Shown: in pieces, positions 1 through 64,000 of the stretch
How the letters are laid out: each line of letters begins with the position of its first letter
Position numbering within the stretch: position 1 is the first letter of the stretch
Source of the DNA: Streptomyces sp. NBC_00376
Lineage (GTDB): Bacteria; Actinomycetota; Actinomycetes; Streptomycetales; Streptomycetaceae
Reading direction: 5' to 3'
Assembly: GCF_036077095.1 (NCBI RefSeq)
Contig: NZ_CP107960.1
Location: forward strand, 1,302,001 to 1,366,000
DNA: 64,000 bases
Translations under genes and position numbers: made by a program
Notes under the pieces: generated by a model
The model's database searches: none
What the model was told of the DNA's origin: nothing
Seen by the model: only the letters and a program-made list of their open reading frames with translations

Positions 1-1
1 A

Positions 2-2398
2 GCCATGCGCCGCTATCCGGTGCGGGCGCTGCGGCTGCTGGCCGCCGGGACGGGCGGCGGTTCGGCAGCGGCTTCCCTGTCCTTGCAGCTGCTCCGAGGT
101 CATGTCGGTGCCCACCACGAGGTGGTGTCACTGGCGCTCGGCGAGCTCGGCCCCGAGGTCGTGGAGATCGTCCAGCCGTTGCTCGATCCGGTGGATCTGG
201 TCGCCGACGCACCGGTAGACGCACTGCCGGCCGTGCTGACGGTTCCGCCGTGGTCCCGGCCCCGCACCACGGTCAGGGCCAAGCCCGTGACCGGGCTGGT
301 CCCGGTGTCCGAGCCCAAGCTGGAGTGGCTGCCCGAGGAGCGGGCGGCCTGGGCGGCCGCCTCCTCCTGGTACACCCGTGATCGCAACCAAGGCGACATG
401 AACGAGTACATCGACGTCCTGCGTCACGGCACGGCCGCGGATGATCTGCGACCGGCGTGGGTGTTCGTCCACGGCGACGAGGAAGTGGTCACCCCCCTGC
501 TCGCCAACTGGAACCCGACCGATCTCTGGGACGCCGAGGACACGCTCAAGCCGGTCGCCGCGCGTTTCGGTCTGACCGCGCTGCCGCTGCTGCTGCGCGC
601 CGTGCCCAGGCAGCCGAGCACGCTCGCCCCGCTGCTGCTCCCGTTCGTCGATGCGGATGTCGCCCGGCACATGGCGGACTGGTCGGTCCGGCTCAAGTCC
701 ACCTCGGCGACCGCCCGTGCCTGGTTCGCCCGGCACGGCGTGGCGGCCGCCCCGCTCCTGGTGCCGGCCGCCGTGGGCAAGGCGGGCGCCGCGCGGAACG
801 CCGCCGAGCAGGCTCTGACGTCGATCGCCACGACGCACGGCGACGACGTGGTGCGCGAGGCCGCCCGGGCGTACGGCGCTGAGGCCGCGGCAGTGGTGGA
901 CGAACTGCTGGCCGCCGACCCGCTGGAGCGTGCGCTGCCCGCCAGGATGCCGGTGCTGCCGGGCTGGGCGGAGCCCTCGGTGCTGCCGCAGATCATGGTC
1001 CGGTCCGGAGGTGCGCTGCCGGCGGCGGCGGTGCGCCACACCCTGATGATGCTGGCTCTGTCGAAGCCCGGTGAGGTGTACCCGGGAATCGCCTCGCTGA
1101 CCGAAACGGCCGAAGCCGCTTCGCTCGCCGAGTTCGCCTGGGCCGTGTTCGAGCAGTGGCGGCTGGCGAACATGCCCGCGAAGGAGTCGTGGGCGCTGCA
1201 CGCGCTGGGGCTGCTGGGCGACGACGAGACGGTCCGCCGGCTCACTCCGGTGATCCGGTCCTGGCCTGGTGAGTCGGCGCACCACCGGGCCGTCGAAGGG
1301 CTCGACGTGCTGGCCGCCATCGGCACCGACGTGGCGCTGCTGCATCTCCACGGCATCTCCCAGCGGGTGAAGTTCAAGGGGCTCAAGGTACGGGCCGGGG
1401 AGAAGATCGCAGAGGTGGCCGCAGGGCTGGGGCTGACCGGGGAACAGCTCTCCGACCGTCTCGTGCCCGACCTCGGGCTGGACGCGGACGGATCGACGGT
1501 CATCGACTACGGCACCCGTTCGTTCACGGTCGGCTTCGACGAGCAGTTGCGGCCGTACGTGCTGGACGGTGACGGCAAGCGCCGCAAGGACCTGCCGAAG
1601 CCGGGTGCCCGCGACGACGAGGAGCTCGCGCCGGCGGAGCGCAAGCGGTTCATGGCGCTCAAGAAGGACGTCCGGACGATCTCCTCCGAGCAGGTGCGGC
1701 GCCTGGAGGCCGCGATGGTGACCGGGCGTTCCTGGACAGCCCAGGAGTTCCAGGAGCTGTTCGTCGGTCATCCGCTGCTGTGGCACCTGGTGCGCCGGCT
1801 GGTGTGGCTGAGCGGCCCGGAGGACGGGACGGGCACCGCGTTCCGGGTCGCGGAGGACCGTACGTTCGCCGACGCGGAGGACGACGTCTTCGTCCTGGCC
1901 GATGACGCGACGGTGCGGCTCGCGCACCCGTTGCACCTCGGCGACGAACTGGCCGCCTGGTCCGAGCTGTTCGCCGACTACGAGATCCTGCAGCCGTTCC
2001 CGCAGCTCGGGCGGAGCGTGCTCGCGCTCTCCGAGGAGGAGACCGACGGGTATCGGCTCACCCGGTTCGAGGGACTCAAGGTTCCGGTCGGGAAGGTTCT
2101 CGGACTGCAGCGGCGCGGCTGGGAGCGCGGGGTGCCGCAGGACGCCGGGGTGGAGCGCTGGATCTCCAAGCGCCTGAGCGACGACTGCTATCTCGTGATC
2201 GCGTTGGACCCGGGCATCGCGGTCGGCGTGGTCGACATGTTCCCCGACCAGACCCTGGAGACGGTCTGGCTCGACAGCCGGCCCGACGATCACTGGAACC
2301 GCGGCGAATACCGGCTCCGCTTCACCGGGCTGGACGCGGTGGCCGTGTCCGAGTTCCTGAGCGACCTGGCCGAACTCACCGAGGGCGTCGCGCCGTGA
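2..2398 (+). CDS. DUF4132 domain protein (5' truncated)
   Basis: The reading frame is open from the window edge, so the true start probably lies upstream. The ATG at 5 opens on sequence that looks internal (RYPVRALRLLAAG, in the style of an alpha-helical repeat), and DUF4132 proteins are usually longer than the 797 residues seen here. The N-terminal two thirds are Ala/Leu-rich helical repeats. Residues from about 500 to 610 (YVLDGDGKRRKDLPKPG through HPLLWHLVRRLVW) carry the DUF4132 core. The stop overlaps the GTG of the MoxR gene. The gene order that follows matches E. coli yehI-yehL-yehM-yehP-yehQ, in which yehI is the DUF4132 member. The biochemical function is unknown, and the family assignment is firm. 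Confidence 0.85.
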   Translation, partial: AMRRYPVRALRLLAAGTGGGSAAASLSLQLLRGHVGAHHEVVSLALGELGPEVVEIVQPLLDPVDLVADAPVDALPAVLTVPPWSRPRTTVRAKPVTGLVPVSEPKLEWLPEERAAWAAASSWYTRDRNQGDMNEYIDVLRHGTAADDLRPAWVFVHGDEEVVTPLLANWNPTDLWDAEDTLKPVAARFGLTALPLLLRAVPRQPSTLAPLLLPFVDADVARHMADWSVRLKSTSATARAWFARHGVAAAPLLVPAAVGKAGAARNAAEQALTSIATTHGDDVVREAARAYGAEAAAVVDELLAADPLERALPARMPVLPGWAEPSVLPQIMVRSGGALPAAAVRHTLMMLALSKPGEVYPGIASLTETAEAASLAEFAWAVFEQWRLANMPAKESWALHALGLLGDDETVRRLTPVIRSWPGESAHHRAVEGLDVLAAIGTDVALLHLHGISQRVKFKGLKVRAGEKIAEVAAGLGLTGEQLSDRLVPDLGLDADGSTVIDYGTRSFTVGFDEQLRPYVLDGDGKRRKDLPKPGARDDEELAPAERKRFMALKKDVRTISSEQVRRLEAAMVTGRSWTAQEFQELFVGHPLLWHLVRRLVWLSGPEDGTGTAFRVAEDRTFADAEDDVFVLADDATVRLAHPLHLGDELAAWSELFADYEILQPFPQLGRSVLALSEEETDGYRLTRFEGLKVPVGKVLGLQRRGWERGVPQDAGVERWISKRLSDDCYLVIALDPGIAVGVVDMFPDQTLETVWLDSRPDDHWNRGEYRLRFTGLDAVAVSEFLSDLAELTEGVAP

Positions 2399-3528
2399 CC
2401 ATGAGGGAGGAGACCCGTGCCGGTGCGCCGGGTAGCGGGGCGGAGGAGCCGGTGCAGCGGCCTCCGGCCGAGGTGCGGTACGCCGACGAGCTGGCGGCGC
2501 TGCGGGCGGACGACCGTGATCCGCGTCCGCCGGGCTGGGAGCTGAGCCTGCGTGCGGCCCGCCGGTTCATCATCGGTGACGCGGACACGGGTATCGGCCG
2601 GAAGTTCGTCGGCAATCCCTCGCTGGTGGACCGGGCCCTGGTGACGCTGGCGACGAGCCGTGGGCTGATGCTGGTCGGCGAGCCGGGCACCGCCAAGTCG
2701 CTGCTCTCCGAGCTGATCGCGGCCGCGGTCAGCGGCGACTCGACGCTGACGGTGCAGGGCGGTGCGGCCACCACCGAGGACCAGATCAAGTACGGCTGGA
2801 ACTACGCGCTGCTGGTCGCCGAGGGGCCCTCGCCCCGGTCGCTCGTCCCGGCCCCGATGCTGCGCGGCATGGCGGAGGGCAGGCTCGTCCGGTTCGAGGA
2901 GATCACCCGCTGTCCGCTGGAGGTGCAGGACTCGCTGCTGTCGCTGCTCTCCGAGCGGGTGGTGGCCATCCCCGAGCTGACGGGGCCGGACGGCATGGTC
3001 TTCGCCCGGCAGGGCTTCAATGTGATCGCCACCGCCAACACCCGGGACCGGGGCGTCAACGAGATGAGTGCGGCGCTCAAGCGGCGGTTCAACTTCGAGA
3101 CGGTCTTCCCGATCCCCGACCTGGACACCGAACTGGCCCTGGTCGAGGCCGAGGTGACGACCCTGCTGCGGCGCTCGGGGGTGGAGCCGCCGCCGGACCG
3201 GGATGTGCTGGAGGTCCTGGTCGGAACGTTCCGGGAGCTGCGTGCGGGGGCCGGTGAGAAGGGCGGCGCCGGTTCGGACCGCCCGTCGGCGGTGATGAGC
3301 ACGGCGGAGGCCGTGTCCGTCGCCCACGCCGTGGGGGTGCGCGGCTGGTTCCTGCGCGGTGAGCCGGGCAGTGCCGCGGATGTGGTGGCATGCCTGGCGG
3401 GTACCGCGGCGAAGGACAGCCCGGAGGACCTGGCCCGGCTGCGCCGCTATCTGGAGCAGCAGGTGCCGCGCCGTCGCGGACCGCAGTGGAAGGCCCTGCA
3501 CGACGCACGCCATCTGCTGGCCGACTGA
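2395..3528 (+). CDS. MoxR-family AAA+ ATPase (YehL-like)
   Basis: This 377-residue AAA+ ATPase of the MoxR/AAA_5 type has Walker A GEPGTAKS at residues 95-102, a Walker-B-like RLVRFEEI segment and a sensor-1 stretch FNVIATANTRD. The Walker B Asp is replaced (RFEE instead of hhDE), as in some MoxR relatives. MoxR ATPases usually act as chaperones or remodellers with a VWA partner, and one lies two genes downstream (5894-7087). The GTG start overlaps the previous stop as GTGA, and an ATG at 2401 is an alternative start. The stop overlaps the next ATG. The substrate is not known. Confidence 0.9.
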   Translation: MTMREETRAGAPGSGAEEPVQRPPAEVRYADELAALRADDRDPRPPGWELSLRAARRFIIGDADTGIGRKFVGNPSLVDRALVTLATSRGLMLVGEPGTAKSLLSELIAAAVSGDSTLTVQGGAATTEDQIKYGWNYALLVAEGPSPRSLVPAPMLRGMAEGRLVRFEEITRCPLEVQDSLLSLLSERVVAIPELTGPDGMVFARQGFNVIATANTRDRGVNEMSAALKRRFNFETVFPIPDLDTELALVEAEVTTLLRRSGVEPPPDRDVLEVLVGTFRELRAGAGEKGGAGSDRPSAVMSTAEAVSVAHAVGVRGWFLRGEPGSAADVVACLAGTAAKDSPEDLARLRRYLEQQVPRRRGPQWKALHDARHLLAD

Positions 3529-5897
3529 TGTCCGCGGTGTTCCTGGGGGTGCGTCACCACTCCCCCGCCTGCGCACGGCTCGTCGAGCGGACCGTCGCGG
3601 AGCTCCGGCCCGCCCAGGTGCTGATCGAGGGGCCCGCCGAGATGAACGGCCGACTGGACGAGCTGCTGCTCGGGCACGAGCTGCCGGTCGCGGTGTTCAG
3701 CCACTACCGCGACGGGCAGCGGGCCGCGACGTCCTGGGCCCCGCTGTGCGACTACTCGCCGGAGTGGGTCGCGCTGCGGGCGGGGCGGGCGGCCGGGGCG
3801 GAGGTCCGGTTCATCGATCTGCCGGCCTGGCATCCGGCGTTCGCCGAGCGCACCAACCGCTACGCCGACGCGGAGGCCCGTTACGCGGAGGCGACGGAGC
3901 GGCTGTGCCGGCAGTTCGCGGTGGATTCCTCCGACGCCCTGTGGGACCGCCTGTTCGAGGTCGAGCCGGACGGCGGTCTCGCCGAACGGCTCGACGCGTA
4001 CTTCGCGCTGGTGCGCGGTGACGCGGAGGCCGACGCGGGCGACCGGGCGCGGGAGACGTACATGGCCGCGTGGGTGCGGGCGGCGGTGGAGGCGGCCGGT
4101 GACCGGCCGGTCCTGGTGGTCACCGGTGGCTTCCACCAGCCGGCGCTCCGTGCGCTGACCGGGCCCGGTGCACGCGACGGGGCGGACGGCGACGGCTGGG
4201 AGCACGGCGCGGACGGGTGGCCGGTGGTGCCGGCCCCGCCGGACGACGCCATGGCCGGGAGCTTCCTGGTGCCGTACTCCTTCCGGAAGCTGGACGCGTT
4301 CGCCGGGTACCAGTCGGGGATGCCGTCGCCCGGCTACTACCAGCAGGTGTGGGAGGCGGGCCCCGAGGCCGCGGCGGACGGCCTGCTCCGGGTGGTCGTC
4401 GAGCGGCTGCGGGCACGGAAGTACCCGGTGTCCACCGCCGATCTGATCGCCGCCCGGAGCCTGGCCGAAGGGCTCACGGCCCTGCGCGGCCATCCGAGCC
4501 CGGCCCGGATCGATGTGCTGGACGGTCTGGCGGGCGCCCTGATCACGGATGACCTGGACCAGCCGCTGCCATGGACGGGCCGGGGCACGCTGACGGCGGG
4601 GGCGCATCCCGCGGTCGTCGAGATGGTCGCGGCCTGCGGCGGCGACCGCATCGGGCGGCTCCATCCGGACACCCCGGCGCCGCCCCTGGTGCACGACGTG
4701 GCGGCGCAGCTGGCCGCGCTGGGGCTGGACGGCGGCCCGGAGGCGACGTACCGCCTCGATCTGACGGACGCCGCCGAGCTGGAACGGAGCCGGGTGCTCC
4801 ACCGGCTGCGGGTGCTGGGCATCCCCGGCCTGGAGCGGACCGCCGGTCCCACGCACGGTGTCGACCCGGTGTTCACCGAACGCTGGGAGGCGCGGCCCGT
4901 CCTGGGGCGCGAGGCCGCGCTGGTGGAAGCCGGGGCGTACGGAGCGACTCTGGCCGAGGCGGCAGCCGTCGCCCTCACCGGGCGGACGCGGGGCGGCGCG
5001 GCGGAGGCCGACGGTCTTGCGGGGGCACTGTTCGACGCCGTGCTGTGCGGGATGGGCGGTTTCTCGGAGCAGCTGCTCGGCGAACTTTCCTCCTGCGTAC
5101 GCGAGTTGCAGGCCAGCGGCCCGCTCGGGGAGATACTCGCCACGGCTCTCGGTCTGTGGCGCCACGACCGGGTGTTCGGCATGGCGCGCGGTCCGCTGCT
5201 CGCGGCAGTGGTCGACGGGGCGACGGTGCGGCTGCTGTGGCTGCTGGAGGGTGCGCGAGGCTCGTCGGGGGTGGACTTCCCCCGGCTTCGGGCCGTGGTC
5301 GCGGTGCGTGACGCGGTGCTGCACGCACCGGAGTCGCTCTCCGTCACCCGGGAGGTCGCGACCGGGGTCGCGCGGCGGATCTCCGAGGATCCGCAGGCGC
5401 CGGTCGATCTGCGCGGGGCCTCGTTCGGGCTGGCCCGGTCCCTCGGCCGGGTCCCGGGATCCCCGGGCGTGTCCGGGGATCCGGCCGAGGCGGTGCGTGC
5501 GGTGGCGAGGGCCGGTGCGGATGCGCTCGGCGACTGGCTGGCCGGACTGTTCGCACTCGCCCGCGACGAGGTGACGGGCGTGGTGGGCGACGACGACGGC
5601 GATGGGCCGGGCGGTGGGGCCGAGTCGCTGATCGATGTGCTGGACGGCCTGGTCGGTGCGTTGTCCGACGACGAGTTCCTGTCCGGACTGCCCGCGCTGC
5701 GTCAGGCGTTCGCGTTCTTCCCGCCGCGCGAGCGGGACCGGATCGCCGCCCGTCTGCTGGAACGGCGCGGGGTGCGCGGCTCCTCGCGTTCCCTGCTGCG
5801 GACCACCGCGGATCCCCTGCTGATCGCCCGGGCCCGCGCTCTGGAGGAGTCCGTGTCCCGACTGCTGGCCCGCTACGAACTGGAAGCCACCCCATGA
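3528..5897 (+). CDS. DUF5682 family protein (YehM-like)
   Basis: A 789-residue soluble protein that begins SAVFLGVRHHSPACARLVER and continues with LIEGPAEMNGRLDELL, the hallmark N-terminus of DUF5682. The start is taken as the ATG at 3528 because it overlaps the MoxR stop (TGATG). The frame is open further upstream, but that would read into the MoxR gene. The C-terminal half is Ala/Leu-rich helical sequence with no recognised motif. It occupies the yehM position of the yeh-type operon, between the ATPase and the VWA protein, and ends by overlapping the VWA start (ATGA). Its activity is unknown; the N-terminal fold may be an enzyme-like core. Confidence 0.85.
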   Translation: MSAVFLGVRHHSPACARLVERTVAELRPAQVLIEGPAEMNGRLDELLLGHELPVAVFSHYRDGQRAATSWAPLCDYSPEWVALRAGRAAGAEVRFIDLPAWHPAFAERTNRYADAEARYAEATERLCRQFAVDSSDALWDRLFEVEPDGGLAERLDAYFALVRGDAEADAGDRARETYMAAWVRAAVEAAGDRPVLVVTGGFHQPALRALTGPGARDGADGDGWEHGADGWPVVPAPPDDAMAGSFLVPYSFRKLDAFAGYQSGMPSPGYYQQVWEAGPEAAADGLLRVVVERLRARKYPVSTADLIAARSLAEGLTALRGHPSPARIDVLDGLAGALITDDLDQPLPWTGRGTLTAGAHPAVVEMVAACGGDRIGRLHPDTPAPPLVHDVAAQLAALGLDGGPEATYRLDLTDAAELERSRVLHRLRVLGIPGLERTAGPTHGVDPVFTERWEARPVLGREAALVEAGAYGATLAEAAAVALTGRTRGGAAEADGLAGALFDAVLCGMGGFSEQLLGELSSCVRELQASGPLGEILATALGLWRHDRVFGMARGPLLAAVVDGATVRLLWLLEGARGSSGVDFPRLRAVVAVRDAVLHAPESLSVTREVATGVARRISEDPQAPVDLRGASFGLARSLGRVPGSPGVSGDPAEAVRAVARAGADALGDWLAGLFALARDEVTGVVGDDDGDGPGGGAESLIDVLDGLVGALSDDEFLSGLPALRQAFAFFPPRERDRIAARLLERRGVRGSSRSLLRTTADPLLIARARALEESVSRLLARYELEATP

Positions 5898-7087
5898 CCA
5901 CGCCCGAACAGGCACCCGGCCGGGCACCCGGGCCCGAGGAGGGGTCCGGCACGGCTCCCGACGCGGGGCTGGAGCGCTGGCGCCTGGTCCTCGGCGCCGC
6001 CGCCGAGCGGCACACCGGACAGCTGGGTCCGGCCGACGCCGGCCGGGACGCCGCACTCGACTGGCTCTACGGCCGCGACCCCGAGCTCACCCGCCGCGGG
6101 GTGCGCCGTTCCGGTTCGGCTCCCCGGACGGGCGGCGACGGACCGTCACCGGTGACCGCTGTCGACTGGCTCGACGACATCCACCGGCTCTTCCCGAAGG
6201 AGACCATCGAACGCCTGGAACGGGACGCCGTCGAGAAGTACGGCATCCAGGAGATCGTCACCGACCCCGCGGTGCTGGAGCGGGTCGAGCCGAGCCAGAC
6301 GCTGCTGCGCGCCGTGCTGCGGACCAAGCATCTGATGAACCCACAGGTGCTGCGACTGGCCCGGCGCATCGTCGAGTCGGTGGTGAAACAGCTCCTGGAC
6401 AGGCTCCGGCCGGAGATCCGCCGGGCGTTCCACGGCACCCGCTCCCGCAAGCCCAGCCGGGTCCCGCTGGCGAGGGACTTCGACTTCCGGCAGACGGTGA
6501 AGGCCAACCTCGCCCACTACCAGCCGGACGAACGGCGCCTGCTCATCGAGCGCGCCCACTTCCACTCCCGTACCCGACGCCATGTGACGCAGTGGCAGCT
6601 GATCCTGCTGGTCGACCAGTCGGGCTCGATGGCCGGATCGGTCATCCATTCCGCGGTGACCGCCGCGTGTCTGTGGGGCCTGCCCGGTCTCAAGACGCAT
6701 CTGGTCGCCTTCGACACCCAGGTGGTGGACCTGACCTCCGACGTGACCGATCCGGTGGAGCTGCTGATGCGGGTCCAGCTGGGCGGCGGCACCGACATCG
6801 CACGGGCCGTGGAGTACGGCGCGGGTCTCGTGGAGAACCCGCGTCGCACCGTCGTCGCGCTGATCACCGACTTCTACGAGGGCGGCGACCCGTACCGGCT
6901 GGTGCGGGCGGTGCGGGGGCTGGTGGAGCAGGGCTCGACCGTGCTGGGGCTGGCCGCGCTCGACGAGGACGCCGACCCGGAGTACGACCGGGTGACGGCC
7001 GGGAAGCTCGCCGCGGCGGGGGCCCACGTCGGGGCGATGACGCCGGGCCGGCTCGCCGAGTTCGTCGCCGAGAGGCTGGGCCGATGA
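5894..7087 (+). CDS. VWA (MIDAS) domain protein (YehP-like)
   Basis: A 397-residue protein with a C-terminal von Willebrand A domain of the CoxE type. The metal-ion-dependent adhesion site is intact: D241-x-S-x-S (VDQSGSM), T300 in GGGTDIA and D326 in ITDFYEGGDP. No signal peptide is visible, so it is probably cytoplasmic. The region before the VWA domain (residues 80-200) is charged and helical. VWA proteins encoded beside MoxR ATPases normally form a working pair, and this one is separated from its ATPase only by the coupled DUF5682 gene. Start and stop overlap the neighbours by ATGA, which suggests stoichiometric translation of the set. Confidence 0.9.
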   Translation: MTTPEQAPGRAPGPEEGSGTAPDAGLERWRLVLGAAAERHTGQLGPADAGRDAALDWLYGRDPELTRRGVRRSGSAPRTGGDGPSPVTAVDWLDDIHRLFPKETIERLERDAVEKYGIQEIVTDPAVLERVEPSQTLLRAVLRTKHLMNPQVLRLARRIVESVVKQLLDRLRPEIRRAFHGTRSRKPSRVPLARDFDFRQTVKANLAHYQPDERRLLIERAHFHSRTRRHVTQWQLILLVDQSGSMAGSVIHSAVTAACLWGLPGLKTHLVAFDTQVVDLTSDVTDPVELLMRVQLGGGTDIARAVEYGAGLVENPRRTVVALITDFYEGGDPYRLVRAVRGLVEQGSTVLGLAALDEDADPEYDRVTAGKLAAAGAHVGAMTPGRLAEFVAERLGR

Positions 7088-9141
7088 CCGGGCCGGTGAC
7101 CGCTGCGGGGAACGGCGCCGCCGTGCGCCCCGATCTGCTCGCCCTCACCCCGGATACGCTCGCGGCACTCGCCAACCGCGGCCTGGTCAAACGTGCCACG
7201 AAGGAGCTGGACGCGGGGACGGTGCCCGTGCTCACGACCGATCCGGACACCACGGTGCGAGCCAGGTTCGACGACGGCACCACCACGTCGCTGCCGCCCG
7301 GCACCGGTCTGGACGAGGGCGACTGCAGCTGCGCCGCACCGGGCGTGTGCCGCCATCTCATCGCCCTGGTCCTGGCCCATCAGCGCGGTGCCGAGGCCGA
7401 TCCGGACAGCGCCCCCGCCGCGTTCACCGACTGGTCCCCGGGCAGCACCGACGACGACGCGCTCACCGACGCCGTCGGCACCCGTCCGGTCGCCTCGGCC
7501 CGGCGCACCTTCGACCGGGGTTATGCCGCCGTCGTGCACCGCCCGTCCCCCGATCACCCCGAGCCCCGGGTCGAACTCCCCACCTGCACGGTGCGTTTCC
7601 CGGTCCCCGGCGAGATCGCCTACGCGTTGACGGACGCGGCCGCCGCGCTGCGCGGTGAGGTGCTGGCGCTCGCGGTGTGGGCGTTCCGGGCCGCCGACGC
7701 CACTCGGACCGACGAGCGTTCCGTACCCGTCCAGGTCGGCGGCCGTGCCGCCGCGCCGTCCACTGCGCTGCCCGCGCTCGACGCGGCACTCGCACTGGTG
7801 GACGAGTTGCTGGCGGAGGGCGTGGCCCACGTCGGACCCGTGCACGGCGGAGCCCTCGCGCGTGCCGGTGCCGCGCTGACCGCCGGGTCGATGCACTGGC
7901 CGGCGGGTGCGATCGCCGAGCTGACCGACCAGCTCACGGCGTACGCCGACCGCACCGCCCAGTACCGCCCCGAGTCGGTCGCCGCCCTGCTCACCGAGGT
8001 GCACGCCCGGCGGCGGGCGGCCGCGCATCCCGGCGTGCTCGGCAGCCGCGAGGCCGGGGACACCCCGCTGCGCCGGGTCCGGCTGATCTCGCTCGGCTGC
8101 CGCGTCCACGGCAGCGGTCAGTCCCTGGTCTCCGAGGTGTACTTCGCCCACCCCGGCGCGGGCACCGTCCTCGTACTGCGCAAGACCTGGACGGCCCCCG
8201 ATGGCAAGGAGCTCTCCGCGCACCGGCTGGCCACCCGTCGGGTCCTCGCCACCCCGCTGGCCTCGCTGGCCACCGGGAGCCTGGTCAGCGAGAGCGTCCG
8301 GCGCACCCCGAGCCATGCGCTGACGGTCTCCAGGGGCCGGCTCGGCACGACGACCATCACCCCGGTCGGCGCCGCCTGGACGGAACTTCCCGAGCCGTTG
8401 CTGGTACGGGATCTGACCGCCCTGACGGAAGGCTGGAGCAGCAGGCCGCCGCGGCTGATCCGGCCGCGGGTCGAGGCGGAGGCCGTCCATGTCGTCGCGC
8501 TGTCCGAGGTGGAGAGCGTCGGTTACGACCCCGCCGAGCAGCGGCTCGAAGCCGTGGTGCGCGACGCGTCGGGCAGCCGGGCGCTGGTGGTGTCGGAGTA
8601 CCGCCCGGAGTGCCCCGGCGCGCTGGACGCCCTGGCCGATGCGCTGGAGGGCGGCGCCACGCACATCAGCGGTTCGCTGCACCGCTCCGGTGGTGGCGTG
8701 CGGATCGATCCGCTCGGGGTGCTCACCCCGGCGGGGACGGTCGTGCCCGATCTCGCCGCCGGTGACGGCGCCACGGCCCTGGCGGCGGTCGTACGACGGC
8801 CGTCCGATCCGCTGACGGCGGCGCTGGAGGAGGCGATATCCGCCATGTCGGCGGTGCCGCACAGCGGGCTGCGTCATCTGAACGTCCCCGCCCGCGCCCG
8901 GATCGACGAAGCGGCGACCGCACTGTCCCGCACCGGCCTGACGCGCGCCGCGATGCTGCTGCGCGCCTTCGTCGCGGCACTGGACGACGGGGCCCGGCCG
9001 GCCGAGGAGGCCCTCGCGACCCGTTCCGGGGCGTGGCTGGACGCCCAGCTCCACCTCCTGGTCAGCAGCGAGCTCCGCTCCTCGGGAACGGAGTCCACGA
9101 CACCGCAACAGCTCCGGAGCCGCTACGGACGGTTCAGATAG
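7084..9141 (+). CDS. SWIM zinc-finger domain protein (YehQ-like)
   Basis: A 685-residue protein with a SWIM zinc-binding motif C81-x-C83-x5-C89-x-H91 (CSCAAPGVCRH) near the N-terminus. SWIM domains bind nucleic acid or protein. The remainder is Ala-rich with no recognised catalytic motif. The ATG at 7084 overlaps the VWA stop by four bases and is preferred to upstream in-frame starts that would lie inside the VWA gene. This is the last gene of the five-gene operon and corresponds to yehQ. It ends at 9141 and overlaps the convergent GH4 gene by 19 bp, leaving no room for an intergenic terminator. Confidence 0.87.
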   Translation: MTGPVTAAGNGAAVRPDLLALTPDTLAALANRGLVKRATKELDAGTVPVLTTDPDTTVRARFDDGTTTSLPPGTGLDEGDCSCAAPGVCRHLIALVLAHQRGAEADPDSAPAAFTDWSPGSTDDDALTDAVGTRPVASARRTFDRGYAAVVHRPSPDHPEPRVELPTCTVRFPVPGEIAYALTDAAAALRGEVLALAVWAFRAADATRTDERSVPVQVGGRAAAPSTALPALDAALALVDELLAEGVAHVGPVHGGALARAGAALTAGSMHWPAGAIAELTDQLTAYADRTAQYRPESVAALLTEVHARRRAAAHPGVLGSREAGDTPLRRVRLISLGCRVHGSGQSLVSEVYFAHPGAGTVLVLRKTWTAPDGKELSAHRLATRRVLATPLASLATGSLVSESVRRTPSHALTVSRGRLGTTTITPVGAAWTELPEPLLVRDLTALTEGWSSRPPRLIRPRVEAEAVHVVALSEVESVGYDPAEQRLEAVVRDASGSRALVVSEYRPECPGALDALADALEGGATHISGSLHRSGGGVRIDPLGVLTPAGTVVPDLAAGDGATALAAVVRRPSDPLTAALEEAISAMSAVPHSGLRHLNVPARARIDEAATALSRTGLTRAAMLLRAFVAALDDGARPAEEALATRSGAWLDAQLHLLVSSELRSSGTESTTPQQLRSRYGRFR

Positions 9142-10469
9142 GCGAGTTGGGGATGGACCTTGATGTAGCCGTCGACGAGGCGTCCCGCCACGGTCACCGA
9201 GTCGACCAGCGGGTGCAGGGCGAAGGCCTTCACGGCGGTGCTGCGGGAGCCGCTCGCCGCCGCGTCCAGCACCGCGCGCTCTACGGCCTTGACCGCGGTG
9301 ACCAGCCCGACGGCGTGGTAGGGCAGCGGGTCGACGGCAACGGGGTGGGCGCCATTGGCGTCGACCAGGCACGGCACCTCGATGACGGCGTCCGCGTCGA
9401 GCACCGGGAGCGTGGTGCGGTTGCGGACGTTGAGGATGAGCGAGGTCCGTTCGTTGCGGGCGACGGCCCGCATGAGGGCGAGCGCCACCTGCTCGTAGCC
9501 GCCGGACTCCAGATCGCTCTCGTCCCGCTCGCCGACCCCGGCGACCTCCCTGTTCTCCGACATGTAGGTGGCTTCGCGCTCGGCGCGGGTGCGGTCCCAG
9601 GCGGACAGGGCGGGGGTGGCGGGGTCCTTCATCCGGGTGTAGAAACCCTCCTGCTGCTCGCGGAGGAAGGCGCCGCGGGTCTGCTCGGCGTCCTGGTAGG
9701 CGCGGACCGCTTCCCGGTTGAAGTAGTAGTAGTGCAGGTACTCGTTCGGGACGGCGCCCAGCAACCGCAGCCAGTCGGTGCCGAAGAGCCTGCCCTCCTC
9801 GAAGGAGCCGAGGAGTTCCGGGTCCGCGAGCAGCCTCGGGAGTTCGTCCCGGCCGTCGACGTACAGTCCGCGGACCCAGCCCAGATGGTTGAGCCCGACG
9901 TAGTCGATCCGGGCCCGGTCGGGGTCGGCGCCGAGCACCCGGGCGATGCGGCGGCCGAGCCCCACCGGCGAGTCGCAGATGCCGATGACCCGGTCGCCCA
10001 GGTAGTGGGACATGGCCTCGGTGACCAGGCCCGCCGGGTTGGTGAAGTTGATGACCCAGGCCTCGGGGGCGATCCGCGCGATGCGCTGGGCGAGGTCGAC
10101 GGCGACGGGCACGGTGCGCAGTCCGTACGCGATGCCGCCCGCGCCGACGGTCTCCTGGCCGAGTACGCCCTCGTCGAGAGCGACCCGTTCGTCGGCCGCC
10201 CGGCCTTCGAGGCCGCCGACGCGGATCGCCGAGAAGACGAAGTCGGCGCCGCGCAGCGCCTCGTCGAGCTCGGTGGTGGCGGTGACGGCGGGTGCGTCCG
10301 GGACGCCGGCGGCCTGTTCGCCGAGCACCCGGGCCACGGCGGTGAGCCGGTCGGCGTCGGTGTCGTAGAGGGTGACCGCGGACACACGGCCTTCGGCGTG
10401 ATCGGCGAGCAGCGCCCCGTACACGAGTGGAACCCGGAATCCGCCGCCGCCCAGAATTGTCAGCTTCAC
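9123..10469 (-). CDS. Glycoside hydrolase family 4 (6-phospho-beta-glucosidase-like)
   Basis: A 448-residue NAD- and metal-dependent glycosidase of family GH4. The N-terminal Rossmann motif is MKLTILGGGGF, followed by NFTNPAG (141-147). The conserved metal-binding Cys (C165 in GICDSP) and His (H195 in LNHLGW) are present. GH4 enzymes hydrolyse glycosides through oxidation at C3. The LNHLGW and DSPVG signatures suggest the 6-phospho-beta-glucosidase branch rather than alpha-glucosidases or galactosidases, but the substrate is not proven. No PTS or ABC sugar genes adjoin it. The 3' end overlaps the SWIM gene tail-to-tail, and the gene is probably a single transcription unit. Confidence 0.88.
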   Translation of the reverse strand: MKLTILGGGGFRVPLVYGALLADHAEGRVSAVTLYDTDADRLTAVARVLGEQAAGVPDAPAVTATTELDEALRGADFVFSAIRVGGLEGRAADERVALDEGVLGQETVGAGGIAYGLRTVPVAVDLAQRIARIAPEAWVINFTNPAGLVTEAMSHYLGDRVIGICDSPVGLGRRIARVLGADPDRARIDYVGLNHLGWVRGLYVDGRDELPRLLADPELLGSFEEGRLFGTDWLRLLGAVPNEYLHYYYFNREAVRAYQDAEQTRGAFLREQQEGFYTRMKDPATPALSAWDRTRAEREATYMSENREVAGVGERDESDLESGGYEQVALALMRAVARNERTSLILNVRNRTTLPVLDADAVIEVPCLVDANGAHPVAVDPLPYHAVGLVTAVKAVERAVLDAAASGSRSTAVKAFALHPLVDSVTVAGRLVDGYIKVHPQLAYLNRP

Positions 10470-10548
10470 GCTTGTGCATGGTACGGGGGCGGGCCCGGTC
10501 CCGGGCCGAGCGACCTCGGGCGGCGGCGTTCACCCGGTGGCCGGGTAC

Positions 10549-10604
10549 GGCGTACGGCCCGGTGGCCGCGGACCCGGAGGTCCTCCGCCACCGGGCCGTA
10601 CGCC
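10549..10604 (-). terminator. Long perfect hairpin after the conservon operon
   Basis: Arms GGCGTACGGCCCGGTGGC (10549-10566) and its exact complement (10587-10604) form an 18-bp perfect stem. The 20-base loop holds a nested 5-bp hairpin (GGACC/GGTCC). It lies 33 bases downstream of the P450 stop and is read last by the conservon transcript. There is no U-run, as is common for Streptomyces terminators. Confidence 0.7.
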
Positions 10605-10637
10605 GGTGCCGCCTTCACTCCCGGAGGGCGTGTCGGG

Positions 10638-12188
10638 TCAGTTGCCGCCCCACCACCGGGAGACGGCCCGCCACAGCCTCGCCGGCGCGGACTCGCCGCG
10701 CTGCTGCGGGATCCCGCCGACGGCGGACGCGGCGGCGGGGCTCCCGGAGTCGTCGACGGCGGTGGCCGTGGATGTCGTACTCATCGGGGCGGTGGCCGAG
10801 ACACGTCCGGGTGTGGGTGCGGTGTGCCGGACCGTCGACTGGACCTCCCAGTCCTGGCGCGGCAGGTTGGGCCTGCCCATGGACGGCGGTTCCTTGTCGT
10901 CCTGCGGCGGGCGGGAGGCGAAGTCGGCCGGCAGTTCCACCAGGTGCCGGCCCATGATGTTGCCGACCCAGCTCAGCTCGCTCTCCTCGACGGCGAGTTC
11001 GAGGTCGGGCAGCCGCATCAGCAGGGCGTCCACGCCGACGTCCGCGATGGCCCGTCCGATGTCCTGTCCGGGGCATTCGTGGGGGCCGCCGCTGAACGCG
11101 AGGTGGGCGCGGTTGCCTGCCATGTCGGAGCCCGGATCGGGCCGGACCACCGGGTCGGAGTTGGCCGGTGCGATGCCGACGATCAGCGCGTCGCCGGCCT
11201 TGATCTGCTTGCCGCCGAGTTCGGTGTCACCGACCGCCCAGCGGCCGAAGACCGCGGTGAACGGCGGCTCGTCCCACAGCGTCTGCTCGACCGCCTCGGG
11301 GACCGTCATGTGACCGCCGCTGAGCCTGGCCCGGAATCGCGGATCGGTGAGCACCATCCGCAGGACGTTGGCGATCAGGTTGGCGGTCGCCTCGTAGGAG
11401 GCGATGAGGATCAGCCGGAGATGCTCGCTGACCTCCGTGTCGTTCAGCCCGGCGGGATGCTCGGTGAGCCAGGTGGCGAAGTCGTCCGCGGGTTCGCGCC
11501 GGCGGCGCTGGACGAGCCGGGTCAGCGCGTCGAGCACATAGGCGTTGCTCGCGACGGCGGTCGCCGTGCCGCGGGTCATGTCGCGGGCGGCCTGGACCAT
11601 CCGGTCGTTGTACTCCTCGGGCATGCCGATGATCGCGCACATCACCATCATCGGCAGCCGGTCGGCGAACTGGGCGACCAGGTCGACGCGGCCCTGCTGG
11701 CAGAAGTCGTTGACGAGCCGGTTGCTGTAGCGGTTGACGTGGCGGCGGACGCCGCGGGTGTCGATCCGGCCCATGCTGTCGGTGACCGCGCCGCGCAGAC
11801 GCTCATGGGTGGACCCGTCGGCGAACACGCACACCGGCTGCCAGGTGAAGATCGGGGCCAGCGGGTGGTCCGGGGCGACGCTGCCGTCCTGCAGGGCCCG
11901 CCACCGCCGGGAGTCGCGGGAGAACTGCGAGGGGGTGCGGGTCATGTGCAGGTTCTCGCTGTGCCCGAGGACCAGCCAGGCGGGTACGTCCCCGTGCAGC
12001 AACACGGGGGCCACGGTGCCGTGTTCGGCGCGCAGCTTGTCGTAGAGCCCGTGGGGGTCCCGTTCGGCCTCCGGGCCGTAGAACCGGCGCACTCCGCCGG
12101 GGCCGATGCCTAGGCCGTGGGCCGGGCATTCGGGGGGCGGAACCGGCCCGGGGGCCGCTCCGGGCTCGTAGTGGAATGGGGTTGTCAC
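10638..12188 (-). CDS. cvnE: Conservon cytochrome P450, CYP157-type (RarE/CvnE-like)
   Basis: A 516-residue P450. The heme-thiolate loop FSGGPHECPGQDIG is intact, with Cys at residue 372. The K-helix EXXR motif, normally nearly invariant, is replaced by EQTLW at 301-305, which is the known hallmark of the Streptomyces CYP157 family. The C-terminus carries about 90 extra Ser/Ala/Pro-rich residues beyond the P450 fold. It is the last gene of the conservon, 64 bp after cvnD. The same position is held by rarE in the S. coelicolor and S. griseus rar (cvn9) operon, which affects aerial mycelium formation. Whether it binds substrate or has a structural role cannot be told from sequence. Confidence 0.9.
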   Translation of the reverse strand: MTTPFHYEPGAAPGPVPPPECPAHGLGIGPGGVRRFYGPEAERDPHGLYDKLRAEHGTVAPVLLHGDVPAWLVLGHSENLHMTRTPSQFSRDSRRWRALQDGSVAPDHPLAPIFTWQPVCVFADGSTHERLRGAVTDSMGRIDTRGVRRHVNRYSNRLVNDFCQQGRVDLVAQFADRLPMMVMCAIIGMPEEYNDRMVQAARDMTRGTATAVASNAYVLDALTRLVQRRRREPADDFATWLTEHPAGLNDTEVSEHLRLILIASYEATANLIANVLRMVLTDPRFRARLSGGHMTVPEAVEQTLWDEPPFTAVFGRWAVGDTELGGKQIKAGDALIVGIAPANSDPVVRPDPGSDMAGNRAHLAFSGGPHECPGQDIGRAIADVGVDALLMRLPDLELAVEESELSWVGNIMGRHLVELPADFASRPPQDDKEPPSMGRPNLPRQDWEVQSTVRHTAPTPGRVSATAPMSTTSTATAVDDSGSPAAASAVGGIPQQRGESAPARLWRAVSRWWGGN

Positions 12189-12252
12189 GATCGCTCCAGG
12201 GATCAGGCCAAGTACCGGACGGACGGGGATGCGCGAGGGGGTGGTGCTACGG

Positions 12253-12867
12253 TCAGGCGAGCGGGAGGGCCAGACTGTGCAGATAGCGCATCAGGGTCAT
12301 CAGCACATCGCGGCTGGAGCCGCGCAGTCGGGCGTCGCAGTCGATCATCGGGACCTCGTCGGGGAGGTCCAGGGCGCTCCGCAGCGCCTCGACGGGGTGC
12401 TTCGGGGCACCGGGGAAGGTGTTGATGGCGACGACGAACGGCACGCCGCGCTCCTCCAGTCTCCCGATGACGTCGAAGCTGACTTCGAGGCGCCGGGTGT
12501 CGACGAGGACCACCGCCCCGAGGGCACCTTCGAACAGCCCGTTCCACAGGAACCAGAACCGTTCCTGGCCCGGGGTGCCGAACAGATAGAGGATCAGCTC
12601 CTCACTGATGGAGATCCGGCCGAAGTCCATGGCGACGGTGGTGGCGGTCTTGCTCTCCACGCCGAAGTTGTCGTCCACGCCGACACCGGCCTGGGTCATG
12701 GTCTCCTCGGTGGTCAGCGGCCGGATCTCGCTGACGGAACCGACCATGGTCGTCTTGCCGACCCCGAACCCGCCGACGATCACGACCTTCACCGCGGCTG
12801 TCGCCGTGGTGGGAAGGACGTCCTCGTGCCGGGGGCCGGTGATCGCGTCAGAGCTTCTGAAGTCCAT
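12253..12867 (-). CDS. cvnD: Conservon small GTPase-like protein CvnD
   Basis: A 204-residue Ras-like G protein of the MglA/CvnD type. G1 is GGFGVGKTT near residues 31-39, and the G3 region reads FGTPGQERF. The G4 NKxD motif is degenerate (NTF), typical for CvnD. In studied conservons the CvnA-D proteins form a membrane-associated complex resembling a G-protein-coupled signalling unit. The gene overlaps the end of cvnC by 20 bp and precedes the P450. The start at 12867 was chosen because it gives the conserved N-terminal extension and coupling; a later start would remove no motif. Confidence 0.93.
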   Translation of the reverse strand: MDFRSSDAITGPRHEDVLPTTATAAVKVVIVGGFGVGKTTMVGSVSEIRPLTTEETMTQAGVGVDDNFGVESKTATTVAMDFGRISISEELILYLFGTPGQERFWFLWNGLFEGALGAVVLVDTRRLEVSFDVIGRLEERGVPFVVAINTFPGAPKHPVEALRSALDLPDEVPMIDCDARLRGSSRDVLMTLMRYLHSLALPLA

Positions 12868-13219
12868 GCATCACCGCTTCGAGAAGGGACCTGTCCGGGA
12901 GAGTGGCGCGGACGATGGGTGCGCGCGATTCGATGAGCTCGGCAGCGAGGAGTTCGGTGAGGAGCGAGGTCACCACGCTGAAGGGCAGACCGAGGTATGC
13001 CGAGATCTCGGCGACGGATAACGGTGCCTGACAGAGCCGCAGGATCACGGCCTGCTCGGGCTGGACCGTCGGTGACGGCTCTGCCTGGGCGACGATCATC
13101 GTGACCAGGTCGAGCTGCGCCCTCTCGCTGCCGTCGGGATCGCCGCTGATCACGTACAGCCGTTCCGGATCGCTCAGTGCCGGATCGGCCTTTCGGCGTT
13201 CTCGTCGGGGAGAGCTCAT
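12848..13219 (-). CDS. cvnC: Conservon DUF742 protein CvnC
   Basis: A 123-residue DUF742 protein with a winged-helix-like arrangement (LCQAPLSVAEISAYLGLPFSV) ending in MHGLQKL. DUF742 proteins are the third component of every Streptomyces conservon and probably act as protein-interaction modules rather than DNA binders. It overlaps cvnB by four bases upstream and cvnD by 20 bp downstream, so the four proteins are likely made together. Confidence 0.92.
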   Translation of the reverse strand: MSSPRRERRKADPALSDPERLYVISGDPDGSERAQLDLVTMIVAQAEPSPTVQPEQAVILRLCQAPLSVAEISAYLGLPFSVVTSLLTELLAAELIESRAPIVRATLPDRSLLEAVMHGLQKL

Positions 13220-13644
13220 CCGGCCTGCCCGTCATGGCGCGGCGGACTCGTCAGGTGGGCACCGATCCTGACGACCATGTCCCGCATCCGCGAGCCGACG
13301 AGGCCCGCGTCGACCGTCTCACCGGCGAGCACCGCGAGGTAGGCGCCCGTTCCGGCGGCCATCAGGTAGAAGAAGCCGCCGGTGACCTCGATGACGACCA
13401 GCCGCATGAGCCCGTCGCTGTAGGGGATCTCGGAGGCGACGGCGGCGGCCAGGCTCTGCAGTCCGGCGCAGGCCGCCGCGAGGCGGTCGGCGACATCGGG
13501 GTCGCCGCCGTGCCGGGCGATGCGCAGACCGTCGGCGGAGAGCACCACGATCTGGTGGATGTCCGGTACGTCGTCGGCCAGTTCCTTGAGCATCCAGTCC
13601 ATGTTTCCCCGCTGCTGGATCACTTCAGGTCTCCCTTGTCCCAC
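13216..13644 (-). CDS. cvnB: Conservon roadblock/LC7 protein CvnB
   Basis: A 142-residue roadblock/LC7 (MglB-like) domain protein; LVVLSADGLRIA-type sequence and DRLAAACAGLQSLA are characteristic. In other systems MglB is the GTPase-activating partner of MglA, so CvnB is the likely regulator of the CvnD G protein. The start lies within the last 25 bases of cvnA, consistent with translational coupling. Confidence 0.92.
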   Translation of the reverse strand: MGQGRPEVIQQRGNMDWMLKELADDVPDIHQIVVLSADGLRIARHGGDPDVADRLAAACAGLQSLAAAVASEIPYSDGLMRLVVIEVTGGFFYLMAAGTGAYLAVLAGETVDAGLVGSRMRDMVVRIGAHLTSPPRHDGQAG

Positions 13645-15257
13645 GCATCGTCAGAGTCTTCGTCGGTCTTCGGGTCCTGCGGCACACCGTTGACCGCGTT
13701 GGTGAAGGCCTCCAGCCAGAGTCCGGGCGGCTGTTCCTTGCCGCCGGATCCGCCGGGCCCGTGACCGTTGGTGTGGCCGTTGGCGTGGCCGTTGGTGTAG
13801 CCGTTGCGCTGGCCCGCGGTGGGGTCGGCGGGCTGGGCCGGGAGGTTGTGCGAGCCGAGGGGCGCCCTGCCGCGGCTGCGGCGCTGCGGGAGCCCGCCCG
13901 CGGTCCATTCGGTCACCACGGGGACGTCGTCCTCCATGGCGGCTGCGGGAAGGGCCGGCCGGGTGGCGGGTGCGACCGGCCCGGTGGCGGGTCGCTGGGC
14001 CACGGGGGTACGGGGCTTGCGGCGGCGGGCCGGCACGACGTGCTTCATCGCCTCCTGGTCGATGTCGCTGGTGGGCCTCGACGTGGCACCGATGCCGTGG
14101 GCGATGCCGGGAGCGGGTCCGGTGGTGATCATGGCGCGGGGCACGATGAGCACGGCGCGGACACCGCCGTACGCGGACTGCCGCAGCGAGACCTGGAGGT
14201 CGTACATCCGCGAGAGCCGGCCGACGACGGCCATGCCTAGGCGCGGGGACTCGCCGAGGTCGTTCATGTTGGAGCCGGCCTGGGCCCTGGCGAGCATGTT
14301 CTCGGCCCGCGAGCGGGCCTCCTCGCTGAGCGAGACGCCGCCGTCCTCGATCTCGATGGCGATGCCGGTCTGCACCTCGACGGCGGTGACGTGCACCCGG
14401 GTCTGCGGGGGCGAGTAACGGGTGGCGTTGTCGAGGAGTTCGGCGCAGGCGTGGATGAGCGGCTCGACGGCGGTGCCGATGATGGCGACCTTGGCGATCG
14501 AGTGCAGATCGACGCGGGGGTATTCCAGGATCCGCGACATGGCGCCGCGCAGCACGCTGAACAGCGGTACGGGCTTGGGCCACTGACGGCTGGGACGGGC
14601 GCCGCCGAGTACCGCGATGGAGTCGGCGAGGCGGCCGATCAGCGCGGTGCCGTGGTCGATGCGGAGCAGGTCGTCGAAGACGTCGGGGTTGCGCCCGTGG
14701 TGCTCCTCCATCTCGCGCAGTTCACTCGCCTGGCGGTGGACGATCGCCTGGACGCGCCGGGCGACGTTGACGAAGGCGCGCTGCGCGGAGTCACGCATCG
14801 CCTCTTCGTTGTCGATGATGTGCAGCACCGTGTAGACGAGGGTGCGCTGGGCGTCGGGCAGGTCGCGGTACAGCTCGTCCGCGTCGACGACGTCGCGGAG
14901 CACCTCTTCGGGCGAATTGCCCACGCGCAGACGGTGGATGGCGGCCGGCAGGAGCTCCTTGCTGATCCGCACGGTCTCGTCGTCATGGGTGGCGATGCGC
15001 CGCTCCAGGTCGGCGAAGCGCCGTTCGTACACCGCGCGCTGGGCACGCAGTTCGCGTGCCCGGCGGGCGAGTTGGACGCTCAGGGCGGCTACCACGACGG
15101 TGGCGACGGCACCGCACCAGACGACTGGTATCCGCGCGGCCGTGGAGACCAGTGCCGCCGCGGCGGCGGTGGCGCCGCCCATCAGGAACACGGGCAGCAG
15201 CACGGCGCGAGCGACGGAGGGTTCTCGGTCGATCGGCGGTGATTCAACACGAACCAT
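13620..15257 (-). CDS. cvnA: Conservon sensor histidine-kinase-like protein CvnA
   Basis: A 545-residue membrane protein with two N-terminal transmembrane segments (about residues 17-65), a helical coiled-coil region and a GHKL ATPase domain with N-box ELLDNATRYSPP and IEDGG. No clear HisKA phospho-acceptor box is visible, as in other CvnA proteins. The C-terminal 150 residues are Pro/Arg-rich and contain four TNGH-like repeats. It is the first gene of the operon. A GAGG ribosome-binding site lies just before the ATG at 15255-15257, and the promoter must lie in the AT-rich spacer upstream. Confidence 0.92.
   Translation of the reverse strand: MVRVESPPIDREPSVARAVLLPVFLMGGATAAAAALVSTAARIPVVWCGAVATVVVAALSVQLARRARELRAQRAVYERRFADLERRIATHDDETVRISKELLPAAIHRLRVGNSPEEVLRDVVDADELYRDLPDAQRTLVYTVLHIIDNEEAMRDSAQRAFVNVARRVQAIVHRQASELREMEEHHGRNPDVFDDLLRIDHGTALIGRLADSIAVLGGARPSRQWPKPVPLFSVLRGAMSRILEYPRVDLHSIAKVAIIGTAVEPLIHACAELLDNATRYSPPQTRVHVTAVEVQTGIAIEIEDGGVSLSEEARSRAENMLARAQAGSNMNDLGESPRLGMAVVGRLSRMYDLQVSLRQSAYGGVRAVLIVPRAMITTGPAPGIAHGIGATSRPTSDIDQEAMKHVVPARRRKPRTPVAQRPATGPVAPATRPALPAAAMEDDVPVVTEWTAGGLPQRRSRGRAPLGSHNLPAQPADPTAGQRNGYTNGHANGHTNGHGPGGSGGKEQPPGLWLEAFTNAVNGVPQDPKTDEDSDDAWDKGDLK
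13762..13809 (-). repeat. In-frame 12-bp tandem repeat in cvnA
   Basis: Four copies of a 12-bp unit (TGACCGTTGGTG and close variants) encode Asn-Gly-His/Tyr-Thr/Ala repeats near the C-terminus of CvnA. The unit is a multiple of three, so copy changes would alter tail length without breaking the frame. Confidence 0.75.
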
Positions 15258-15750
15258 CTAAGACCTCTGGCGGTTGATTCGGGAGGTATGCACACTTGCA
15301 GGGGCAGTCGGGAACAAGCGCTCGAATTCATATCAACTCGACTTCACTGCGCGTGAGCTTAGTCAGATCGAATCAGTGCTTCGGCACATTCACCCAACCC
15401 CCTGCGCGAGCGCTCCAGCGGTAATACACTCACGAGTTTTTGCACGCACCGCCGTCATGCATGCACAAGGAGTTACAGCAGAAGTGATTCGACACCAGGA
15501 CAAGATGCTCGTACCGGAGAACGGGACAACATACGGTTACTTCAAGCGAGTTCGGGGATTTTGACCCTGCCGTGCATGCGCATCCGTCCCTTGATGCAGG
15601 ACAGACGCACATGTGATCGAACCGGATCGAAAGCAGCGCATTCATGACTCGGTGGCGGGTGGACGGTGCGGTCACCGAACTGACGGACGGTACGGACCGG
15701 CATCCCGCGCACCGCCGAGCGCACCTGGACCGAAGGGGAACCGACACACC
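15258..15750. other. AT-rich intergenic region between cvnA and the IclR gene
   Basis: This 493-bp divergent spacer is much poorer in GC than its surroundings between about 15280 and 15620. It must hold the conservon promoter (minus strand) and the IclR promoter (plus strand). TGCATG is repeated around 15457-15475 and 15570-15580. A 96-codon open frame at 15274-15564 has the wrong codon use and no homology I recognise, so it is not called. No firm promoter hexamers could be assigned. Confidence 0.5.
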
Positions 15751-16506
15751 ATGGGCTCGAATCGCGGCTACACCATCGAATCGCTGGACACCGGGCTCCG
15801 GTTGATGCAGCTCTTCCTCATCCACGACACGCTCACCGTCTCCGAGGCCGCCGAACTGCTCTCCGTGGGCCGGTCCACCGCGCACCGGGTCCTCAGCACC
15901 CTGGAAGGACGGGGCTTCGCGACGCGGGACTTCTCCGGCCGCGGCTACTCGGCCGGGCCGGAGCTGGTCCGGCTCGGCAGCCCGGCGGGATTCGGCCCGG
16001 CCGACCGTGAACGGCTCGCGGCGGTGCTGGACGACGCGGCGCTGCGCACCGGCGAGACCGTGCAGTGCACCGCGCTGATCGGTGACCGGATCATCGTCAC
16101 CGACGGCCGCGAGTCCGCGCAGCCGGTACGGGTGATGCCGGAACCCGGCAGCACGCACCCCGCCCACGCCACGTCGGGCGGGAAGTTGCTGCTCTCCCGC
16201 ATGGCGCCGGAACAGGTCTGCTCGCTCTACCCGCACGAGGAGCTGCCCGCGGCCACGCCGTCCACCGTCACCTCGCGCTCCGCGCTGCTCGCCGAGCTCC
16301 AGGAGATCCGCTCCGCCGGATACGCACTCAGCCGCGGGGAGTCGGTCCGGGGCATGAACACCGTGGCCGTACCGCTGACCGGGGCGAGCCGGCGTGACCG
16401 GCTCGCCCTGATGGCATCGGCACCCGCCGATCGCGGCGACGACACGGCGCTCGTCCGCCGCGCCGGAGAACTCCACCTGTCCGCCGCACTGTTGGGCGAG
16501 GTCTGA
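15751..16506 (+). CDS. IclR-family transcriptional regulator
   Basis: A 251-residue regulator with an N-terminal winged helix (ESLDTGLRLMQLFLIHDTLT, then SEAAELLSVGRSTAHRVLSTL at about 30-50) and a C-terminal IclR effector-binding domain (TVQCTALIGDRIIV, HATSGGKLLL, and a GYALSRGESVRGMN segment). The ATG at 15751 is preferred because of an AAGGGGAA ribosome-binding site 9 bases upstream; the frame is open further 5' without one. No catabolic gene adjoins it, so the target is not evident. It converges with the threonyl-tRNA synthetase gene across a strong hairpin. Confidence 0.9.
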   Translation: MGSNRGYTIESLDTGLRLMQLFLIHDTLTVSEAAELLSVGRSTAHRVLSTLEGRGFATRDFSGRGYSAGPELVRLGSPAGFGPADRERLAAVLDDAALRTGETVQCTALIGDRIIVTDGRESAQPVRVMPEPGSTHPAHATSGGKLLLSRMAPEQVCSLYPHEELPAATPSTVTSRSALLAELQEIRSAGYALSRGESVRGMNTVAVPLTGASRRDRLALMASAPADRGDDTALVRRAGELHLSAALLGEV

Positions 16507-16545
16507 CCGGTCCCGGCCGCTCGGCCACGGGCGAGCGCGCGCCGG

Positions 16546-16587
16546 AGCGGACCGCCGGAGTGCGCCGTCCCGCTCCGGCGGTCCGCT
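16546..16587. terminator. Bidirectional hairpin between iclR-type gene and thrS paralogue
   Basis: A perfect 15-bp stem, AGCGGACCGCCGGAG (16546-16560) with CTCCGGCGGTCCGCT (16573-16587), and a 12-base loop lie between two convergent genes. Confidence 0.75.
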
Positions 16588-16614
16588 GCGGTGACCCGCC
16601 TTCCGCCCGGGTGG

Positions 16615-17829
16615 CTACATCCGGAGTTCGATGGCGTGCGCCTCCACCAGGGCGGCGATCCGTGCGAGAACGCCGTCCGCGGGCCGTGGCTCCAGCCGGG
16701 CCCCGTCGCGCAGCCGCAGCGCCACCTGTCCCCCGGCGGCTTCCCTCGCCCCGATGACCGCCTGGCAGGGCACCAGTCGGGCTTCCCGGATGCGGGCGCC
16801 GAGGGTGCCGCGTCCCGGTCCGGCGATCTCGGCCCGCAACCCCAGGTCTGCGCATTGCCGGGCGAGCGCCTCGGCGTCCGGCAGTTCGGCGTCCGAGATC
16901 GGGAGGATCGCCAGCTGGGTGGGGGCGAGCCAGGCGGGGAAGGCCCCGCCGTGCACCTCGATCAGATGGGCGACGGCTCGCTCCACACTGCCGATGATGC
17001 TGCGGTGGATCATGACCGGCCGGTGTTTCGCACCGTCGGCGCCGATGTAGTGCAGGTCGAACCGGCCCGGCTGATGGAAGTCGATCTGGACGGTGGAGAG
17101 GGTGAACTCCCGGCCGGACCCGTCGACGACCTGGACATCGATCTTGGGACCGTAGAACGCGGCCTCGCCCTCGGCCGCCTCGTACGGCACTCCCGAGCGG
17201 TCGAGTACCTCGGTCAGCAGGGCGGTGGACTTCTGCCACATCCCGGGATCGTCGACGTACTTGCCCCCCGCGCCCGGGAGGGAGAGCCGGTAGCGGGCCG
17301 CGCTGATGCCCAGTGCCCGGTACGCCGCGTCGATCAGCTCCAGGGCGGCGCGCGCCTCCTCGGCCACCTGGTCCGGGGTGCAGAAGATGTGCGCGTCGTT
17401 CAGCTGGATGGAACGCACCCGGGTCAGTCCGCCGAGCACGCCGGAGAGCTCGGAGCGGTACATGCCGCCCAGCTCGGCCATGCGCAGCGGCAGTTCGCGG
17501 TAGCTGTGCGAGCGGGAGCGGTAGATGACGGCGTGGTGCGGACACAGGCTCGGCCGCAGCACGACCTGTTCCCCGCCCAGGTCCATCGGCGGGAACATGT
17601 CGTCGCTGTAGTGCGACCAGTGCCCGGAGATCTCGTACAGCTCCCGCTTGCCGAGCACCGGCGAGTACACATGCCGATATCCGGCCCGCCGTTCGGCGGT
17701 GCGGACGTATTCCTCCAGGGTGTGGCGCACGGCGGCGCCGTCGGGCAGCCAGTAGGGCAGTCCCGCGCCGATCAGCGGGTCGGTGTCGAACAGGCCCAGT
17801 TCGCGGCCGAGCTTGCGGTGGTCGTGCAT
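16615..17829 (-). CDS. thrS: Short threonyl-tRNA synthetase lacking TGS and editing domains
   Basis: A 404-residue class II aminoacyl-tRNA synthetase containing only the catalytic and anticodon-binding domains of ThrRS. Bacterial ThrRS is normally about 640-660 residues with N-terminal TGS and editing domains. The three zinc ligands used for threonine recognition appear retained: Cys in PSLCPHH, His in NDAHIF and His in VMIHRS. The anticodon domain begins at AFPAWLAPTQLAILP. It is therefore probably an active second ThrRS, perhaps for threonine starvation or resistance to a ThrRS inhibitor, as with BorO and ObaO. An AGGAG-like site precedes the ATG. Upstream are a leader peptide with three Thr codons and a strong hairpin, indicating attenuation control. 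Confidence 0.9.
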   Translation of the reverse strand: MHDHRKLGRELGLFDTDPLIGAGLPYWLPDGAAVRHTLEEYVRTAERRAGYRHVYSPVLGKRELYEISGHWSHYSDDMFPPMDLGGEQVVLRPSLCPHHAVIYRSRSHSYRELPLRMAELGGMYRSELSGVLGGLTRVRSIQLNDAHIFCTPDQVAEEARAALELIDAAYRALGISAARYRLSLPGAGGKYVDDPGMWQKSTALLTEVLDRSGVPYEAAEGEAAFYGPKIDVQVVDGSGREFTLSTVQIDFHQPGRFDLHYIGADGAKHRPVMIHRSIIGSVERAVAHLIEVHGGAFPAWLAPTQLAILPISDAELPDAEALARQCADLGLRAEIAGPGRGTLGARIREARLVPCQAVIGAREAAGGQVALRLRDGARLEPRPADGVLARIAALVEAHAIELRM

Positions 17830-17870
17830 GGCGGTCTCCTCGCGGTCGTCGGGCGGGTGACCGCAGGGCG

Positions 17871-17898
17871 AAGCCCCGGGGCACTCGCCCCGGGGCTT
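17871..17898 (-). terminator. Attenuator hairpin in the thrS-paralogue leader
   Basis: A perfect 12-bp stem (AAGCCCCGGGGC / GCCCCGGGGCTT) with a 4-base loop begins 15 bases after the leader-peptide stop and 41 bases before the synthetase start. An upstream segment (GTCCCGG on the minus strand, 17922-17928) can pair with the arm at 17887-17893, giving a possible antiterminator. No U-run follows. Confidence 0.7.
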
Positions 17899-17913
17899 CT
17901 CACTGCACAGCTG

Positions 17914-17964
17914 TCAGCGCGCCGGGACACTCTCCGGCGTCGTCGTCATGGCAGCGCGCTTCAT
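17914..17964 (-). CDS. Threonine-rich leader peptide of the thrS paralogue
   Basis: A 16-codon open frame reads MKRAAMTTTPESVPAR and then stops. Three consecutive ACG threonine codons occupy 17938-17946. It precedes the attenuator hairpin and the threonyl-tRNA synthetase gene on the same strand, the classical arrangement for ribosome-mediated attenuation: scarcity of charged tRNA-Thr would stall the ribosome and favour read-through. There is no Shine-Dalgarno sequence, but a TAGCGT -10 element ends 7 bases before the ATG, so translation is probably leaderless. A start at the second ATG (17949) is also possible. Confidence 0.7.
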   Translation of the reverse strand: MKRAAMTTTPESVPAR

Positions 17965-17971
17965 GCGGCGG

Positions 17972-17977
17972 ACGCTA
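17972..17977 (-). promoter_or_regulatory. Putative -10 element for the thrS-paralogue leader transcript
   Basis: TAGCGT on the minus strand fits the TAnnnT consensus and would start transcription at the A of the leader-peptide ATG. No convincing -35 hexamer is seen. Confidence 0.4.
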
Positions 17978-18059
17978 GCAGCGGTGCACCACCGTCCGCA
18001 CGGCATTTTTCCCGGTGCCGTGGGCACGGACCCGCGTGCCGCCCCGGACCGGCGCCGGT

Positions 18060-18566
18060 TCAGCGCCGACCGCCGCCGATCCGCCCCTCCAACTGCAGCA
18101 GCAACTCGCTGAGCTGGGCGCTGAGCTGTGCACGGGACTGCTCGTCGAGACCGGACAGCACCGCGCGTTCGTACGCGAGCTGCCGGGGCAGCAGCATGTC
18201 CACCAGCGCGCGCCCCTCCTCGGTGAGGCGGATGTGGTTGACCCGGCGGTCGCGGTCGTCGCCGCGGCGGTCGACGAGACCGCGTTCCTGAAGGACCCGC
18301 AGCCGCTTGGTGACGGCGGCGCCGGACGAGAACGTCTCCCTGGCCAGTTCGCCGGGGGTGAGTTCGCGGTCGGTCCGGCGTACGGCACCGAGCAGGTCGA
18401 ACTCGGCCCGGGTCAGCCCGGCCTCGCGCAGCGGGGCGTCCTCGGCCTGCTGGAGCAGGGCCGCGCAGCGGTTGATGCGGCCGATGAGCTCCATCGGTCC
18501 GGTGTCCAGTTCCGGGTTGACGGCCTGCCACTGCCGTACCACCGTGGCGACGATGTCGTCGGTCAC
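18060..18566 (-). CDS. MarR-family transcriptional regulator
   Basis: A 168-residue MarR regulator: helix-turn-helix LTPGELARETFSSGAAVTKRLRVLQERGLV and the wing DDRDRRVNHIRLTEEG. The GTG at 18564-18566 is chosen because it overlaps the stop of the upstream FUSC exporter gene (GTGA); the longer frame would run inside that gene. The exporter and its likely repressor are thus co-transcribed, a common arrangement for ligand-inducible aromatic-acid or drug export. The AT-rich sequence upstream of the exporter (20275-20312) is the probable operator. Confidence 0.9.
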   Translation of the reverse strand: MTDDIVATVVRQWQAVNPELDTGPMELIGRINRCAALLQQAEDAPLREAGLTRAEFDLLGAVRRTDRELTPGELARETFSSGAAVTKRLRVLQERGLVDRRGDDRDRRVNHIRLTEEGRALVDMLLPRQLAYERAVLSGLDEQSRAQLSAQLSELLLQLEGRIGGGRR

Positions 18567-20272
18567 ACCGCTCCGTTCTCCGGGGCGCGGGCGATCGGCC
18601 CCCGCCGTGTTGCTGTAGCGGCGAGCGTACGGTGTCCGGCCTGCTCGGCCGCGAGGACCCGCTCCTGGGGCAGGGCGCGCTGCCACCATTCGCCCGCCGC
18701 CGTGTCGTCGGCCTCGCGCAGTTCGACGAGCGATCCGGTCAGCCTGCGGCGGGCGGCGTCGAGCGCGGCGGGCGTCGGCTGCGGGGCGGCCAGTGCGTGT
18801 ACGGCGTGGGCGCGGGCCAGGTCGGTGGCGGCGAGCGCCTTCTCCAGGCGTCCGGCGGCGCGGCGGTTGGTCACCAGCATGGCGGCGAGGATGCCCACCC
18901 CGGCGCCGATGACGGTGTCCAGGACCCGGTCGCCGATGAGTTCACCGGCCGGGTGGGTGCCGCCGAATTCCAGGACCAGCAGTGCCATCGGGGTGACGGC
19001 GACGGAGCCGAGCCAGTAGTTCCGGGTGATCAGGGCCTCGGCCGCGAAGCCGAAGAACAGGCAGAAGCCGATGAGGGCCAGCGGGCCGGTGCGGCTGACC
19101 GGGAGGATCGCGGCGAAGACGAGGACACCGAGCAGATTGCCGAGGGTGCGCTGGAGGGCCCGGTTCCAGGACAGGGTCACATTGGCCTGGTACAGGGAGG
19201 CGGCGGTGACGATCGCCCAGTAGGGGCGGCCGACGCCGGCCGCCTGGGAGACGTAGCCGGCCAGGGCGCAGCCGACGAGGGTGCGGGCGCCGATGGGCAG
19301 CAGCGGGGAGCCCGGGGCGAGGCTGCGCAGCAGCGCGCGGCGGGCCTCGCGGCGGCTTGTGCCGCGGGCGGCCCGTTCGGCATCGATGCCGAAGAGTTCC
19401 TCCGTCGTGCCGGGGGCGGGCGGCGGTGTGGGGACGGGGCCCCGGGCGCGGGTCCGCCGGGCCCAGGCGCGGAGCTGTTCCGGGTCGGGGGCGGGAGCGG
19501 GGAGGGCCGGTACGTCGCCGAGGGTGCCTGCGGCGAGGGCGGCTTCGGCGTGCACGACGAGCCGTTCGAGTGACCGGCGTACGGGCGAGGGGCGTCCGGC
19601 GGCGAGCAGGGTCTGCCAGGCCGCGTGCACGGTGGCGGCCGCGGCGTGCCGGGTGCGGTGGCCGGGGTCGGTGAGGTACGCCGCGGCGGCGTCGAGGGCG
19701 CGGGCCGTCGCCCGGCGCTCCGGACCCTCCCGGCGGACGAGCGCGGGGCCGGCCGTGACCAGCCAGGCGATGGCGCCCGCCGCCAGGGTCAGCGCGAGAT
19801 GGCCGGGCACCTGGCCCGGATGCTGTGGGACGAAGAGGGCGGCGGAGGTGACGAAGGTGAAGATCACCGGTCCGGGCGGGCCGATGCGGGTGGCGTCGCA
19901 GAGCGTCTTCTGCGCCGCCGCGAGCAGCGCCCCCACCGCGATCAGTACGGCGGTGGACCCGGTGAGAGAGGCCGCGACCAGGGATATCGCCAGGCCGACG
20001 ACCATGGAGACGACGACTCCGGCGACGGCGCGGGCACGCCGGGCGTACGGCAGGTTGTGGCCGTACAGCGCGCAGAGCGAACCGGCCATCGTGTACATCA
20101 CGAGGTCGAGCCGGTCGATGGCGAACAGCACCAGATCCGGTACGGCGGTGGCGACGACCACGCTCAGTGCCGGTTTGAACCACATGTCCGAGGGCCGGGC
20201 GAGGCGCAGCGGGGCCGCCAGCGGGAGTCTGCGGGCGGAGGGCCGCCGGGACCGGGTAGTTGTATCACTCAC
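18563..20272 (-). CDS. FUSC-family membrane transporter (aromatic-acid exporter type)
   Basis: A 569-residue protein with two clusters of transmembrane helices (about residues 30-180 and 330-470) separated by a soluble Arg/Ala-rich region, as in the FUSC/YccS/AaeB family of inner-membrane efflux proteins. RTLVGCALAGYVSQA and RTLGNLLGVLVFAA are typical of the second FUSC bundle. It begins at GTG 20270-20272 directly after AT-rich DNA, with a TAAAAT -10 element 6 bases upstream, so the mRNA is probably leaderless. It is coupled to the downstream MarR gene. Confidence 0.85.
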   Translation of the reverse strand: MSDTTTRSRRPSARRLPLAAPLRLARPSDMWFKPALSVVVATAVPDLVLFAIDRLDLVMYTMAGSLCALYGHNLPYARRARAVAGVVVSMVVGLAISLVAASLTGSTAVLIAVGALLAAAQKTLCDATRIGPPGPVIFTFVTSAALFVPQHPGQVPGHLALTLAAGAIAWLVTAGPALVRREGPERRATARALDAAAAYLTDPGHRTRHAAAATVHAAWQTLLAAGRPSPVRRSLERLVVHAEAALAAGTLGDVPALPAPAPDPEQLRAWARRTRARGPVPTPPPAPGTTEELFGIDAERAARGTSRREARRALLRSLAPGSPLLPIGARTLVGCALAGYVSQAAGVGRPYWAIVTAASLYQANVTLSWNRALQRTLGNLLGVLVFAAILPVSRTGPLALIGFCLFFGFAAEALITRNYWLGSVAVTPMALLVLEFGGTHPAGELIGDRVLDTVIGAGVGILAAMLVTNRRAAGRLEKALAATDLARAHAVHALAAPQPTPAALDAARRRLTGSLVELREADDTAAGEWWQRALPQERVLAAEQAGHRTLAATATRRGPIARAPENGAV

Positions 20273-20320
20273 CCAAATATTTTAGCAGGTATTACACTCG
20301 TAAAACATTTTTCCCCGATG
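20273..20320 (-). promoter_or_regulatory. Promoter/operator of the FUSC-MarR operon
   Basis: On the minus strand TAAAAT (20279-20284) is an excellent -10 element, 6 bases before the GTG. The surrounding 40 bases are exceptionally AT-rich and contain the imperfect inverted repeat TTTTA-N16-TAAAA (20280-20305), a reasonable MarR binding site. Confidence 0.5.
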
Positions 20321-20412
20321 GCCGCACCCTGCCCGAGGCCATAGCGTTCAACTGCGCGAGGACCGGCAGCCGCAGGCCCACGTGCGTGTCCACGCAGCCA
20401 CGGAGGAACCGA

Positions 20413-21180
20413 ATGAAGCTCACCGAACCGGTGACCGGCGGCCCCTGCTGGGTCGAGCTGAGTACCCCCGACATCCCAGCAGCCAAGTCGTTCTACACGG
20501 CACTCTTCGGCTGGCGCCCGGAGACCGACCCGCGCGAGGAGGCGGGCGGCTACACGATGGCGCACCTCGGCGACGCACGCGTGGCCGCGCTCAGCCCGGT
20601 CTACCAGCCCGGTCAGCCGACCGCCTGGACGGTCTCCTTCGCCACGGACGACACGGACGGCACCGTCGAGCGGGTGAAGTCGGCGGGCGGCTCGCTCCTG
20701 GTCGGCCCGATGGACGTGTTCGACCAGGGCAGGTTCGCGGTGGTCGCCGATCCGTCCGGTGCGGTGTTCTCGCTGTGGCAGGGGCGCGCCTTCGCCGGTG
20801 CCGAGCGGCTGAACGACCCCGGCGCGCTCGGCTGGGTCGAGCTCGTCACCCGCGAGGCCGACCCGGCCCTCGCTTTCTACCCCGCGGTCTTCGGGTGGAC
20901 GGTGAACGCCGCGTCGGACCGGTACACGCAGTGGGGCGTGGCCGGTGAGGACTTCGGCGGGATGCTGGTCATGGACGACCGGTTCCCGCCGGAGGCACCG
21001 CCGAACTGGCTGCCGTACTTCGCCGTGGCGGATGTCGACGCGACGGCCGCCACGGCCCAGGGTGCGGGCGGCGAACTGCTGATGCCGCCGACCGACATCC
21101 CCGACGGGCCGCGGATCGCGGTCGTGCGGGACCCGCAGGGTGCGGTGTTCGGCATCCACCGGATGGGCGGCGAAGGCTAG
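20413..21180 (+). CDS. VOC family protein with two glyoxalase-like domains
   Basis: A 255-residue protein made of two tandem vicinal-oxygen-chelate repeats. Repeat 1 begins PCWVELSTPDIPAAKSFYTA and ends FAVVADPSGAVFSLWQ. Repeat 2 begins LGWVELVTREADPALAFYPA and ends IAVVRDPQGAVFGIH. The ATG at 20413 follows CGGAGGAACC. Members are usually annotated as glyoxalase or bleomycin-resistance-like proteins; the paired CW/GWVEL variant occurs widely in Streptomyces without a known substrate. It lies 45 bp upstream of a lyase gene on the same strand, probably an operon. Confidence 0.85.
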   Translation: MKLTEPVTGGPCWVELSTPDIPAAKSFYTALFGWRPETDPREEAGGYTMAHLGDARVAALSPVYQPGQPTAWTVSFATDDTDGTVERVKSAGGSLLVGPMDVFDQGRFAVVADPSGAVFSLWQGRAFAGAERLNDPGALGWVELVTREADPALAFYPAVFGWTVNAASDRYTQWGVAGEDFGGMLVMDDRFPPEAPPNWLPYFAVADVDATAATAQGAGGELLMPPTDIPDGPRIAVVRDPQGAVFGIHRMGGEG

Positions 21181-21225
21181 GGTCTGTCCTGCGGATCATG
21201 GCCGGGGTCTTCTGGAGTTGAGTCG

Positions 21226-22587
21226 ATGTACGAGAGCGATGCCGGACTGCTCGCCCCCGGGCGGGCCGGCTTCCCCGCCGAGACGGCCACCGGCGACAGC
21301 GCCTTCCTGCAGGCGATGCTCGACGCCGAGGCGGCGCTCACCCGTGCCCAGTCCGAGTGCGGGCTCGCCCCCGCGGGGGCGGGGCAGGCGGTGACGGCCG
21401 CGGCGGCCGACACCGGCCGGTTCGACGTACGGGATCTGGCGCTGCGCGCACGCGCGGGCGGCGATCCGGTCATCCCGCTGGTCATGGACCTCGTCGCCGC
21501 CGTGTCGCCGGACAACCGGCCGTTCGTGCACCGGGGCGCGGCCAGCCAGGACATCCTCGACACCGCCGCCATGCTGGTCGCCGCACGCACCCTGGCTCCG
21601 CTCCTGGACGACCTGGCGCGGACCGCGGACGCGGTGGCCCGGCTCGCCACCGTGCACCGCAACACCCCGATGGCCGCCCGGACCCTCACCCAGCACGCCG
21701 TGCCGACCACCTTCGGGCTCAAGGCGGCGGGGTGGCGGGCGCTGATCCTCGACGCGAGGGACCGCCTCGCGGCCGTACGGGAGTCGCTTCCCGTTCAACT
21801 CGGCGGCGTGGCGGGAACGCTGGCCGCCTTCGAGGCGTACGCGCCCAGCGAGGACATCGACGCGATCGATCCGGGACTGCCCCTGATCCAGGCGTTCGCG
21901 AGCGAACTCGGCCTGGCCGAACCGCTGTTGCCGTGGCACACCCTGCGCACCCCGATCGCGGACCTGGCGGGCGCGCTCGCCTTCACCGCGGGTGCGCTCG
22001 GCAAGACGGCGGCCGATGTGCTCAGCCTTTCCCGGACCGAGATCGGTGAGGTCGCCGAGGGGCAGGGCGACGACTCGTCCGCCATGGCGCACCTGGCCGG
22101 TCCGGTGCACGCCACGCTGATCGCGGCGGCCGCCCGTCGCGCCCCGGGGCTGGCGGCGACGCTGTACGGATCGCTCGCCGCCGAGGACGAGCGGCCGGCC
22201 GGGGCTTGGCACGCCGAGTGGGAGCCGCTGCGCGAGCTGCTGCGGCTCGTCGGCGGGGCCGCGCGCTGCGCCGCCGAACTCACCGGGGCCCTGCGCGTCG
22301 TCCCGTACGCCATGCGGGAGAATCTCCAGCTCACCGACGGGCTGATCGTCTCGGAACGGCTGGCCGCCGTGTTCGCCGAACGGATCGGCCGCAAGCGCGC
22401 CCAGGAGGTTCTGGCCGGCGCCGCCGACCGGGCCCGCGCGGAGACCACGGACCTGTCCGACGTCCTCGCCGACGTGCTCGACGAGGAGCCCGAACTCGCC
22501 GGTCTCGACCTGGGCGAACTGACCGACCCCGCCCGCTACACCGGCTGCGCGGGTGCCCTCACCGATCGCGCGCTCGATCGCGGCTGA
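21226..22587 (+). CDS. Fumarase/PcaB-superfamily lyase with atypical signature
   Basis: A 453-residue protein resembling 3-carboxy-cis,cis-muconate cycloisomerase (PcaB) and adenylosuccinate lyases. FVHRGAASQDILDTA matches the first conserved block, and RTLTQHAVPTTFGLKAAGW the second. The signature loop, normally like SSTMPHKRNP, reads SSAMAHLAGP at residues 284-293, so the Lys and Asn that bind substrate are missing although the preceding serines remain. The C-terminal region (MRENLQLTDGLIVSERL) is normal for the family. No other beta-ketoadipate genes are nearby. It may act on a different substrate or be impaired. The fold is confident, the activity is not. Confidence 0.8.
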   Translation: MYESDAGLLAPGRAGFPAETATGDSAFLQAMLDAEAALTRAQSECGLAPAGAGQAVTAAAADTGRFDVRDLALRARAGGDPVIPLVMDLVAAVSPDNRPFVHRGAASQDILDTAAMLVAARTLAPLLDDLARTADAVARLATVHRNTPMAARTLTQHAVPTTFGLKAAGWRALILDARDRLAAVRESLPVQLGGVAGTLAAFEAYAPSEDIDAIDPGLPLIQAFASELGLAEPLLPWHTLRTPIADLAGALAFTAGALGKTAADVLSLSRTEIGEVAEGQGDDSSAMAHLAGPVHATLIAAAARRAPGLAATLYGSLAAEDERPAGAWHAEWEPLRELLRLVGGAARCAAELTGALRVVPYAMRENLQLTDGLIVSERLAAVFAERIGRKRAQEVLAGAADRARAETTDLSDVLADVLDEEPELAGLDLGELTDPARYTGCAGALTDRALDRG

Positions 22588-22617
22588 CCGGCCCCGTCGC
22601 CGCGCCGAACCCCGCGC

Positions 22618-23823
22618 TCACCGGACCAGCCGGCCCTCGCGGGCGATGATTCGGCCCTCGCGTACGACCAGGGACGGGACCGGGCGGTCCACCACGGCCT
22701 CGGGCAGCGACCCCGCGGCCACCAGGACGAAGTCGGCCGGGTCGCCGGTCTCCAGCCGGGAGGCGGGCAGTCCGAGCAGGGCGGCGCCGCCCTGCGCCAC
22801 CGCCTCGTAGCAGGCGGCGAGTTCGGCATCGGTGCGGGCATCCGTGCGGTACGCGAGCAGATGGGCCCGCGCGATCATGTCGCCGTCACCGAACGGCGTC
22901 CACGCATCGCGCACACCGTCCGAGCCGACGGCAAGCCGCACACCGTGCGGGGTGAGCCGCGCGGGGTCCAGGACGGGGTCACCGCCCAGCGCGCACGTGA
23001 CCAGGGAGACACCGGCCCCGGCCAACAGCGCGGCGACGGACTCGTTCCCGGCGCCGTCCAGCTCGGCGACAGCGAAGGCGTGGCCGAGGGTGACATGTCC
23101 CTGCATCCCCGCCGCGACGGTACGCCGGGCGATCTCGGTGACCTGGCGGATGCCTGCCGGTCCGCCGTCGTGCAGATGGATGTCGAGCGGTACGCCCTTG
23201 CGGGCGGCCAGCCCGAACACGAAGTCCAACTGGCCCTCCATGTCACCGTCGATGCCGATCGGATCGAGGCCGCCGACCACATCGGCGCCCTCGGACAGGG
23301 CCTGCTCCATCAGTTCGGCGGTGCCGGGCTCGCTCAACAGACCGAGCTGGGGGAAGGCGACGATCTGGACGTCGATGAGGTCCTTGCGGGCATCGGCCGC
23401 CGCCCGCACTCCATGCACTCCGGACAGGCCGTGGACGGGGGCGACATCCACATGGGCCCGCATGGCGCGGGTGCCACGGGCGATGGCCCGGTCCATGAGG
23501 GCCCCGACCCGCTCCGCCACCGGATCCGTGAAGGCGGTCCTGGCCCGTACGTCGCCCTCGATCAGGTCCCGGAGCGTTTCGGCAGGTTCACGGCTCAGCC
23601 AGGGCCCGCCCCAGGTCGACTTGTCGGGGTGGATGTGCGCGTCGACGGGCGAGGGCAGGGCGAGGGCTCCCCGGGCGTCCACGGTCGCGCAGCCGTCGGG
23701 CAGCTCCGCGGGGTCGTACGCGGCGATCCGGCCCTCGGAGACCAGCAGGTCACGGATGCGCCCGTCGGCGCAGCGGACGGCGGTGAAGAGGACATGGGGG
23801 CGGGCGGGGGCGGGCGTCGCCAT
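22618..23823 (-). CDS. Cytosine-deaminase-like amidohydrolase
   Basis: A 401-residue metal-dependent hydrolase of the amidohydrolase superfamily. Metal-site motifs are H63-x-H65 (DAHIHPDK), H216/H218 with D219 (DIHLHDGG), H248 and D302 (VGSDGVRDAW). The block DVQIVAFPQLGLLS resembles CodA cytosine deaminases, but the CodA glutamate region (HCDE) reads HLHD here, as in relatives acting on other N-heterocycles or ammelides. It lies next to a GntR regulator on the same strand and divergent to an APC permease, suggesting uptake and deamination of a nucleobase-like or amino compound. Confidence 0.85.
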   Translation of the reverse strand: MATPAPARPHVLFTAVRCADGRIRDLLVSEGRIAAYDPAELPDGCATVDARGALALPSPVDAHIHPDKSTWGGPWLSREPAETLRDLIEGDVRARTAFTDPVAERVGALMDRAIARGTRAMRAHVDVAPVHGLSGVHGVRAAADARKDLIDVQIVAFPQLGLLSEPGTAELMEQALSEGADVVGGLDPIGIDGDMEGQLDFVFGLAARKGVPLDIHLHDGGPAGIRQVTEIARRTVAAGMQGHVTLGHAFAVAELDGAGNESVAALLAGAGVSLVTCALGGDPVLDPARLTPHGVRLAVGSDGVRDAWTPFGDGDMIARAHLLAYRTDARTDAELAACYEAVAQGGAALLGLPASRLETGDPADFVLVAAGSLPEAVVDRPVPSLVVREGRIIAREGRLVR

Positions 23824-23879
23824 GGGGCGGTGGTCTCCTTCGGTGGTGCGTGACGTGGTGCGCGGGTCGGTCGTCCGGG

Positions 23880-24620
23880 TCAGGGCCGGCGCCGGGGGCC
23901 GGGATCCGCGGGTTCGGCAACAGGGGCCGTGCCGGCGGCGAGCATCTGCATCGCGGTCTCGCGCGTCCCGGCCACATGACGGCGGGCGATACGTTCCGCC
24001 GCCTCGGCGTCACCGCTGCGGATCGCCTCGTAGAGCAGTTCGTGCTCCCCGCACATCATGGGACCGTCGCCCGGCTCGGAGGTGAGGCTGAACAGGCGGC
24101 GCAGCCGCCCGTCGAGCGGTGCCATCAGGCCCTGGAGCAGCGGATTGCCGGACATGACGACGATCTGCTGATGGAAGTCGGCATGGACCGAGCCCAGTTC
24201 GCGGGTCCGGCGGGAGGAGTCGGCGGCGCGGCGGGCCCGTTCCAGCAGCTTCTCCAGGGTGCGCAGGCCGGCCCGGTCGGCGCGCTGGGCGGCCAGCGCG
24301 GCCGCCAGCGCCTCCAGGTGTTCCCGGATGTCGAAGAAGTCCGCGGCCTCGGCCGGGCCGAGCGGGGCGACGAACGCGCCCTTGCGCGCCTGCGCCGCGA
24401 TGAACCCCTCGGTCTCCAGCCGCTGGATCGCCTCCCGTACAGGGATACGGGACACGCCCAGCTCGTCCGCGAGTTCCCGCTCGACGACCCGGTGCCCGGA
24501 GGGGTAGCGGCCGTCGATGATCCGCTCGCGCAGTTCCACATAGACCTGGTCGCGCAGCGACTGATGTGCCGCACCGATGGTGCCGGTGGCGATGGGGCCG
24601 GCGGTTCGGCTGCTGCTCAT
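23880..24620 (-). CDS. GntR-family regulator, FCD subfamily
   Basis: A 246-residue regulator with an N-terminal GntR winged helix (ERELADELGVSRIPVREAIQRLETEGFI) and a C-terminal FCD ligand domain with metal-binding histidines (HADFHQQI, GEHELLYEAI, RRHVAGT). The ATG at 24620 is used because longer frames run into the divergent permease. It is followed after 56 bp by the deaminase gene on the same strand. An inverted repeat TGGTAT-N5-ATACCA lies in the 227-bp divergent spacer and is the likely operator for both directions. Confidence 0.9.
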   Translation of the reverse strand: MSSSRTAGPIATGTIGAAHQSLRDQVYVELRERIIDGRYPSGHRVVERELADELGVSRIPVREAIQRLETEGFIAAQARKGAFVAPLGPAEAADFFDIREHLEALAAALAAQRADRAGLRTLEKLLERARRAADSSRRTRELGSVHADFHQQIVVMSGNPLLQGLMAPLDGRLRRLFSLTSEPGDGPMMCGEHELLYEAIRSGDAEAAERIARRHVAGTRETAMQMLAAGTAPVAEPADPGPRRRP

Positions 24621-24711
24621 GGACTCGCTTCCTGCCCGTCGGAGCCGGTCTCTTTCCGGCTCCCGTGCCGCGATCATCGCAGATTCCGGAAACCTTCCGT
24701 ACCCCCTTGCT

Positions 24712-24728
24712 TGGTATTCGGTATACCA
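24712..24728. promoter_or_regulatory. Candidate GntR operator
   Basis: TGGTATTCGGTATACCA is a perfect 6-bp inverted repeat with a 5-base centre and contains the palindrome GGTATACC. FCD-type GntR proteins commonly bind such TGGTATACCA-like sites. It lies between the divergent regulator and permease genes. Confidence 0.6.
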
Positions 24729-24847
24729 GATAGCTTGAGCGCCGCGCCCAATCCGGCCGCCCTGAACTGGTCTTTTCCGCCGACCCATGCCTGGAGCAGG
24801 CATCGCCTTCGGCGTCCAGCCGCCCGTTCGCACCTGAGGAACCACCG

Positions 24848-26374
24848 ATGACGCAACCCTCGACGGCCGTCCCGCCGCCCGCCTCCCCCGCCTCCCCCGC
24901 CTCGGCCCCCGAGGCCCTCCGGGATACCGCCCCGCCTTCCGGCGGTCCGTCCGGAAGCCTCGCCAAGGGGCAGATCGGCACCTTCGATCTGGTCTTCTTC
25001 GTCGTCGCGGCGGCCGCACCGCTGACCGTGCTGGCCGGTGTCGCACCGTTCGCCATCGGGATCGGCGGTCCGGGCACCCCGCTCGGCTATCTGGTCTCCG
25101 GTGCGCTGCTGGTGCTCTTCGCCGCCGGGTTCACCGCGATGAGCCGCTACGTGCGCAACGCCGGGGCCTTCTACGCGTACGTGGCCCGAGGGCTCGGCCG
25201 TACGCTCGGTGTCGCCACGGCCTACCTGGCGACGCTTTCGTACAACCTCATCGCCCCCGGTGTCGCCGCCGGGTTCGGCTACTTCGCCTCGACGACCCTG
25301 AGCGATCTCACCGGTGCGGAACTGCCCTGGTGGCCGCTGGCGACGATCTGCGTGCTGGGCACCGGGGTACTGGGCTGGCTGCGGGTCACACTGAGCGCGA
25401 AGGTGCTGGGGGTGGCGCTGGTCCTGGAGGTCCTGGTGCTGCTGGTGATGGACGTCGGGGTGCTGGCGGACCGGGGGACCGCCGCCCTGGACGTCACGTC
25501 CTTCGACCCGTCCGTGCTGACCTCCTCGGGCGGCATGGCGGGGATGTTCGTCCTGGTCATCGGCGCGTTCACGGGCTTCGAGGCGACCGCGATCTACGCC
25601 GAGGAGGCACGTGACCCGGAGCGCACGGTGCCCCGTGCCACCTTTGTCGCGATCGGATTCCTGGCGCTGTTCTACGCCGCCGGGGTGTGGATCCTGATGG
25701 GCAGCTTCGGCACGGACGAGTCGGTCTCGATGGCCCGCTCCTCGGACGGCCCGCAGCTGACGTTCCACGCGGCCGACCGGTTCGTCGGCCCGTGGCTCGC
25801 CGACTCCATGCATGTGCTGATCGTGGTCAGCGCGTTCGCCGCGACCCTCGCCTTCCACAACGCCGCGGCCCGCTACCTCTACGCCCTGGGCCGCGAGGGT
25901 CTGCTGCCGCGCCGGCTGGGCCGGGTGTCGCCCCGGCAGGGCTCACCGGTGGCGGCGGTCGTCGTGCAGACCGTCTTCGGCCTGGTGATCGTCGTGGGCG
26001 GTGCCCTGATCGACGCGGATCCGTACGCCGAGATCTTCCTGTGGACCAACAGCACCGGCGTGCTCGGCATCATGATCATGCAGGCGCTGGCCGCGCTCGC
26101 CGTCTGCTTCTTCTTCCGCCGGGAGCGGCGTGGCATGTCGGTCTGGCGGGTCGCGGTCGCACCGCTGATCGCCTTCGTGGGTCTCGCGCTCCTGTCGGTG
26201 CTCGCGATACTCCACTTCGACCTGCTCACCGGGCGCACGGGTGCGGTCAATGTGGCGCTGCTGCTGCCGCTGCCGGTGGTGCTCGTGGCCGGGGCCGTGG
26301 TGGCGCTGCGCATCAGGCGCGCCGACCCCGGACGGTACGCGCGGCTCACCGAGGTGGACGTGGAACGGGACTGA
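24848..26374 (+). CDS. APC-superfamily amino acid/amine permease
   Basis: A 508-residue integral membrane protein with about 12 transmembrane helices. The TM1 region GTFDLVFFVVAAAAPLTVLAG and the GAFTGFEATAIYAEEARDPERTVPRA block are typical of the amino acid-polyamine-organocation superfamily. GAGGAACCACC precedes the ATG. The Pro/Ala/Ser-rich N-terminus before TM1 is disordered. Its divergence from the GntR regulator and deaminase suggests that its substrate is the compound degraded by the deaminase. The transcript ends in a hairpin shared with the convergent GNAT gene. Confidence 0.9.
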   Translation: MTQPSTAVPPPASPASPASAPEALRDTAPPSGGPSGSLAKGQIGTFDLVFFVVAAAAPLTVLAGVAPFAIGIGGPGTPLGYLVSGALLVLFAAGFTAMSRYVRNAGAFYAYVARGLGRTLGVATAYLATLSYNLIAPGVAAGFGYFASTTLSDLTGAELPWWPLATICVLGTGVLGWLRVTLSAKVLGVALVLEVLVLLVMDVGVLADRGTAALDVTSFDPSVLTSSGGMAGMFVLVIGAFTGFEATAIYAEEARDPERTVPRATFVAIGFLALFYAAGVWILMGSFGTDESVSMARSSDGPQLTFHAADRFVGPWLADSMHVLIVVSAFAATLAFHNAAARYLYALGREGLLPRRLGRVSPRQGSPVAAVVVQTVFGLVIVVGGALIDADPYAEIFLWTNSTGVLGIMIMQALAALAVCFFFRRERRGMSVWRVAVAPLIAFVGLALLSVLAILHFDLLTGRTGAVNVALLLPLPVVLVAGAVVALRIRRADPGRYARLTEVDVERD

Positions 26375-26389
26375 GCGGCGCGGCTCGGC

Positions 26390-26448
26390 GGGGACGACGC
26401 GAACGGCGTGCACCGCCCCGGCCGCGGTCAGCCCTTCGCGTCGTCCCC
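26390..26448. terminator. Hairpin overlapping the end of the GNAT gene
   Basis: A 14-bp perfect stem, GGGGACGACGCGAA (26390-26403) with TTCGCGTCGTCCCC (26435-26448). The right arm lies inside the last codons of the convergent acetyltransferase gene. The loop is 31 bases. Confidence 0.6.
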
Positions 26449-27036
26449 GCGGAGCCTGGCGTGCAGATGCATGTCGTGCCAGCCGTCGGCGTGCAGCTGG
26501 GAGTGGCGCCGGGTGCCCTCCAGGGCGAACCCCGTCTTGGCCGCCACCCGGCAGGACGCCTCGTTCAGCACGGAGTGCTCAATCTCCAGCCGCTCGAACC
26601 CGATCTCGTCGAACGCCCAGCGCGCGAGCGCCGAGACGGCCCGCGGCGCCACGCCCCGTCCGCGGGCGGCCGGCAGCACCCAGTAGGCGCATTCCGCCTG
26701 GCCGCCCTCCGGGATCAGTGAGCGGAGCGAGATCCGGCCGAGGACTTCCCCGATTCCGTCACCCGCCCCCTGGGGACGCACGACGGCCCAGTGGGCCGCG
26801 GTCTCGCCGTGCCAGGCCTTCTGCCACTGCTCGATCCAGCCGCGCGCCTCGTCCTCGCTGTCGGCCCGGCGCATGTGCCAGCGCTGGATAGCCGGATCGG
26901 AGAAGGCGGCGACGACCGACGGGGCGTCCGCGCACCGCCACGGCCGCAGAAGCAGGTCGTCGGCGACGGCGAGAGCCGGTTGGGCGGAGTCCGCGAGGCG
27001 ACCCGGGGGAATGTGGGGCGGCACCAAGTACGGCAT
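26428..27036 (-). CDS. GNAT N-acetyltransferase (RimJ/RimL type)
   Basis: A 202-residue acetyltransferase. LLLRPWRCADAPSVVAAFSDP is the typical beta1-alpha1 entry of RimJ/RimL-like enzymes. The acetyl-CoA P-loop region reads CAYWVLPAARGRGVAPRAVSAL, with the R-G-R-G-V core, and LEIEHSVLNEASCRVAAKTGF completes motif B. These enzymes acetylate ribosomal proteins, other protein N-termini or small molecules; the target is unknown. It is a single gene converging with the permease. Confidence 0.88.
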   Translation of the reverse strand: MPYLVPPHIPPGRLADSAQPALAVADDLLLRPWRCADAPSVVAAFSDPAIQRWHMRRADSEDEARGWIEQWQKAWHGETAAHWAVVRPQGAGDGIGEVLGRISLRSLIPEGGQAECAYWVLPAARGRGVAPRAVSALARWAFDEIGFERLEIEHSVLNEASCRVAAKTGFALEGTRRHSQLHADGWHDMHLHARLRGDDAKG

Positions 27037-27513
27037 GGGCGCATCATGGCACGGGGCGGAAGCCGTCGCGGCCGTTCGCGCGCCGGTCGGCCCGTACCCG
27101 CCCGGTCTGCCTGCCCGTCAGCCGACCTGCCCGCCCGTCGGCCCGTCCGTCAGCCGGCCTGCTCGTCGGTCGCCCGTATGTGGTCGGCGATGCCGGTCTT
27201 CGCGGCGGAGATGCACGCGGGGCTGCCGGTTTGGGTCCGCACGGTCTTCGGCAGCGGCGTGACCGCCGGGGCGCTGGCCGCGGTGGTCCTCGCGGCCGTG
27301 TTCGGCCGGCTCGGGCCGAGGGAGGAGAAGCCGCGGGCGGAACCGGTGGAGGAGCCCTGCCCGGGGCCGAGGTGGGCTCCGCCCCGTGACGTCCCGCTGC
27401 CCCGGGTGCCCCCTTGCACGGACGATCGTGCGAGGGGGCACCCGTACGACATCCGCCCGGTCCGCCCCCTCCCACCCCTCTTTGAAACTTCACACACCGC
27501 GTACGATGACGGG
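27037..27513. other. Intergenic region with direct repeats and a permease remnant
   Basis: No intact gene is seen. A low-complexity GC-rich stretch holds two 16-bp direct repeats, CCGTCAGCCGACCTGC (27115-27130) and CCGTCAGCCGGCCTGC (27147-27162). They are followed by the permease fragment listed separately and then by a short AT-rich segment (27479-27510) before the next gene. Confidence 0.5.
27178..27342 (+). pseudogene. C-terminal remnant of a nucleobase (NCS2) permease
   Basis: The translation reads MPVFAAEMHAGLPVWVRTVF and GSGVTAGALAAVVLAAVFGR and ends in a charged tail (LGPREEKPRAEP). This matches the form of the last transmembrane helix and tail of uracil/xanthine permeases. No upstream permease sequence is present, so it looks like a decayed or recombined fragment. 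The frame stays open into the next gene, but no ribosome-binding site supports translation. I rely on remembered family patterns, so the call is tentative. Confidence 0.4.
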
Positions 27514-27936
27514 ATGACCGGGCTGAGCGAAGCGACGCGCCGACGGACGCAGGGCACCTGCGCGTCGGCCGTGTTCGGCTGGCTGTTCGTGCTCTTCGCC
27601 ATGGTCTCGTGCTGCTCGATCACGGCCCCGGCCGCGCACGCCTCGGCCGCCGAGCCGACGGCCGTCGCCCGGACCATCACGCCCACGCACCAGGCGCTCG
27701 CGCGCATCGTGGTGGCCGACTCCCCCGAGGACCGGGGCATGGGCAGCTCCTGCCACGGAAGCTCCGAGCACTCGACCCCGGTCGTGCTGCCCGGCCAGAG
27801 CGCACCCGCCGCCCTCCCCGGCACGACCGTCACCGTTCCTGTCGCCCCGCTCACCGGCGCCGCCGCGATCCGCGGCCCGTCCAACGACGCCGTGCGGGAA
27901 GTCGACCATCTCCGTCTGCAGGTTCAGCGGATCTAG
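27514..27936 (+). CDS. Small secreted or membrane-anchored protein
   Basis: A 140-residue protein with one hydrophobic segment (SAVFGWLFVLFAMVSCCSIT, about residues 18-37) followed by Ala/Ser/Thr-rich sequence and GMGSSCHGSSEH. It ends EVDHLRLQVQRI. Its size and position before DUF3105 and DUF305 genes recall small actinobacterial secreted proteins of the DUF6153 kind, but the match is not certain. The ATG at 27514 lies 6 bases after a TACGAT hexamer, so it may be leaderless. It probably starts the three-gene operon. Confidence 0.65.
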   Translation: MTGLSEATRRRTQGTCASAVFGWLFVLFAMVSCCSITAPAAHASAAEPTAVARTITPTHQALARIVVADSPEDRGMGSSCHGSSEHSTPVVLPGQSAPAALPGTTVTVPVAPLTGAAAIRGPSNDAVREVDHLRLQVQRI

Positions 27937-28024
27937 AGGCAGGCCCCGTTCCCCGCGACACCCGGGGAACGGACTCCGCATGCCCTCAGCTCCCTCACTT
28001 CCGTTGAACCGAAGGACCCCCCTC

Positions 28025-28675
28025 ATGGCATCCGCCAAGCAACAGAACACCTCTGCCGCCGCACGCCGCGCCAAGCTGGAGGAGGCCCGCCGCAAGGAAC
28101 GGGCCCGTGAGCGGCGCAATCGCATCATCACGATCACCGCGTCCGTCGCCGTGGTCGCCGCGCTCGTCGCGGGCGGCGGCTATCTGATGTCCGCCGCCAA
28201 CGACAAGGACAAGGCCGAGACCGAGGCCAAGTCCTCTCCGGTGAAGGGCGAGCGGACCTGGGACAAGCTCACCCAGAACCACGTCGACAAGAAGGTCGGC
28301 TACCCGATGAACCCGCCGGTCGGCGGCGATCACAACCCGATCTGGATGAACTGCAACGCCGACGTCTACACCAAGGCGATACCGAAGGAGAACGCCGTCC
28401 ACTCCCTGGAGCACGGCGCGGTCTGGGTCACGTACACGAGCAAGGCGAAGCCGGCCGACATCGAGAAGCTCCGCGAGCGGGTCAAGGCGACGCCGTACTC
28501 CCTGATGAGCCCGGTAGAGGACCAGGCCGACCCGCTCATGCTCAGCGCCTGGGGCAAGCAGGTCACGGTGAACGGCGCCGCCGACGCGCGCGTCGATCAG
28601 TTCTTCACCAAGTACGTGCAGGGCCCGCAGACCCCGGAGCCGGGCGCGGCCTGCACGGGCGGAGTCGCCCAGTGA
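28025..28675 (+). CDS. DUF3105 membrane-anchored protein
   Basis: A 216-residue protein. A charged, helical N-terminus (ARRAKLEEARRKERARERR) is followed by one transmembrane segment (about residues 36-58) and an extracytoplasmic DUF3105 domain with YPMNPPVGGDHNPIWMNC and VHSLEHGAVWVTY. The conserved His and Cys residues suggest metal binding. DUF3105 genes are often found beside DUF305 genes, as here. The ATG at 28025 starts the conserved Lys/Arg-rich tail. The stop overlaps the DUF305 start (GTGA). Confidence 0.88.
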   Translation: MASAKQQNTSAAARRAKLEEARRKERARERRNRIITITASVAVVAALVAGGGYLMSAANDKDKAETEAKSSPVKGERTWDKLTQNHVDKKVGYPMNPPVGGDHNPIWMNCNADVYTKAIPKENAVHSLEHGAVWVTYTSKAKPADIEKLRERVKATPYSLMSPVEDQADPLMLSAWGKQVTVNGAADARVDQFFTKYVQGPQTPEPGAACTGGVAQ

Positions 28676-29328
28676 CGTCCTCGGTCCGCTCCTCGCGCCC
28701 GATGATGCTGGCCGGCGGCGTGGTGCTGCTGCTGGCGGCGGCCCTGGTCGCGCTCATGCTCGTACGGCCGTCCTCGTCGGCGGGCTCCCCCTCCGCCGAG
28801 GGTTCCGCCGCGACCGCACCCTCGGACACCTCGGTCGATGTCGGGTTCGCCCGTGACATGTCGATCCACCATCAGCAGGCGGTCGAGATGTCGTTCATCG
28901 TCCGGGACCGCACGTCCGACGAGGCGGTGCGCCGGCTCGCCTACGACATCATCAACACGCAGGCCAATCAGCGGGGCATGATGCTCGGCTGGCTGGAGAT
29001 GTGGGGCCGGGCGAAGTCCTCCTCGGCCGTGCCCATGAAGTGGATGAACCACCCCTTCACCCCGAGGGGCGACGGTTCGCTGATGCCCGGCATGGCGACC
29101 AACACCGAACTCGACGAGCTGCGGGCGGCGAAGGGCAGGGCAGCCGAAGTGCTGTACCTGAAGCTGATGACCCCGCACCACCAGGCCGGTGTGGAGATGG
29201 CCGCGGCTGCGGCCACCTCGGCGGACACGGATGAGATCAGGAACCTGGCGGCGGGCATGGTGCGCGGCCAGCAGTCGGAGATGGCGCTCATGGCGGACAT
29301 GCTCAAGGAGCGCGGCTCGAAGGCCTGA
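28672..29328 (+). CDS. DUF305 protein (copper-associated four-helix family)
   Basis: A 218-residue protein with an N-terminal signal or anchor (MMLAGGVVLLLAAALVALML) and a DUF305 domain with paired histidine motifs DMSIHHQQAVEMS and LMTPHHQAGVEMA. The two HHQ-x-(A/G)-V-EM repeats are diagnostic of this ferritin-like four-helix family, often linked to copper handling. GTG at 28672 overlaps the DUF3105 stop, so the two are co-translated. The operon ends at the bidirectional hairpin at 29362-29407. Confidence 0.92.
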   Translation: MTSSVRSSRPMMLAGGVVLLLAAALVALMLVRPSSSAGSPSAEGSAATAPSDTSVDVGFARDMSIHHQQAVEMSFIVRDRTSDEAVRRLAYDIINTQANQRGMMLGWLEMWGRAKSSSAVPMKWMNHPFTPRGDGSLMPGMATNTELDELRAAKGRAAEVLYLKLMTPHHQAGVEMAAAAATSADTDEIRNLAAGMVRGQQSEMALMADMLKERGSKA

Positions 29329-29361
29329 GCGCCGGACCTTCCCGCTTCCCGCACCCCGCGC

Positions 29362-29407
29362 GGCCGGCCCGTTCGCGGCGGGCTCCTCCGCCTCGAACGG
29401 GCCGGCC
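29362..29407. terminator. Bidirectional hairpin between DUF305 and DUF4838 genes
   Basis: A perfect 14-bp stem, GGCCGGCCCGTTCG (29362-29375) with CGAACGGGCCGGCC (29394-29407), and an 18-base loop lie between convergent operons. Confidence 0.75.
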
Positions 29408-29411
29408 CCGG

Positions 29412-31703
29412 TCATGACACGGCGACCTCCACCCGTGCGGGGACCAGCTCGGTCCCGTCCGGCAGCCGGAAGTCCAGCGTGATCCGCTGGGCTCCGGTCG
29501 CCGCCCCGGCCGTGGCGCGCACCGTCACCGTGGCGGCCGCACCCCGGGTGCCGTGCACCTTCAGCGTGCCGCTCGCCGGTTCCAGCACCACGCCGTCGGG
29601 CGCGGTCGCCGTCCACTGGACGGTGTGACCGGTGAAGTCGACGTCCTGTGCCTCGACGACGAGGGCCGCGGCATCACCGTCCCGTGCCAGCGCGAGGAAT
29701 CCCGGGTCACCGAATCCGGCGGCGGGGGCGGCGTAGCTGTCGACGACTTCCTGACGGACCGTGGCATCGTCGTACGGCGTCTGCCCCGCCGGGCCGTTCC
29801 AGCGCCACCAGGCCTGCACGTTGGGCAGGCAGACGCCGTTGAACCGGTTGCGGTGCACGAGCGCCCGGTACTCCCGGCGGGCCGCGGCGAGTTCGGCGCT
29901 GTTCGCCGGTGCCAGGCCGATGCGCATGTCGGCCAGCGCGATGTCGATGTTGCGGGTCAGCCGGTCCAGCACCGTGCGGGCCGCGGCGTCCTTCGCCAGG
30001 CCGGTGGCCTCCCGGAGCGCGTCGCGGGCCTGCGTGTAGTTGTCGGTGAGCCGGGTGACCGCGTGGGTGTCGGGGTCGAGACCGGTCAGGTCGTAGTAGC
30101 GACGTATCGCGGTGAAGGTCTCCTCGCCGAAGCGCGCCAGCAGGTAGCCGTCGAGATACGCGTCCGCGTCCAGGCTGTTGTCCCAGGCCAGTGCGGCGAC
30201 GAGACTCTGGACGGGTTCGTACGTGATCCAGTCGCCCGGTTCGCTGTACATGCCCATGCCGTTCAGGCCGAGCCGGGACTCGAAGGCGACGTCGCCCTCG
30301 ATCGTGGCGATCGGACGCACCGGCAGGCTGCGCCAGCGGTAGCGCCGGTAGTACTCGTACATCACCAGCGAACCGCGGAACGCGGACCGCCACTCGCGCA
30401 GCGCGTCGGCGAGCCCGGTGTTGGCCTTCACAGCGGGGTCGCCGAGATTCCCGTCGTAGTTGCGGGAGTACGGGGCGAAGTCGACGATGACCTCGGGGTC
30501 GCAGGCGTACTCCGGATCGGGCGGCCGGACGGTGGACGCGTACGCGATCCGTTCGACCCGGACACCGGGCAGCTCCTCCCGCAAGACCTGGACGAGCTTG
30601 TTGACGACCACCGATTCGGCGTTGGCGGGTTTGCCGTACCGGTCGAGGATCGCCTTCTGGAACGCGCCGACGTCCGGGGGCCAGCAGTCGAAGACGGTGA
30701 TCTCGGGTCGGTCCCGCAGGAAGGTGACGACGCGGTCGATGTAGGCGTCGAGCGCCTCGGGGTTGTAGATGTCGAAGAGCGGCCCGCCGGACTCGTAGTA
30801 CTGCGGGTGGTCGGCCTTCGGCAGGAAGCTGTCGTAGCCGTGACCGCCGGTCTCGATGCGGATGCCGCGCTTGGTGGCCTCGCGGGTGAGGACGGTCCGC
30901 ACCTTGTCGTACGTGGTGACGCCGAGGCCCAGGTAGTCGGTCGGATGGACGAAGGTGTTGAGCCGGTTCTTCGCCATCCAGTCGAGCAGCGGCGGCAGGC
31001 TGGCTTCCGTGTGGCTGAAGCCCTCCTCGGCGTACTGCCGGCGCAGCTGCCAGTCGGGCCGGTCGGTGCTGCGCACGGGCGGGAGGGTGAGGGCCGGGGT
31101 GCTGGGGATCTGTTCGGCGTGGCCCTCGTACGCGGGAAAGGACGGGGCGAAGAACCGTACGCCGAGCCGTTCCAGGAGCGCGTAGACGGCGTAGAGCGGT
31201 GCCCGGTCGCCGATCCCGGTCAGCAGCAGGTGGGTGTGGTCGCCGAGGAGGGTGAAGGAGTCCTCGGGGGAGCCGGAGAGTTCCCGGCCGGCGTCGGCGA
31301 GCCGGCTCGCGGGGACCGTGGTCTCCCGGCCGGTGCCCGGGGCGAGGCTCACCAGGCCGGTGATGCCTTCGGGAACGGCGGTGCCGGGGGCGTTCGCGGC
31401 TCGCAGCGGCAGCCGGACACCGGTGATCCGCTGGACGTAGTCCCGCAGTTCGGTGGCGGCGAACCGGGCGCTGCCCGCTCCCCACCACAGCACCGTGGCA
31501 CGGGCGCGTCCGCCCGTGACGACACGGAGGGCGGTCGCGGTGGCGGGCGCGGCCGCCGCGGCTTCGGTGGCGGTGGTCCAGGGGAGCACGGCCGCACCGG
31601 CGAGGCCCGCGGCTCCGGCGAGGAATCCCCGCCGTCCGGGCGCGCTCATGGTGTTCAGGTGGCGGGAGGCGTATCCGTCGTCCGTGGCGCTCGGGTCGTT
31701 CAT
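29412..31703 (-). CDS. Secreted DUF4838 glycosidase-like protein
   Basis: A 763-residue protein with a twin-arginine signal (GRRGFLAGAAGLAGAAVLP, about residues 24-42). The DUF4838 core includes RFFAPSFPAYEGHAEQIP and a TIM-barrel-like section with DCWPPDVGAF, and the protein ends in a beta-rich domain. DUF4838 proteins are related to GH67/GH20-type glycosidases and occur in polysaccharide-degradation loci. No catalytic pair is assigned. It is the last gene of the sulfatase operon and overlaps the binding-protein gene by four bases, so it probably releases the sugar or ester that the transporter takes up. Confidence 0.85.
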   Translation of the reverse strand: MNDPSATDDGYASRHLNTMSAPGRRGFLAGAAGLAGAAVLPWTTATEAAAAAPATATALRVVTGGRARATVLWWGAGSARFAATELRDYVQRITGVRLPLRAANAPGTAVPEGITGLVSLAPGTGRETTVPASRLADAGRELSGSPEDSFTLLGDHTHLLLTGIGDRAPLYAVYALLERLGVRFFAPSFPAYEGHAEQIPSTPALTLPPVRSTDRPDWQLRRQYAEEGFSHTEASLPPLLDWMAKNRLNTFVHPTDYLGLGVTTYDKVRTVLTREATKRGIRIETGGHGYDSFLPKADHPQYYESGGPLFDIYNPEALDAYIDRVVTFLRDRPEITVFDCWPPDVGAFQKAILDRYGKPANAESVVVNKLVQVLREELPGVRVERIAYASTVRPPDPEYACDPEVIVDFAPYSRNYDGNLGDPAVKANTGLADALREWRSAFRGSLVMYEYYRRYRWRSLPVRPIATIEGDVAFESRLGLNGMGMYSEPGDWITYEPVQSLVAALAWDNSLDADAYLDGYLLARFGEETFTAIRRYYDLTGLDPDTHAVTRLTDNYTQARDALREATGLAKDAAARTVLDRLTRNIDIALADMRIGLAPANSAELAAARREYRALVHRNRFNGVCLPNVQAWWRWNGPAGQTPYDDATVRQEVVDSYAAPAAGFGDPGFLALARDGDAAALVVEAQDVDFTGHTVQWTATAPDGVVLEPASGTLKVHGTRGAAATVTVRATAGAATGAQRITLDFRLPDGTELVPARVEVAVS

Positions 31704-32731
31704 GAGTGGTCCGCCTTTCCGGCTGTGGCGTACAGGTCTGCGAGGTAGTAGTCCTTGGCCCTGCCTGCTTCGGGCAGCTTCTTCATCCGGACGAAGACAT
31801 CGGCGAGTCCGTCGAACCAGCCGTCGACCGTGCCGTCCTGGCTGAGCTTCGTCAGCTCGGCGGACGGGAGGATCTTCACGTACTTCGTGGACCCCTTGAG
31901 CTGACCGGCGGGCAGTTCGAGGAAGTCGGCGGCGACGGTCTCCGACTCCTGTGGGTGTGCGGCGATCCAGTCGCCGGCCGCCTTGAGGACCCCGGTCACC
32001 TTCTTGACGAGTTCCGGGTTTCCGGAGGCCAGCTTCGGCTGGGTGACGAAGACGTTCGGGAAGGTCAGCTCGGGGTAGTAGTCCTCGGTCCGGCTGATCT
32101 CCTTGAGATCGGGGACCTTCTTCTTCATCGTGTCGATCAGCGGGTACCAGGTGGCGGCCGCGTCCACCTGGCCGGAGGAGAAGGCCGTGACGACGGTCGA
32201 GGCGTCCATGGCGACCTTGGTGACGTCGCTCTGCTCCAACCCGGCCTCGCGCAGCGCCAGGTCGAGGATCATGTCGCCGGAGGTGCCTTCGGCGACGGCG
32301 ATCTTCTTGCCCTTGAGGTCGGCGGGCCTGTCGATGCCTGAGCCCGGCCGGGCGATGACCCGGTCGGCGAGTCCCAGCATGTTGACGGAGACGATCGAGG
32401 CGCGGCCGGAGGCGGGGAGCCAGAGCGCGCCCGGACCGACGTAGCCGAAGTCCAGGTCGCCGGAGCCCAGTGCCTGGACCTGGAGCGGGCCGTTGGTGAA
32501 GACCTTCAGCTCGGGGGTGATGCCCGCCTTCTTCCACAGACCCTGCTTCTGGGCGACGGCGAGCGCCGCCGAGCCGCTGTAGTCGGCGATGTAGCCGAAG
32601 CGGACCTTGTTGCTGTCACCGCCCGAGGAGCCGGCGGACGAGTCGCCGCCGCATCCGGTGGCGGCGGGGATGATGGCGAGGGCGAGGAGGAGACCTGCCG
32701 TGCGGCGGCCGATGAACCGGGATTTCTTCAC
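31700..32731 (-). CDS. ABC transporter substrate-binding lipoprotein (SsuA/TauA type)
   Basis: A 343-residue lipoprotein: signal peptide with lipobox ATGC (IIPAATGCGG), then an NMT1/SsuA-like fold beginning VRFGYIADYSGSAALAVAQK and ALGSGDLDFGYVGPGALWLP. This family binds nitrate, taurine, alkanesulfonates or related anions. GTG at 32729-32731 overlaps the ATPase stop and gives the signal peptide directly. With a sulfatase in the same operon, a sulfate ester or sulfonate ligand is the best guess. Confidence 0.9.
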   Translation of the reverse strand: MKKSRFIGRRTAGLLLALAIIPAATGCGGDSSAGSSGGDSNKVRFGYIADYSGSAALAVAQKQGLWKKAGITPELKVFTNGPLQVQALGSGDLDFGYVGPGALWLPASGRASIVSVNMLGLADRVIARPGSGIDRPADLKGKKIAVAEGTSGDMILDLALREAGLEQSDVTKVAMDASTVVTAFSSGQVDAAATWYPLIDTMKKKVPDLKEISRTEDYYPELTFPNVFVTQPKLASGNPELVKKVTGVLKAAGDWIAAHPQESETVAADFLELPAGQLKGSTKYVKILPSAELTKLSQDGTVDGWFDGLADVFVRMKKLPEAGRAKDYYLADLYATAGKADHS

Positions 32732-33510
32732 GACGCTGTTCCTTCGAGGGGAGCGGGCTGACGGTGGACGGCATGCCAGACCTGCGCGCGCAGCGCTGCG
32801 AACTCGGGCGAGAGGCGGTGTTCCTCGGTGCGCGGGTAGGGCAGCGTGACGGGGATGACCGTGTGGATGCGGCCCGGACGGGCGGCCATCACGACGACCC
32901 GGTTGGCCAGGAAGACCGCCTCGTCGACGTCGTGGGTGATGAACATGACGGTGCGCCGGTCGCGGCTCCACGTGTCGAGCAGGGATTCCTGCATCCGGAC
33001 CCGGGTCAGTGAGTCGAGCGCGCCGAAGGGTTCGTCCATGAGGAGGACCTTCGGGTCGACGGCGTAGGCGCGGGCGATGGCGCAGCGCTGCTTCATGCCG
33101 CCGGAGAGGGTTTTGGGCAGGGCGTCGGCGAAGTCGGTGAGGCCGACGAGTTCGATGACCTCCTGGGCCCGGCGGCGGCGTTCGGCCTTGCCGACTCCGG
33201 CGACCTTCAGTCCGTACTCGACGTTGGCGGTGACGGTCATCCAGGGGAAGAGCGCGTACTGCTGGAAGATGACGCCGCGTTCGGGGGCCGGTCCGCGGAC
33301 GGGGACGCCGTCGACGGTGACCTCGCCGCCGGTCGCGTCCAGGAGACCGGCCGCGATGTTCATCAGGGTGCTCTTGCCGCAGCCGGACGGGCCGACGACG
33401 GTGACGAACTCGCCGTCCTCGATGTCCAGTCCGACCCGGTCCAGGGCCAGGAACTCGCCGTCCTTGACGGTGAAGCCCCTGGACACCTCGTGGAAGTTGA
33501 TGGTGGGCAT
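32728..33510 (-). CDS. ABC transporter ATP-binding protein (SsuB/TauB type)
   Basis: A 260-residue ATPase: Walker A GPSGCGKST, Q-loop FQQYALFPWM, signature LSGGMKQR, Walker B VLLMDEPFGALD and switch His in ITHDVDEA. ALFPWMTV is characteristic of the nitrate/sulfonate/taurine importer family. It is separated by two bases from the permease gene and overlaps the binding-protein gene by four. Confidence 0.95.
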   Translation of the reverse strand: MPTINFHEVSRGFTVKDGEFLALDRVGLDIEDGEFVTVVGPSGCGKSTLMNIAAGLLDATGGEVTVDGVPVRGPAPERGVIFQQYALFPWMTVTANVEYGLKVAGVGKAERRRRAQEVIELVGLTDFADALPKTLSGGMKQRCAIARAYAVDPKVLLMDEPFGALDSLTRVRMQESLLDTWSRDRRTVMFITHDVDEAVFLANRVVVMAARPGRIHTVIPVTLPYPRTEEHRLSPEFAALRAQVWHAVHRQPAPLEGTAS

Positions 33511-33512
33511 GG

Positions 33513-34370
33513 TTACCGCCGTTCCTGCCAGTGGGTGAGCCGGCGCTCGGCGAGGAGCAGCAGCCGGTCCATGACGAGGCCGATCGTTCCGATGGCGATG
33601 AGCTGGACGAAGATGGTCGGCAGGTCGTAGTAGAGCTGGGCCTGCTGCATCCGGAAGCCCAGTCCGCCCTGGGCCGCGATGAGTTCGGCCGCCACGACGG
33701 TCGCCCAGGAGGCGCCGAGGCCGATCCGCATGCCGACCAGGATGAACGGCGTGGACGCGGGGACGACGATGCCGAGGAAGACCTGTGGGTCGCGGGCGCC
33801 GAGCACCCGGGCCGCGTCGACGAGGGTGACTTCGACGGCGACGACGCCCTGGAAGGTGGAGACGACGGAACTGAGGAACGCGGCCAGGAAGATGACGAAG
33901 ATCTTCGGGGTCTCGTCGATGCCCATGAGGACGATGGCGAGCGGGATGATCGCGAGCGGCGGCACCATGCGGAAGAACTGCAGCCAGGGTTCGATCAGCC
34001 GGCGGACGACCGGGTACCAGCCCATCAGGAAGCCGACGGGGATCGCGAGGGCGACGCCGAGGACGTAGCCGATGAGGACCCGTTTCAGGCTGGCGCCCGC
34101 GTCGGCGAGGAGCGTGCCGTCACCGATGAGGGTGATGGCCCGGCGGGCCACTTCGACGGGTCCGGGGAAGCCGTCGATGCCGCTGTTGGCGAGGACGGAC
34201 CAGGCCGCCAGGCCGAGCGCGGCGGAGGCGAGGCCGAGCAGCAGGGAGCGGATCCGGCCCGTGCTGCGGGCCTTCTTCTCCGGGTGCTTCGCCGGATTCG
34301 GGCTCTTCACCGGTGCGGCCGCGGCCGGTTCGTCCGCCGGTGCGTGGCCGGGCAGCAGTTTCTGTCTCAT
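33513..34370 (-). CDS. ABC transporter permease (SsuC/TauC type)
   Basis: A 285-residue permease with a Pro/Ala-rich cytoplasmic N-terminus, six transmembrane segments and the EAA-like loop [42 protein letters not shown] is typical of SsuC/TauC proteins. The start overlaps the end of the sulfatase gene by four bases. Together with the ATPase and lipoprotein it completes one importer. Confidence 0.94.
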
Positions 34371-35893
34371 GCGACTTCCTCCGCGACTCCGTCGACGTCC
34401 GCCGCGCGGTCTCCACCGATGTCCGCCATGTAGCTCATCCAGGAGTAGGCCGGGTCGCCGCGGCGCAGCAGCTCGCGGTAGAGCCGCACGGTGAGGTCGC
34501 GCCGGACACCGGCGTAGGCGGGTGCCTCGTACACGTTGTGCAGTTCGTGCGGGTCGGTCTCCAGGTCGTACAGCTCGTGCACGCTCTCCGGGTTGTGCAC
34601 CAGTTTGTGGCGCCGGTCGCGGATCATGCGCTGGGAGTAGGGGAAGTGGTGGCCGTGGAATTCGGCGACGATCTGGTCACGGGCGTTCCCTGCGGCCGTC
34701 GCGGATCCCCGGGTGGTCCCGGCTACCCCGGGCCTCTCCCCCATCAGCAGCGGCAACAGGCTTTCCCCGTCGCAGAGTTCGGGTATCGGGGCGCCCGCCA
34801 GGTCGAGGATGGTCGGGTTGAGGTCGATGAGGTTGGCGAAGTCGTCGCTGACCTGGGCGGGAGCGCCCGGGACACGGGCGATCGCGGGGATCCGGTAGAT
34901 GTCCTCGTACATCGCCGGGCCCTTGTCGTTGAGCCGGTGGGCGCCGGTGAACTCGCCGTGGTCGGCGGTGAAGAAGACCGCCGTGTCGTCCAGGAGCCCG
35001 TGCTCCCGGAGCGCGTCGGTCAGCCGCCCGATCTGGTGGTCGATCATGGTGACGTAGCCCCAGTAGACGGCGATGAGCTTGCGCCAGGCGGCGTCGTCGA
35101 AATCGTCCGAGGACCAGTACGCGCTGTACTGGCGCTGCACATCGGGCTTGCCCGCGAAGGTCTCGGCCATGGAGGCGGGCAACGGCACGTCGGCGGGGTC
35201 GTACAGGTCGTAGTACTCGTCGGGGATCAGATACGGCAGGTGGGGGCCGTACCAGTGGCACGACAGCATGAAGGGCGTGCCGCTCGCCTTCCAGTCGGCG
35301 GCGTACCGGTCCAGCAGGGCGAGGGTCCGGTCGGTGAGGAACGCCTCGATGGTGGCCTCGACGGGCTGCTGGAGCCGGCCGGCGATGAGGTGGCCGCGTC
35401 CGGTGCCGTTGGCGGCGGTGCCGAAGACGGGTTCGCGCACGGCGAAGGGCGGGAAGCCGTTGCCCTCCAGCCACTTCTCGTACGAGGGATGGTGTACGGG
35501 GTTGAGCGCGCCGGGCAGGTGTTCGCCGTCCAGGCCGTAGAACTCGGGGCCGCGCTCGCGGCCGATGTGCCATTTGCCGGCGTGGCCGACCTGGTAGCCC
35601 CGGTCCATCAACTGGCGCCAGAGCATGGGACTTTCGTCGGAGAGTTCGTCCTTGCTGCCGCCGTTGCGCTCGGGGTTGTTCAGCATGCCGTGGCGGAACG
35701 GGTGAAGGCCGGTGGCGAGTGAGGCACGGGCGGGGGTGCAGATGGCGGTCGGCGTGTAGAAGCGGTCGAACCGGGTCCCCTCGGCCGCCAGGGCGTCCAG
35801 AGCCGGGGTGTCGACGAGTGGATTGCCGTAACAGCCCAGGGTGTCGACCCGGTGCTGGTCGGTCATCAGGAACAGGACGTTGCGCGGAGCCAC
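34367..35893 (-). CDS. Cysteine-type sulfatase
   Basis: A 508-residue sulfatase of the alkaline-phosphatase superfamily. The N-terminal metal site is [20 protein letters not shown]. The maturation motif [11 protein letters not shown] has Cys at residue 52, the residue converted to formylglycine. [15 protein letters not shown] is the distal metal-site block. Length and motifs fit the arylsulfatase/phosphonate monoester hydrolase/choline-sulfatase group. No signal peptide is present, so the enzyme is cytoplasmic and should act after import by the co-transcribed ABC transporter. The formylglycine-generating enzyme it needs is encoded divergently at 37348. Confidence 0.93.
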
Positions 35894-35942
35894 TGGCTGT
35901 TCGCCCTTTCGACGGGTCGCTCACGTTGGTGCCGCCGAGGGC

Positions 35943-35979
35943 CCGAGCAGGCGCTCGGACCGGTGCCGAAGCACGTGCT
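35943..35979 (-). promoter_or_regulatory. Palindromes in the sulfatase 5' leader
   Basis: CCGAGC-AGGC-GCTCGG (35943-35958) and the 10-bp palindrome AGCACGTGCT (35970-35979) lie between the inferred transcription start and the sulfatase gene. They may be operators for the divergent ROK regulator or RNA hairpins in the leader. Confidence 0.45.
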
Positions 35980-35999
35980 CGGGCAGGCAAGTGACCGGA

Positions 36000-36029
36000 A
36001 CTGTAGGGACGGCGACTTTTTTACGTCAA
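36000..36029 (-). promoter_or_regulatory. Promoter of the sulfatase-ABC-DUF4838 operon
   Basis: On the minus strand TTGACG (36024-36029), an 18-base spacer and TACAGT (36000-36005) form a good housekeeping promoter. It would give a leader of about 100 bases before the sulfatase start. Confidence 0.65.
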
Positions 36030-36067
36030 CCCTTGGGAATAAAAAGCGTGTGAATTCTTCCGGCGCG

Positions 36068-36097
36068 TTGACAGAAACACCTCGGCCGATCGACCAT
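36068..36097 (+). promoter_or_regulatory. Promoter of the ROK-FGE operon
   Basis: TTGACA (36068-36073) is followed after 18 bases by GACCAT (36092-36097), 6 bases before the ROK ATG. This predicts a leaderless mRNA. The adjacent AT-rich stretch (36016-36060) separates it from the divergent promoter. Confidence 0.55.
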
Positions 36098-36103
36098 GCG
36101 TGC

Positions 36104-37351
36104 ATGACGGAACGCACCGATGCCTTGCAACGTCTGCGCAGGGCCAATGAAGCCGCCGTACTCGGTGAACTGCGCAGGTCGGGCGCGCTGAGCCGCGGCG
36201 AGCTCAAGGCGAGGGTCGGGCTCTCCCGCACCACCCTGTTCGCGATCGTCTCCGATCTGCTGGAACGCAAGGCCGTCGTGGAGCAGCCCGCCCCGGACCC
36301 GGAACATCCGCGCGGCCGGGGCAGGCCCGCACTGGAGATCGCGTTGAACGCGCGCGGTGCCGAGCTGATCGGCATCGACCTCCAGCGCCACCGGATCCAT
36401 GTGGTCGTCGCCAACTGTGCCCACGAGATCGTCGGCCGGTACAGCGTCCCCGCCCCGCCGGACAGCGGCGCCCCCGAGCGGGCCGCGCAGGCCGTCGCCG
36501 CCGTGGAGGAGCTGGTACGGCGCGAGAACATCAGCCTCGCTCCGGTCCAGGGCATCGGCCTCGGGCTCCCCGGATTCGTCCAGAATCCGGCCTCCGGCGA
36601 TCCGCGCAACATGACGCCTTTCGCCAGCCACGTCGCCGCCGAACTCGGCCGGCACTTCGACGCCCCCGTACTCACCGACAACAACTCCAGGCTCGCCGCG
36701 CTCGCCGAGGTCACCTGGGGTGCGGCCCGCGGCCTCGACAACACCGTCTACCTGGGGTGGTCCCAGGGGGTCGGCGGGGGGCTCGTCGTCAACGGCCAGC
36801 TGGTGCGCGGCGCCCACGGCGCGGCCGGCGAGATCGGCCACACCAGTTGCGACCCGGAGGGAAAGCCCTGCCACTGCGGTGGCCGCGGCTGTCTGGAGGG
36901 CCTCATCGGCCTTCCCGCTCTGCTCGCGGCCTGCGCCGACCGGGGCGTGATGGTCGAGGACGCCGAGGAGATGGTCGCGCTCGCGGCGGCGGGCCGGCCG
37001 GACGTCGCCGATGTGTTCCGCGGCGCGGCCGTCACCGCCGGGCGGGTCCTCGCGGCCCTCGCGGCACAGGTCGACCCCGAGTGCATCGTGGTCTGCGGTG
37101 AACCGGCCGCCCTGGACGAACTCGTCCTCGCCCCGATCCGGGAACAGCTCGCCGCCCTCTCCCTGCCTACCGCGCCCCGCACCGTCGAGGTGCGCGGCTC
37201 CGCGCTCAGCGGCGACGCGGCCGCGCTCGGCGGGGTGGCCCTGCTGCTGCGCACCACCGGGCAGGAACTGGCCGGGCTGCTCGACGACAGGTCCGTTCCC
37301 GGCGACGCCACCGAGGACGGCTCGCCCCTCGTCACCGGGGCGTCACGATGA
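36104..37351 (+). CDS. ROK-family transcriptional regulator of the sulfatase locus
   Basis: A 415-residue regulator: N-terminal winged helix (RSGALSRGELKARVGLSRTTLFAIVSDLLE, residues 26-55) and a ROK sugar-kinase-like domain with DNNSRLAALAEVTWG and the zinc motif CHCGGRGCLEG. ROK regulators respond to sugars or phosphosugars. Position between the divergent sulfatase operon and the coupled FGE gene indicates control of this locus. The ATG at 36104 fits the leaderless promoter; longer frames would enter the divergent promoter. The stop overlaps the FGE start. Confidence 0.9.
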   Translation: MTERTDALQRLRRANEAAVLGELRRSGALSRGELKARVGLSRTTLFAIVSDLLERKAVVEQPAPDPEHPRGRGRPALEIALNARGAELIGIDLQRHRIHVVVANCAHEIVGRYSVPAPPDSGAPERAAQAVAAVEELVRRENISLAPVQGIGLGLPGFVQNPASGDPRNMTPFASHVAAELGRHFDAPVLTDNNSRLAALAEVTWGAARGLDNTVYLGWSQGVGGGLVVNGQLVRGAHGAAGEIGHTSCDPEGKPCHCGGRGCLEGLIGLPALLAACADRGVMVEDAEEMVALAAAGRPDVADVFRGAAVTAGRVLAALAAQVDPECIVVCGEPAALDELVLAPIREQLAALSLPTAPRTVEVRGSALSGDAAALGGVALLLRTTGQELAGLLDDRSVPGDATEDGSPLVTGASR

Positions 37352-38346
37352 ACGCGTGCTGCGGACCGTCCCGGGCACAGGCGACGGACCCGGCGGACTC
37401 CACGCTCGCCGCCCCGCCGCCGGACGGCTCGCCCTGCCCTCCGCCGGCGGACTTCGCCGTCCCCGTACGCCGTCCGGCCGAGGTCCTTCGGGGCATGGTC
37501 GCCGTCCCGGGCGGCCCGTTCCTGATGGGCGGCGAGGACGAGGACGGGTTCGCGGCGGACGGTGAGGGGCCGGTACGGGAGGTCGCCGTCCGCCCGTTCC
37601 ACATCGACGCGACCTGTGTGACCAATGCCCGGTTCGCCGTGTTCGTGAAGGCCACCGGCTACCGCACCGAGGCCGAACTCATCGGCTGGTCCTATGTGTT
37701 CGGCTCCTTCGTACCCCCGCAGGCACGCCACGCGGTGCTGCCCGGCATCGTCCCCGGCGCACCCTGGTGGCGAGCGGTGAGCGGTGCGTACTGGCGGGCG
37801 CCCGAGGGTCCCGGGACCTCGATCGGCGACCGCCGGAATCACCCCGTGGTCCATATGTCGTGGAACGACGCGACGGCCTACGCCCGATGGGCCGGCAAGC
37901 GGCTGCCGACCGAGGCCGAGTGGGAGAAGGCGGCCCGTGGCGGACTGGTACGGGCCCGCTTCCCGTGGGGCGACGAGCTCACCCCCGGGGGCAGGCACCG
38001 CTGCAACATCTGGCAGGGCGACTTCCCCGTGCGCAACACCGGCGAGGACGGCTTCCTCTCCACGGCCCCCGTCAACTCCTACCCGCCCAACGGCTTCGGC
38101 CTGTACAACACCTCGGGCAATGTGTGGGAGTGGTGCGCCGACCGGTTCAGCGTCGACTGGCACGTCGCCGACCGCCCGGCCTCCCGCATCGATCCCGTCG
38201 GGCCGCCGGTCGGCGCGAACCGGGTCCTGCGCGGCGGCTCCTACCTCTGTCACAGCTCCTACTGCACCCGCTACCGGGTGGCCGCCCGCACCTCCAACAC
38301 GCCGGACAGCACGACGGGCCACGGCGGATTCCGCTGCGCGCTCTGA
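37348..38346 (+). CDS. Formylglycine-generating enzyme (SUMF1/FGE)
   Basis: A 332-residue copper-dependent oxidase that converts the sulfatase CxPxR cysteine to formylglycine. The FGE-sulfatase fold is clear: MVAVPGGPFLMGGEDEDGF, HPVVHMSWNDATAYARWAGK, RLPTEAEWEKAARGG and FGLYNTSGNVWEWCADRF. The two copper-binding catalytic cysteines are C301 and C306 in GGSYLCHSSYC, matching the S. coelicolor enzyme. It overlaps the ROK gene by ATGA. The natural client is the sulfatase encoded divergently at 34367-35893, whose motif is CTPAR. Confidence 0.95.
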   Translation: MNACCGPSRAQATDPADSTLAAPPPDGSPCPPPADFAVPVRRPAEVLRGMVAVPGGPFLMGGEDEDGFAADGEGPVREVAVRPFHIDATCVTNARFAVFVKATGYRTEAELIGWSYVFGSFVPPQARHAVLPGIVPGAPWWRAVSGAYWRAPEGPGTSIGDRRNHPVVHMSWNDATAYARWAGKRLPTEAEWEKAARGGLVRARFPWGDELTPGGRHRCNIWQGDFPVRNTGEDGFLSTAPVNSYPPNGFGLYNTSGNVWEWCADRFSVDWHVADRPASRIDPVGPPVGANRVLRGGSYLCHSSYCTRYRVAARTSNTPDSTTGHGGFRCAL

Positions 38347-38415
38347 GCGGGCCGGGGCCGCGGAAGGGATCGCACCCGGGAGTCGCACAAGGGATCGCAT
38401 AGGCTCGGCTCCGAC

Positions 38416-39657
38416 ATGAAGAGCATCACACCGCTGGGGCCCAAGGCCGACAAGGACACCGTGCGCCGGAGCAACCTCAGCCTGGTGCTGCGCGCCGTCC
38501 GCGACGAGGCCGAGGGCGGGGCGACCAGAGCCGGGGTCGCCGCACGGGTGGGGCTGACCCGGGCCGCGGTGTCCTCGCTCGTCGAGCAGCTGCTCGCCAC
38601 CGGTTTCCTCACCGAGTCCGGCAAGACGTTCAGCGGTCAGGCGGGCCGCCCCGGCACCGCGCTCAAGGTGGCACGCACCGGGCCCGCCGGGCTGGGTGTG
38701 GAGGTCAACATCGACTACGTGTCGGTGTGTGTCGTGGACCTGGCGGGCACCGGACGGGTGCGGCTCACCGAGCACCTCGACAACCGCGGCGCGCCGCCCG
38801 GAGAGGTCCTGGCGCGGGCCGCCGGCATCGCCGCACGCACCCTGGAGTCGGCGCGCGAACAGGAGCTCCGCCCGGTCGGCGTGGCCCTCGCCCTGCCCGG
38901 ACTGGTTTCCGGCGGTACGGTGCGCCAGGCGCCCAACCTGGGCTGGAACCGGGTTCCGGCCGAGGACCTCTTCGCGGCCGCGCTCGCCCGCGCCCGCCCC
39001 GGACACGAGGCGCTGGCGGTGGCCTCCGAGAACGAGGCCAATCTGGCGGCGCTGGCCGAGCTCTGGTTCGGCGGACTCGACGACCTGCGCAGCTTCCTCT
39101 ACCTGACCGGCGAGATCGGTGTCGGCGGTGCGCTGGTCGTCAACGGTGAACTGCTGCGCGGGGCGCACGGATTCGCCGGGGAGATCGGGCATGTGGTGGT
39201 GGACGCCGAGGGGCCAAAGTGCCGGTGCGGCTCGCGCGGCTGCCTGGAGCAGTACGCGGGACAGGCGGCGCTCCTGCGGGCCGCCGGGATCGCGGAGTCC
39301 GGCAGCGGTGCCGGGGTGGCCGAGCTGGAACGGCGCGCCCGCGCGGGGGACGGACGGGCGGTGGCCGCTGTCGCGGAGGCCGGCCGGATGCTGGGGCGGG
39401 TGCTGTCCGGGGCGGTGAATCTGCTCGACCCGGACGCGGTGGTGCTCGGCGGGATCTACCGGAACCTGATGCCGTGGCTGTCGCCGCCCGCCGACCAGGA
39501 ACTGACCGGCCGTGTGGTGTCGGGGCTCTGGTCCCCGGGGAGCGGGCGGCTGCGCGCCTCGTCCGTCGCGGGTGACGCGGCCCGGGGCGCGGCGGCGCTG
39601 GTGCTGACGGAGGCGCTGGCCGACCCGGTGGCGTACGCGGGCCGCCCGGCCGGCTGA
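38416..39657 (+). CDS. ROK-family regulator (XylR-like)
   Basis: A 413-residue ROK protein. The winged helix is at residues 13-65 (TVRRSNLSLVLRAVRDEAEGG, then TRAGVAARVGLTRAAVSSLV). The sugar-binding domain includes ENEANLAALAELWFGG and the zinc motif CRCGSRGCLEQYAG. Glycine-rich ITGEIGVGGALV-type loops are conserved. It converges with xylA, and a candidate ROK operator lies between xylA and xylB, so it is the likely xylose repressor. It is a paralogue of the ROK gene at 36104. Confidence 0.88.
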   Translation: MKSITPLGPKADKDTVRRSNLSLVLRAVRDEAEGGATRAGVAARVGLTRAAVSSLVEQLLATGFLTESGKTFSGQAGRPGTALKVARTGPAGLGVEVNIDYVSVCVVDLAGTGRVRLTEHLDNRGAPPGEVLARAAGIAARTLESAREQELRPVGVALALPGLVSGGTVRQAPNLGWNRVPAEDLFAAALARARPGHEALAVASENEANLAALAELWFGGLDDLRSFLYLTGEIGVGGALVVNGELLRGAHGFAGEIGHVVVDAEGPKCRCGSRGCLEQYAGQAALLRAAGIAESGSGAGVAELERRARAGDGRAVAAVAEAGRMLGRVLSGAVNLLDPDAVVLGGIYRNLMPWLSPPADQELTGRVVSGLWSPGSGRLRASSVAGDAARGAAALVLTEALADPVAYAGRPAG

Positions 39658-39672
39658 GCGGCCGGGCGGCCC
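39639..39672. terminator. Bidirectional hairpin between ROK and xylA genes
   Basis: A perfect 14-bp stem, GGGCCGCCCGGCCG (39639-39652) with CGGCCGGGCGGCCC (39659-39672). The 6-base loop contains the ROK stop codon. It lies between two convergent genes. Confidence 0.7.
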
Positions 39673-39696
39673 GGGTTCGGCGGGCGCGCCCCGGGT

Positions 39697-40866
39697 TCAG
39701 CGGACGCCGAGCAGGTGGTCCATCGCCAACTGGTCGAGGGCCTCGAACGCCATCCCCCGTTCCGCCGCCGCCGTCACGTCGAACTCCTCGTACGCCGACC
39801 GGTCGGCCAGCAGCCCGGCGACACCGTCCTCGGCGGTGCGGCGGGCCAGTTCGTCGAGGCGGGAGGCGCGCAGTGCTTCCCGGACGGCTGGGTCGGCGCG
39901 GAACGCGGCGGCGCGCTCCTTGAGGATCAGATAGTTGCGCATGCAGCCCGCGGCCGAGGCCCAGACCCCGTCGTGGTCCTCGGTGCGCGGCGGCTTGAAG
40001 TCGAAGTGCCGGGGGCCCTCGTAGCCGCCCGTCTCCAGCAGGTCGACGAGCCAGAACGCCTGGCGCAGATCACCCGCGCCGAAGCGCAGGTCCTGGTCGT
40101 ACTTGATGCCCGACTGACCGTTCAGATCGATGTGGAAGAGCTTGCCCGCCCACAGGGCCTGCGCGATGCCGTGCGGGAAGTTCAGCCCGGCCATCTGCTC
40201 GTGCCCGGTCTCCGGGTTGACGCCGACCAGCTCCGGCCGCTCCAGGCGCTCGATGAAGGCGAGGGCATGGCCGATGGTGGGGAGCAGGATGTCACCGCGC
40301 GGCTCGTTCGGCTTGGGCTCGATGGCGAACCTCAGGTCGTAGCCCTGTCCGGTGACGTAGTCGCCGAGCAGATCGAAGGCCTCCTTCATCCGGTCGAGGG
40401 CGACCCGCACGTCCTTGGCAGCACCGGACTCGGAGCCCTCGCGGCCGCCCCAGGCGACATAGGTGGTGGCACCCAGTTCGACGGCGAGGTCGATGTTGCG
40501 CAGCGTCTTGCGCAGGGCGTAACGGCGTACGTCGCGGTCGTTGGCGGTGAACGCGCCGTCCTTGAACACCGGGTGGGTGAAGAGGTTGGTCGTCGCCATG
40601 GGGACGACCAGCCCGGCCGCGTCCAGCGCCTGCCGGAACCGCTTCACGATCCCTTCGCGCTCGGTGTCCGTCGAACCGAACGGGATCAGGTCGTCGTCGT
40701 GGAACGTCACGCCGTACGCGCCCAGTTCCGCGAGCCGCCGCACGGAGTCGGCCGGGTCGATCGCCGCGCGGGTGGCGTCGCCGAACGGGTCGCGCCCCTG
40801 CCAGCCGACCGTCCAGAGTCCGAAGGTGAACCGGTCCTCGGGGGTGGGCGTGAAGCGTTCCGTCAT
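39697..40866 (-). CDS. xylA: Xylose isomerase
   Basis: A 389-residue enzyme of the class I (actinobacterial) xylose isomerase family, which converts D-xylose to D-xylulose. The length equals that of the well-known Streptomyces enzymes (about 388). Catalytic His56 and Asp59 lie in VTFHDDDL, metal-binding Glu in [14 protein letters not shown], and further metal ligands in [19 protein letters not shown] and HIDLNGQ. It is divergent from xylB with a shared 219-bp control region, the usual Streptomyces arrangement. A GAAGGCGG site precedes the ATG. Confidence 0.97.
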
Positions 40867-41018
40867 CGTGTGACCGCCTTCGGTGCCGTCGGGCCCTGGG
40901 CTGGTCGAACCGCCCCGGACCTCATTTGTTCACTGTCATGACTAATGATGCATGCGCCACCTCGGGCGCGTAACCCCTCACATGAGCACTGTTCGACGGA
41001 GACTCGGTCGCGTATTTT

Positions 41019-41037
41019 GTTTCGACCATGTCCAAAC
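41019..41037. promoter_or_regulatory. Candidate ROK (XylR-like) operator between xylA and xylB
   Basis: GTTTCGAC-CAT-GTCCAAAC is an inverted repeat with 7 of 8 arm positions matching, with GTTT/AAAC ends as seen in xylose ROK operators. It lies 49 bases before xylB and 153 bases before xylA. Confidence 0.55.
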
Positions 41038-41085
41038 TCCGTGCGGTACCACCGCACGGGCCCGCAGCACAGGAATGAGGGCGCC

Positions 41086-42567
41086 ATGCCGCCGCGTACC
41101 GTCGTCATCGGCGTGGACAGTTCCACCCAGTCCACCAAGGCGGCCTTCGTCGACGCCACGAGCGGCCGGCTGCTCGCCGTCGGCCGCGCGCCGCATGTCG
41201 TCCATGGTGCGGCGGGGGCCCGCGAGAGCGACCCGGAGGTGTGGTGGCGGGCGCTGCGCGACGCCGTCGCCGCCGGGCTGAAGGAGTCCGGAGCCGCCGC
41301 GTCGGCGGTGACCGGCATCGCGGTCGCCGGACAGCAGCACGGACTGGTCGTCCTCGATGGTTCGGGCCGTCCACTGCGCCGCGCGATGCTGTGGAACGAC
41401 ACCCGCTCCGCCCCGCAGGCCGCCGCGCTCACCGCGGCGCTCGGCGGCCCCGACGCCTGGACCGCGCGTACCGGATCGGTGCCGGTGGCCGCCGTCACCG
41501 CGTCGAAGTGGCGGTGGCTGCGGGAGAACGAGCCGGACATCGCCGCCGCGACCGCGGCCGTACGCCTGCCCCACGACTTCCTGACCGAACGGCTCGCGGG
41601 CACCGCCGCCACCGACCCCGGCGACGCCTCGGGCACCGGCTGGTACTCCACCGCGACCGGCGTCTACGACCCCGTACTCCTCGAACTCCTTGGCCTGGAC
41701 GCCGCGTTGCTCCCCGAAGTGGCCCCGACCGGGGCGACCCGTGTCGGTTCGCTGACCGCCGGGGCGGCCGACGCTCTCGGTCTGCCCGCCACGACCGCCG
41801 TCGCCGCGGGCACCGGGGACAACATGAGCGCCGCCGTCGGCCTCGGGCTGGGCGGCGCCGGACTGCTGGACCACCCCGTCCTCAGCCTCGGCACCTCGGG
41901 AACGGTCTTCGCGGCGTCCCGGACCCGGCCCGCATCCTCGGCGCTCTCCGGCTTCGCCGCGACGGACGGCACGTACCTCCCGCTGGCCTGCACCCTCAAC
42001 TGCACGCTCGCCGTGGACAAGGTCGCCGCGCTGCTCGGCCTGGACCGCGACGACGCCTCCCCCGGCGGCGAGGCGGTGCTCCTCCCCTACCTGGACGGCG
42101 AACGCACCCCCGATCTGCCCACCGCCGCCGGTCTGCTCACCGGGCTCCGGCACGACACCACGCCCCGTCAGCTCCTCGGCGCCGCCTACGAGGGCGCCGT
42201 GGTCACCGTGGTGCGCGCCCTCGACGAGCTGCTGCGGTCCTGCGGTCTCGACCCGTCCGACCCCGAGGTGGCCGCCCGCCCACTGCGGCTGATCGGCGGC
42301 GGCGCCCGGGGACGGGCCTGGGTGGAGACGGTACGGCGGCTCTCCGGGCGTCCCGTGATCGTGCCCGGGAGCGACGAGCATGTGGCTCTGGGCGCCGCCG
42401 CACTGGCGGCGGCCGCGGCCACCGGCGCCGACCCGGTCGCCATCGCCGCCGGCTGGGGTACCGGCGAGGATGTCCGACTGCCGTCCGTCCAGCGGGACTC
42501 GGCCACCTGGGAGCGGGTCGGTTCGGTGCTGGAGCGGGCCTCGGGGCCGTTGCTCGGCGGTTTCTGA
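41086..42567 (+). CDS. xylB: Xylulokinase
   Basis: A 493-residue FGGY-family sugar kinase that phosphorylates D-xylulose. The N-terminal phosphate-binding block is VIGVDSSTQSTKAAFVD, GIAVAGQQHGLVVLD and AMLWNDTRS are characteristic of xylulokinases, and the C-terminal ATP site is IGGGARGRAWVE. ATG 41086 follows GAGGG at the proper distance; upstream in-frame starts would fall in the operator region. It acts with the divergent XylA to feed xylose into the pentose phosphate pathway. Confidence 0.95.
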   Translation: MPPRTVVIGVDSSTQSTKAAFVDATSGRLLAVGRAPHVVHGAAGARESDPEVWWRALRDAVAAGLKESGAAASAVTGIAVAGQQHGLVVLDGSGRPLRRAMLWNDTRSAPQAAALTAALGGPDAWTARTGSVPVAAVTASKWRWLRENEPDIAAATAAVRLPHDFLTERLAGTAATDPGDASGTGWYSTATGVYDPVLLELLGLDAALLPEVAPTGATRVGSLTAGAADALGLPATTAVAAGTGDNMSAAVGLGLGGAGLLDHPVLSLGTSGTVFAASRTRPASSALSGFAATDGTYLPLACTLNCTLAVDKVAALLGLDRDDASPGGEAVLLPYLDGERTPDLPTAAGLLTGLRHDTTPRQLLGAAYEGAVVTVVRALDELLRSCGLDPSDPEVAARPLRLIGGGARGRAWVETVRRLSGRPVIVPGSDEHVALGAAALAAAAATGADPVAIAAGWGTGEDVRLPSVQRDSATWERVGSVLERASGPLLGGF

Positions 42568-42594
42568 CGGTTCCCCGGCGGTCCTGGGACCGGT

Positions 42595-42624
42595 TTGGGT
42601 AAGCACGGCGATCTTCACTAGTAT
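42595..42624 (+). promoter_or_regulatory. Promoter of the secreted VWA operon
   Basis: TTGGGT (42595-42600), an 18-base spacer and TAGTAT (42619-42624) lie 6 bases before the ATG at 42631. This implies a leaderless transcript independent of xylB. Confidence 0.6.
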
Positions 42625-42630
42625 CCGGCG

Positions 42631-43905
42631 ATGATCATAAGAAAAAGGCTGACGGCCGGGGTGGGCATCCTGCTCGCCACCCTGACCGCCGGGCTCGGCA
42701 CGGCACTCCCCGCCGCCGCCGACGAAGCCCCCGCCAAAGCTTCCCCCAAGGTCGAGCTGGTGCTCGACGTCAGCGGCTCCATGCGGACCCGTGACATCGA
42801 CGGCCAGTCCCGGATGACAGCCGCCAAGCAGGCGTTCAACGAGGTTCTGGACGCGGTGCCCGAGCAGGTGGAGCTCGGTATCCGGACGCTCGGCGCCGAC
42901 TACCCGGGCGACGACCGCAAGGTCGGCTGCAAGGACACCAAGCAGCTCTATCCGGTCGGCCCGCTGGACCGCACCGAGGCGAAGACCGCGGTCGCCACCC
43001 TGGCCCCCACCGGCTGGACCCCGATCGGCCCGGCCCTGCTGGGCGCCGCCGACGACCTCGAAGGCGGCGACTCCACCCGCCGGATCGTACTGATCAGTGA
43101 CGGTGAGGACACCTGCGGCCCGCTCGACCCGTGCGAGGTCGCACGTGACATCGCCGCCCGCGGCATCCACCTCGTCATCGACACCCTGGGCCTGGTGCCC
43201 AACGCGAAGATCCGCGAACAGCTGACCTGCATCGCCGAGGCCACCGGCGGAACGTACACCGCGGTCCAGCACACCGATGAACTCTCCGGCCGCGTCAAGC
43301 AGTTGGTCGACCGGGCCGCCGAGCCCGTCGTCACCCCGGTGGCGACCGAGGGTGCGGACAGCTGCTCCTCGGCTCCGAAGCTGGAGGCCGGCCTCTACAC
43401 CGACCGCGAGAAGTTCGGCCAGCACCGCTGGTACCGGGTCGACGTGCTGCCCGGCCAGGAACTGCGGGCCTCGGTCAGCGTCTTCGCCGATCGCGCCGTG
43501 AACAACGACTACGGCGTGCTGATGCGCGCACTGACCGTGCACGGCCGCGAGATCGTACGGGGCTCGGAGTCGGGCACCGGCCGTACGGACGCGATCTCCT
43601 CCGGCCTGCGCTACCCGAAGCCCGATGTGGACGGCTCGGACAGCGACAAGCCGGCCGCCGAGACCGTGTGCCTCCAGGTCAGCAACTCCTTCTCGGCGCC
43701 CGCCTCGGTGAAGACCTCGCCCGGTATGCCGGTCGAGCTGACCGTGGACCTGGTGGACGCCCCGGACGACGCCGCCGACGCCGCCGCGTTCGGCCTCGGC
43801 CGCGGCTGGTGGCTGCTGGGTGTCCTGGTGCTCACCGGGCTGGTCGCGGGCCTGGTCTTCGGCTGGATCTCGCGCTGGCGCGTCGCTGTCTGGAGGACCA
43901 ACTGA
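42631..43905 (+). CDS. Secreted, membrane-anchored VWA domain protein
   Basis: A 424-residue protein. Signal peptide (residues 1-30, ending ALPAAADEAP). VWA domain with MIDAS D46-x-S-x-S (LVLDVSGSM) and LISDGEDTCGP. Then a beta-rich domain resembling pre-peptidase C-terminal modules (GQHRWYRVDVLPGQELRASV) and one C-terminal transmembrane helix (about 397-417) with a short basic cytoplasmic tail. The topology is outside-facing and anchored. Four extra cysteines suggest disulfides. It is coupled to the next gene (TGATG). The function is unknown; surface display of a MIDAS ligand-binding domain is the most that can be said. Confidence 0.85.
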   Translation: MIIRKRLTAGVGILLATLTAGLGTALPAAADEAPAKASPKVELVLDVSGSMRTRDIDGQSRMTAAKQAFNEVLDAVPEQVELGIRTLGADYPGDDRKVGCKDTKQLYPVGPLDRTEAKTAVATLAPTGWTPIGPALLGAADDLEGGDSTRRIVLISDGEDTCGPLDPCEVARDIAARGIHLVIDTLGLVPNAKIREQLTCIAEATGGTYTAVQHTDELSGRVKQLVDRAAEPVVTPVATEGADSCSSAPKLEAGLYTDREKFGQHRWYRVDVLPGQELRASVSVFADRAVNNDYGVLMRALTVHGREIVRGSESGTGRTDAISSGLRYPKPDVDGSDSDKPAAETVCLQVSNSFSAPASVKTSPGMPVELTVDLVDAPDDAADAAAFGLGRGWWLLGVLVLTGLVAGLVFGWISRWRVAVWRTN

Positions 43906-44750
43906 TGATGCGTAGGACACGTGCACTGGCGGGCGTGCTGCTCGCCGGGATCGCCCTGCTGACGTCGGCGGGCGCCGCGGTGGCCGACGACCCGTCGGCG
44001 AGCCCGAGCCCGAGCGCCTCGGAGGACGGCTCCGGCCCCACCGAGGCCGGCACCACCTTCCGTACGGCGACGGCGATCAAGCCGGACCAGCTCGCCACCG
44101 CCGGGGCGTCCACGGGTGACTACCTGTACTGGGTGTTCCCCGCCGACGCGGGCCAGCGGGCCACCGTCAAGGCGAAGATCACCCTGCCCGAGAGCGCCAC
44201 CCGGCACGGCGCGTCGACCTGGCAGGTCGACGTGTACGACGGGCTGCGGCGCCGCCAGGCCTGCATGTACGGCCGCCAGACCGGCAAGGCCGCGGCCGAC
44301 GCGTCGGCGGTCGAGCTGACCTGCGTACTGCGGACCGTCCGCGCCTGGTCCGAGCCGTGGGCCGACGACCCGCTGCCGGGCAGCTACTACGTACGCCTCA
44401 CGGTCGTCGATCTGCCGTCGGCTGACCTGGGCCTGCCGGTGAAGACCGAGATCGAGGTCACGGCCGCCGACAAGGGCGGCGCGGGCGATGTGGACGGCAC
44501 GCTCGCCGAGCCGCTGGTCCCCGGTGTGTCCTCCGTCGCGCAGGCCTCGGACGACTCGGCCGACGGCGACGACAGCTCGTCCGACGCCCCGCTCGCCAGT
44601 GCGCCGGAGGACGGCTGGGCGTCGGGCTGGTGGACCGACCGCTGGCTGTGGACGGTGGGCGGCGGAGTGCTCGGTGCGCTCGCGGCCGTGTTCGGCTACC
44701 GCCTCACGCGCGGCAGCGGCCGCCCGTCCCGGGTCCCGCCGGGCGTCTGA
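43905..44750 (+). CDS. Membrane-anchored partner of the secreted VWA protein
   Basis: A 281-residue protein: signal peptide (ALAGVLLAGIALLTSAGAAVA), beta-rich extracellular region (TFRTATAIKPDQLATAGAST, then GDYLYWVFPADAGQRATVKA), an Asp/Ser-rich spacer (SDDSADGDDSSSD) and one C-terminal transmembrane helix. The ectodomain resembles the beta domain of the preceding VWA protein. The ATG at 43905 overlaps the VWA stop, and a second ATG follows at once; GGAGGA lies upstream. No enzyme motif is seen. The two proteins probably form one envelope complex. Confidence 0.8.
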   Translation: MMRRTRALAGVLLAGIALLTSAGAAVADDPSASPSPSASEDGSGPTEAGTTFRTATAIKPDQLATAGASTGDYLYWVFPADAGQRATVKAKITLPESATRHGASTWQVDVYDGLRRRQACMYGRQTGKAAADASAVELTCVLRTVRAWSEPWADDPLPGSYYVRLTVVDLPSADLGLPVKTEIEVTAADKGGAGDVDGTLAEPLVPGVSSVAQASDDSADGDDSSSDAPLASAPEDGWASGWWTDRWLWTVGGGVLGALAAVFGYRLTRGSGRPSRVPPGV

Positions 44751-44792
44751 CCGCGCAGCGCGGCCCGGGCTCCGTACAGGTGCCCGGCACAT

Positions 44793-44826
44793 CGCCGGCC
44801 CGGCCCGCTCCCGGGCCGGGCCGGCG
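44793..44826 (+). terminator. Terminator of the secreted VWA operon
   Basis: A perfect 15-bp GC-only stem (CGCCGGCCCGGCCCG / CGGGCCGGGCCGGCG) with a 4-base loop lies 42 bases after the operon stop. Confidence 0.75.
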
Positions 44827-44959
44827 GTGGCTGACAGCGACTACCCTCGACAACTCACGTACCGCACAAGGCCGATGACAGGTTCCAGGGCGTGCGGTAC
44901 CGCTGAAGTCAGGTCGCCGCGCACCGAATCGGGTGCGCCACAAGGGAGCGGAGACATTC

Positions 44960-46327
44960 ATGTCCACGGAGACCGGCCCGGCCATCGACGCCGAGCCGCG
45001 GAGCCACCGGATCGTGCCGGGCCCGAAGGGGCTGCCGTTCATCGGGAATCTGCCGCAGTTCGGAAAGAACCCCCTCGCCTTCTTCGAGCGGCTGCGCTCC
45101 CACGGGGACATGGTGGGCTGGCGATTCGGCCCCAACTCCTGTGTGTACATAGCGGATCCGGACTGCATAGGTGAGCTGCTCACCGAGACGGAACGCTCCT
45201 TCGACCAGCCGGCCCTGGGCATCGCCTTCCGGACCGTGATGGGCAACGGCGTGGTGGTCGCCCGCGGCACGGACTGGCGGCGGAAGCGGTCGCTGGTGCA
45301 GCCCTCCGTACGGCCCAAGCAGGTGCGGTCGTACGCGGCGACGATGGCGAGCAGCACGGTGGAGCTGGCGGACACCTGGTCGGGCGGTGAACGCATCGAT
45401 ATCAAGCGGGAGATGGCGGCGCTGACCCAACGGATCGCCGTGCGCACGATCTTCGGCGTCGACACGGCGGCCGACGCCGAGGCGATGGGCCGGGCGATGG
45501 ATGTGGCGCAGCAGGAGATCGGCAAGGAGTTCGCCGGTATCGGCGCGTTGCTGCCGGACTGGGTGCCGACCCCCGGCAGAGCCAGGATCAAGAAGGCCGC
45601 GACGGTCATCGACGCCGAGGTGGGCCGGGTCGTCGCCCGTCACCGCGACGGCGGGGACGAGCGCCCCGATCTGCTGAGCCGGCTGCTGACGGCGGTCGAC
45701 GAGACGGGTGAGCGCCTCACCGATCAGGAGATCCGCGACGAGACGGTCACGCTGTACATCGGCGGGCACGAGACGACCAGTTCCACTCTGGTGTGGGCCT
45801 GGTATCTGCTGGCCCGCAACCCGCGGGTGCGTGCCGCGCTCGCCGAGGAACTGGACCGGGTGCTCGGCGACCGGGAACCGGAGTTCGACGACTACGCGCG
45901 GCTGACGTACACCCAGTCCGTGGTCAAGGAGACACTGCGCCTCTACCCGACGATCTGGCTGGTCACCGGTGTCGCCAAGGCCGGAGCGCAGATCGGCGGT
46001 GTGCCGATGCCGGAGGGCACCCGGGTGTGGACCAGCCAGTGGGCGACCCAGCGCGACGCACGGTGGTTCCCCGAGCCGGAGGAGTTCCGCCCCGAGCGCT
46101 GGGACCCTGAGGAGGGCGACAGCATCGCGGAGTACGCCTGGTTCCCGTTCGGCGGCGGCCCCCGGGTCTGCCTGGGCGCCCGGTTCGCGATGGTCGAGTC
46201 CGTGCTGATCCTGGCCGTGCTGGCCCGCCGCTTCGAGCTGGACGTGGACCCGGGTGTCATCGAGCCGGTCCCTTCGCTCACGCTGCAACCGGACCGGGAA
46301 GTGATGGCGACGGTCCGGACCCGCTGA
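44960..46327 (+). CDS. Cytochrome P450
   Basis: A 455-residue P450 of bacterial class I type. The K-helix EXXR is intact (ETLRLYP, E324/R327). The I-helix oxygen-binding region reads YIGGHETTSS, the PERF-like motif is FRPERWDP and the heme loop is FPFGGGPRVCLGARF with Cys404. In overall style it resembles pentalenene-oxygenase-like and CYP102-like P450s with a proline-rich lead-in (RIVPGPKGLPFIGNLPQFGK). The ATG at 44960 is preferred over one 27 bases upstream because of GGAGCGGAG just before it. No redox partner or terpene synthase adjoins it, so the substrate is unknown. Confidence 0.92.
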   Translation: MSTETGPAIDAEPRSHRIVPGPKGLPFIGNLPQFGKNPLAFFERLRSHGDMVGWRFGPNSCVYIADPDCIGELLTETERSFDQPALGIAFRTVMGNGVVVARGTDWRRKRSLVQPSVRPKQVRSYAATMASSTVELADTWSGGERIDIKREMAALTQRIAVRTIFGVDTAADAEAMGRAMDVAQQEIGKEFAGIGALLPDWVPTPGRARIKKAATVIDAEVGRVVARHRDGGDERPDLLSRLLTAVDETGERLTDQEIRDETVTLYIGGHETTSSTLVWAWYLLARNPRVRAALAEELDRVLGDREPEFDDYARLTYTQSVVKETLRLYPTIWLVTGVAKAGAQIGGVPMPEGTRVWTSQWATQRDARWFPEPEEFRPERWDPEEGDSIAEYAWFPFGGGPRVCLGARFAMVESVLILAVLARRFELDVDPGVIEPVPSLTLQPDREVMATVRTR

Positions 46328-46518
46328 CGTCGCGCGGGGCGGGCCCGGTGGCCGCGCCGGTCCCTTGCGGGACCGCCCCCGCACCGGACACACCGAACCG
46401 ATATGTCCGATCTGTCGCGGAGATCAGGTCATGCGGTTCACACTGTCCATGTCGGCCGCACCGGCCGGCGGGCCGTCCGGCCGTACCCGCAGGCTGTCGA
46501 TCCAACGGGAGAAACACC

Positions 46519-47040
46519 ATGCGTCTGCGCCCCGCCCTCACCGCCGCACTCGCCGTCGCGGCCACCCTGCCACTGACCGGCACCACGGCGTCGGCGACGA
46601 CCGACGCCGCGAGCCGCCCGGCGACCTGCCAGGAGAAGGCCCTCACGGTGCACGCCGCACCCGGCGGACAGCGGAACACGGCCCGGATCAGCGTCGTCAA
46701 CAACGGCGGCCGGTCCTGCGCGGTGGACCGGATCCCCACGATCACCTTCCGGGGCCTCGACGGCTCCGCCGAAGTCGTCCCGCCCGCCGGCAGCGGCCCC
46801 TACGAGCTGTCCCCGGGCGAGCGGGCGTACGCCGCCGTACGGACCGCCGACCCGGCGGCCACCGAGGGCCACGTCGTCGGCAGCCTCTCCGTGGCCGCGG
46901 ACCCCTCCCACCTTGGCGTCACCTTCGGCGCGGCCACCGTCGGCATGCCGGAGGGCGTCCATGTGTGGGTGCCGGTGACCACCGTCTGGCAGCACTCGCG
47001 CGCGGCGGCGGACAGCGCCCTGGCGGACGCGCCGGGGTGA
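46519..47040 (+). CDS. Secreted DUF4232 protein
   Basis: A 173-residue exported protein: signal peptide (MRLRPALTAALAVAATLPLT with an Ala-rich cleavage region) followed by a single DUF4232 beta domain with VNNGGRSCAVDRIPTITF and YELSPGERAYAAVR. Two cysteines probably form a disulfide. DUF4232 proteins are abundant in Streptomyces secretomes and have no known function. GGGAGAAACACC precedes the ATG. It appears to be a single gene. Confidence 0.83.
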   Translation: MRLRPALTAALAVAATLPLTGTTASATTDAASRPATCQEKALTVHAAPGGQRNTARISVVNNGGRSCAVDRIPTITFRGLDGSAEVVPPAGSGPYELSPGERAYAAVRTADPAATEGHVVGSLSVAADPSHLGVTFGAATVGMPEGVHVWVPVTTVWQHSRAAADSALADAPG

Positions 47041-47221
47041 GCGGGGCACACCGAGGCGAAGGGCGCGCCGGGGTGAGCGGCGGCTACAGACCGTAGCCGG
47101 TACCGCCGACGGTCCACCGCGGGTCGGGGGCCGTTGTGACGTCGGCGCTCGGCCCCGGCAGTGAAGCGGACGGACGGCATCGGGTGGCACCCGGAACGCC
47201 GGCCGGAGCACCGGCCAAGCG

Positions 47222-47251
47222 TTGACATGCACCGGTCGTACGGTGAATTCT
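47222..47251 (+). promoter_or_regulatory. Putative promoter of the GH31 gene
   Basis: TTGACA (47222-47227) is followed after 17-18 bases by GAATTC/AATTCT, a weak -10. It lies 82 bases upstream of the inferred TTG start. Confidence 0.4.
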
Positions 47252-47332
47252 GATGCTCGAATCTCCAGAGTTCCAATCACGACTGCGCAGGTGTCACCTA
47301 TTTCGCTGTTCGGTACGAACGGAGAACACTCC

Positions 47333-50005
47333 TTGCGGATACTCAAGAACCGTCCCGGCCAAGCGGCCTTCGGCACGCTGTCGGTGATCGTCCTCGCACT
47401 CACCGCCCTGACCGGCCCGGCCCCGCAGGCCCATGCCGCGGCCACACCCTCGGGCACCCTGGACAGCGCGACGAAGACCGTTACGTGGCAGAGCCCGGTG
47501 TACGCCAAGGGAACCGTCGACTCGCCCAGCAAGTGCGGCACGGCCGCCGAAGACCCCGAGAATGCGGTCTGTGCCCGGTTCGACCTGACCGTCGACCCGC
47601 CCGAGGGCCAGTGGGACGACAACCCCGAGGGCGGCGTCCCCGTCTCCATCCAATGGGAGACGCCCACGGACGACTTCGACATGTACATCTACGACTCGGC
47701 CAACAAGCAGGTGGCTTCCAGCGCCGGCACCGCCGACCCCGAGTCCGCGGTCATACCGAAGGCTTCCGGGACTTACCACGTGGTGGTCGTCCCCTACGAC
47801 GTGCACAACAATTCCTTCAGCGGAAAGGCATATCTGCCCGAGGCCACCGATGCCGGGAACCTCACCGGTCTCAGCGGCTCGCACGGCAGGTACGAGATCG
47901 AGGCAGGTGCTCTCAAGGCCCGCGCCGAGTTCTTCACCGACGACACGCTGCGGCTCCAGGCATCCCCGGACGGCGTGCTCGCCGACCCGAAGGACAGCCA
48001 CATGATCCGGCAGCAGCCCACCGCGCAACCGCACACCAAGTCCTTCGACGCGGGCACCTATTACGGCATCCGTTCCAAGGGCGTGGTGCTTCGCGTGTAC
48101 AAGAAGCCGCTGCGTTTCGGCCTCTACAAGGCCGACAACCGCACGGCCATCTGGCAGGAGGCCGATCCGCTGCGCTGGACCGGCGGTGGCATGCGGCAGA
48201 GCCTGAAGCGCGGCGCCGACGAGCAGTTCTTCGGTGGCGGCGAGCAGAACGGCAGCTTCTCCCACCGCGGCCGGCTCATGAACGTCGGCAACAACACCAA
48301 TTGGAACGAGGGCGGTTACAACAACTCCCAGCCGTTCTACATCTCCACGGCCGGTTACGGCGTGTTCCGCAACACCATGACGCCGGGCATCTACGACTTC
48401 GACTCCCCGGTGCGGACCGGTCAGCAGGAACGGCGCCTGGACGCCTACTACTTCACCGGTGACACCAAGTCGGTCATCGGCAAGTACACCTCCCTGGTGG
48501 GCAAGCCGTTCATGCCCCCGGTGTACGGGCTGGAGCCCGGATCCGCCGACTGCTACCTCCACAACGCCAACCGGGGCGAGCGCCACACCCTGGACGCCCT
48601 GAAGGTCTCCGACAGCTATGTCGGCAACGGGATGCCGCTCGGCTGGATGCTCGTCAACGACGGCTACGGCTGCGGTTACGAGAACCTGTCGGAGACGGGT
48701 GCGGGGCTCAACAAGAACCACGCCCAGCTCGGGCTCTGGACCCAGAACGGTCTGCCCGACGAGGCCGCTGAGGCCAAGGCCGGGGTACGCGTCCGCAAGC
48801 TGGACGTCGCCTGGGTCGGCGGCGGCTACGGCTTCGCGCTGGACGCCTGCGACCAGGCCAAGGCCGGCATCGAGAACAACAGCGACGCCCGCGGCTTCGT
48901 CTGGCTGCCCGTGTCCTGGGCAGGTGCGCAGCGCTGCGGTGTGCTGTGGAGCGGGGACCAGAGCCTGTCCTGGGACTTCATCCGCTGGCAGATCCCGACG
49001 TACGCCGGAGCGACCATGTCCGGCATCGCGTACAACACGGGTGACGTCGGCAGCATCTACCGTCACGACCCCGAGATGTACACCCGCGACCTCCAGTGGA
49101 AGGCGTTCCTCCCGGCCATCATGACCATGGACGGCTGGGCCAGTGACATCACCACCAAGAAGCCGCACGACCAGCAGCCGTGGCTGGACGGGGAGCCGTA
49201 CACCTCCATCAACCGCAAGTACCTGATGCTGAAGGAGCGGCTGCTGCCGTACATGTACACCCTGTCGAAGGAGGCCACGAAGACCGGTGTCGGCGCGGTC
49301 CGGCCGCTCGCGCTGGAGTACCCCGACGACCCGGCGGCGCTCGGTCCCGACGCCAAGTACGAGTTCCTGGCCGGCCCCGATTTCCTGGTGGCGCCGGTGT
49401 ACAGCGACACGGACGTCCGTAACGGCATCTACCTGCCCAAGGGCACCTGGACCGACTACTGGACGGGCCGGACGTACCAGGGCCCGACCACGATCGACGG
49501 TTACGAGGCGCCGCTCGACACCCTGCCGCTCTTCGTCAAGGGCGGATCGATCGTGCCGATGTGGCCCGAGGGCACGATGTCCTGGGAGTCCCGGGACCGG
49601 ACCCGGCTCGGCTACGACATCCACCCGCAGGGCACCACGCAGTACACGCTCTACGAGGACGACGGCGTGACGAGGAAGTTCGCGCAGGGTGCCTCGGCCA
49701 CCCAGCACGTACGGGTCGAGGCACCCGCCCGGGGCAAGGAGGGTGGCACCACCGTCAGGATCGGTGCGAGCGTGGGCAGTTACAAGGGCAAGGTGGCCGC
49801 CCGTTCGTACGACCTGACCGTGCACGGCGAGCACGCACCGTCGCAGGTCGTCATGGGCCACAGCCGCCTGCGCCGGGTGAACTCGGCGGCGGAGCTCGCC
49901 AGGGCCGGATCCGGCTGGTTCACCGACCCCGCGACCGGGATCACGGAGGTCAGGACACCGTCCGTCTCCACCGGGCGCGGCTTCACGGTCGAACTGCGGA
50001 AGTAG
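47333..50005 (+). CDS. Secreted glycoside hydrolase family 31
   Basis: An 890-residue exported enzyme. The signal peptide (IVLALTALTGPAPQAHAAA) is followed by a PPC-like beta domain (VPVSIQWETPTDDFDMYIYD, residues about 85-165), a GH31 N-terminal domain with FFGGGEQNGSFSHRG and the catalytic barrel. Likely catalytic residues are Asp in KLDVAWVGGGYGF (nucleophile) and Asp in LWSGDQSLSWDF (acid/base). C-terminal beta domains follow. GH31 enzymes are alpha-glycosidases, alpha-xylosidases or relatives. No ATG fits: a TTG at 47333 follows GGAGAACACTCC and begins the signal peptide. Nearby xylose genes are suggestive but not proof of an alpha-xylosidase role. Confidence 0.88.
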   Translation: MRILKNRPGQAAFGTLSVIVLALTALTGPAPQAHAAATPSGTLDSATKTVTWQSPVYAKGTVDSPSKCGTAAEDPENAVCARFDLTVDPPEGQWDDNPEGGVPVSIQWETPTDDFDMYIYDSANKQVASSAGTADPESAVIPKASGTYHVVVVPYDVHNNSFSGKAYLPEATDAGNLTGLSGSHGRYEIEAGALKARAEFFTDDTLRLQASPDGVLADPKDSHMIRQQPTAQPHTKSFDAGTYYGIRSKGVVLRVYKKPLRFGLYKADNRTAIWQEADPLRWTGGGMRQSLKRGADEQFFGGGEQNGSFSHRGRLMNVGNNTNWNEGGYNNSQPFYISTAGYGVFRNTMTPGIYDFDSPVRTGQQERRLDAYYFTGDTKSVIGKYTSLVGKPFMPPVYGLEPGSADCYLHNANRGERHTLDALKVSDSYVGNGMPLGWMLVNDGYGCGYENLSETGAGLNKNHAQLGLWTQNGLPDEAAEAKAGVRVRKLDVAWVGGGYGFALDACDQAKAGIENNSDARGFVWLPVSWAGAQRCGVLWSGDQSLSWDFIRWQIPTYAGATMSGIAYNTGDVGSIYRHDPEMYTRDLQWKAFLPAIMTMDGWASDITTKKPHDQQPWLDGEPYTSINRKYLMLKERLLPYMYTLSKEATKTGVGAVRPLALEYPDDPAALGPDAKYEFLAGPDFLVAPVYSDTDVRNGIYLPKGTWTDYWTGRTYQGPTTIDGYEAPLDTLPLFVKGGSIVPMWPEGTMSWESRDRTRLGYDIHPQGTTQYTLYEDDGVTRKFAQGASATQHVRVEAPARGKEGGTTVRIGASVGSYKGKVAARSYDLTVHGEHAPSQVVMGHSRLRRVNSAAELARAGSGWFTDPATGITEVRTPSVSTGRGFTVELRK

Positions 50006-50034
50006 CCGCGGAAGCAGCCGACGAACCCGGCAAT

Positions 50035-50077
50035 GCGGGGGCCGGGGGCCGTCTCCGGACGGTCCCCGGCCCCCCGC
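50035..50077. terminator. Hairpin between GH31 and methyltransferase genes
   Basis: Long near-perfect GC-rich stem (arms 50035-50053 and 50058-50077 with one bulge and one mismatch, loop TCCG) between convergent genes. Confidence 0.7.
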
Positions 50078-50089
50078 GCCCGTCTCACG

Positions 50090-50920
50090 CTACGGCTTGC
50101 GGGCGACCGCACCGTAGATCGGCACCGGCTGTGTCTCCACCGGGAGCTCGCCGAGGCTGAGTTCCGGATGCCAGTCGACGACCGACACCAGGCCGGGTTC
50201 GACCAGTTCCAGCCCGTCGAAGAACCGGCTGACGCCCCGGTGCGACCTCGGGACGAGCGTCATACCGCCCGCCGCGTACGAGGCCACCCCTTTCTCCACG
50301 CTCCCGGGGTCGAAGTCACCGGTGAGCTGCGACAGCACCAGGCAGCTTCCGGCGGGAAGCCGCTCCGTCAACCGCTCCACCAGCGCGTACGCTCCCTCGC
50401 CGCCGCCACCTTCATCGCCGTCGTCGATGAAGTGCAGGAGCGCGATGAGGGAGAGCGCGACGGGCCGGTCGAAGTCGATGACGTCGGCGGCCAGTTCGAG
50501 GATCCTCTCCGGCTCCCGCACATCGGCGTCCAGGTACGCCGTCACTCCTTCGGCACTCCCGCTCAGCAGCGCCCCGGCATGGGCCAGGACGACGGGGTCG
50601 TTGTCCACGTACACGACCCGGGCGTCGGGAGCCGTGCTCTGGACGGTCCGGTGCAGATTGGGCTCGGTGGGAATGCCGGAACCGATGTCGAGGAACTGCC
50701 GGATCCCCGCCTCGCCCGCGAGCCAGCGCATCGCGCGGTGCATGAACCACCGGTTGTGCCGTGCGATGTGCTTCGTGTCCGGTGAGAGCCCGGCGATCTG
50801 TCTCCCGAGCTCCTCGTCGGCGGGATGGTTGTCCGTCCCGCCGAGAATCCAGTCGTACACCCGCGCGGGATGCGGCCTGGTGGTGTCGATGCAGTCCGCA
50901 CCGGATCCGTACCCTGTCAT
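50090..50920 (-). CDS. DUF574-type SAM-dependent methyltransferase
   Basis: A 276-residue protein of the DUF574/Methyltransf_19 family, greatly expanded in Streptomyces. The N-terminal TRPHPARVYDWILGGTDNHP motif is diagnostic, followed by the SAM site FLDIGSGIPTEPNLH and VYVDNDPVVLAHA. The C-terminus ends LGELPVETQPVPIYGAV. Substrates are unknown. It is a paralogue of the gene at 51042; the two are separated by 121 bp and are read in the same direction. Confidence 0.92.
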   Translation of the reverse strand: MTGYGSGADCIDTTRPHPARVYDWILGGTDNHPADEELGRQIAGLSPDTKHIARHNRWFMHRAMRWLAGEAGIRQFLDIGSGIPTEPNLHRTVQSTAPDARVVYVDNDPVVLAHAGALLSGSAEGVTAYLDADVREPERILELAADVIDFDRPVALSLIALLHFIDDGDEGGGGEGAYALVERLTERLPAGSCLVLSQLTGDFDPGSVEKGVASYAAGGMTLVPRSHRGVSRFFDGLELVEPGLVSVVDWHPELSLGELPVETQPVPIYGAVARKP

Positions 50921-51041
50921 CCGGCGTTCCCCCTAGGTACTGGTCAACCACCTGCACCAACATCTTGCAGCAGTCGCCCGGCCGGCCGCGCGGACACGCG
51001 TGATCCGACGGCCGGCCACCCGCATCGGGCTGCGGGCCACG

Positions 51042-51866
51042 TCACTCCTTGACGCCGATCCCCCCGAAGGCGTCGACGTCCGCGGGCACGGTCGCGCTGT
51101 CGGCGTCGGGCCGCCACTCGCTGAGCCGGACGAAGCCGGGGTCGAGGATCCGCAGCCCGTCGAAGAGCGTGACGATCTCGTCCGGCTCGCGCACGTAGTA
51201 CGGAACCGCGCCGCTCTCGATGTACGCCTTCTCCGCGGCGATCATGCCCTCGCTGGTGCGCGTGCCGTCGTACACCACCAGGTAGCTGCCGGCCGGCAGC
51301 CCCGCCATCAGCCGGCCGACCACCTCGCGGGCCTTGGTGAAGTCGTCCGCGTGACCGAGGATGCCGAGCAGCATCAGGGCCACGGGCCGGTCGAAGTCGA
51401 GCGTCTTCGCCGCCTCGGCCAGGATGCTGTCCGGGTCGTAGAGGTCGGCGTCGATGTAGTCGGTCACGCCCTCGGACGAACTGGTCAGCAGCGCGCGGGC
51501 GTGCGTCAGCACGAGCGGGTCGTTGTCGACGTACACGATGCGCGCCTCGGGCGCGATGTCCTGGGCCACCTGGTGGGTGTTGTCCGCGGTGGGCAGGCCG
51601 GTCCCGATGTCCAGGAACTGCCGGACCCCCCGCTCCTGAACGAGGTGGCTCACCGAACGCCGCAGGAACTGCCGCCCCGCCACCGCCACGTCGACGAGTC
51701 CCGGGAAGAACGCCTTGATCTGGTCACCGATCTCACGGTCGACCTCGTAGTTGTCCTTCCCGCCCACGAAGTAGTTCCAGAAGCGGGCGGAATGAGGCCT
51801 GGTGGTGTCGATCCGTTCCGACACCGGCCTGGCGGGAGGGGTGACGGACGGCTGCTGCTCACTCAT
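51042..51866 (-). CDS. DUF574-type SAM-dependent methyltransferase (paralogue)
   Basis: A 274-residue paralogue of the preceding methyltransferase: TRPHSARFWNYFVGGKDNYE, FLDIGTGLPTADNTHQ and IVYVDNDPLVLTHARALL. GGAGGTCTCC precedes the ATG. The YVGGKDNYEVDRE form is the commonest DUF574 variant. Divergence between the copies in the N-terminal motif (ILGGTDN versus FVGGKDN) suggests old duplication and different targets. Its promoter must lie in the spacer shared with the divergent GtrA gene. Confidence 0.93.
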   Translation of the reverse strand: MSEQQPSVTPPARPVSERIDTTRPHSARFWNYFVGGKDNYEVDREIGDQIKAFFPGLVDVAVAGRQFLRRSVSHLVQERGVRQFLDIGTGLPTADNTHQVAQDIAPEARIVYVDNDPLVLTHARALLTSSSEGVTDYIDADLYDPDSILAEAAKTLDFDRPVALMLLGILGHADDFTKAREVVGRLMAGLPAGSYLVVYDGTRTSEGMIAAEKAYIESGAVPYYVREPDEIVTLFDGLRILDPGFVRLSEWRPDADSATVPADVDAFGGIGVKE

Positions 51867-52052
51867 GGAGACCTCCGGACGCGAAAGTGATCAAGCTATG
51901 GCCTTAACCTACCTGGGCGTCGCGAGAGTTATGGCCACATACGTCACCGAACATGTCTCCCGTGTTCGGCCCGGGGTGGGTTCCGGGTTGTCCCCCGCTT
52001 GAGCCGGACATTATCGAGTCGCTCGAACGGCGCCGAATCCGTAGGTTCTGAA

Positions 52053-52067
52053 GTGGATTCGATCCAC
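52053..52067. promoter_or_regulatory. Inverted repeat upstream of the GtrA gene
   Basis: GTGGAT-TCG-ATCCAC is a perfect 6-bp inverted repeat with a 3-base centre, 32 bases before the GtrA start. It may be an operator. Confidence 0.4.
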
Positions 52068-52099
52068 CGTTCCCCCTCAGAATTTACGGAGGCCCGTCA

Positions 52100-52591
52100 G
52101 TGACCGCCCCAACGCGTCTGCGGACGCGCGCCCTTCGGCCACTCCTCGCGGCCTTCGCGCGGTTCGTCGTGTGTGGCGGCGGGGTCGGGCTGGCGTCGAG
52201 CGCGGCGGTGGTGCTGCTCAGCGCGCGCATGCCGATGGCCGTTGCGAACGCACTGGTCACCGTGGTCTCCACGGTCGTCGCGACCGAGTTGCACCGACGG
52301 ATCTCGTTCCGGAGCGAACGTAGGGGGTGGGGGGTCCATCTCCAGTCCGGGGCGACGGTCGCCGTGAGCTATGCGTTCACGACGGGGGCGCTGCTGTGCC
52401 TGTTCGCCGTGCAGCCTGCTCCCTCCCCCCTGCTGGCGCAGACGGTCTATCTGTCGGCGTCCGCTCTGGCGGGGGTCGGACGGTTCGTGTTGCTGCGGGT
52501 CGTCGTCTTCGGGAACCGCACGCGGAGGGGGCGCGGGCGCGCTCCGCACGACGACACTCTGGGCAAGTCCTCCGTGGCGATGGCCGTGTGA
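52100..52591 (+). CDS. GtrA-family membrane protein
   Basis: A 163-residue protein with four predicted transmembrane helices (FVVCGGGVGLASSAAVVLLS is the first). The helix-2 region ends LHRRISFRSERRG, typical of GtrA. GtrA proteins are thought to flip or present lipid-linked sugars for cell-surface polysaccharide or teichoic acid decoration. GTG at 52100 follows ACGGAGG. The stop overlaps a possible GTG (52588) of the next gene, a glycosyl/glycerophosphotransferase, so the two probably act together on the envelope. Confidence 0.85.
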   Translation: MTAPTRLRTRALRPLLAAFARFVVCGGGVGLASSAAVVLLSARMPMAVANALVTVVSTVVATELHRRISFRSERRGWGVHLQSGATVAVSYAFTTGALLCLFAVQPAPSPLLAQTVYLSASALAGVGRFVLLRVVVFGNRTRRGRGRAPHDDTLGKSSVAMAV

Positions 52592-52698
52592 CGCCCCCTC
52601 GGTGGCCCGACCGGCGATCGTGCTGGTTGACTGGCGTGGCCGGTCGCACGGGCGGTACGGAGCCTGCGGGCGGGCCGGGGCGGATGAGGGGCTTGTGG

Positions 52699-54545
52699 AT
52701 GGAGTACGGGCGGGCCGGGTGGGTCCGGGTGCCGGTGGGGGACGACGCCGCACGGTGGGCGACCCGGGGGAAGTGCCTGCGGGTGCTGGTCGTCGTGCAC
52801 AACGTGACCGCCGCGACGCGGCTGCTCGATGTGCTGCCCCTGTTCGACGACGATCTGCGGGTCCAGTTGCTGGTGACCTGCACGGGCTCCTCGGCCTTCG
52901 CGGCCGGCACGGCCGAGCTGCTGGCCGACACGGGGGTGCCGGTGCTGCCGTGGGAGCAGGCGGTCGAGACCGGGGTGGACCTGGTCGTATCCGCCAGCTT
53001 CGGCGGTCAACTGGAGGCGTTGTCCGGGAAGTTGGCCGTCCTTTCGCACGGTGTTGGATACACTAAAAGGCTGGCGACACCGGACACCGGACACCGGACA
53101 CCGGACACCGGACACCGGACACCGGATCGGGGGCGGGGGCGCCCGTGTTCGGGCTCGCGCCTCCGTGGCTGCTGTCGAGCCGGGGCACTCCCGTCGCGGA
53201 CGCGCTCGTGCTCTCCCACCCCGAGCAGGTCGAGCGCTTGCGCCTCGCCTGCCCCGAGGCCGCACCGACCGCCGTGCTCGCCGGAGACCCCTGCTTCGAC
53301 CGGATGCTCGCCGCACGACCGCGCCGCGAACGCTTCCGCCGCGCGTTGGGAGTCCGGCCCGGTCAGCGGCTCGTCCTGCTCAACTCGACCTGGAACTCCG
53401 AGTCGCTCTTCGGTGACGGGGCCGAGGTCCCGGGGGACGGCTGGTGCGGAGGCGATGTGGTCGCCGCCCTGCTGGACCGGGTCGCCGACGAGTTCCCCGT
53501 GGACGAGTACCGGTTCGCGGCCGTACTGCATCCCAACATCTGGCACGGGCACGGCCCCGGTCAGATCCGTGCCTGGCTCGATCGGGCGCGGCGCGGCGGG
53601 CTGGCCCTGATCGATCCGCTGACCGGGTGGCGACAGGCCCTGCTGGCGGCCGATGCCGTGATCGGTGACCACGGATCCGTCACCTTCTACGCGGCCGCCC
53701 TCGGCACCCCGGTGCTCCTGGGCGCCGCGCCCCTCCACGCCCTGGACCCCGACGCGCCGATCTCCGCGTTCATGCGGGAGGCACCGAGGCTCGACCCCGA
53801 CGCGTCCCTGGCGGCACAGATCGATGAAGTCATCGGCTCTCACCGGCCGTTGCCCGGCCCCGCCGAGTACACCACCTCCGTGCCGGGCGAATCCGCGGTC
53901 CGGCTCCGGAAGCTCTTCTACTCGATGATGGGGGCGCCGGAGCCCGGCCGGCCCGCCTCGCTGGAGCCGCTCCCACTGCCCGGGTACGAGGCCGGAACGG
54001 TCACCGTGCCGTTGCGGGTCCTGACCCGGGTGCTCGGGCCGGGAGAGGTCGCGGTCAGCCGGTGGGCGGGCCGGCGGTCCGGCCCGGGGTGGGACCAGGG
54101 CGGCGAACTGCACGTCGCCGTGCACGAGGACACCCGCGAGATGGACCGGCTGGAGCTGGCCGATGTCATCTTCCGGGACGGCGAACCCGACGATCCGCGC
54201 TTCGGCTCGCCGTCGCTCTGGACCGCCGAGGTGCTCCGCCGCCATCGGGGCTGCTCCCTGGCGGCCTATGTGACCGGCCCGTCCGAGTGCGTGGTCCGGG
54301 TGCGCGGCGAGGAGCCGCTCCGGATGGTGGCGGTGCCCGACGCCGAAACGGAGGACGTGTCCGGCGCGGACCCCGCCGTGTACGCCTCCGCCCTGAACGC
54401 CTGGCTGGCCTCGGACAGCCGGGAGGCGGTCACCTCCCGGGCGCGGCTGGCGCGGGCCGTGACCGACGGGCTCGTCCTGCGGACGGGCGACCGGCTCCAT
54501 CGCGTACGCGTCGCTCCTCTGACACCGCCGGACCCGGTCGGCTAG
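52699..54545 (+). pseudogene. GT-B-like transferase gene, frame-broken by a heptamer repeat (candidate phase-variable, OFF)
   Basis: The N-terminal part (EYGRAGWVRVPVGDDAARWA to KLAVLSHGVGYTKRLATP) is in one frame up to the heptamer tract at 53076-53124. The continuation (APVFGLAPPWLLSSRGTPVA to the end at 54545) is in another. Both belong to one protein of about 610 residues that resembles CDP-glycerol glycerophosphotransferase and GT-B proteins, with HPNIWHGHGPGQIRAWL and VIGDHGSVTFYAAALGTPVL. Seven heptamers leave the halves out of frame; eight or five copies join them exactly. ATG 52699 follows GAGGGG. GTG 52588, coupled to GtrA, and ATG 52684 are alternatives. A weak internal GTG at 53145 could start the C-terminal half alone. 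The function is inferred from fold and the GtrA neighbour. Confidence 0.75.
53076..53124 (+). repeat. Heptanucleotide tandem repeat, GACACCG x7
   Basis: Seven exact, uninterrupted copies of GACACCG lie inside a coding sequence. The tract encodes DTGHRTP repeats upstream and shifts the frame by one base for each copy gained or lost. Such non-triplet repeats are slipped-strand hotspots. Confidence 0.95.
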
Positions 54546-54551
54546 GAGCAC

Positions 54552-54569
54552 CGCGGTACGAGGACCGCG
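54552..54569. terminator. Short hairpin between convergent genes
   Basis: CGCGGT-N6-ACCGCG lies in the 33-bp gap between the transferase and NB-ARC genes. The stem is only 6 bp, so its role is uncertain. Confidence 0.35.
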
Positions 54570-54578
54570 ACCACGCAG

Positions 54579-56711
54579 TCAGGCAGCCACGCAGCGCTCC
54601 CGCAGGGTTCGCAGATGTGCCAGGTGGTACGTCGCGCGCTGGCCGTCGAGGGTGGCGATCGCCGCCTCGACCAGCGGGAGCGCCGCCCCGGTGTTCTCCT
54701 CGTCCAGCCAGGTCTCGGCGAGATCAGTGAGGGTCCGGGCCGTGTTGTACGTGTCGCCGCTCGACCGGAAGTACGACAGCGCGGTCTCCAGCCTCCGCCG
54801 GGCCTCATCCCGTCGCCCCAGGCCGCGCAGCGCCCGTCCGCGATGGCGCCCCAGCAGGGCCTCGGCACGCGGCACGTCGCGAGTCCCCTCGTCCTGCCCG
54901 CCCATGGTGCCCAGGATGGCGCCGGCCTCCTCGAAGCAGTCGTACGCCTCCTGGTACCGCCACTGCCGCAGTCGCAGCAGCCCCAGGAACTCGACGGCCG
55001 AGGCATGGCCCCGCTTGTGGCCCGCCGCTTCCTCGGCCCCCGCCGCCGCCCGCGCCTGCTCCCCCGCCTCCTGCCAGCTCCTCAACTCGGTCAGCGAGTG
55101 GGCGAGTTGTGCGTGCAGCGCTCCGGCGTCGGCACTCATGGGTCGATGGGTGTCGACCAGGCGCGTGCCGATGCGGAGCGCCGGCAGCAGCATCTCGTGG
55201 TGACCGGCCTTGAGCTGGAGCGGCCACAGCGCACGGCACAGGCGTACGGCGGTGTCCGGGTCGCCGGACTCCTCGGCGCAGCGCACCGCCTCGACCAGGT
55301 TGCCCGATTCCGCGAGCAGGGCATCGAGGGCGGCGCCCCGGTCCGCATACGTCTGCCCCGTGCGGTCCTCGGCGGGCGCGGGGACCCGCCAGCTCTCCGG
55401 GAGCGCCTGGTGGGCGGCCGATGCGGCCAGGTCGGCGTAGGCGCTCAGGGTACGGGCGAGCGCCGCGGAGCACGCCGCGATCCCGTCGTCCCGGATCGCC
55501 GCCGCCTCGGCGTGCGCACGGACCGCGTGGCGGTAGTGGTAGCGGCCGCTGCCGGCCGCGCCGGAGCCTCGTTCCAGCAGCATCCGGTCGGCCAGGTCCT
55601 CCAGGAGCCCGGCCGCCTGGTCGGGGTCCTGGCCGGTGGTCCGGGCGGCCGTGGCGGCGTCGAAGGCGGGCCAGTCGCGCAGCGCCATCAGCCGGTAGAG
55701 CCGGGCGGATTCCGGCGTCAGGAGCCGGTAGTTGTCCTCGGCGGCGCCCCGGACCGGGTCGCCGTCCGGCTCGGCGCGACGTGGCGGAAGGGTGGGCGCG
55801 GAGAGCTGGTACGCCGCGGCGCGCAGGGCGTACGGCGACCCGCCGCAGCGCTGGAGCAGCGACGGCAGGGTGGCACGGGCGGCGGCGACCGTGGACTTGT
55901 CGGTGATGTCGGTGAGCAGCCGCACCGCGTCCCGGTCCGAGAGCGGGCCGACGGGCACCCGCACGGCGTCGATGCCGGGGAAGGGCGCGCGGGCGACCAG
56001 GACCGTGAACACCCCGGGTGCCGGGGTGAGGAACGGCCGCACCTGCGAGGCGGAGTACGCGTGGTCGAGCACGATCAGGAGTCTCAGGTCCGCCACGCGG
56101 TGGTGGAAGAACTCGCCGAGCTCATGGGTCCCGGTCGGCATCTCTTCGTCCGGCACCCGCAGTTGGCGCAGCAGGGCACGCAGTACGGTTCCGACGTCGC
56201 GCGCGCCACCGGCTCCGCGGCCCCCGAGGTCGACGTAGATCTGGCCGTCCGGGAAGAGGCGGGTCGGCTGTGCGCCGAAGTGCACGGCGAGGGTGCTTGA
56301 ACCCATGCCGTCCGGACCGTGCACCAGGGCGAGCCGGGGCCGCCCGTCCGGACGGCGGGACGCCTCCCGCTGGAGTTGCTTCAGCGCCTCCTTGCGATCC
56401 GTGAAGAACCTTATGGAGGCGGGGAGGTTCGACCGCGCGGCCCGGACCGGGGCGGGCTCGCGTCGCATGTGGGTGGCGAAAGCGGTCCAGGAGGCGGCGA
56501 GTTGCGGATCGGTACGGATCCGGTCGTGGACCATGCGGGCCACGTCGTCCCGTTCGTCCGGGGCCTCGGGCGCGGGGACCTCGCGGCCGACGATTCTCCG
56601 CACGACACCACCGGTGGATTCCCAGGCCCATTTGCCGGCCTCGTTGGCCATCCCCGAGCCGACCGCACCGAGCACCGCCGAAATCGCCGCCACCGAAGTG
56701 GGATCGAGCAT
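54579..56711 (-). CDS. NB-ARC/STAND-type protein with TPR repeats and degenerate P-loop
   Basis: A 710-residue protein. The N-terminal region (residues 1-45) is hydrophobic and Gly/Ala-rich (SVAAISAVLGAVGSGMANEA). A STAND ATPase core follows (about 100-400), then a helical TPR-like C-terminus (HASAVEFLGLLRLRQWRYQE, RALRGLGRRDEARRRLETAL). The P-loop reads GPDGMGSST at 132-140, with Ser138 where the catalytic Lys of GxxGxGKT should be. The Walker-B-like strand is LLIVLDHAYSASQ. It resembles AfsR-type NB-ARC proteins without a DNA-binding domain. It is divergent from the EccA-like gene. The start at 56711 is chosen because the longer frame crosses the divergent promoter region. Confidence 0.82.
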   Translation of the reverse strand: MLDPTSVAAISAVLGAVGSGMANEAGKWAWESTGGVVRRIVGREVPAPEAPDERDDVARMVHDRIRTDPQLAASWTAFATHMRREPAPVRAARSNLPASIRFFTDRKEALKQLQREASRRPDGRPRLALVHGPDGMGSSTLAVHFGAQPTRLFPDGQIYVDLGGRGAGGARDVGTVLRALLRQLRVPDEEMPTGTHELGEFFHHRVADLRLLIVLDHAYSASQVRPFLTPAPGVFTVLVARAPFPGIDAVRVPVGPLSDRDAVRLLTDITDKSTVAAARATLPSLLQRCGGSPYALRAAAYQLSAPTLPPRRAEPDGDPVRGAAEDNYRLLTPESARLYRLMALRDWPAFDAATAARTTGQDPDQAAGLLEDLADRMLLERGSGAAGSGRYHYRHAVRAHAEAAAIRDDGIAACSAALARTLSAYADLAASAAHQALPESWRVPAPAEDRTGQTYADRGAALDALLAESGNLVEAVRCAEESGDPDTAVRLCRALWPLQLKAGHHEMLLPALRIGTRLVDTHRPMSADAGALHAQLAHSLTELRSWQEAGEQARAAAGAEEAAGHKRGHASAVEFLGLLRLRQWRYQEAYDCFEEAGAILGTMGGQDEGTRDVPRAEALLGRHRGRALRGLGRRDEARRRLETALSYFRSSGDTYNTARTLTDLAETWLDEENTGAALPLVEAAIATLDGQRATYHLAHLRTLRERCVAA

Positions 56712-57075
56712 GTCGCGCACTCCTCGTTCCCGGTGTTCCGCGCGATGCGCCCTCCCCGGCACCGTCGCTGTCACCGTGCGGATCAACGTTAGCGTCAGAG
56801 GGGCCGATCTCCTCCGGGCATCGCGGGGTGATCGCCGTCCTGGCGTGCGCCAACCGTCCAACTGTCCTGAAAGCGACCTTTCGTAGACGTCGACGTCCGG
56901 TTCATCGCCGCCCTTCGCCACCCTTGTGCCGACGCGGTCGAAGGGGCGCCGAGTGTGTTCACCGGCCGCCGCGTCATGATGGATGTCTTGGATATCCTGG
57001 CGGTTGTTCCAGGTCGTCACGGCGAGCCCCGTCGGCCGTCGGCGCACGGGCCGGGGCCCGTCGAGGGGAGTATCG
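56712..57075. other. Divergent intergenic region between NB-ARC and EccA-like genes
   Basis: This 364-bp spacer contains no gene I can support. It should hold both promoters. AACGTTAGCGT near 56787 and TTGGATATCC near 56988 are the only lower-GC spots noticed; no clear -35/-10 pair was found. Confidence 0.4.
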
Positions 57076-58905
57076 GTGCAGGGAACAGCCGCAGGCCGGG
57101 GTTCGCCCAGGAAGGCCGAGCAGGCGTGGCAGCAGGCAGTGGCCCTGCTGAACCAGGGCAATGAAGCGGCAGCCGCCGAACGGTTCTCGTTCGCCGCCGC
57201 GCACGATCCTCTGGCCGCGGACGCATGGCTGGGGCTGCATGCGACCGGGCAGCGTCAGAAGGAGGCGCTGGACGGCATGGTCCGGGCGTCCGGCTTCTTC
57301 GGCGCGTTGCGTTCGAAGTTCGGGATGCCGCTGCGGTCCCGGTTCCAGCTCGGCCACTACGTCACGTTCCGGCTGGAGAACGCCCGTGACCTGTGGGTGG
57401 CGGCCATGACCTCGCTGCTGGACGCCGGCAAGCTCGACGAGGCCTGGGCCGGGCTGTCCACGGCCCAACTGGACTGCGACGAGACCCGGTTCGTCTGTAC
57501 GCGGTACGCCTTCCTCAAGGAGGACTGGGCCCTCGTGCTCCGTTTCGCCCCGGGCATCCGTGACGCGTTCCTGCACGACGAGGCGCAGCTGTACGTGGGG
57601 GCGGCGCTGTTCGCGCAGGGGGTCTGCCACGAGGCCCTGAACGTGCTGGCGGAGCTGCCGAAGAAGCTGGAGACGGGGAGCCGTTTCGACGCGGAGGTCA
57701 AGTACTTCATGGGCCGGTCCCTGGAGTCGCTGGGCCGGCCGGAGGAGGCGCTGAAGCGGTACCAGTACGCGTTCCGGTGTGCGCCGAACCTCTTGGACGT
57801 GAACGTAAGGGCGCAGGCACGTTCCACGGCTCCGACGGCTTCGTCCGTGGCCGGGGAGTCCCCCGCGCCTTCGTCCCCGCCCCCCTCCCCGGAGGGGCCC
57901 CCGCCGCCCCGCACGGCCGCGCCCTCCCCCGTACCCGCTGCACCCGCTGCCCCGGTGGCCGCTCCGGGCGCCGGGCCGGACTCCGCATCGGCGGAGACGG
58001 ACGGGACGGGCGGGCTGTCGCGGGAGGAGATGGCGCGCCTGCTCGCGGAGGCCCAGCAGGCGCTGGACGGCATGATCGGTCTGGAGCCGGTGAAGCGGCA
58101 GGTGCTCACGCTGATCGCACAGCTGCGCATGGCGGCACTCCGCGAGGAGCAGGGCCTGCCCAGCGGCGCCCGGCCCCGGCACTTCGTCTTCGCGGGACCG
58201 CCCGGCACCGGCAAGACCACCGTCGCCCGCATCATCGGCAAGGTCTTCGCCGGGCTGGGGCTGCTGCGGTCCGGCCATGTCATCGAGGCCCAGCGCGTCG
58301 ACCTCGTCGGGCAGCACCTCGGCTCGACCGCGATCAAGACCAGCAAGGTCATCGACTCCGCCCTGAACGGCGTGCTGTTCATCGACGAGGCGTACGCCCT
58401 GTCCAACAGCGGGTACAGCGGTGGCGACGCGTTCGGCGACGAGGCGCTCCAGGTGCTCCTGAAGCGGGCCGAGGACGACCGGGACCGGCTCGTCGTCGTA
58501 CTGGCCGGATACCGCGAGGAGATGACCGGTCTGCTCGCCGCCAACCCGGGCCTGGTGTCCCGGTTCAACACCCGCGTCGACTTCCCCTCCTACTCCGCCC
58601 AGGAACTGCTCCTGATCGCCCGGTCCGTCCTGTCCGGCCAGGGCGACGAACCCGACGAGGGGGCGGCGGCCGCACTCGGCTCGTTCTTCGCCTCGGCCGT
58701 GGACGGAGGCATGGCCGACACCCTGGGCAACGCCCGCTTCGCCCGCGAGCTCTGCCAGAAGGCCGCCGCGCAACGGGATCTGCGTCTGTACGCCGAACAC
58801 TCGGGCGGGACGACGCCCACCAGGCAGGAGATCGTCACCGTACTCACCGAGGATGTGACGGCGGCCCACCAGGAGCTCATGGAGTCCCACGGGAACCCGG
58901 CGTAG
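57076..58905 (+). CDS. EccA/CbxX-type AAA+ ATPase
   Basis: A 609-residue protein with an N-terminal TPR-like helical domain (about residues 10-245; QAWQQAVALLNQGNEAAAAE and GRSLESLGRPEEALKRYQYA), a Pro/Ala/Ser-rich linker (about 255-315) and a C-terminal CbxX/CfqX AAA+ domain. Walker A is GPPGTGKT (374-381), Walker B is VLFIDEAYAL (D437/E438), and the arginine-bearing GNARFAREL is near the end. This architecture is that of EccA, the cytosolic ATPase of type VII secretion, but no other esx/ecc genes are in the window. GTG 57076 follows GAGGGGAG. It converges with the next gene. Confidence 0.87.
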   Translation: MQGTAAGRGSPRKAEQAWQQAVALLNQGNEAAAAERFSFAAAHDPLAADAWLGLHATGQRQKEALDGMVRASGFFGALRSKFGMPLRSRFQLGHYVTFRLENARDLWVAAMTSLLDAGKLDEAWAGLSTAQLDCDETRFVCTRYAFLKEDWALVLRFAPGIRDAFLHDEAQLYVGAALFAQGVCHEALNVLAELPKKLETGSRFDAEVKYFMGRSLESLGRPEEALKRYQYAFRCAPNLLDVNVRAQARSTAPTASSVAGESPAPSSPPPSPEGPPPPRTAAPSPVPAAPAAPVAAPGAGPDSASAETDGTGGLSREEMARLLAEAQQALDGMIGLEPVKRQVLTLIAQLRMAALREEQGLPSGARPRHFVFAGPPGTGKTTVARIIGKVFAGLGLLRSGHVIEAQRVDLVGQHLGSTAIKTSKVIDSALNGVLFIDEAYALSNSGYSGGDAFGDEALQVLLKRAEDDRDRLVVVLAGYREEMTGLLAANPGLVSRFNTRVDFPSYSAQELLLIARSVLSGQGDEPDEGAAAALGSFFASAVDGGMADTLGNARFARELCQKAAAQRDLRLYAEHSGGTTPTRQEIVTVLTEDVTAAHQELMESHGNPA

Positions 58906-58924
58906 GGCGGGCCTGTCCGGCGGA

Positions 58925-59770
58925 TCAGGGTGCCTTGAACAGCCCGGGGAAACGGGGTGCGAGCCAGGGCTTGCGGCCCCAGGCGAACACCCGGCCCCGG
59001 GCCATGGCGCCCCATGGGTCGACGCGGCCGAGCGCCATCAGGAAGAAGGTGACCGGCTCGATGAGGATGGTGCAGTCCGGGCGGACCGGCGGCCGGGAAG
59101 TGACGGTCACGGCGCCGTCGGTGAACGTGACGCCGAATCGGGCGCCGCCCCACAGCCGGATCGCGTAGCCGGCGGTGAGCCCTGCGGTGGTGGTGGCATC
59201 GGTGACCCGGGGCATCGCCGTGATCAGGAACGGCAGGGACAGTTCGACGCGTGTGCGGTCGATCATGTGCCGACGGCCCCGCGCCCGGGCGAGGTCGTAG
59301 CCGTGGCCGAGCATGTGCGTCAGCAGGTACGAGCCCAGCACCGCCCGGCTCATCGACCCCAGCGGCGTGGCCACGTTCCCGGCCGCACCGTCGGCCCCGG
59401 TGCCGTCCGTCGCGCACCGCCCCACGGCGGCGAGGTAGGCGTCCGTGTGCGCCACGATCATCTCCGCCAGCGGCTCGGCGGCCCGCTCGTCGAACTCCGC
59501 GAGCGCACGCTCGTTGGCGGCGGCCAGGCTCTGCGGCGTCCCGTCCCCGTACCGGCGTTCCCGCCCGGCCGCGAGGTCGGCCATCAGCTCGTTGGCCTGC
59601 GCCAGATGTGCCGCGGCCTCCCCGACGGTCCACTCCGACCGGGGCACCGGAACGCCGGTGTCGGCGAACCCGCGGACCACCGCCGCGATCTCCTCGGCGG
59701 TGGACCGCAGAGCGTCGCCGAGCCCTTCGGGCAGTGTGCCCCGTGCGTCGCGTCCGGTCACTGGTTCCAC
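58925..59770 (-). CDS. Maleylpyruvate isomerase/DinB-like family protein
   Basis: A protein of about 281 residues of the mycothiol-dependent maleylpyruvate isomerase (MDMPI) family. The N-terminal four-helix bundle carries WTVGEAAAHLAQANELMADL, with the family histidine, and SYLLTHMLGHGYDLARA, with the other two metal-type histidines. The C-terminal MDMPI_C-like domain follows (VTSRPPVRPDCTILIEPVTF). Such proteins use mycothiol or act in stress responses; the substrate is unknown. The start is uncertain: GTG 59770 follows GGGAG closely, GTG 59758 and ATG 59830 are alternatives. The region before 59770 is a direct repeat, which argues against the longest form. Confidence 0.78.
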   Translation of the reverse strand: MEPVTGRDARGTLPEGLGDALRSTAEEIAAVVRGFADTGVPVPRSEWTVGEAAAHLAQANELMADLAAGRERRYGDGTPQSLAAANERALAEFDERAAEPLAEMIVAHTDAYLAAVGRCATDGTGADGAAGNVATPLGSMSRAVLGSYLLTHMLGHGYDLARARGRRHMIDRTRVELSLPFLITAMPRVTDATTTAGLTAGYAIRLWGGARFGVTFTDGAVTVTSRPPVRPDCTILIEPVTFFLMALGRVDPWGAMARGRVFAWGRKPWLAPRFPGLFKAP

Positions 59771-59784
59771 GCTTCTCCCTACCT

Positions 59785-59814
59785 CGGCCGAACCCGCTCC
59801 GGCCGAACCCGCTG
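59785..59814. repeat. 15-bp direct repeat upstream of the MDMPI-family gene
   Basis: CGGCCGAACCCGCT(C/G) occurs twice in tandem. It lies between two possible starts of the minus-strand gene. Confidence 0.6.
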
Positions 59815-59941
59815 CGCCGAACTTACCCATTCGTACGGTCGTGGCAAGTCTGAGGGCATCCAATGTCTACCCACGGGTAACTGCCCCTGCTTTGATGGGT
59901 GGCACCGTCTTCCGCCCCCTCCCCCCACACGAGGAGATCCT

Positions 59942-60922
59942 GTGCCGAATCCCGCGATCCGCCGCATCTCCGGCGCGACCCTGGCTGCCGCGCTCGCCGC
60001 GGCGACGCTGGCCGCCAACGCACCGCAGGCATCGGCGGCCGAGACTCCGTCGCTGCGCGTCCTCACGTACAACACGTTCATCTTCAGCAAGACGCTGTAC
60101 CCGAACTGGGGCCAGGACCACCGTGCCGCGGAGATACCGAAGACGTCGTTCTTCCAGGACAATGACGTCGTCGTGCTGGAGGAGGCCTTCGACAACTCCG
60201 CCTCCGACGCCCTGCTGCGCAACGCGTCCGCCCAGTACCCGTACCAGACCCCCGTGGTGGGCCGGAGCAAGAGCGGCTGGGACGCGACCAGCGGGGCGTA
60301 CTCGGCGGTGACTCCGGAGGACGGGGGTGTCACCGTGCTGAGCAAGTGGCCCGTCGTCCGCAAGGAGCAGCACATCTACAAGGACGCCTGCGGCAGCGAC
60401 AGCTGGTCCAACAAGGGGTTCGCCTACGTCGAGCTGAATGTCGGCGGCGCACGGGTCCATGTCGTGGGAACCCACACGCAGTCGACCGACTCCGGCTGCA
60501 AGGCGGGCGAGGCCGCCGCCAAGCGCAGCCTGCAGTTCAAGCAGATCGACGCCTTCCTGGACGCCAAGAACATTCCGGCCTCCGAACAGGTCATCGTGGC
60601 CGGGGACTTCAACGTCGACTCGCACTCCTCCGAGTACGCCTCGATGCTCACCGACGCGGGACTGACCGCGGCCGACGCCCGCACCGGGCACCCGTACTCC
60701 TTCGACACCCAGGACAACTCGATCGCCGCCGACCGCTACCCCGACGATCCCCGCGAGGACCTCGACTACGTGCTGCACCGCGCCGGGCACGCGAAGCCGT
60801 CCGGGTGGACGAACGAGGTGGTCAAGGAGAAGAGCGCGCCCTGGACCGTGTCCAGTTGGGGCACGAGCTACACGTACACCAATCTCTCCGACCACTACCC
60901 GGTGGTCGCGTCGGTGCGGTAG
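59942..60922 (+). CDS. Secreted sphingomyelinase C-like phosphodiesterase
   Basis: A 326-residue exported enzyme of the endonuclease/exonuclease/phosphatase superfamily. Signal peptide to about residue 33 (ASAAETPS). Catalytic motifs: Asn44 in LTYNTF, Glu in VVVLEEAFDN (metal site), GDFNVD (Asp/Asn pair) and SDHYPVVASV (terminal catalytic His). Length and motifs match Streptomyces and Bacillus neutral sphingomyelinases. GTG 59942 follows GAGGAGATCC. It likely degrades host or environmental phospholipids for phosphate or acts on membranes. Confidence 0.9.
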   Translation: MPNPAIRRISGATLAAALAAATLAANAPQASAAETPSLRVLTYNTFIFSKTLYPNWGQDHRAAEIPKTSFFQDNDVVVLEEAFDNSASDALLRNASAQYPYQTPVVGRSKSGWDATSGAYSAVTPEDGGVTVLSKWPVVRKEQHIYKDACGSDSWSNKGFAYVELNVGGARVHVVGTHTQSTDSGCKAGEAAAKRSLQFKQIDAFLDAKNIPASEQVIVAGDFNVDSHSSEYASMLTDAGLTAADARTGHPYSFDTQDNSIAADRYPDDPREDLDYVLHRAGHAKPSGWTNEVVKEKSAPWTVSSWGTSYTYTNLSDHYPVVASVR

Positions 60923-60947
60923 CGGTACCGGCACCGCGCGTTCAGGA

Positions 60948-61004
60948 GCGAGCCGGCTCCCGGCCTCGGTGCGGACTCCCCCGCACCGCGGTGGTCCGGC
61001 TCGC
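60948..61004 (+). terminator. Nested hairpins after the sphingomyelinase gene
   Basis: An outer 9-bp stem, GCGAGCCGG (60948-60956) with CCGGCTCGC (60996-61004), encloses an 8-bp perfect hairpin, CGGTGCGG/CCGCACCG (60967-60988). Confidence 0.65.
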
Positions 61005-61041
61005 GCAATCCGGCGCCATGAACGGTCTCTTCGTGGTCATC

Positions 61042-61047
61042 TACGAT
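61042..61047 (+). promoter_or_regulatory. -10 element of the two-component operon
   Basis: TACGAT ends 7 bases before the GTG start of the response regulator, predicting a leaderless mRNA. The -35 region (ATGAAC near 61018) is weak. Confidence 0.5.
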
Positions 61048-61054
61048 CGTTCGC

Positions 61055-61780
61055 GTGTGCGCAAACGTCATGGTCGCCGAAGACGACGAGAAACAGGCCG
61101 AACTCGTACGCCGCTACCTCGAACACGAGGGCCACACCGTCACGGTCGTCGGTGACGGCCTCGCGGCGCTCGCCGAGGTCCGGCACCGGGAGCCCGATCT
61201 GCTGGTGCTCGATGTGATGATGCCGCGGGCCGACGGTCTGGACGTGGTACGTGTGCTGCGCGCCGAGCACCGGGAGCTGCCGGTGCTGATGCTGACGGCC
61301 CGCAGCACCGAGGACGACCTGCTGCTGGGGCTGGATCTCGGCGCGGACGACTACATGACCAAGCCGTACAGCCCGCGTGAACTGATGGCCCGGGTACGGA
61401 CCCTGCTGCGGCGCAGCCGACGGAGCGTGGAGGGCGCCGGGACCGCCGCGGACCAGGCGCTGAGAGTCGGTGCGCTCGTCGTCGACCCGGACCGGCACGA
61501 GGTGTCCGTGGAGGGCCGGCCGGTCGACTGCACACCCGGTGAGTTCCGGATCCTCGCCGCCATGGCGACCGAGCCCGACCGGGTCTTCACCCGGCAGCGG
61601 CTCCTGGAGGAGCTGCACGGCTTCGACCGGTACATCAGCTTCCGCACGGTCGACGTGCACGTCATGAACCTGCGCAAGAAGATCGAACCCGCACCGCGCC
61701 GGCCCGCCCGGCTGCTCACCGTCTTCGGTGTCGGCTACAAGCTGACGGACCCGGCGAGGAACGCTTCGCGTGCCTCGTGA
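61055..61780 (+). CDS. OmpR-family response regulator
   Basis: A 241-residue response regulator. The receiver has acidic pair E9/D10/D11 (VAEDDEKQ), phospho-acceptor D53 (LLVLDVMMP), T81 and K103 (YMTKPYSP). The C-terminal winged-helix output domain has DRVFTRQRLLEELHGFDRYI and RTVDVHVMNLRKKIE, typical OmpR/PhoB. GTG at 61055 fits the leaderless promoter. It overlaps the kinase gene by 11 bp. A likely target is the secreted-protein gene at 63899, which has direct TTC repeats upstream. Confidence 0.94.
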   Translation: MCANVMVAEDDEKQAELVRRYLEHEGHTVTVVGDGLAALAEVRHREPDLLVLDVMMPRADGLDVVRVLRAEHRELPVLMLTARSTEDDLLLGLDLGADDYMTKPYSPRELMARVRTLLRRSRRSVEGAGTAADQALRVGALVVDPDRHEVSVEGRPVDCTPGEFRILAAMATEPDRVFTRQRLLEELHGFDRYISFRTVDVHVMNLRKKIEPAPRRPARLLTVFGVGYKLTDPARNASRAS

Positions 61781-63746
61781 CCGGCGGACCCGGCCGCCGC
61801 TCCGCAAGAGCCTGTTCGTCCGGCTGCTGGCGGTGTCCGCGCTGGTGGCCGCCTGTTCGGTGGCCGCCACGGCCTGGATCGCCGTACAGACCACCTCCGG
61901 CGCCATCAGACAGGAGCAGGGCCAGAACCTCACCGCCGACGCCCGGATCTACGACAGCCTGCTCGGTTACGCGGCGGGCCATCCCACCTGGGAGGGCGTC
62001 GACAGCACGGTGCGCGAACTGGCGCGGCAGTCCGGCCGGCGGATCGCGCTCACCACCGAGCAGCGCCGCCCGCTGGCCGATTCCGCCTCCCGGTCGTCAC
62101 CGCCCGCGCTGCCGCCCCAGGCGTCGGCGATCGTCGACCCGCTGTCCGTGGACACGGCCCTTTCCCGGACGGCCGACCGGACGGGTGGCGCGGCCGACCG
62201 GGTCGACCCACGTGCGGTCGGTCCGTTCCGGTTGCCCACCGCCGAACGTACGGCGTTGCAGCGCGCCGCCGAACGGAACGCGGAGTGCCTGAACCGGGTC
62301 GGGATCGCTGCGGACGTCGTCCGCGGCCCGAGCGGACGCCCGCGGGTGCAGGTCGTGGGCAATGACCCCGACCGCGTTCAGGACACCCGGTGCGCGTCCG
62401 AGGACCTGGACACCCCGACCACGACCGAACGGAAGGCCCTGGCCACCCTCAATGAACTCGCCGACGCCTGCCTGAAGCGCCAGAACCGCACGGGCATACA
62501 GCTCAACCTGGACCTGTCCTGGGGCGACGGCTCCGCGCCGAAGGCCGCCGCGGGTGTCTCAGCCGCGGTTCCCGTCCCTGTGCCGAGCGTCCGGACCGGC
62601 GAGGACGACCGTGCCGCCGCCTCGTGCGTGGACACGGCCCGCCGGGAACAGCTCGGTTCCTATGTCGCCTCGCCCGCGCTGCTGTTCATCGGCGACGAGG
62701 GCGGCACGACCGTTCCCGGCTTCGACCTCTCCCCCGCCAACACCGCGAAGATCGCGGGCGCCGCGGCACTCGTCCTCGCGCTCACCGTCGGAGCGACGGT
62801 GCTCGCCGGATCCCGGCTCGTACGGCCGCTGCACGCCCTGACGGGCGCGGCGCAGCGGATGCGGGACGGGGAGGACTCCGCGCCCGTGCAGGTCACCGAC
62901 GACAGCGAGATCGGCCGGCTCGCCGCGGCCTTCAACGACATGGCCGACCACCGCGCGCGCCTGGAGACGCAGCGCAAGGACATGGTCAGCGATGTCGCCC
63001 ACGAACTGCGGACCCCGCTGAGCAACATCCGGGGCTGGCTGGAGGCGGCCCAGGACGGCCTGGCGGAGCCCGACCCGGCGTTCATCGCCTCGCTGCACAC
63101 GGAGGCCGTTCAACTCCAGCACATCATCGACGACCTCCAGGACCTCGCCGCGGCGGACGCGGGCGCGTTGCGTCTGCACCCCGAACCGGTACGCGTCGAG
63201 GACGTGCTCGCACAGGTGGCCGCGGCACACCAGGCACGGGCGGAGACCGCCGGGGTGACGCTCACGGCGCTCCCGGCGATGGCCGACGCCCCCTCCCCCG
63301 CGTTGTGGGCCGACCCGGTCCGGCTGCGCCAGGCCATCGGCAACCTGGTCGCCAACGCCGTGCGGCACACCCCGTCGGGCGGACGTGTGACGGTGCGCGC
63401 GTACGGGGCGTCGTCCGCGACGGCGCCCGGTGGGGAAGTCGTGGTCGAGGTCGCGGACACCGGCAGCGGCATCTCGGCCGAGCACCTGCCACACGTCTTC
63501 GACCGCTTCTGGCGCGCCGAGAAGTCACGCAGCCGCCGCACCGGGGGCAGCGGGCTGGGACTGGCGATCGTACGGAAACTGGTGGAGGCACACGGGGGTT
63601 CGGCGAGCGCGGCGAGCGTCGAGGGGAAGGGTTCGGTGTTCACACTCCGCCTGCCCACGGATGCGGCGGAAGCAGCGGGAACAGCAGAGGCAGCAGGAAC
63701 CAGGAGTCCGGACGACGGGGGTCGGTACGGCCCGGACCAGGTCTGA
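61770..63746 (+). CDS. Sensor histidine kinase
   Basis: A 658-residue membrane kinase. TM1 (about 18-38) and TM2 (about 328-350) flank an unusually large extracytoplasmic sensor of about 290 residues with four cysteines (NAECLN, TRCASED, DACLKRQ, ASCVDT) that could form two disulfides. HAMP follows TM2 (SRLVRPLHALTGAAQRM). The HisKA box is SDVAHELRTPLSN with H411. The ATPase domain has LVANAVRHTPSGG, DTGSGIS and GGSGLGLAIV. GTG at 61770 follows GAGGAA. The C-terminal tail is short and Glu/Ala/Gly-rich. Confidence 0.93.
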   Translation: MPRDRRTRPPLRKSLFVRLLAVSALVAACSVAATAWIAVQTTSGAIRQEQGQNLTADARIYDSLLGYAAGHPTWEGVDSTVRELARQSGRRIALTTEQRRPLADSASRSSPPALPPQASAIVDPLSVDTALSRTADRTGGAADRVDPRAVGPFRLPTAERTALQRAAERNAECLNRVGIAADVVRGPSGRPRVQVVGNDPDRVQDTRCASEDLDTPTTTERKALATLNELADACLKRQNRTGIQLNLDLSWGDGSAPKAAAGVSAAVPVPVPSVRTGEDDRAAASCVDTARREQLGSYVASPALLFIGDEGGTTVPGFDLSPANTAKIAGAAALVLALTVGATVLAGSRLVRPLHALTGAAQRMRDGEDSAPVQVTDDSEIGRLAAAFNDMADHRARLETQRKDMVSDVAHELRTPLSNIRGWLEAAQDGLAEPDPAFIASLHTEAVQLQHIIDDLQDLAAADAGALRLHPEPVRVEDVLAQVAAAHQARAETAGVTLTALPAMADAPSPALWADPVRLRQAIGNLVANAVRHTPSGGRVTVRAYGASSATAPGGEVVVEVADTGSGISAEHLPHVFDRFWRAEKSRSRRTGGSGLGLAIVRKLVEAHGGSASAASVEGKGSVFTLRLPTDAAEAAGTAEAAGTRSPDDGGRYGPDQV

Positions 63747-63762
63747 TGCGATGACCACAGCG

Positions 63763-63790
63763 TTCTGACAGCTTCTTCATAACTTCACGC
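63763..63790 (+). promoter_or_regulatory. TTC direct repeats, candidate response-regulator site
   Basis: TTC triplets begin at 63763, 63773 and 63784 (TTCTGACAGC, TTCTTCATAAC, TTCACGCC), about one helical turn apart, in the spacer after the kinase gene. Tandem direct repeats of this spacing are typical for OmpR/PhoP-family binding. Confidence 0.45.
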
Positions 63791-63898
63791 CAGCCTGTCG
63801 GCATGCCTCGTGCCCGGTGCGGTCCAGACGCCGCGGACCAGCCATGGCGAACCGGACGCCGGGCGCCATCGAGGCCGAACTGGAATGGAGTCATCCCC

Positions 63899-64000
63899 AT
63901 GCCCAACCGTCTGTCCCTGCGCACCGCCGTCCTCGCCGCCGTCGCGGCGGGCGCGGTGCTCGTCCCGTCCGCCGCGGCGTTCGCCGACGCCGCGCCCTCG
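63899..64000 (+). CDS. Secreted protein, N-terminal fragment
   Basis: The first 34 codons of a gene that continues beyond the window. They encode a clear signal peptide: basic start MPNRLSLR, hydrophobic core TAVLAAVAAGAVLVPSAAA and cleavage-like AFADA. No domain is visible yet. Position just after a two-component system, with possible regulator sites in between, suggests it is a target of that system. Confidence 0.7.
   Translation, partial: MPNRLSLRTAVLAAVAAGAVLVPSAAAFADAAPS

Follow-up and report, generated by a model that had tools for sequence, protein, structure and literature searches.

A tract of GACACCG heptamers inside the gene for a GT-B transferase of Streptomyces sp. NBC_00376 is very probably a slipped-strand ON/OFF phase-variation switch, i.e. 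a contingency locus. The gene is located in the window, the stretch of 64,000 nucleotides analysed here. The genome comprises 10.04 Mb in 3 contigs, and the closest named loci belong to Streptomyces. The features that concern us are the following:

52100..52591, plus strand: GtrA-like gene upstream (PF04138 above cut-off), only a local neighbour.
52699..53075, plus strand: N-terminal half of the GT-B transferase (ORF, tblastn), with probable ATG at 52699 and an alternative start upstream at 52684.
53076..53126, plus strand: heptamer tract, 7.3 copies of GACACCG, located in the inter-domain linker and proposed to be the ON/OFF switch (Tandem Repeats Finder).
53127..53144, plus strand: remaining GC-rich linker, reaching the VFGLAPPW anchor.
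53145..54545, plus strand: C-terminal transferase half in the other frame, 466 aa, with a weak PF04464-like stretch and an extra C-terminal alpha/beta domain (domains assigned after the model of the relative L003).
52699..53610, plus strand: OFF-state reading frame, 303 aa, departing from the transferase sequence at the tract.
54579..57161 (open frame), minus strand: convergent STAND/NB-ARC-like ATPase with TPR repeats (TPR_12, AAA_22, AfsR-like and HaaT-like matches, all below cut-off).

The tract was found by Tandem Repeats Finder at 53076-53126 with period 7, 7.3 copies and 100% matches, and is the only period-7 row among the 34 rows in the window. The first-pass annotation had counted seven exact GACACCG copies at 53076-53124. 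These are present, together with 2 further matching bases. The annotation had also regarded the two halves, which lie in different frames, as one transferase split by the tract, and this was confirmed from the ORFs. The N-terminal half carries the SHGVGYTK motif at 53044 and ends with LSHGVGYTKRL. The upstream frame from ATG 52699 ends out of frame at a stop at 53608-53610, and the downstream half is open to 54545. Since the upstream frame continues to 53610 (303 aa), the transferase gene is OFF in this assembly. The frame arithmetic of the annotation, one heptamer added or two removed to give a single frame, is correct. The junction predicted for eight copies is almost that of P0005 (Streptomyces sp. 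NPDC057575), the nearest in-frame relative of the window gene, whose C-half is 95.7% identical.

The proposed mechanism is simple. DNA polymerase slippage would gain or drop whole units in the disordered linker right after SHGxGY, which is likely a catalytic-loop motif. As three does not divide the unit length, every single-unit step brings the downstream half into the reading frame or takes it out. The in-frame product would be the complete GT-B transferase of about 600 aa; an out-of-frame allele would yield just the N-terminal Rossmann half plus a meaningless tail. The switch would thereby vary a surface feature, e.g. a phage receptor. Slippage is the presumed mechanism, and the comparisons of strains and species described below suggest that switching would be reversible within a clone.

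Relatives were collected in several searches. From a scan of a genome collection with the C-half, the best 80 of 200 relatives were retained. Whole-genome searches gave a strong match in 58 of 246 Streptomyces genomes (partly shared with the collection scan), and an order-level search at E 1e-20 yielded matches in 104 of 245 genomes. The final set comprises 209 loci, of which 204 were located and 173 are distinct, identical C-halves being counted once. The 173 are composed of 147 orthologues, at least 53% identical to L003 in the C-half, plus 26 divergent members. The N-half was detected by tblastn in 136 of 138 loci. Five loci were left out of the frame counts: L142, L156 and L051, where the motif was not found, as well as L063 and L075, where the contig ends before the N-half.

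Arrays of at least three copies are present at the tract site in 130 of 147 orthologues, and in 128 of the 130 the unit is not divisible by three. They sit between SHGxGY and FGLxPEW, at the same point in most relatives, and their sequences differ. Their periods are 7 (118 loci), 10 (5), 8 (4), 6 (2) and 4 (1); the other 17 orthologues have fewer than three copies. This means, the gene family carries within its coding frame the kind of tandem repeat expected of a phase-variable SSR, with a unit not divisible by three. By frame, 89 orthologues are ON, 33 OFF+1 and 25 OFF+2, so that 58 of 147 (about 40%) are OFF. This main count includes 5 rows flagged as approximate and 7 holding N; excluding them, 118 array rows are left, 70 of them ON. 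L092 was entered as ON despite a doubtful anchor (linker of 1035 nt with a stop inside). With the rows treated as independent, ON is found in 71 of 128 orthologues with a frame-shifting array versus 16 of 17 without an array (Fisher p 0.0015). The sole OFF orthologue without an array, L215, has 2.6 copies and an approximate anchor. The 71 of 128 also exceed one third (p 4e-7, rows again taken as independent), which fits selection for ON, but also frame maintenance without switching.

The whole family set of 173 uses 34 different units. Thirty-two of them are frame-shifting, and 8 of these contain T. None yields a stop triplet in any frame, so the array is open in every phase. The unit sequence turns over while the site and the frame-shifting length persist. 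On the gene tree, a quick tree with many weak branches, at least 60 changes are required for unit identity, 49 for ON/OFF state and 15 for tract presence. The 58 OFF rows are scattered over this tree and need at least 49 state changes; judged from these sequences, the OFF state looks short-lived. Several database entries represent the C-half alone, about 463-498 aa long and named 'hypothetical protein'; 10 of these were fetched. In UniRef, some family members are named 'Translation initiation factor 2 / IF-2', probably a spreading misannotation.

Chance does not account for the tract. In 620 kb of the window genome, sampled as 31 pieces of 20 kb, it is the only heptamer array with at least three copies and one of only 4 arrays with a period of 4-15, at least three copies and at least 24 nt. 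The linkers of the 147 orthologues amount to 15.8 kb in sum and contain 142 arrays of at least three copies and at least 20 nt, compared to 4 in 248 kb of the remaining gene and 16 in 670 kb of flanking DNA. The period is a multiple of three in 4 of 142 arrays in the linker versus 11 of 20 outside; hence, 138 of 142 versus 9 of 20 shift the frame. Stop triplets are not depleted across the whole linker (172 in 15,482 positions versus 619 in 87,612). As single-stranded DNA, the tract folds better than every one of 200 shuffles on either strand.

The idea of heptamer arrays being confined to the transferase gene was rejected, as 21 arrays were fetched outside the known orthologues. Twenty of them are GAGCCGG arrays, picked non-randomly from a listing, and one is an ACACCGG array; 19 of the 21 lack a match to the family profile, and the L258 array is located in the linker of a divergent transferase. 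Of 121 Streptomyces genomes, 8 have a single (ACACCGG)4 array, which in 7 of them lies in the transferase gene. (GAGCCGG)4 is present in 28 of 121. Since GAGCCGG arrays occur elsewhere in Streptomyces, heptamers as such are a habit of the genus. The (GAGCCGG)n arrays L243-L248, L250-L257 and L259-L262 come from other Streptomyces genomes and lie mostly in non-coding-looking DNA near unrelated genes. L249 is a divergent family member with about 19 heptamers at the N-terminus, not in the linker, and might represent a second route to phase variation in the family.

Near-identical genes differ in copy number. In 29 natural pairs of a locus and a database protein with C-halves 97.7-100% identical, an exact-heptamer difference was found in 9, no difference in 15 (several of these pairs probably stem from the same assembly) and other lengths in 5. 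OFF versus ON pairs differ by +1, +1, +1, -1, -1 and +5 heptamers, ON versus ON pairs by +3, -3 and -9. Two one-unit ON/OFF pairs share a species name: S. atratus (L004 OFF, P0012 ON) and S. justiciae (L043 OFF, P0114 ON). In both, the members are on different contigs. Sister loci one unit apart and in opposite states are L099 (OFF, 5.3 copies) and L100 (ON, 4.3) as well as L088 (OFF, 4.9) and L091 (ON, 3.9). Because 5 of the 29 pairs differ by non-whole heptamers, e.g. L175/P0016 by -1 nt, other changes take place in the linker, too. Close strains thus show whole-unit copy differences with in-frame and out-of-frame alleles, as is characteristic of phase-variable SSRs. A single fixed out-of-frame copy number in all relatives, which the first-pass annotation had named as evidence against a switch, was not encountered; both whole units and frames vary among the assemblies.

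Both halves are under selection irrespective of the frame. In 118 orthologues, dN/dS is about 0.33-0.36 for the C-half and about 0.23 for the N-half, alike in ON-ON, OFF-OFF and mixed pairs. For the C-half, the median is 0.333 in 1007 OFF-OFF pairs versus 0.357 in 2433 ON-ON pairs. No broken C-half was found among the 118 orthologues of this first set and two among the final 147 (L221, 73 aa; L241, 250 aa), one of the two being OFF. Other inactivating changes, which had also been listed in advance as evidence against phase variation, are therefore rare. OFF alleles that are otherwise intact and under selection (118 of 118 in the first set, 2 of 147 broken in the wider one) are again what is seen in phase-variable SSRs. 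As purifying selection is the same and the C-halves are mostly unbroken, most OFF alleles should be recent or regularly restored. The annotation's proposal of a candidate phase-variable locus is supported by the relatives' whole-unit differences, their frames and this selection.

Four other explanations have to be weighed. If the gene were decaying, the tract would have grown by accident, and OFF alleles would be outgoing pseudogenes. Such a decay would account for 58 of 147 orthologues being out of frame and for the two broken C-halves; L221, L219, L241 and L218 indeed sit on long branches. However, the OFF alleles of the 118 set are under ON-like purifying selection on both halves with no C-half broken, the OFF rows are dispersed on the tree, and near-identical ON partners are known. 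The pseudogene reading, which we consider highly improbable, was rejected because of this selection and these partners. A neutral microsatellite could persist in a disordered, length-insensitive linker without any selection for switching. The disorder of the linker in the L003 model, the drift of unit sequence and length, and the heptamer arrays elsewhere in the genus with (GAGCCGG)4 in 28 of 121 genomes agree with it. Yet if the linker were tolerant, units of 3, 6 or 9 nt would be expected to prevail, because other units break the protein, whereas almost all linker arrays (138 of 142, compared to 9 of 20 outside) are frame-shifting. Furthermore, a repeat-free paralogue group has a fixed linker of 54 nt. 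We therefore regard neutral persistence as improbable.

The conservation of both halves in OFF alleles could also be explained if programmed ribosomal frameshifting in the repeat rescued them. But both wrong frames occur (33 and 25 loci) along with 34 unit sequences, so that no single shift direction or slippery site would serve. Ribosomal recoding was rejected for these reasons and is hardly credible. A separate start for the C-half inside the gene was rejected as well, since it is not conserved: GTG precedes FGL in 16 ON and 12 OFF loci, GTC in 43 ON and 21 OFF loci. Sequencing or assembly errors are a concern in GC-rich repeats, and 7 of 147 linkers contain N runs. Nevertheless, OFF alleles are found in assemblies of 1-4 contigs (window, L085, L099, L101, L104, L137, L175, L178, L209, L210, L217), and 9 of the 14 near-identical pairs with different lengths differ by whole units. 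On these two grounds an artefact, too, was rejected and has next to no probability. Homologues that are naturally two separate proteins, a further outcome considered in the first-pass annotation, did not appear: 89 of 147 orthologues and all 11 loci of the repeat-free paralogue group are single-frame, and a natural two-protein system was rejected for this reason.

These 11 paralogous loci, all ON and each with a linker of exactly 54 nt, are a natural control for the ON/OFF switch. One of them, L002 (L309), is encoded in the window genome itself at G000:C1:2869283-2870506 and is followed by a convergent TPR gene. Among the 26 divergent members, 20 are ON and 6 OFF, and 12 have arrays. A profile built from 15 diverse members had matches in 26 of 296 genomes of the class. 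Thirty loci from this class search were inspected: 13 carry an array at the homologous site, and 17 have no array or a site that is not locatable. On sequence evidence, the family has tract-free members, too. Arrays at the tract site are distributed over five family codes, f1 (Streptomycetaceae), f3, f17, f18 and f43. In f18 the unit is AAACAGG (3 ON, 2 OFF), in f17, which includes Nocardiopsis, arrays were found in 2 ON and 1 OFF loci, and f43 has an octamer array in the ON state. The arrays of the divergent members include the pentamers of L236 and L239 and the 39-copy heptamer array of L238, in a family other than that of the window gene. The pentamer AGCCG is repeated at the tract site 13 times in L239, followed by variant five-residue repeats, and 4.6 times in L236. 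A protein search with the Nocardiopsis gilva sequence listed 100 new proteins. The linker could be located in 84, and 56 of the 84 contain tandem repeats of 7 or 8 residues, 3 trivial dipeptides excluded. The genera with repeat-bearing linkers include Amycolatopsis, Lentzea, Saccharopolyspora, Actinomadura and Streptosporangium.

The enzyme has a TagF-like GT-B fold according to its structural neighbours, with TagF and UDP-GlcNAc 2-epimerase tied. Because of this tie, the fold is not specific for a glycerophosphotransferase. H117 and G118 are invariant in 36 aligned rows, and the linker is disordered in the L003 model (residues 127-136, pLDDT <50). The gathering score of PF04464 (CDP-glycerol glycerophosphotransferase), 22.1 bits, was reached neither by the window C-half (10.7 bits) nor by full-length L003 (9.9). 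PDB sequence searches gave no useful match. In contrast to TagF/TarL poly(glycerol/ribitol phosphate) polymerases and non-hydrolysing UDP-GlcNAc 2-epimerases, to which it has only 12-13% identity, the transferase remains below the Pfam cut-off, and its C-terminal domain (about 431-600) lies outside the matches to both. P0140 and P0217 from Solihabitans and Amycolatopsis, each about 1010 aa long, resemble fusions of the transferase family with a family-4 glycosyltransferase. The enzyme presumably adds or modifies a cell-envelope glycopolymer.

An envelope role had previously been deduced from the GtrA-like gene upstream. This gene is present in the window, but a neighbour of the transferase in only 9 of 138 loci, and GtrA was therefore rejected as a functional partner. 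As it is not conserved, the surface role rests on the fold and the two apparent glycosyltransferase fusions. Farther upstream at 51042-51866, an S-adenosyl methyltransferase gene (PF04672) is encoded on the minus strand; a similar-looking ORF beside it at 50090-50920 suggests a tandem pair. A convergent STAND/TPR gene accompanies the transferase in 130 of the 145 orthologues whose flank is long enough. The flanks of L002-like loci and most divergent loci were shorter in this comparison and revealed it in 0 of 11 and 5 of 15, respectively. When longer flanks were searched with the portion of the window gene starting near 56711, it was detected in 14 of 18 loci that are distant or paralogous, among them the repeat-free paralogue; convergence was taken from the coordinates. 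The exceptions in this longer-flank set are L293, L294, L298 and L302. Due to its presence at distant and repeat-free paralogous loci, the pairing of transferase and STAND/TPR gene is wider than the tract. L307 (14.2 kb) contains three transferase paralogues and several STAND/TPR segments in one stretch, which suggests that both duplicate as a module. Our guess is that the STAND/TPR protein acts in sensing or regulation.

Phase variation by coding repeats is usually regarded as a tool of host-adapted bacteria. Well-known slipped-strand contingency loci are the tetranucleotide loci of Haemophilus and the capsule genes of Campylobacter. The transferase gene resembles them in having ON/OFF frames, a surface-type enzyme and, within its coding sequence, a repeat whose unit length is no multiple of three. 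It differs from them in its mostly 7-nt unit, in the turnover of the sequence with site and frame-shifting length kept, in the position of the tract mid-gene between two domains, and in its hosts, soil actinomycetes of several families.

Excerpts of a study on Campylobacter jejuni describe the CDP-glycerol glycerophosphotransferase 06875 as phase-variable and required for adsorption of phage CP39 (PMC8949473). According to these excerpts, one isolate lacked a T in a T8 tract, nine different positions in the gene were mutated, and the authors saw no mutation in homopolymeric tracts of the type reported for other genes (PMC8949473). The first-pass annotation assumed that such a switch is hardly described in Streptomyces. 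This goes too far: as stated in part of a published account, Pgl of S. coelicolor varies in phase via a G tract in pglX with switching between 10^-2 and 10^-4, so the genus is already known to use short-repeat phase variation (PMC4365076). Both systems are based on repeat length in Streptomyces, but Pgl uses a homopolymer tract in the methyltransferase gene of a four-gene defence system. Unlike Pgl and known anti-phage systems, neither the L003 transferase nor the L002 paralogue nor the STAND/TPR neighbour in the window matched a PADLOC family at E 0.1. Tandem repeats with copy numbers that vary in isogenic populations are mentioned for another actinomycete, Mycobacterium tuberculosis, but in the excerpts the repeats lie in promoters and modulate expression instead of switching a coding frame ON and OFF (PMC12817950). 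In the excerpts of the GeneTack survey, reading-frame transitions in 1106 genomes are reported, some with tandem repeats ascribed to phase variation, and no such cluster of actinomycete transferases is described (PMC3711429). Heptameric repeats are presented, in the parts of a further paper, as over-represented in bacteria and little studied; for the intergenic ones of Xanthomonas and Nostoc, phase variation was considered unlikely (PMC4692102). 'Streptomyces' was absent among the matches listed from part of a 2025 review on phase variation (PMC11868660). Among the open-licence, top-ranked matches listed in our literature search, no publication dealt with this locus or with heptamer phase variation in Streptomyces.

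It is tempting to speculate further that transferase and convergent STAND/TPR gene form a phase-variable two-gene module in several actinomycete families, which would act against phages either by concealing a receptor or through a sensed response. Selection would keep a frame-shifting repeat in the linker while the repeat sequence is repeatedly replaced, i.e. the design would be conserved, not the sequence. We put this forward as a tentative idea that may well turn out to be wrong.

Annotation tends to hide the switch, as illustrated by database entries for the C-half only. The conserved site and frame-shifting length with changing sequence provide a natural comparative experiment on selection that keeps a mutable tract. 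In Streptomyces, where the gene is strongly matched in 58 of 246 sampled genomes, and in further soil actinomycetes, the coding-repeat switch appears to be a standing feature. Heterogeneity within clones of industrial strains, perhaps in their sensitivity to phages, could stem from it.
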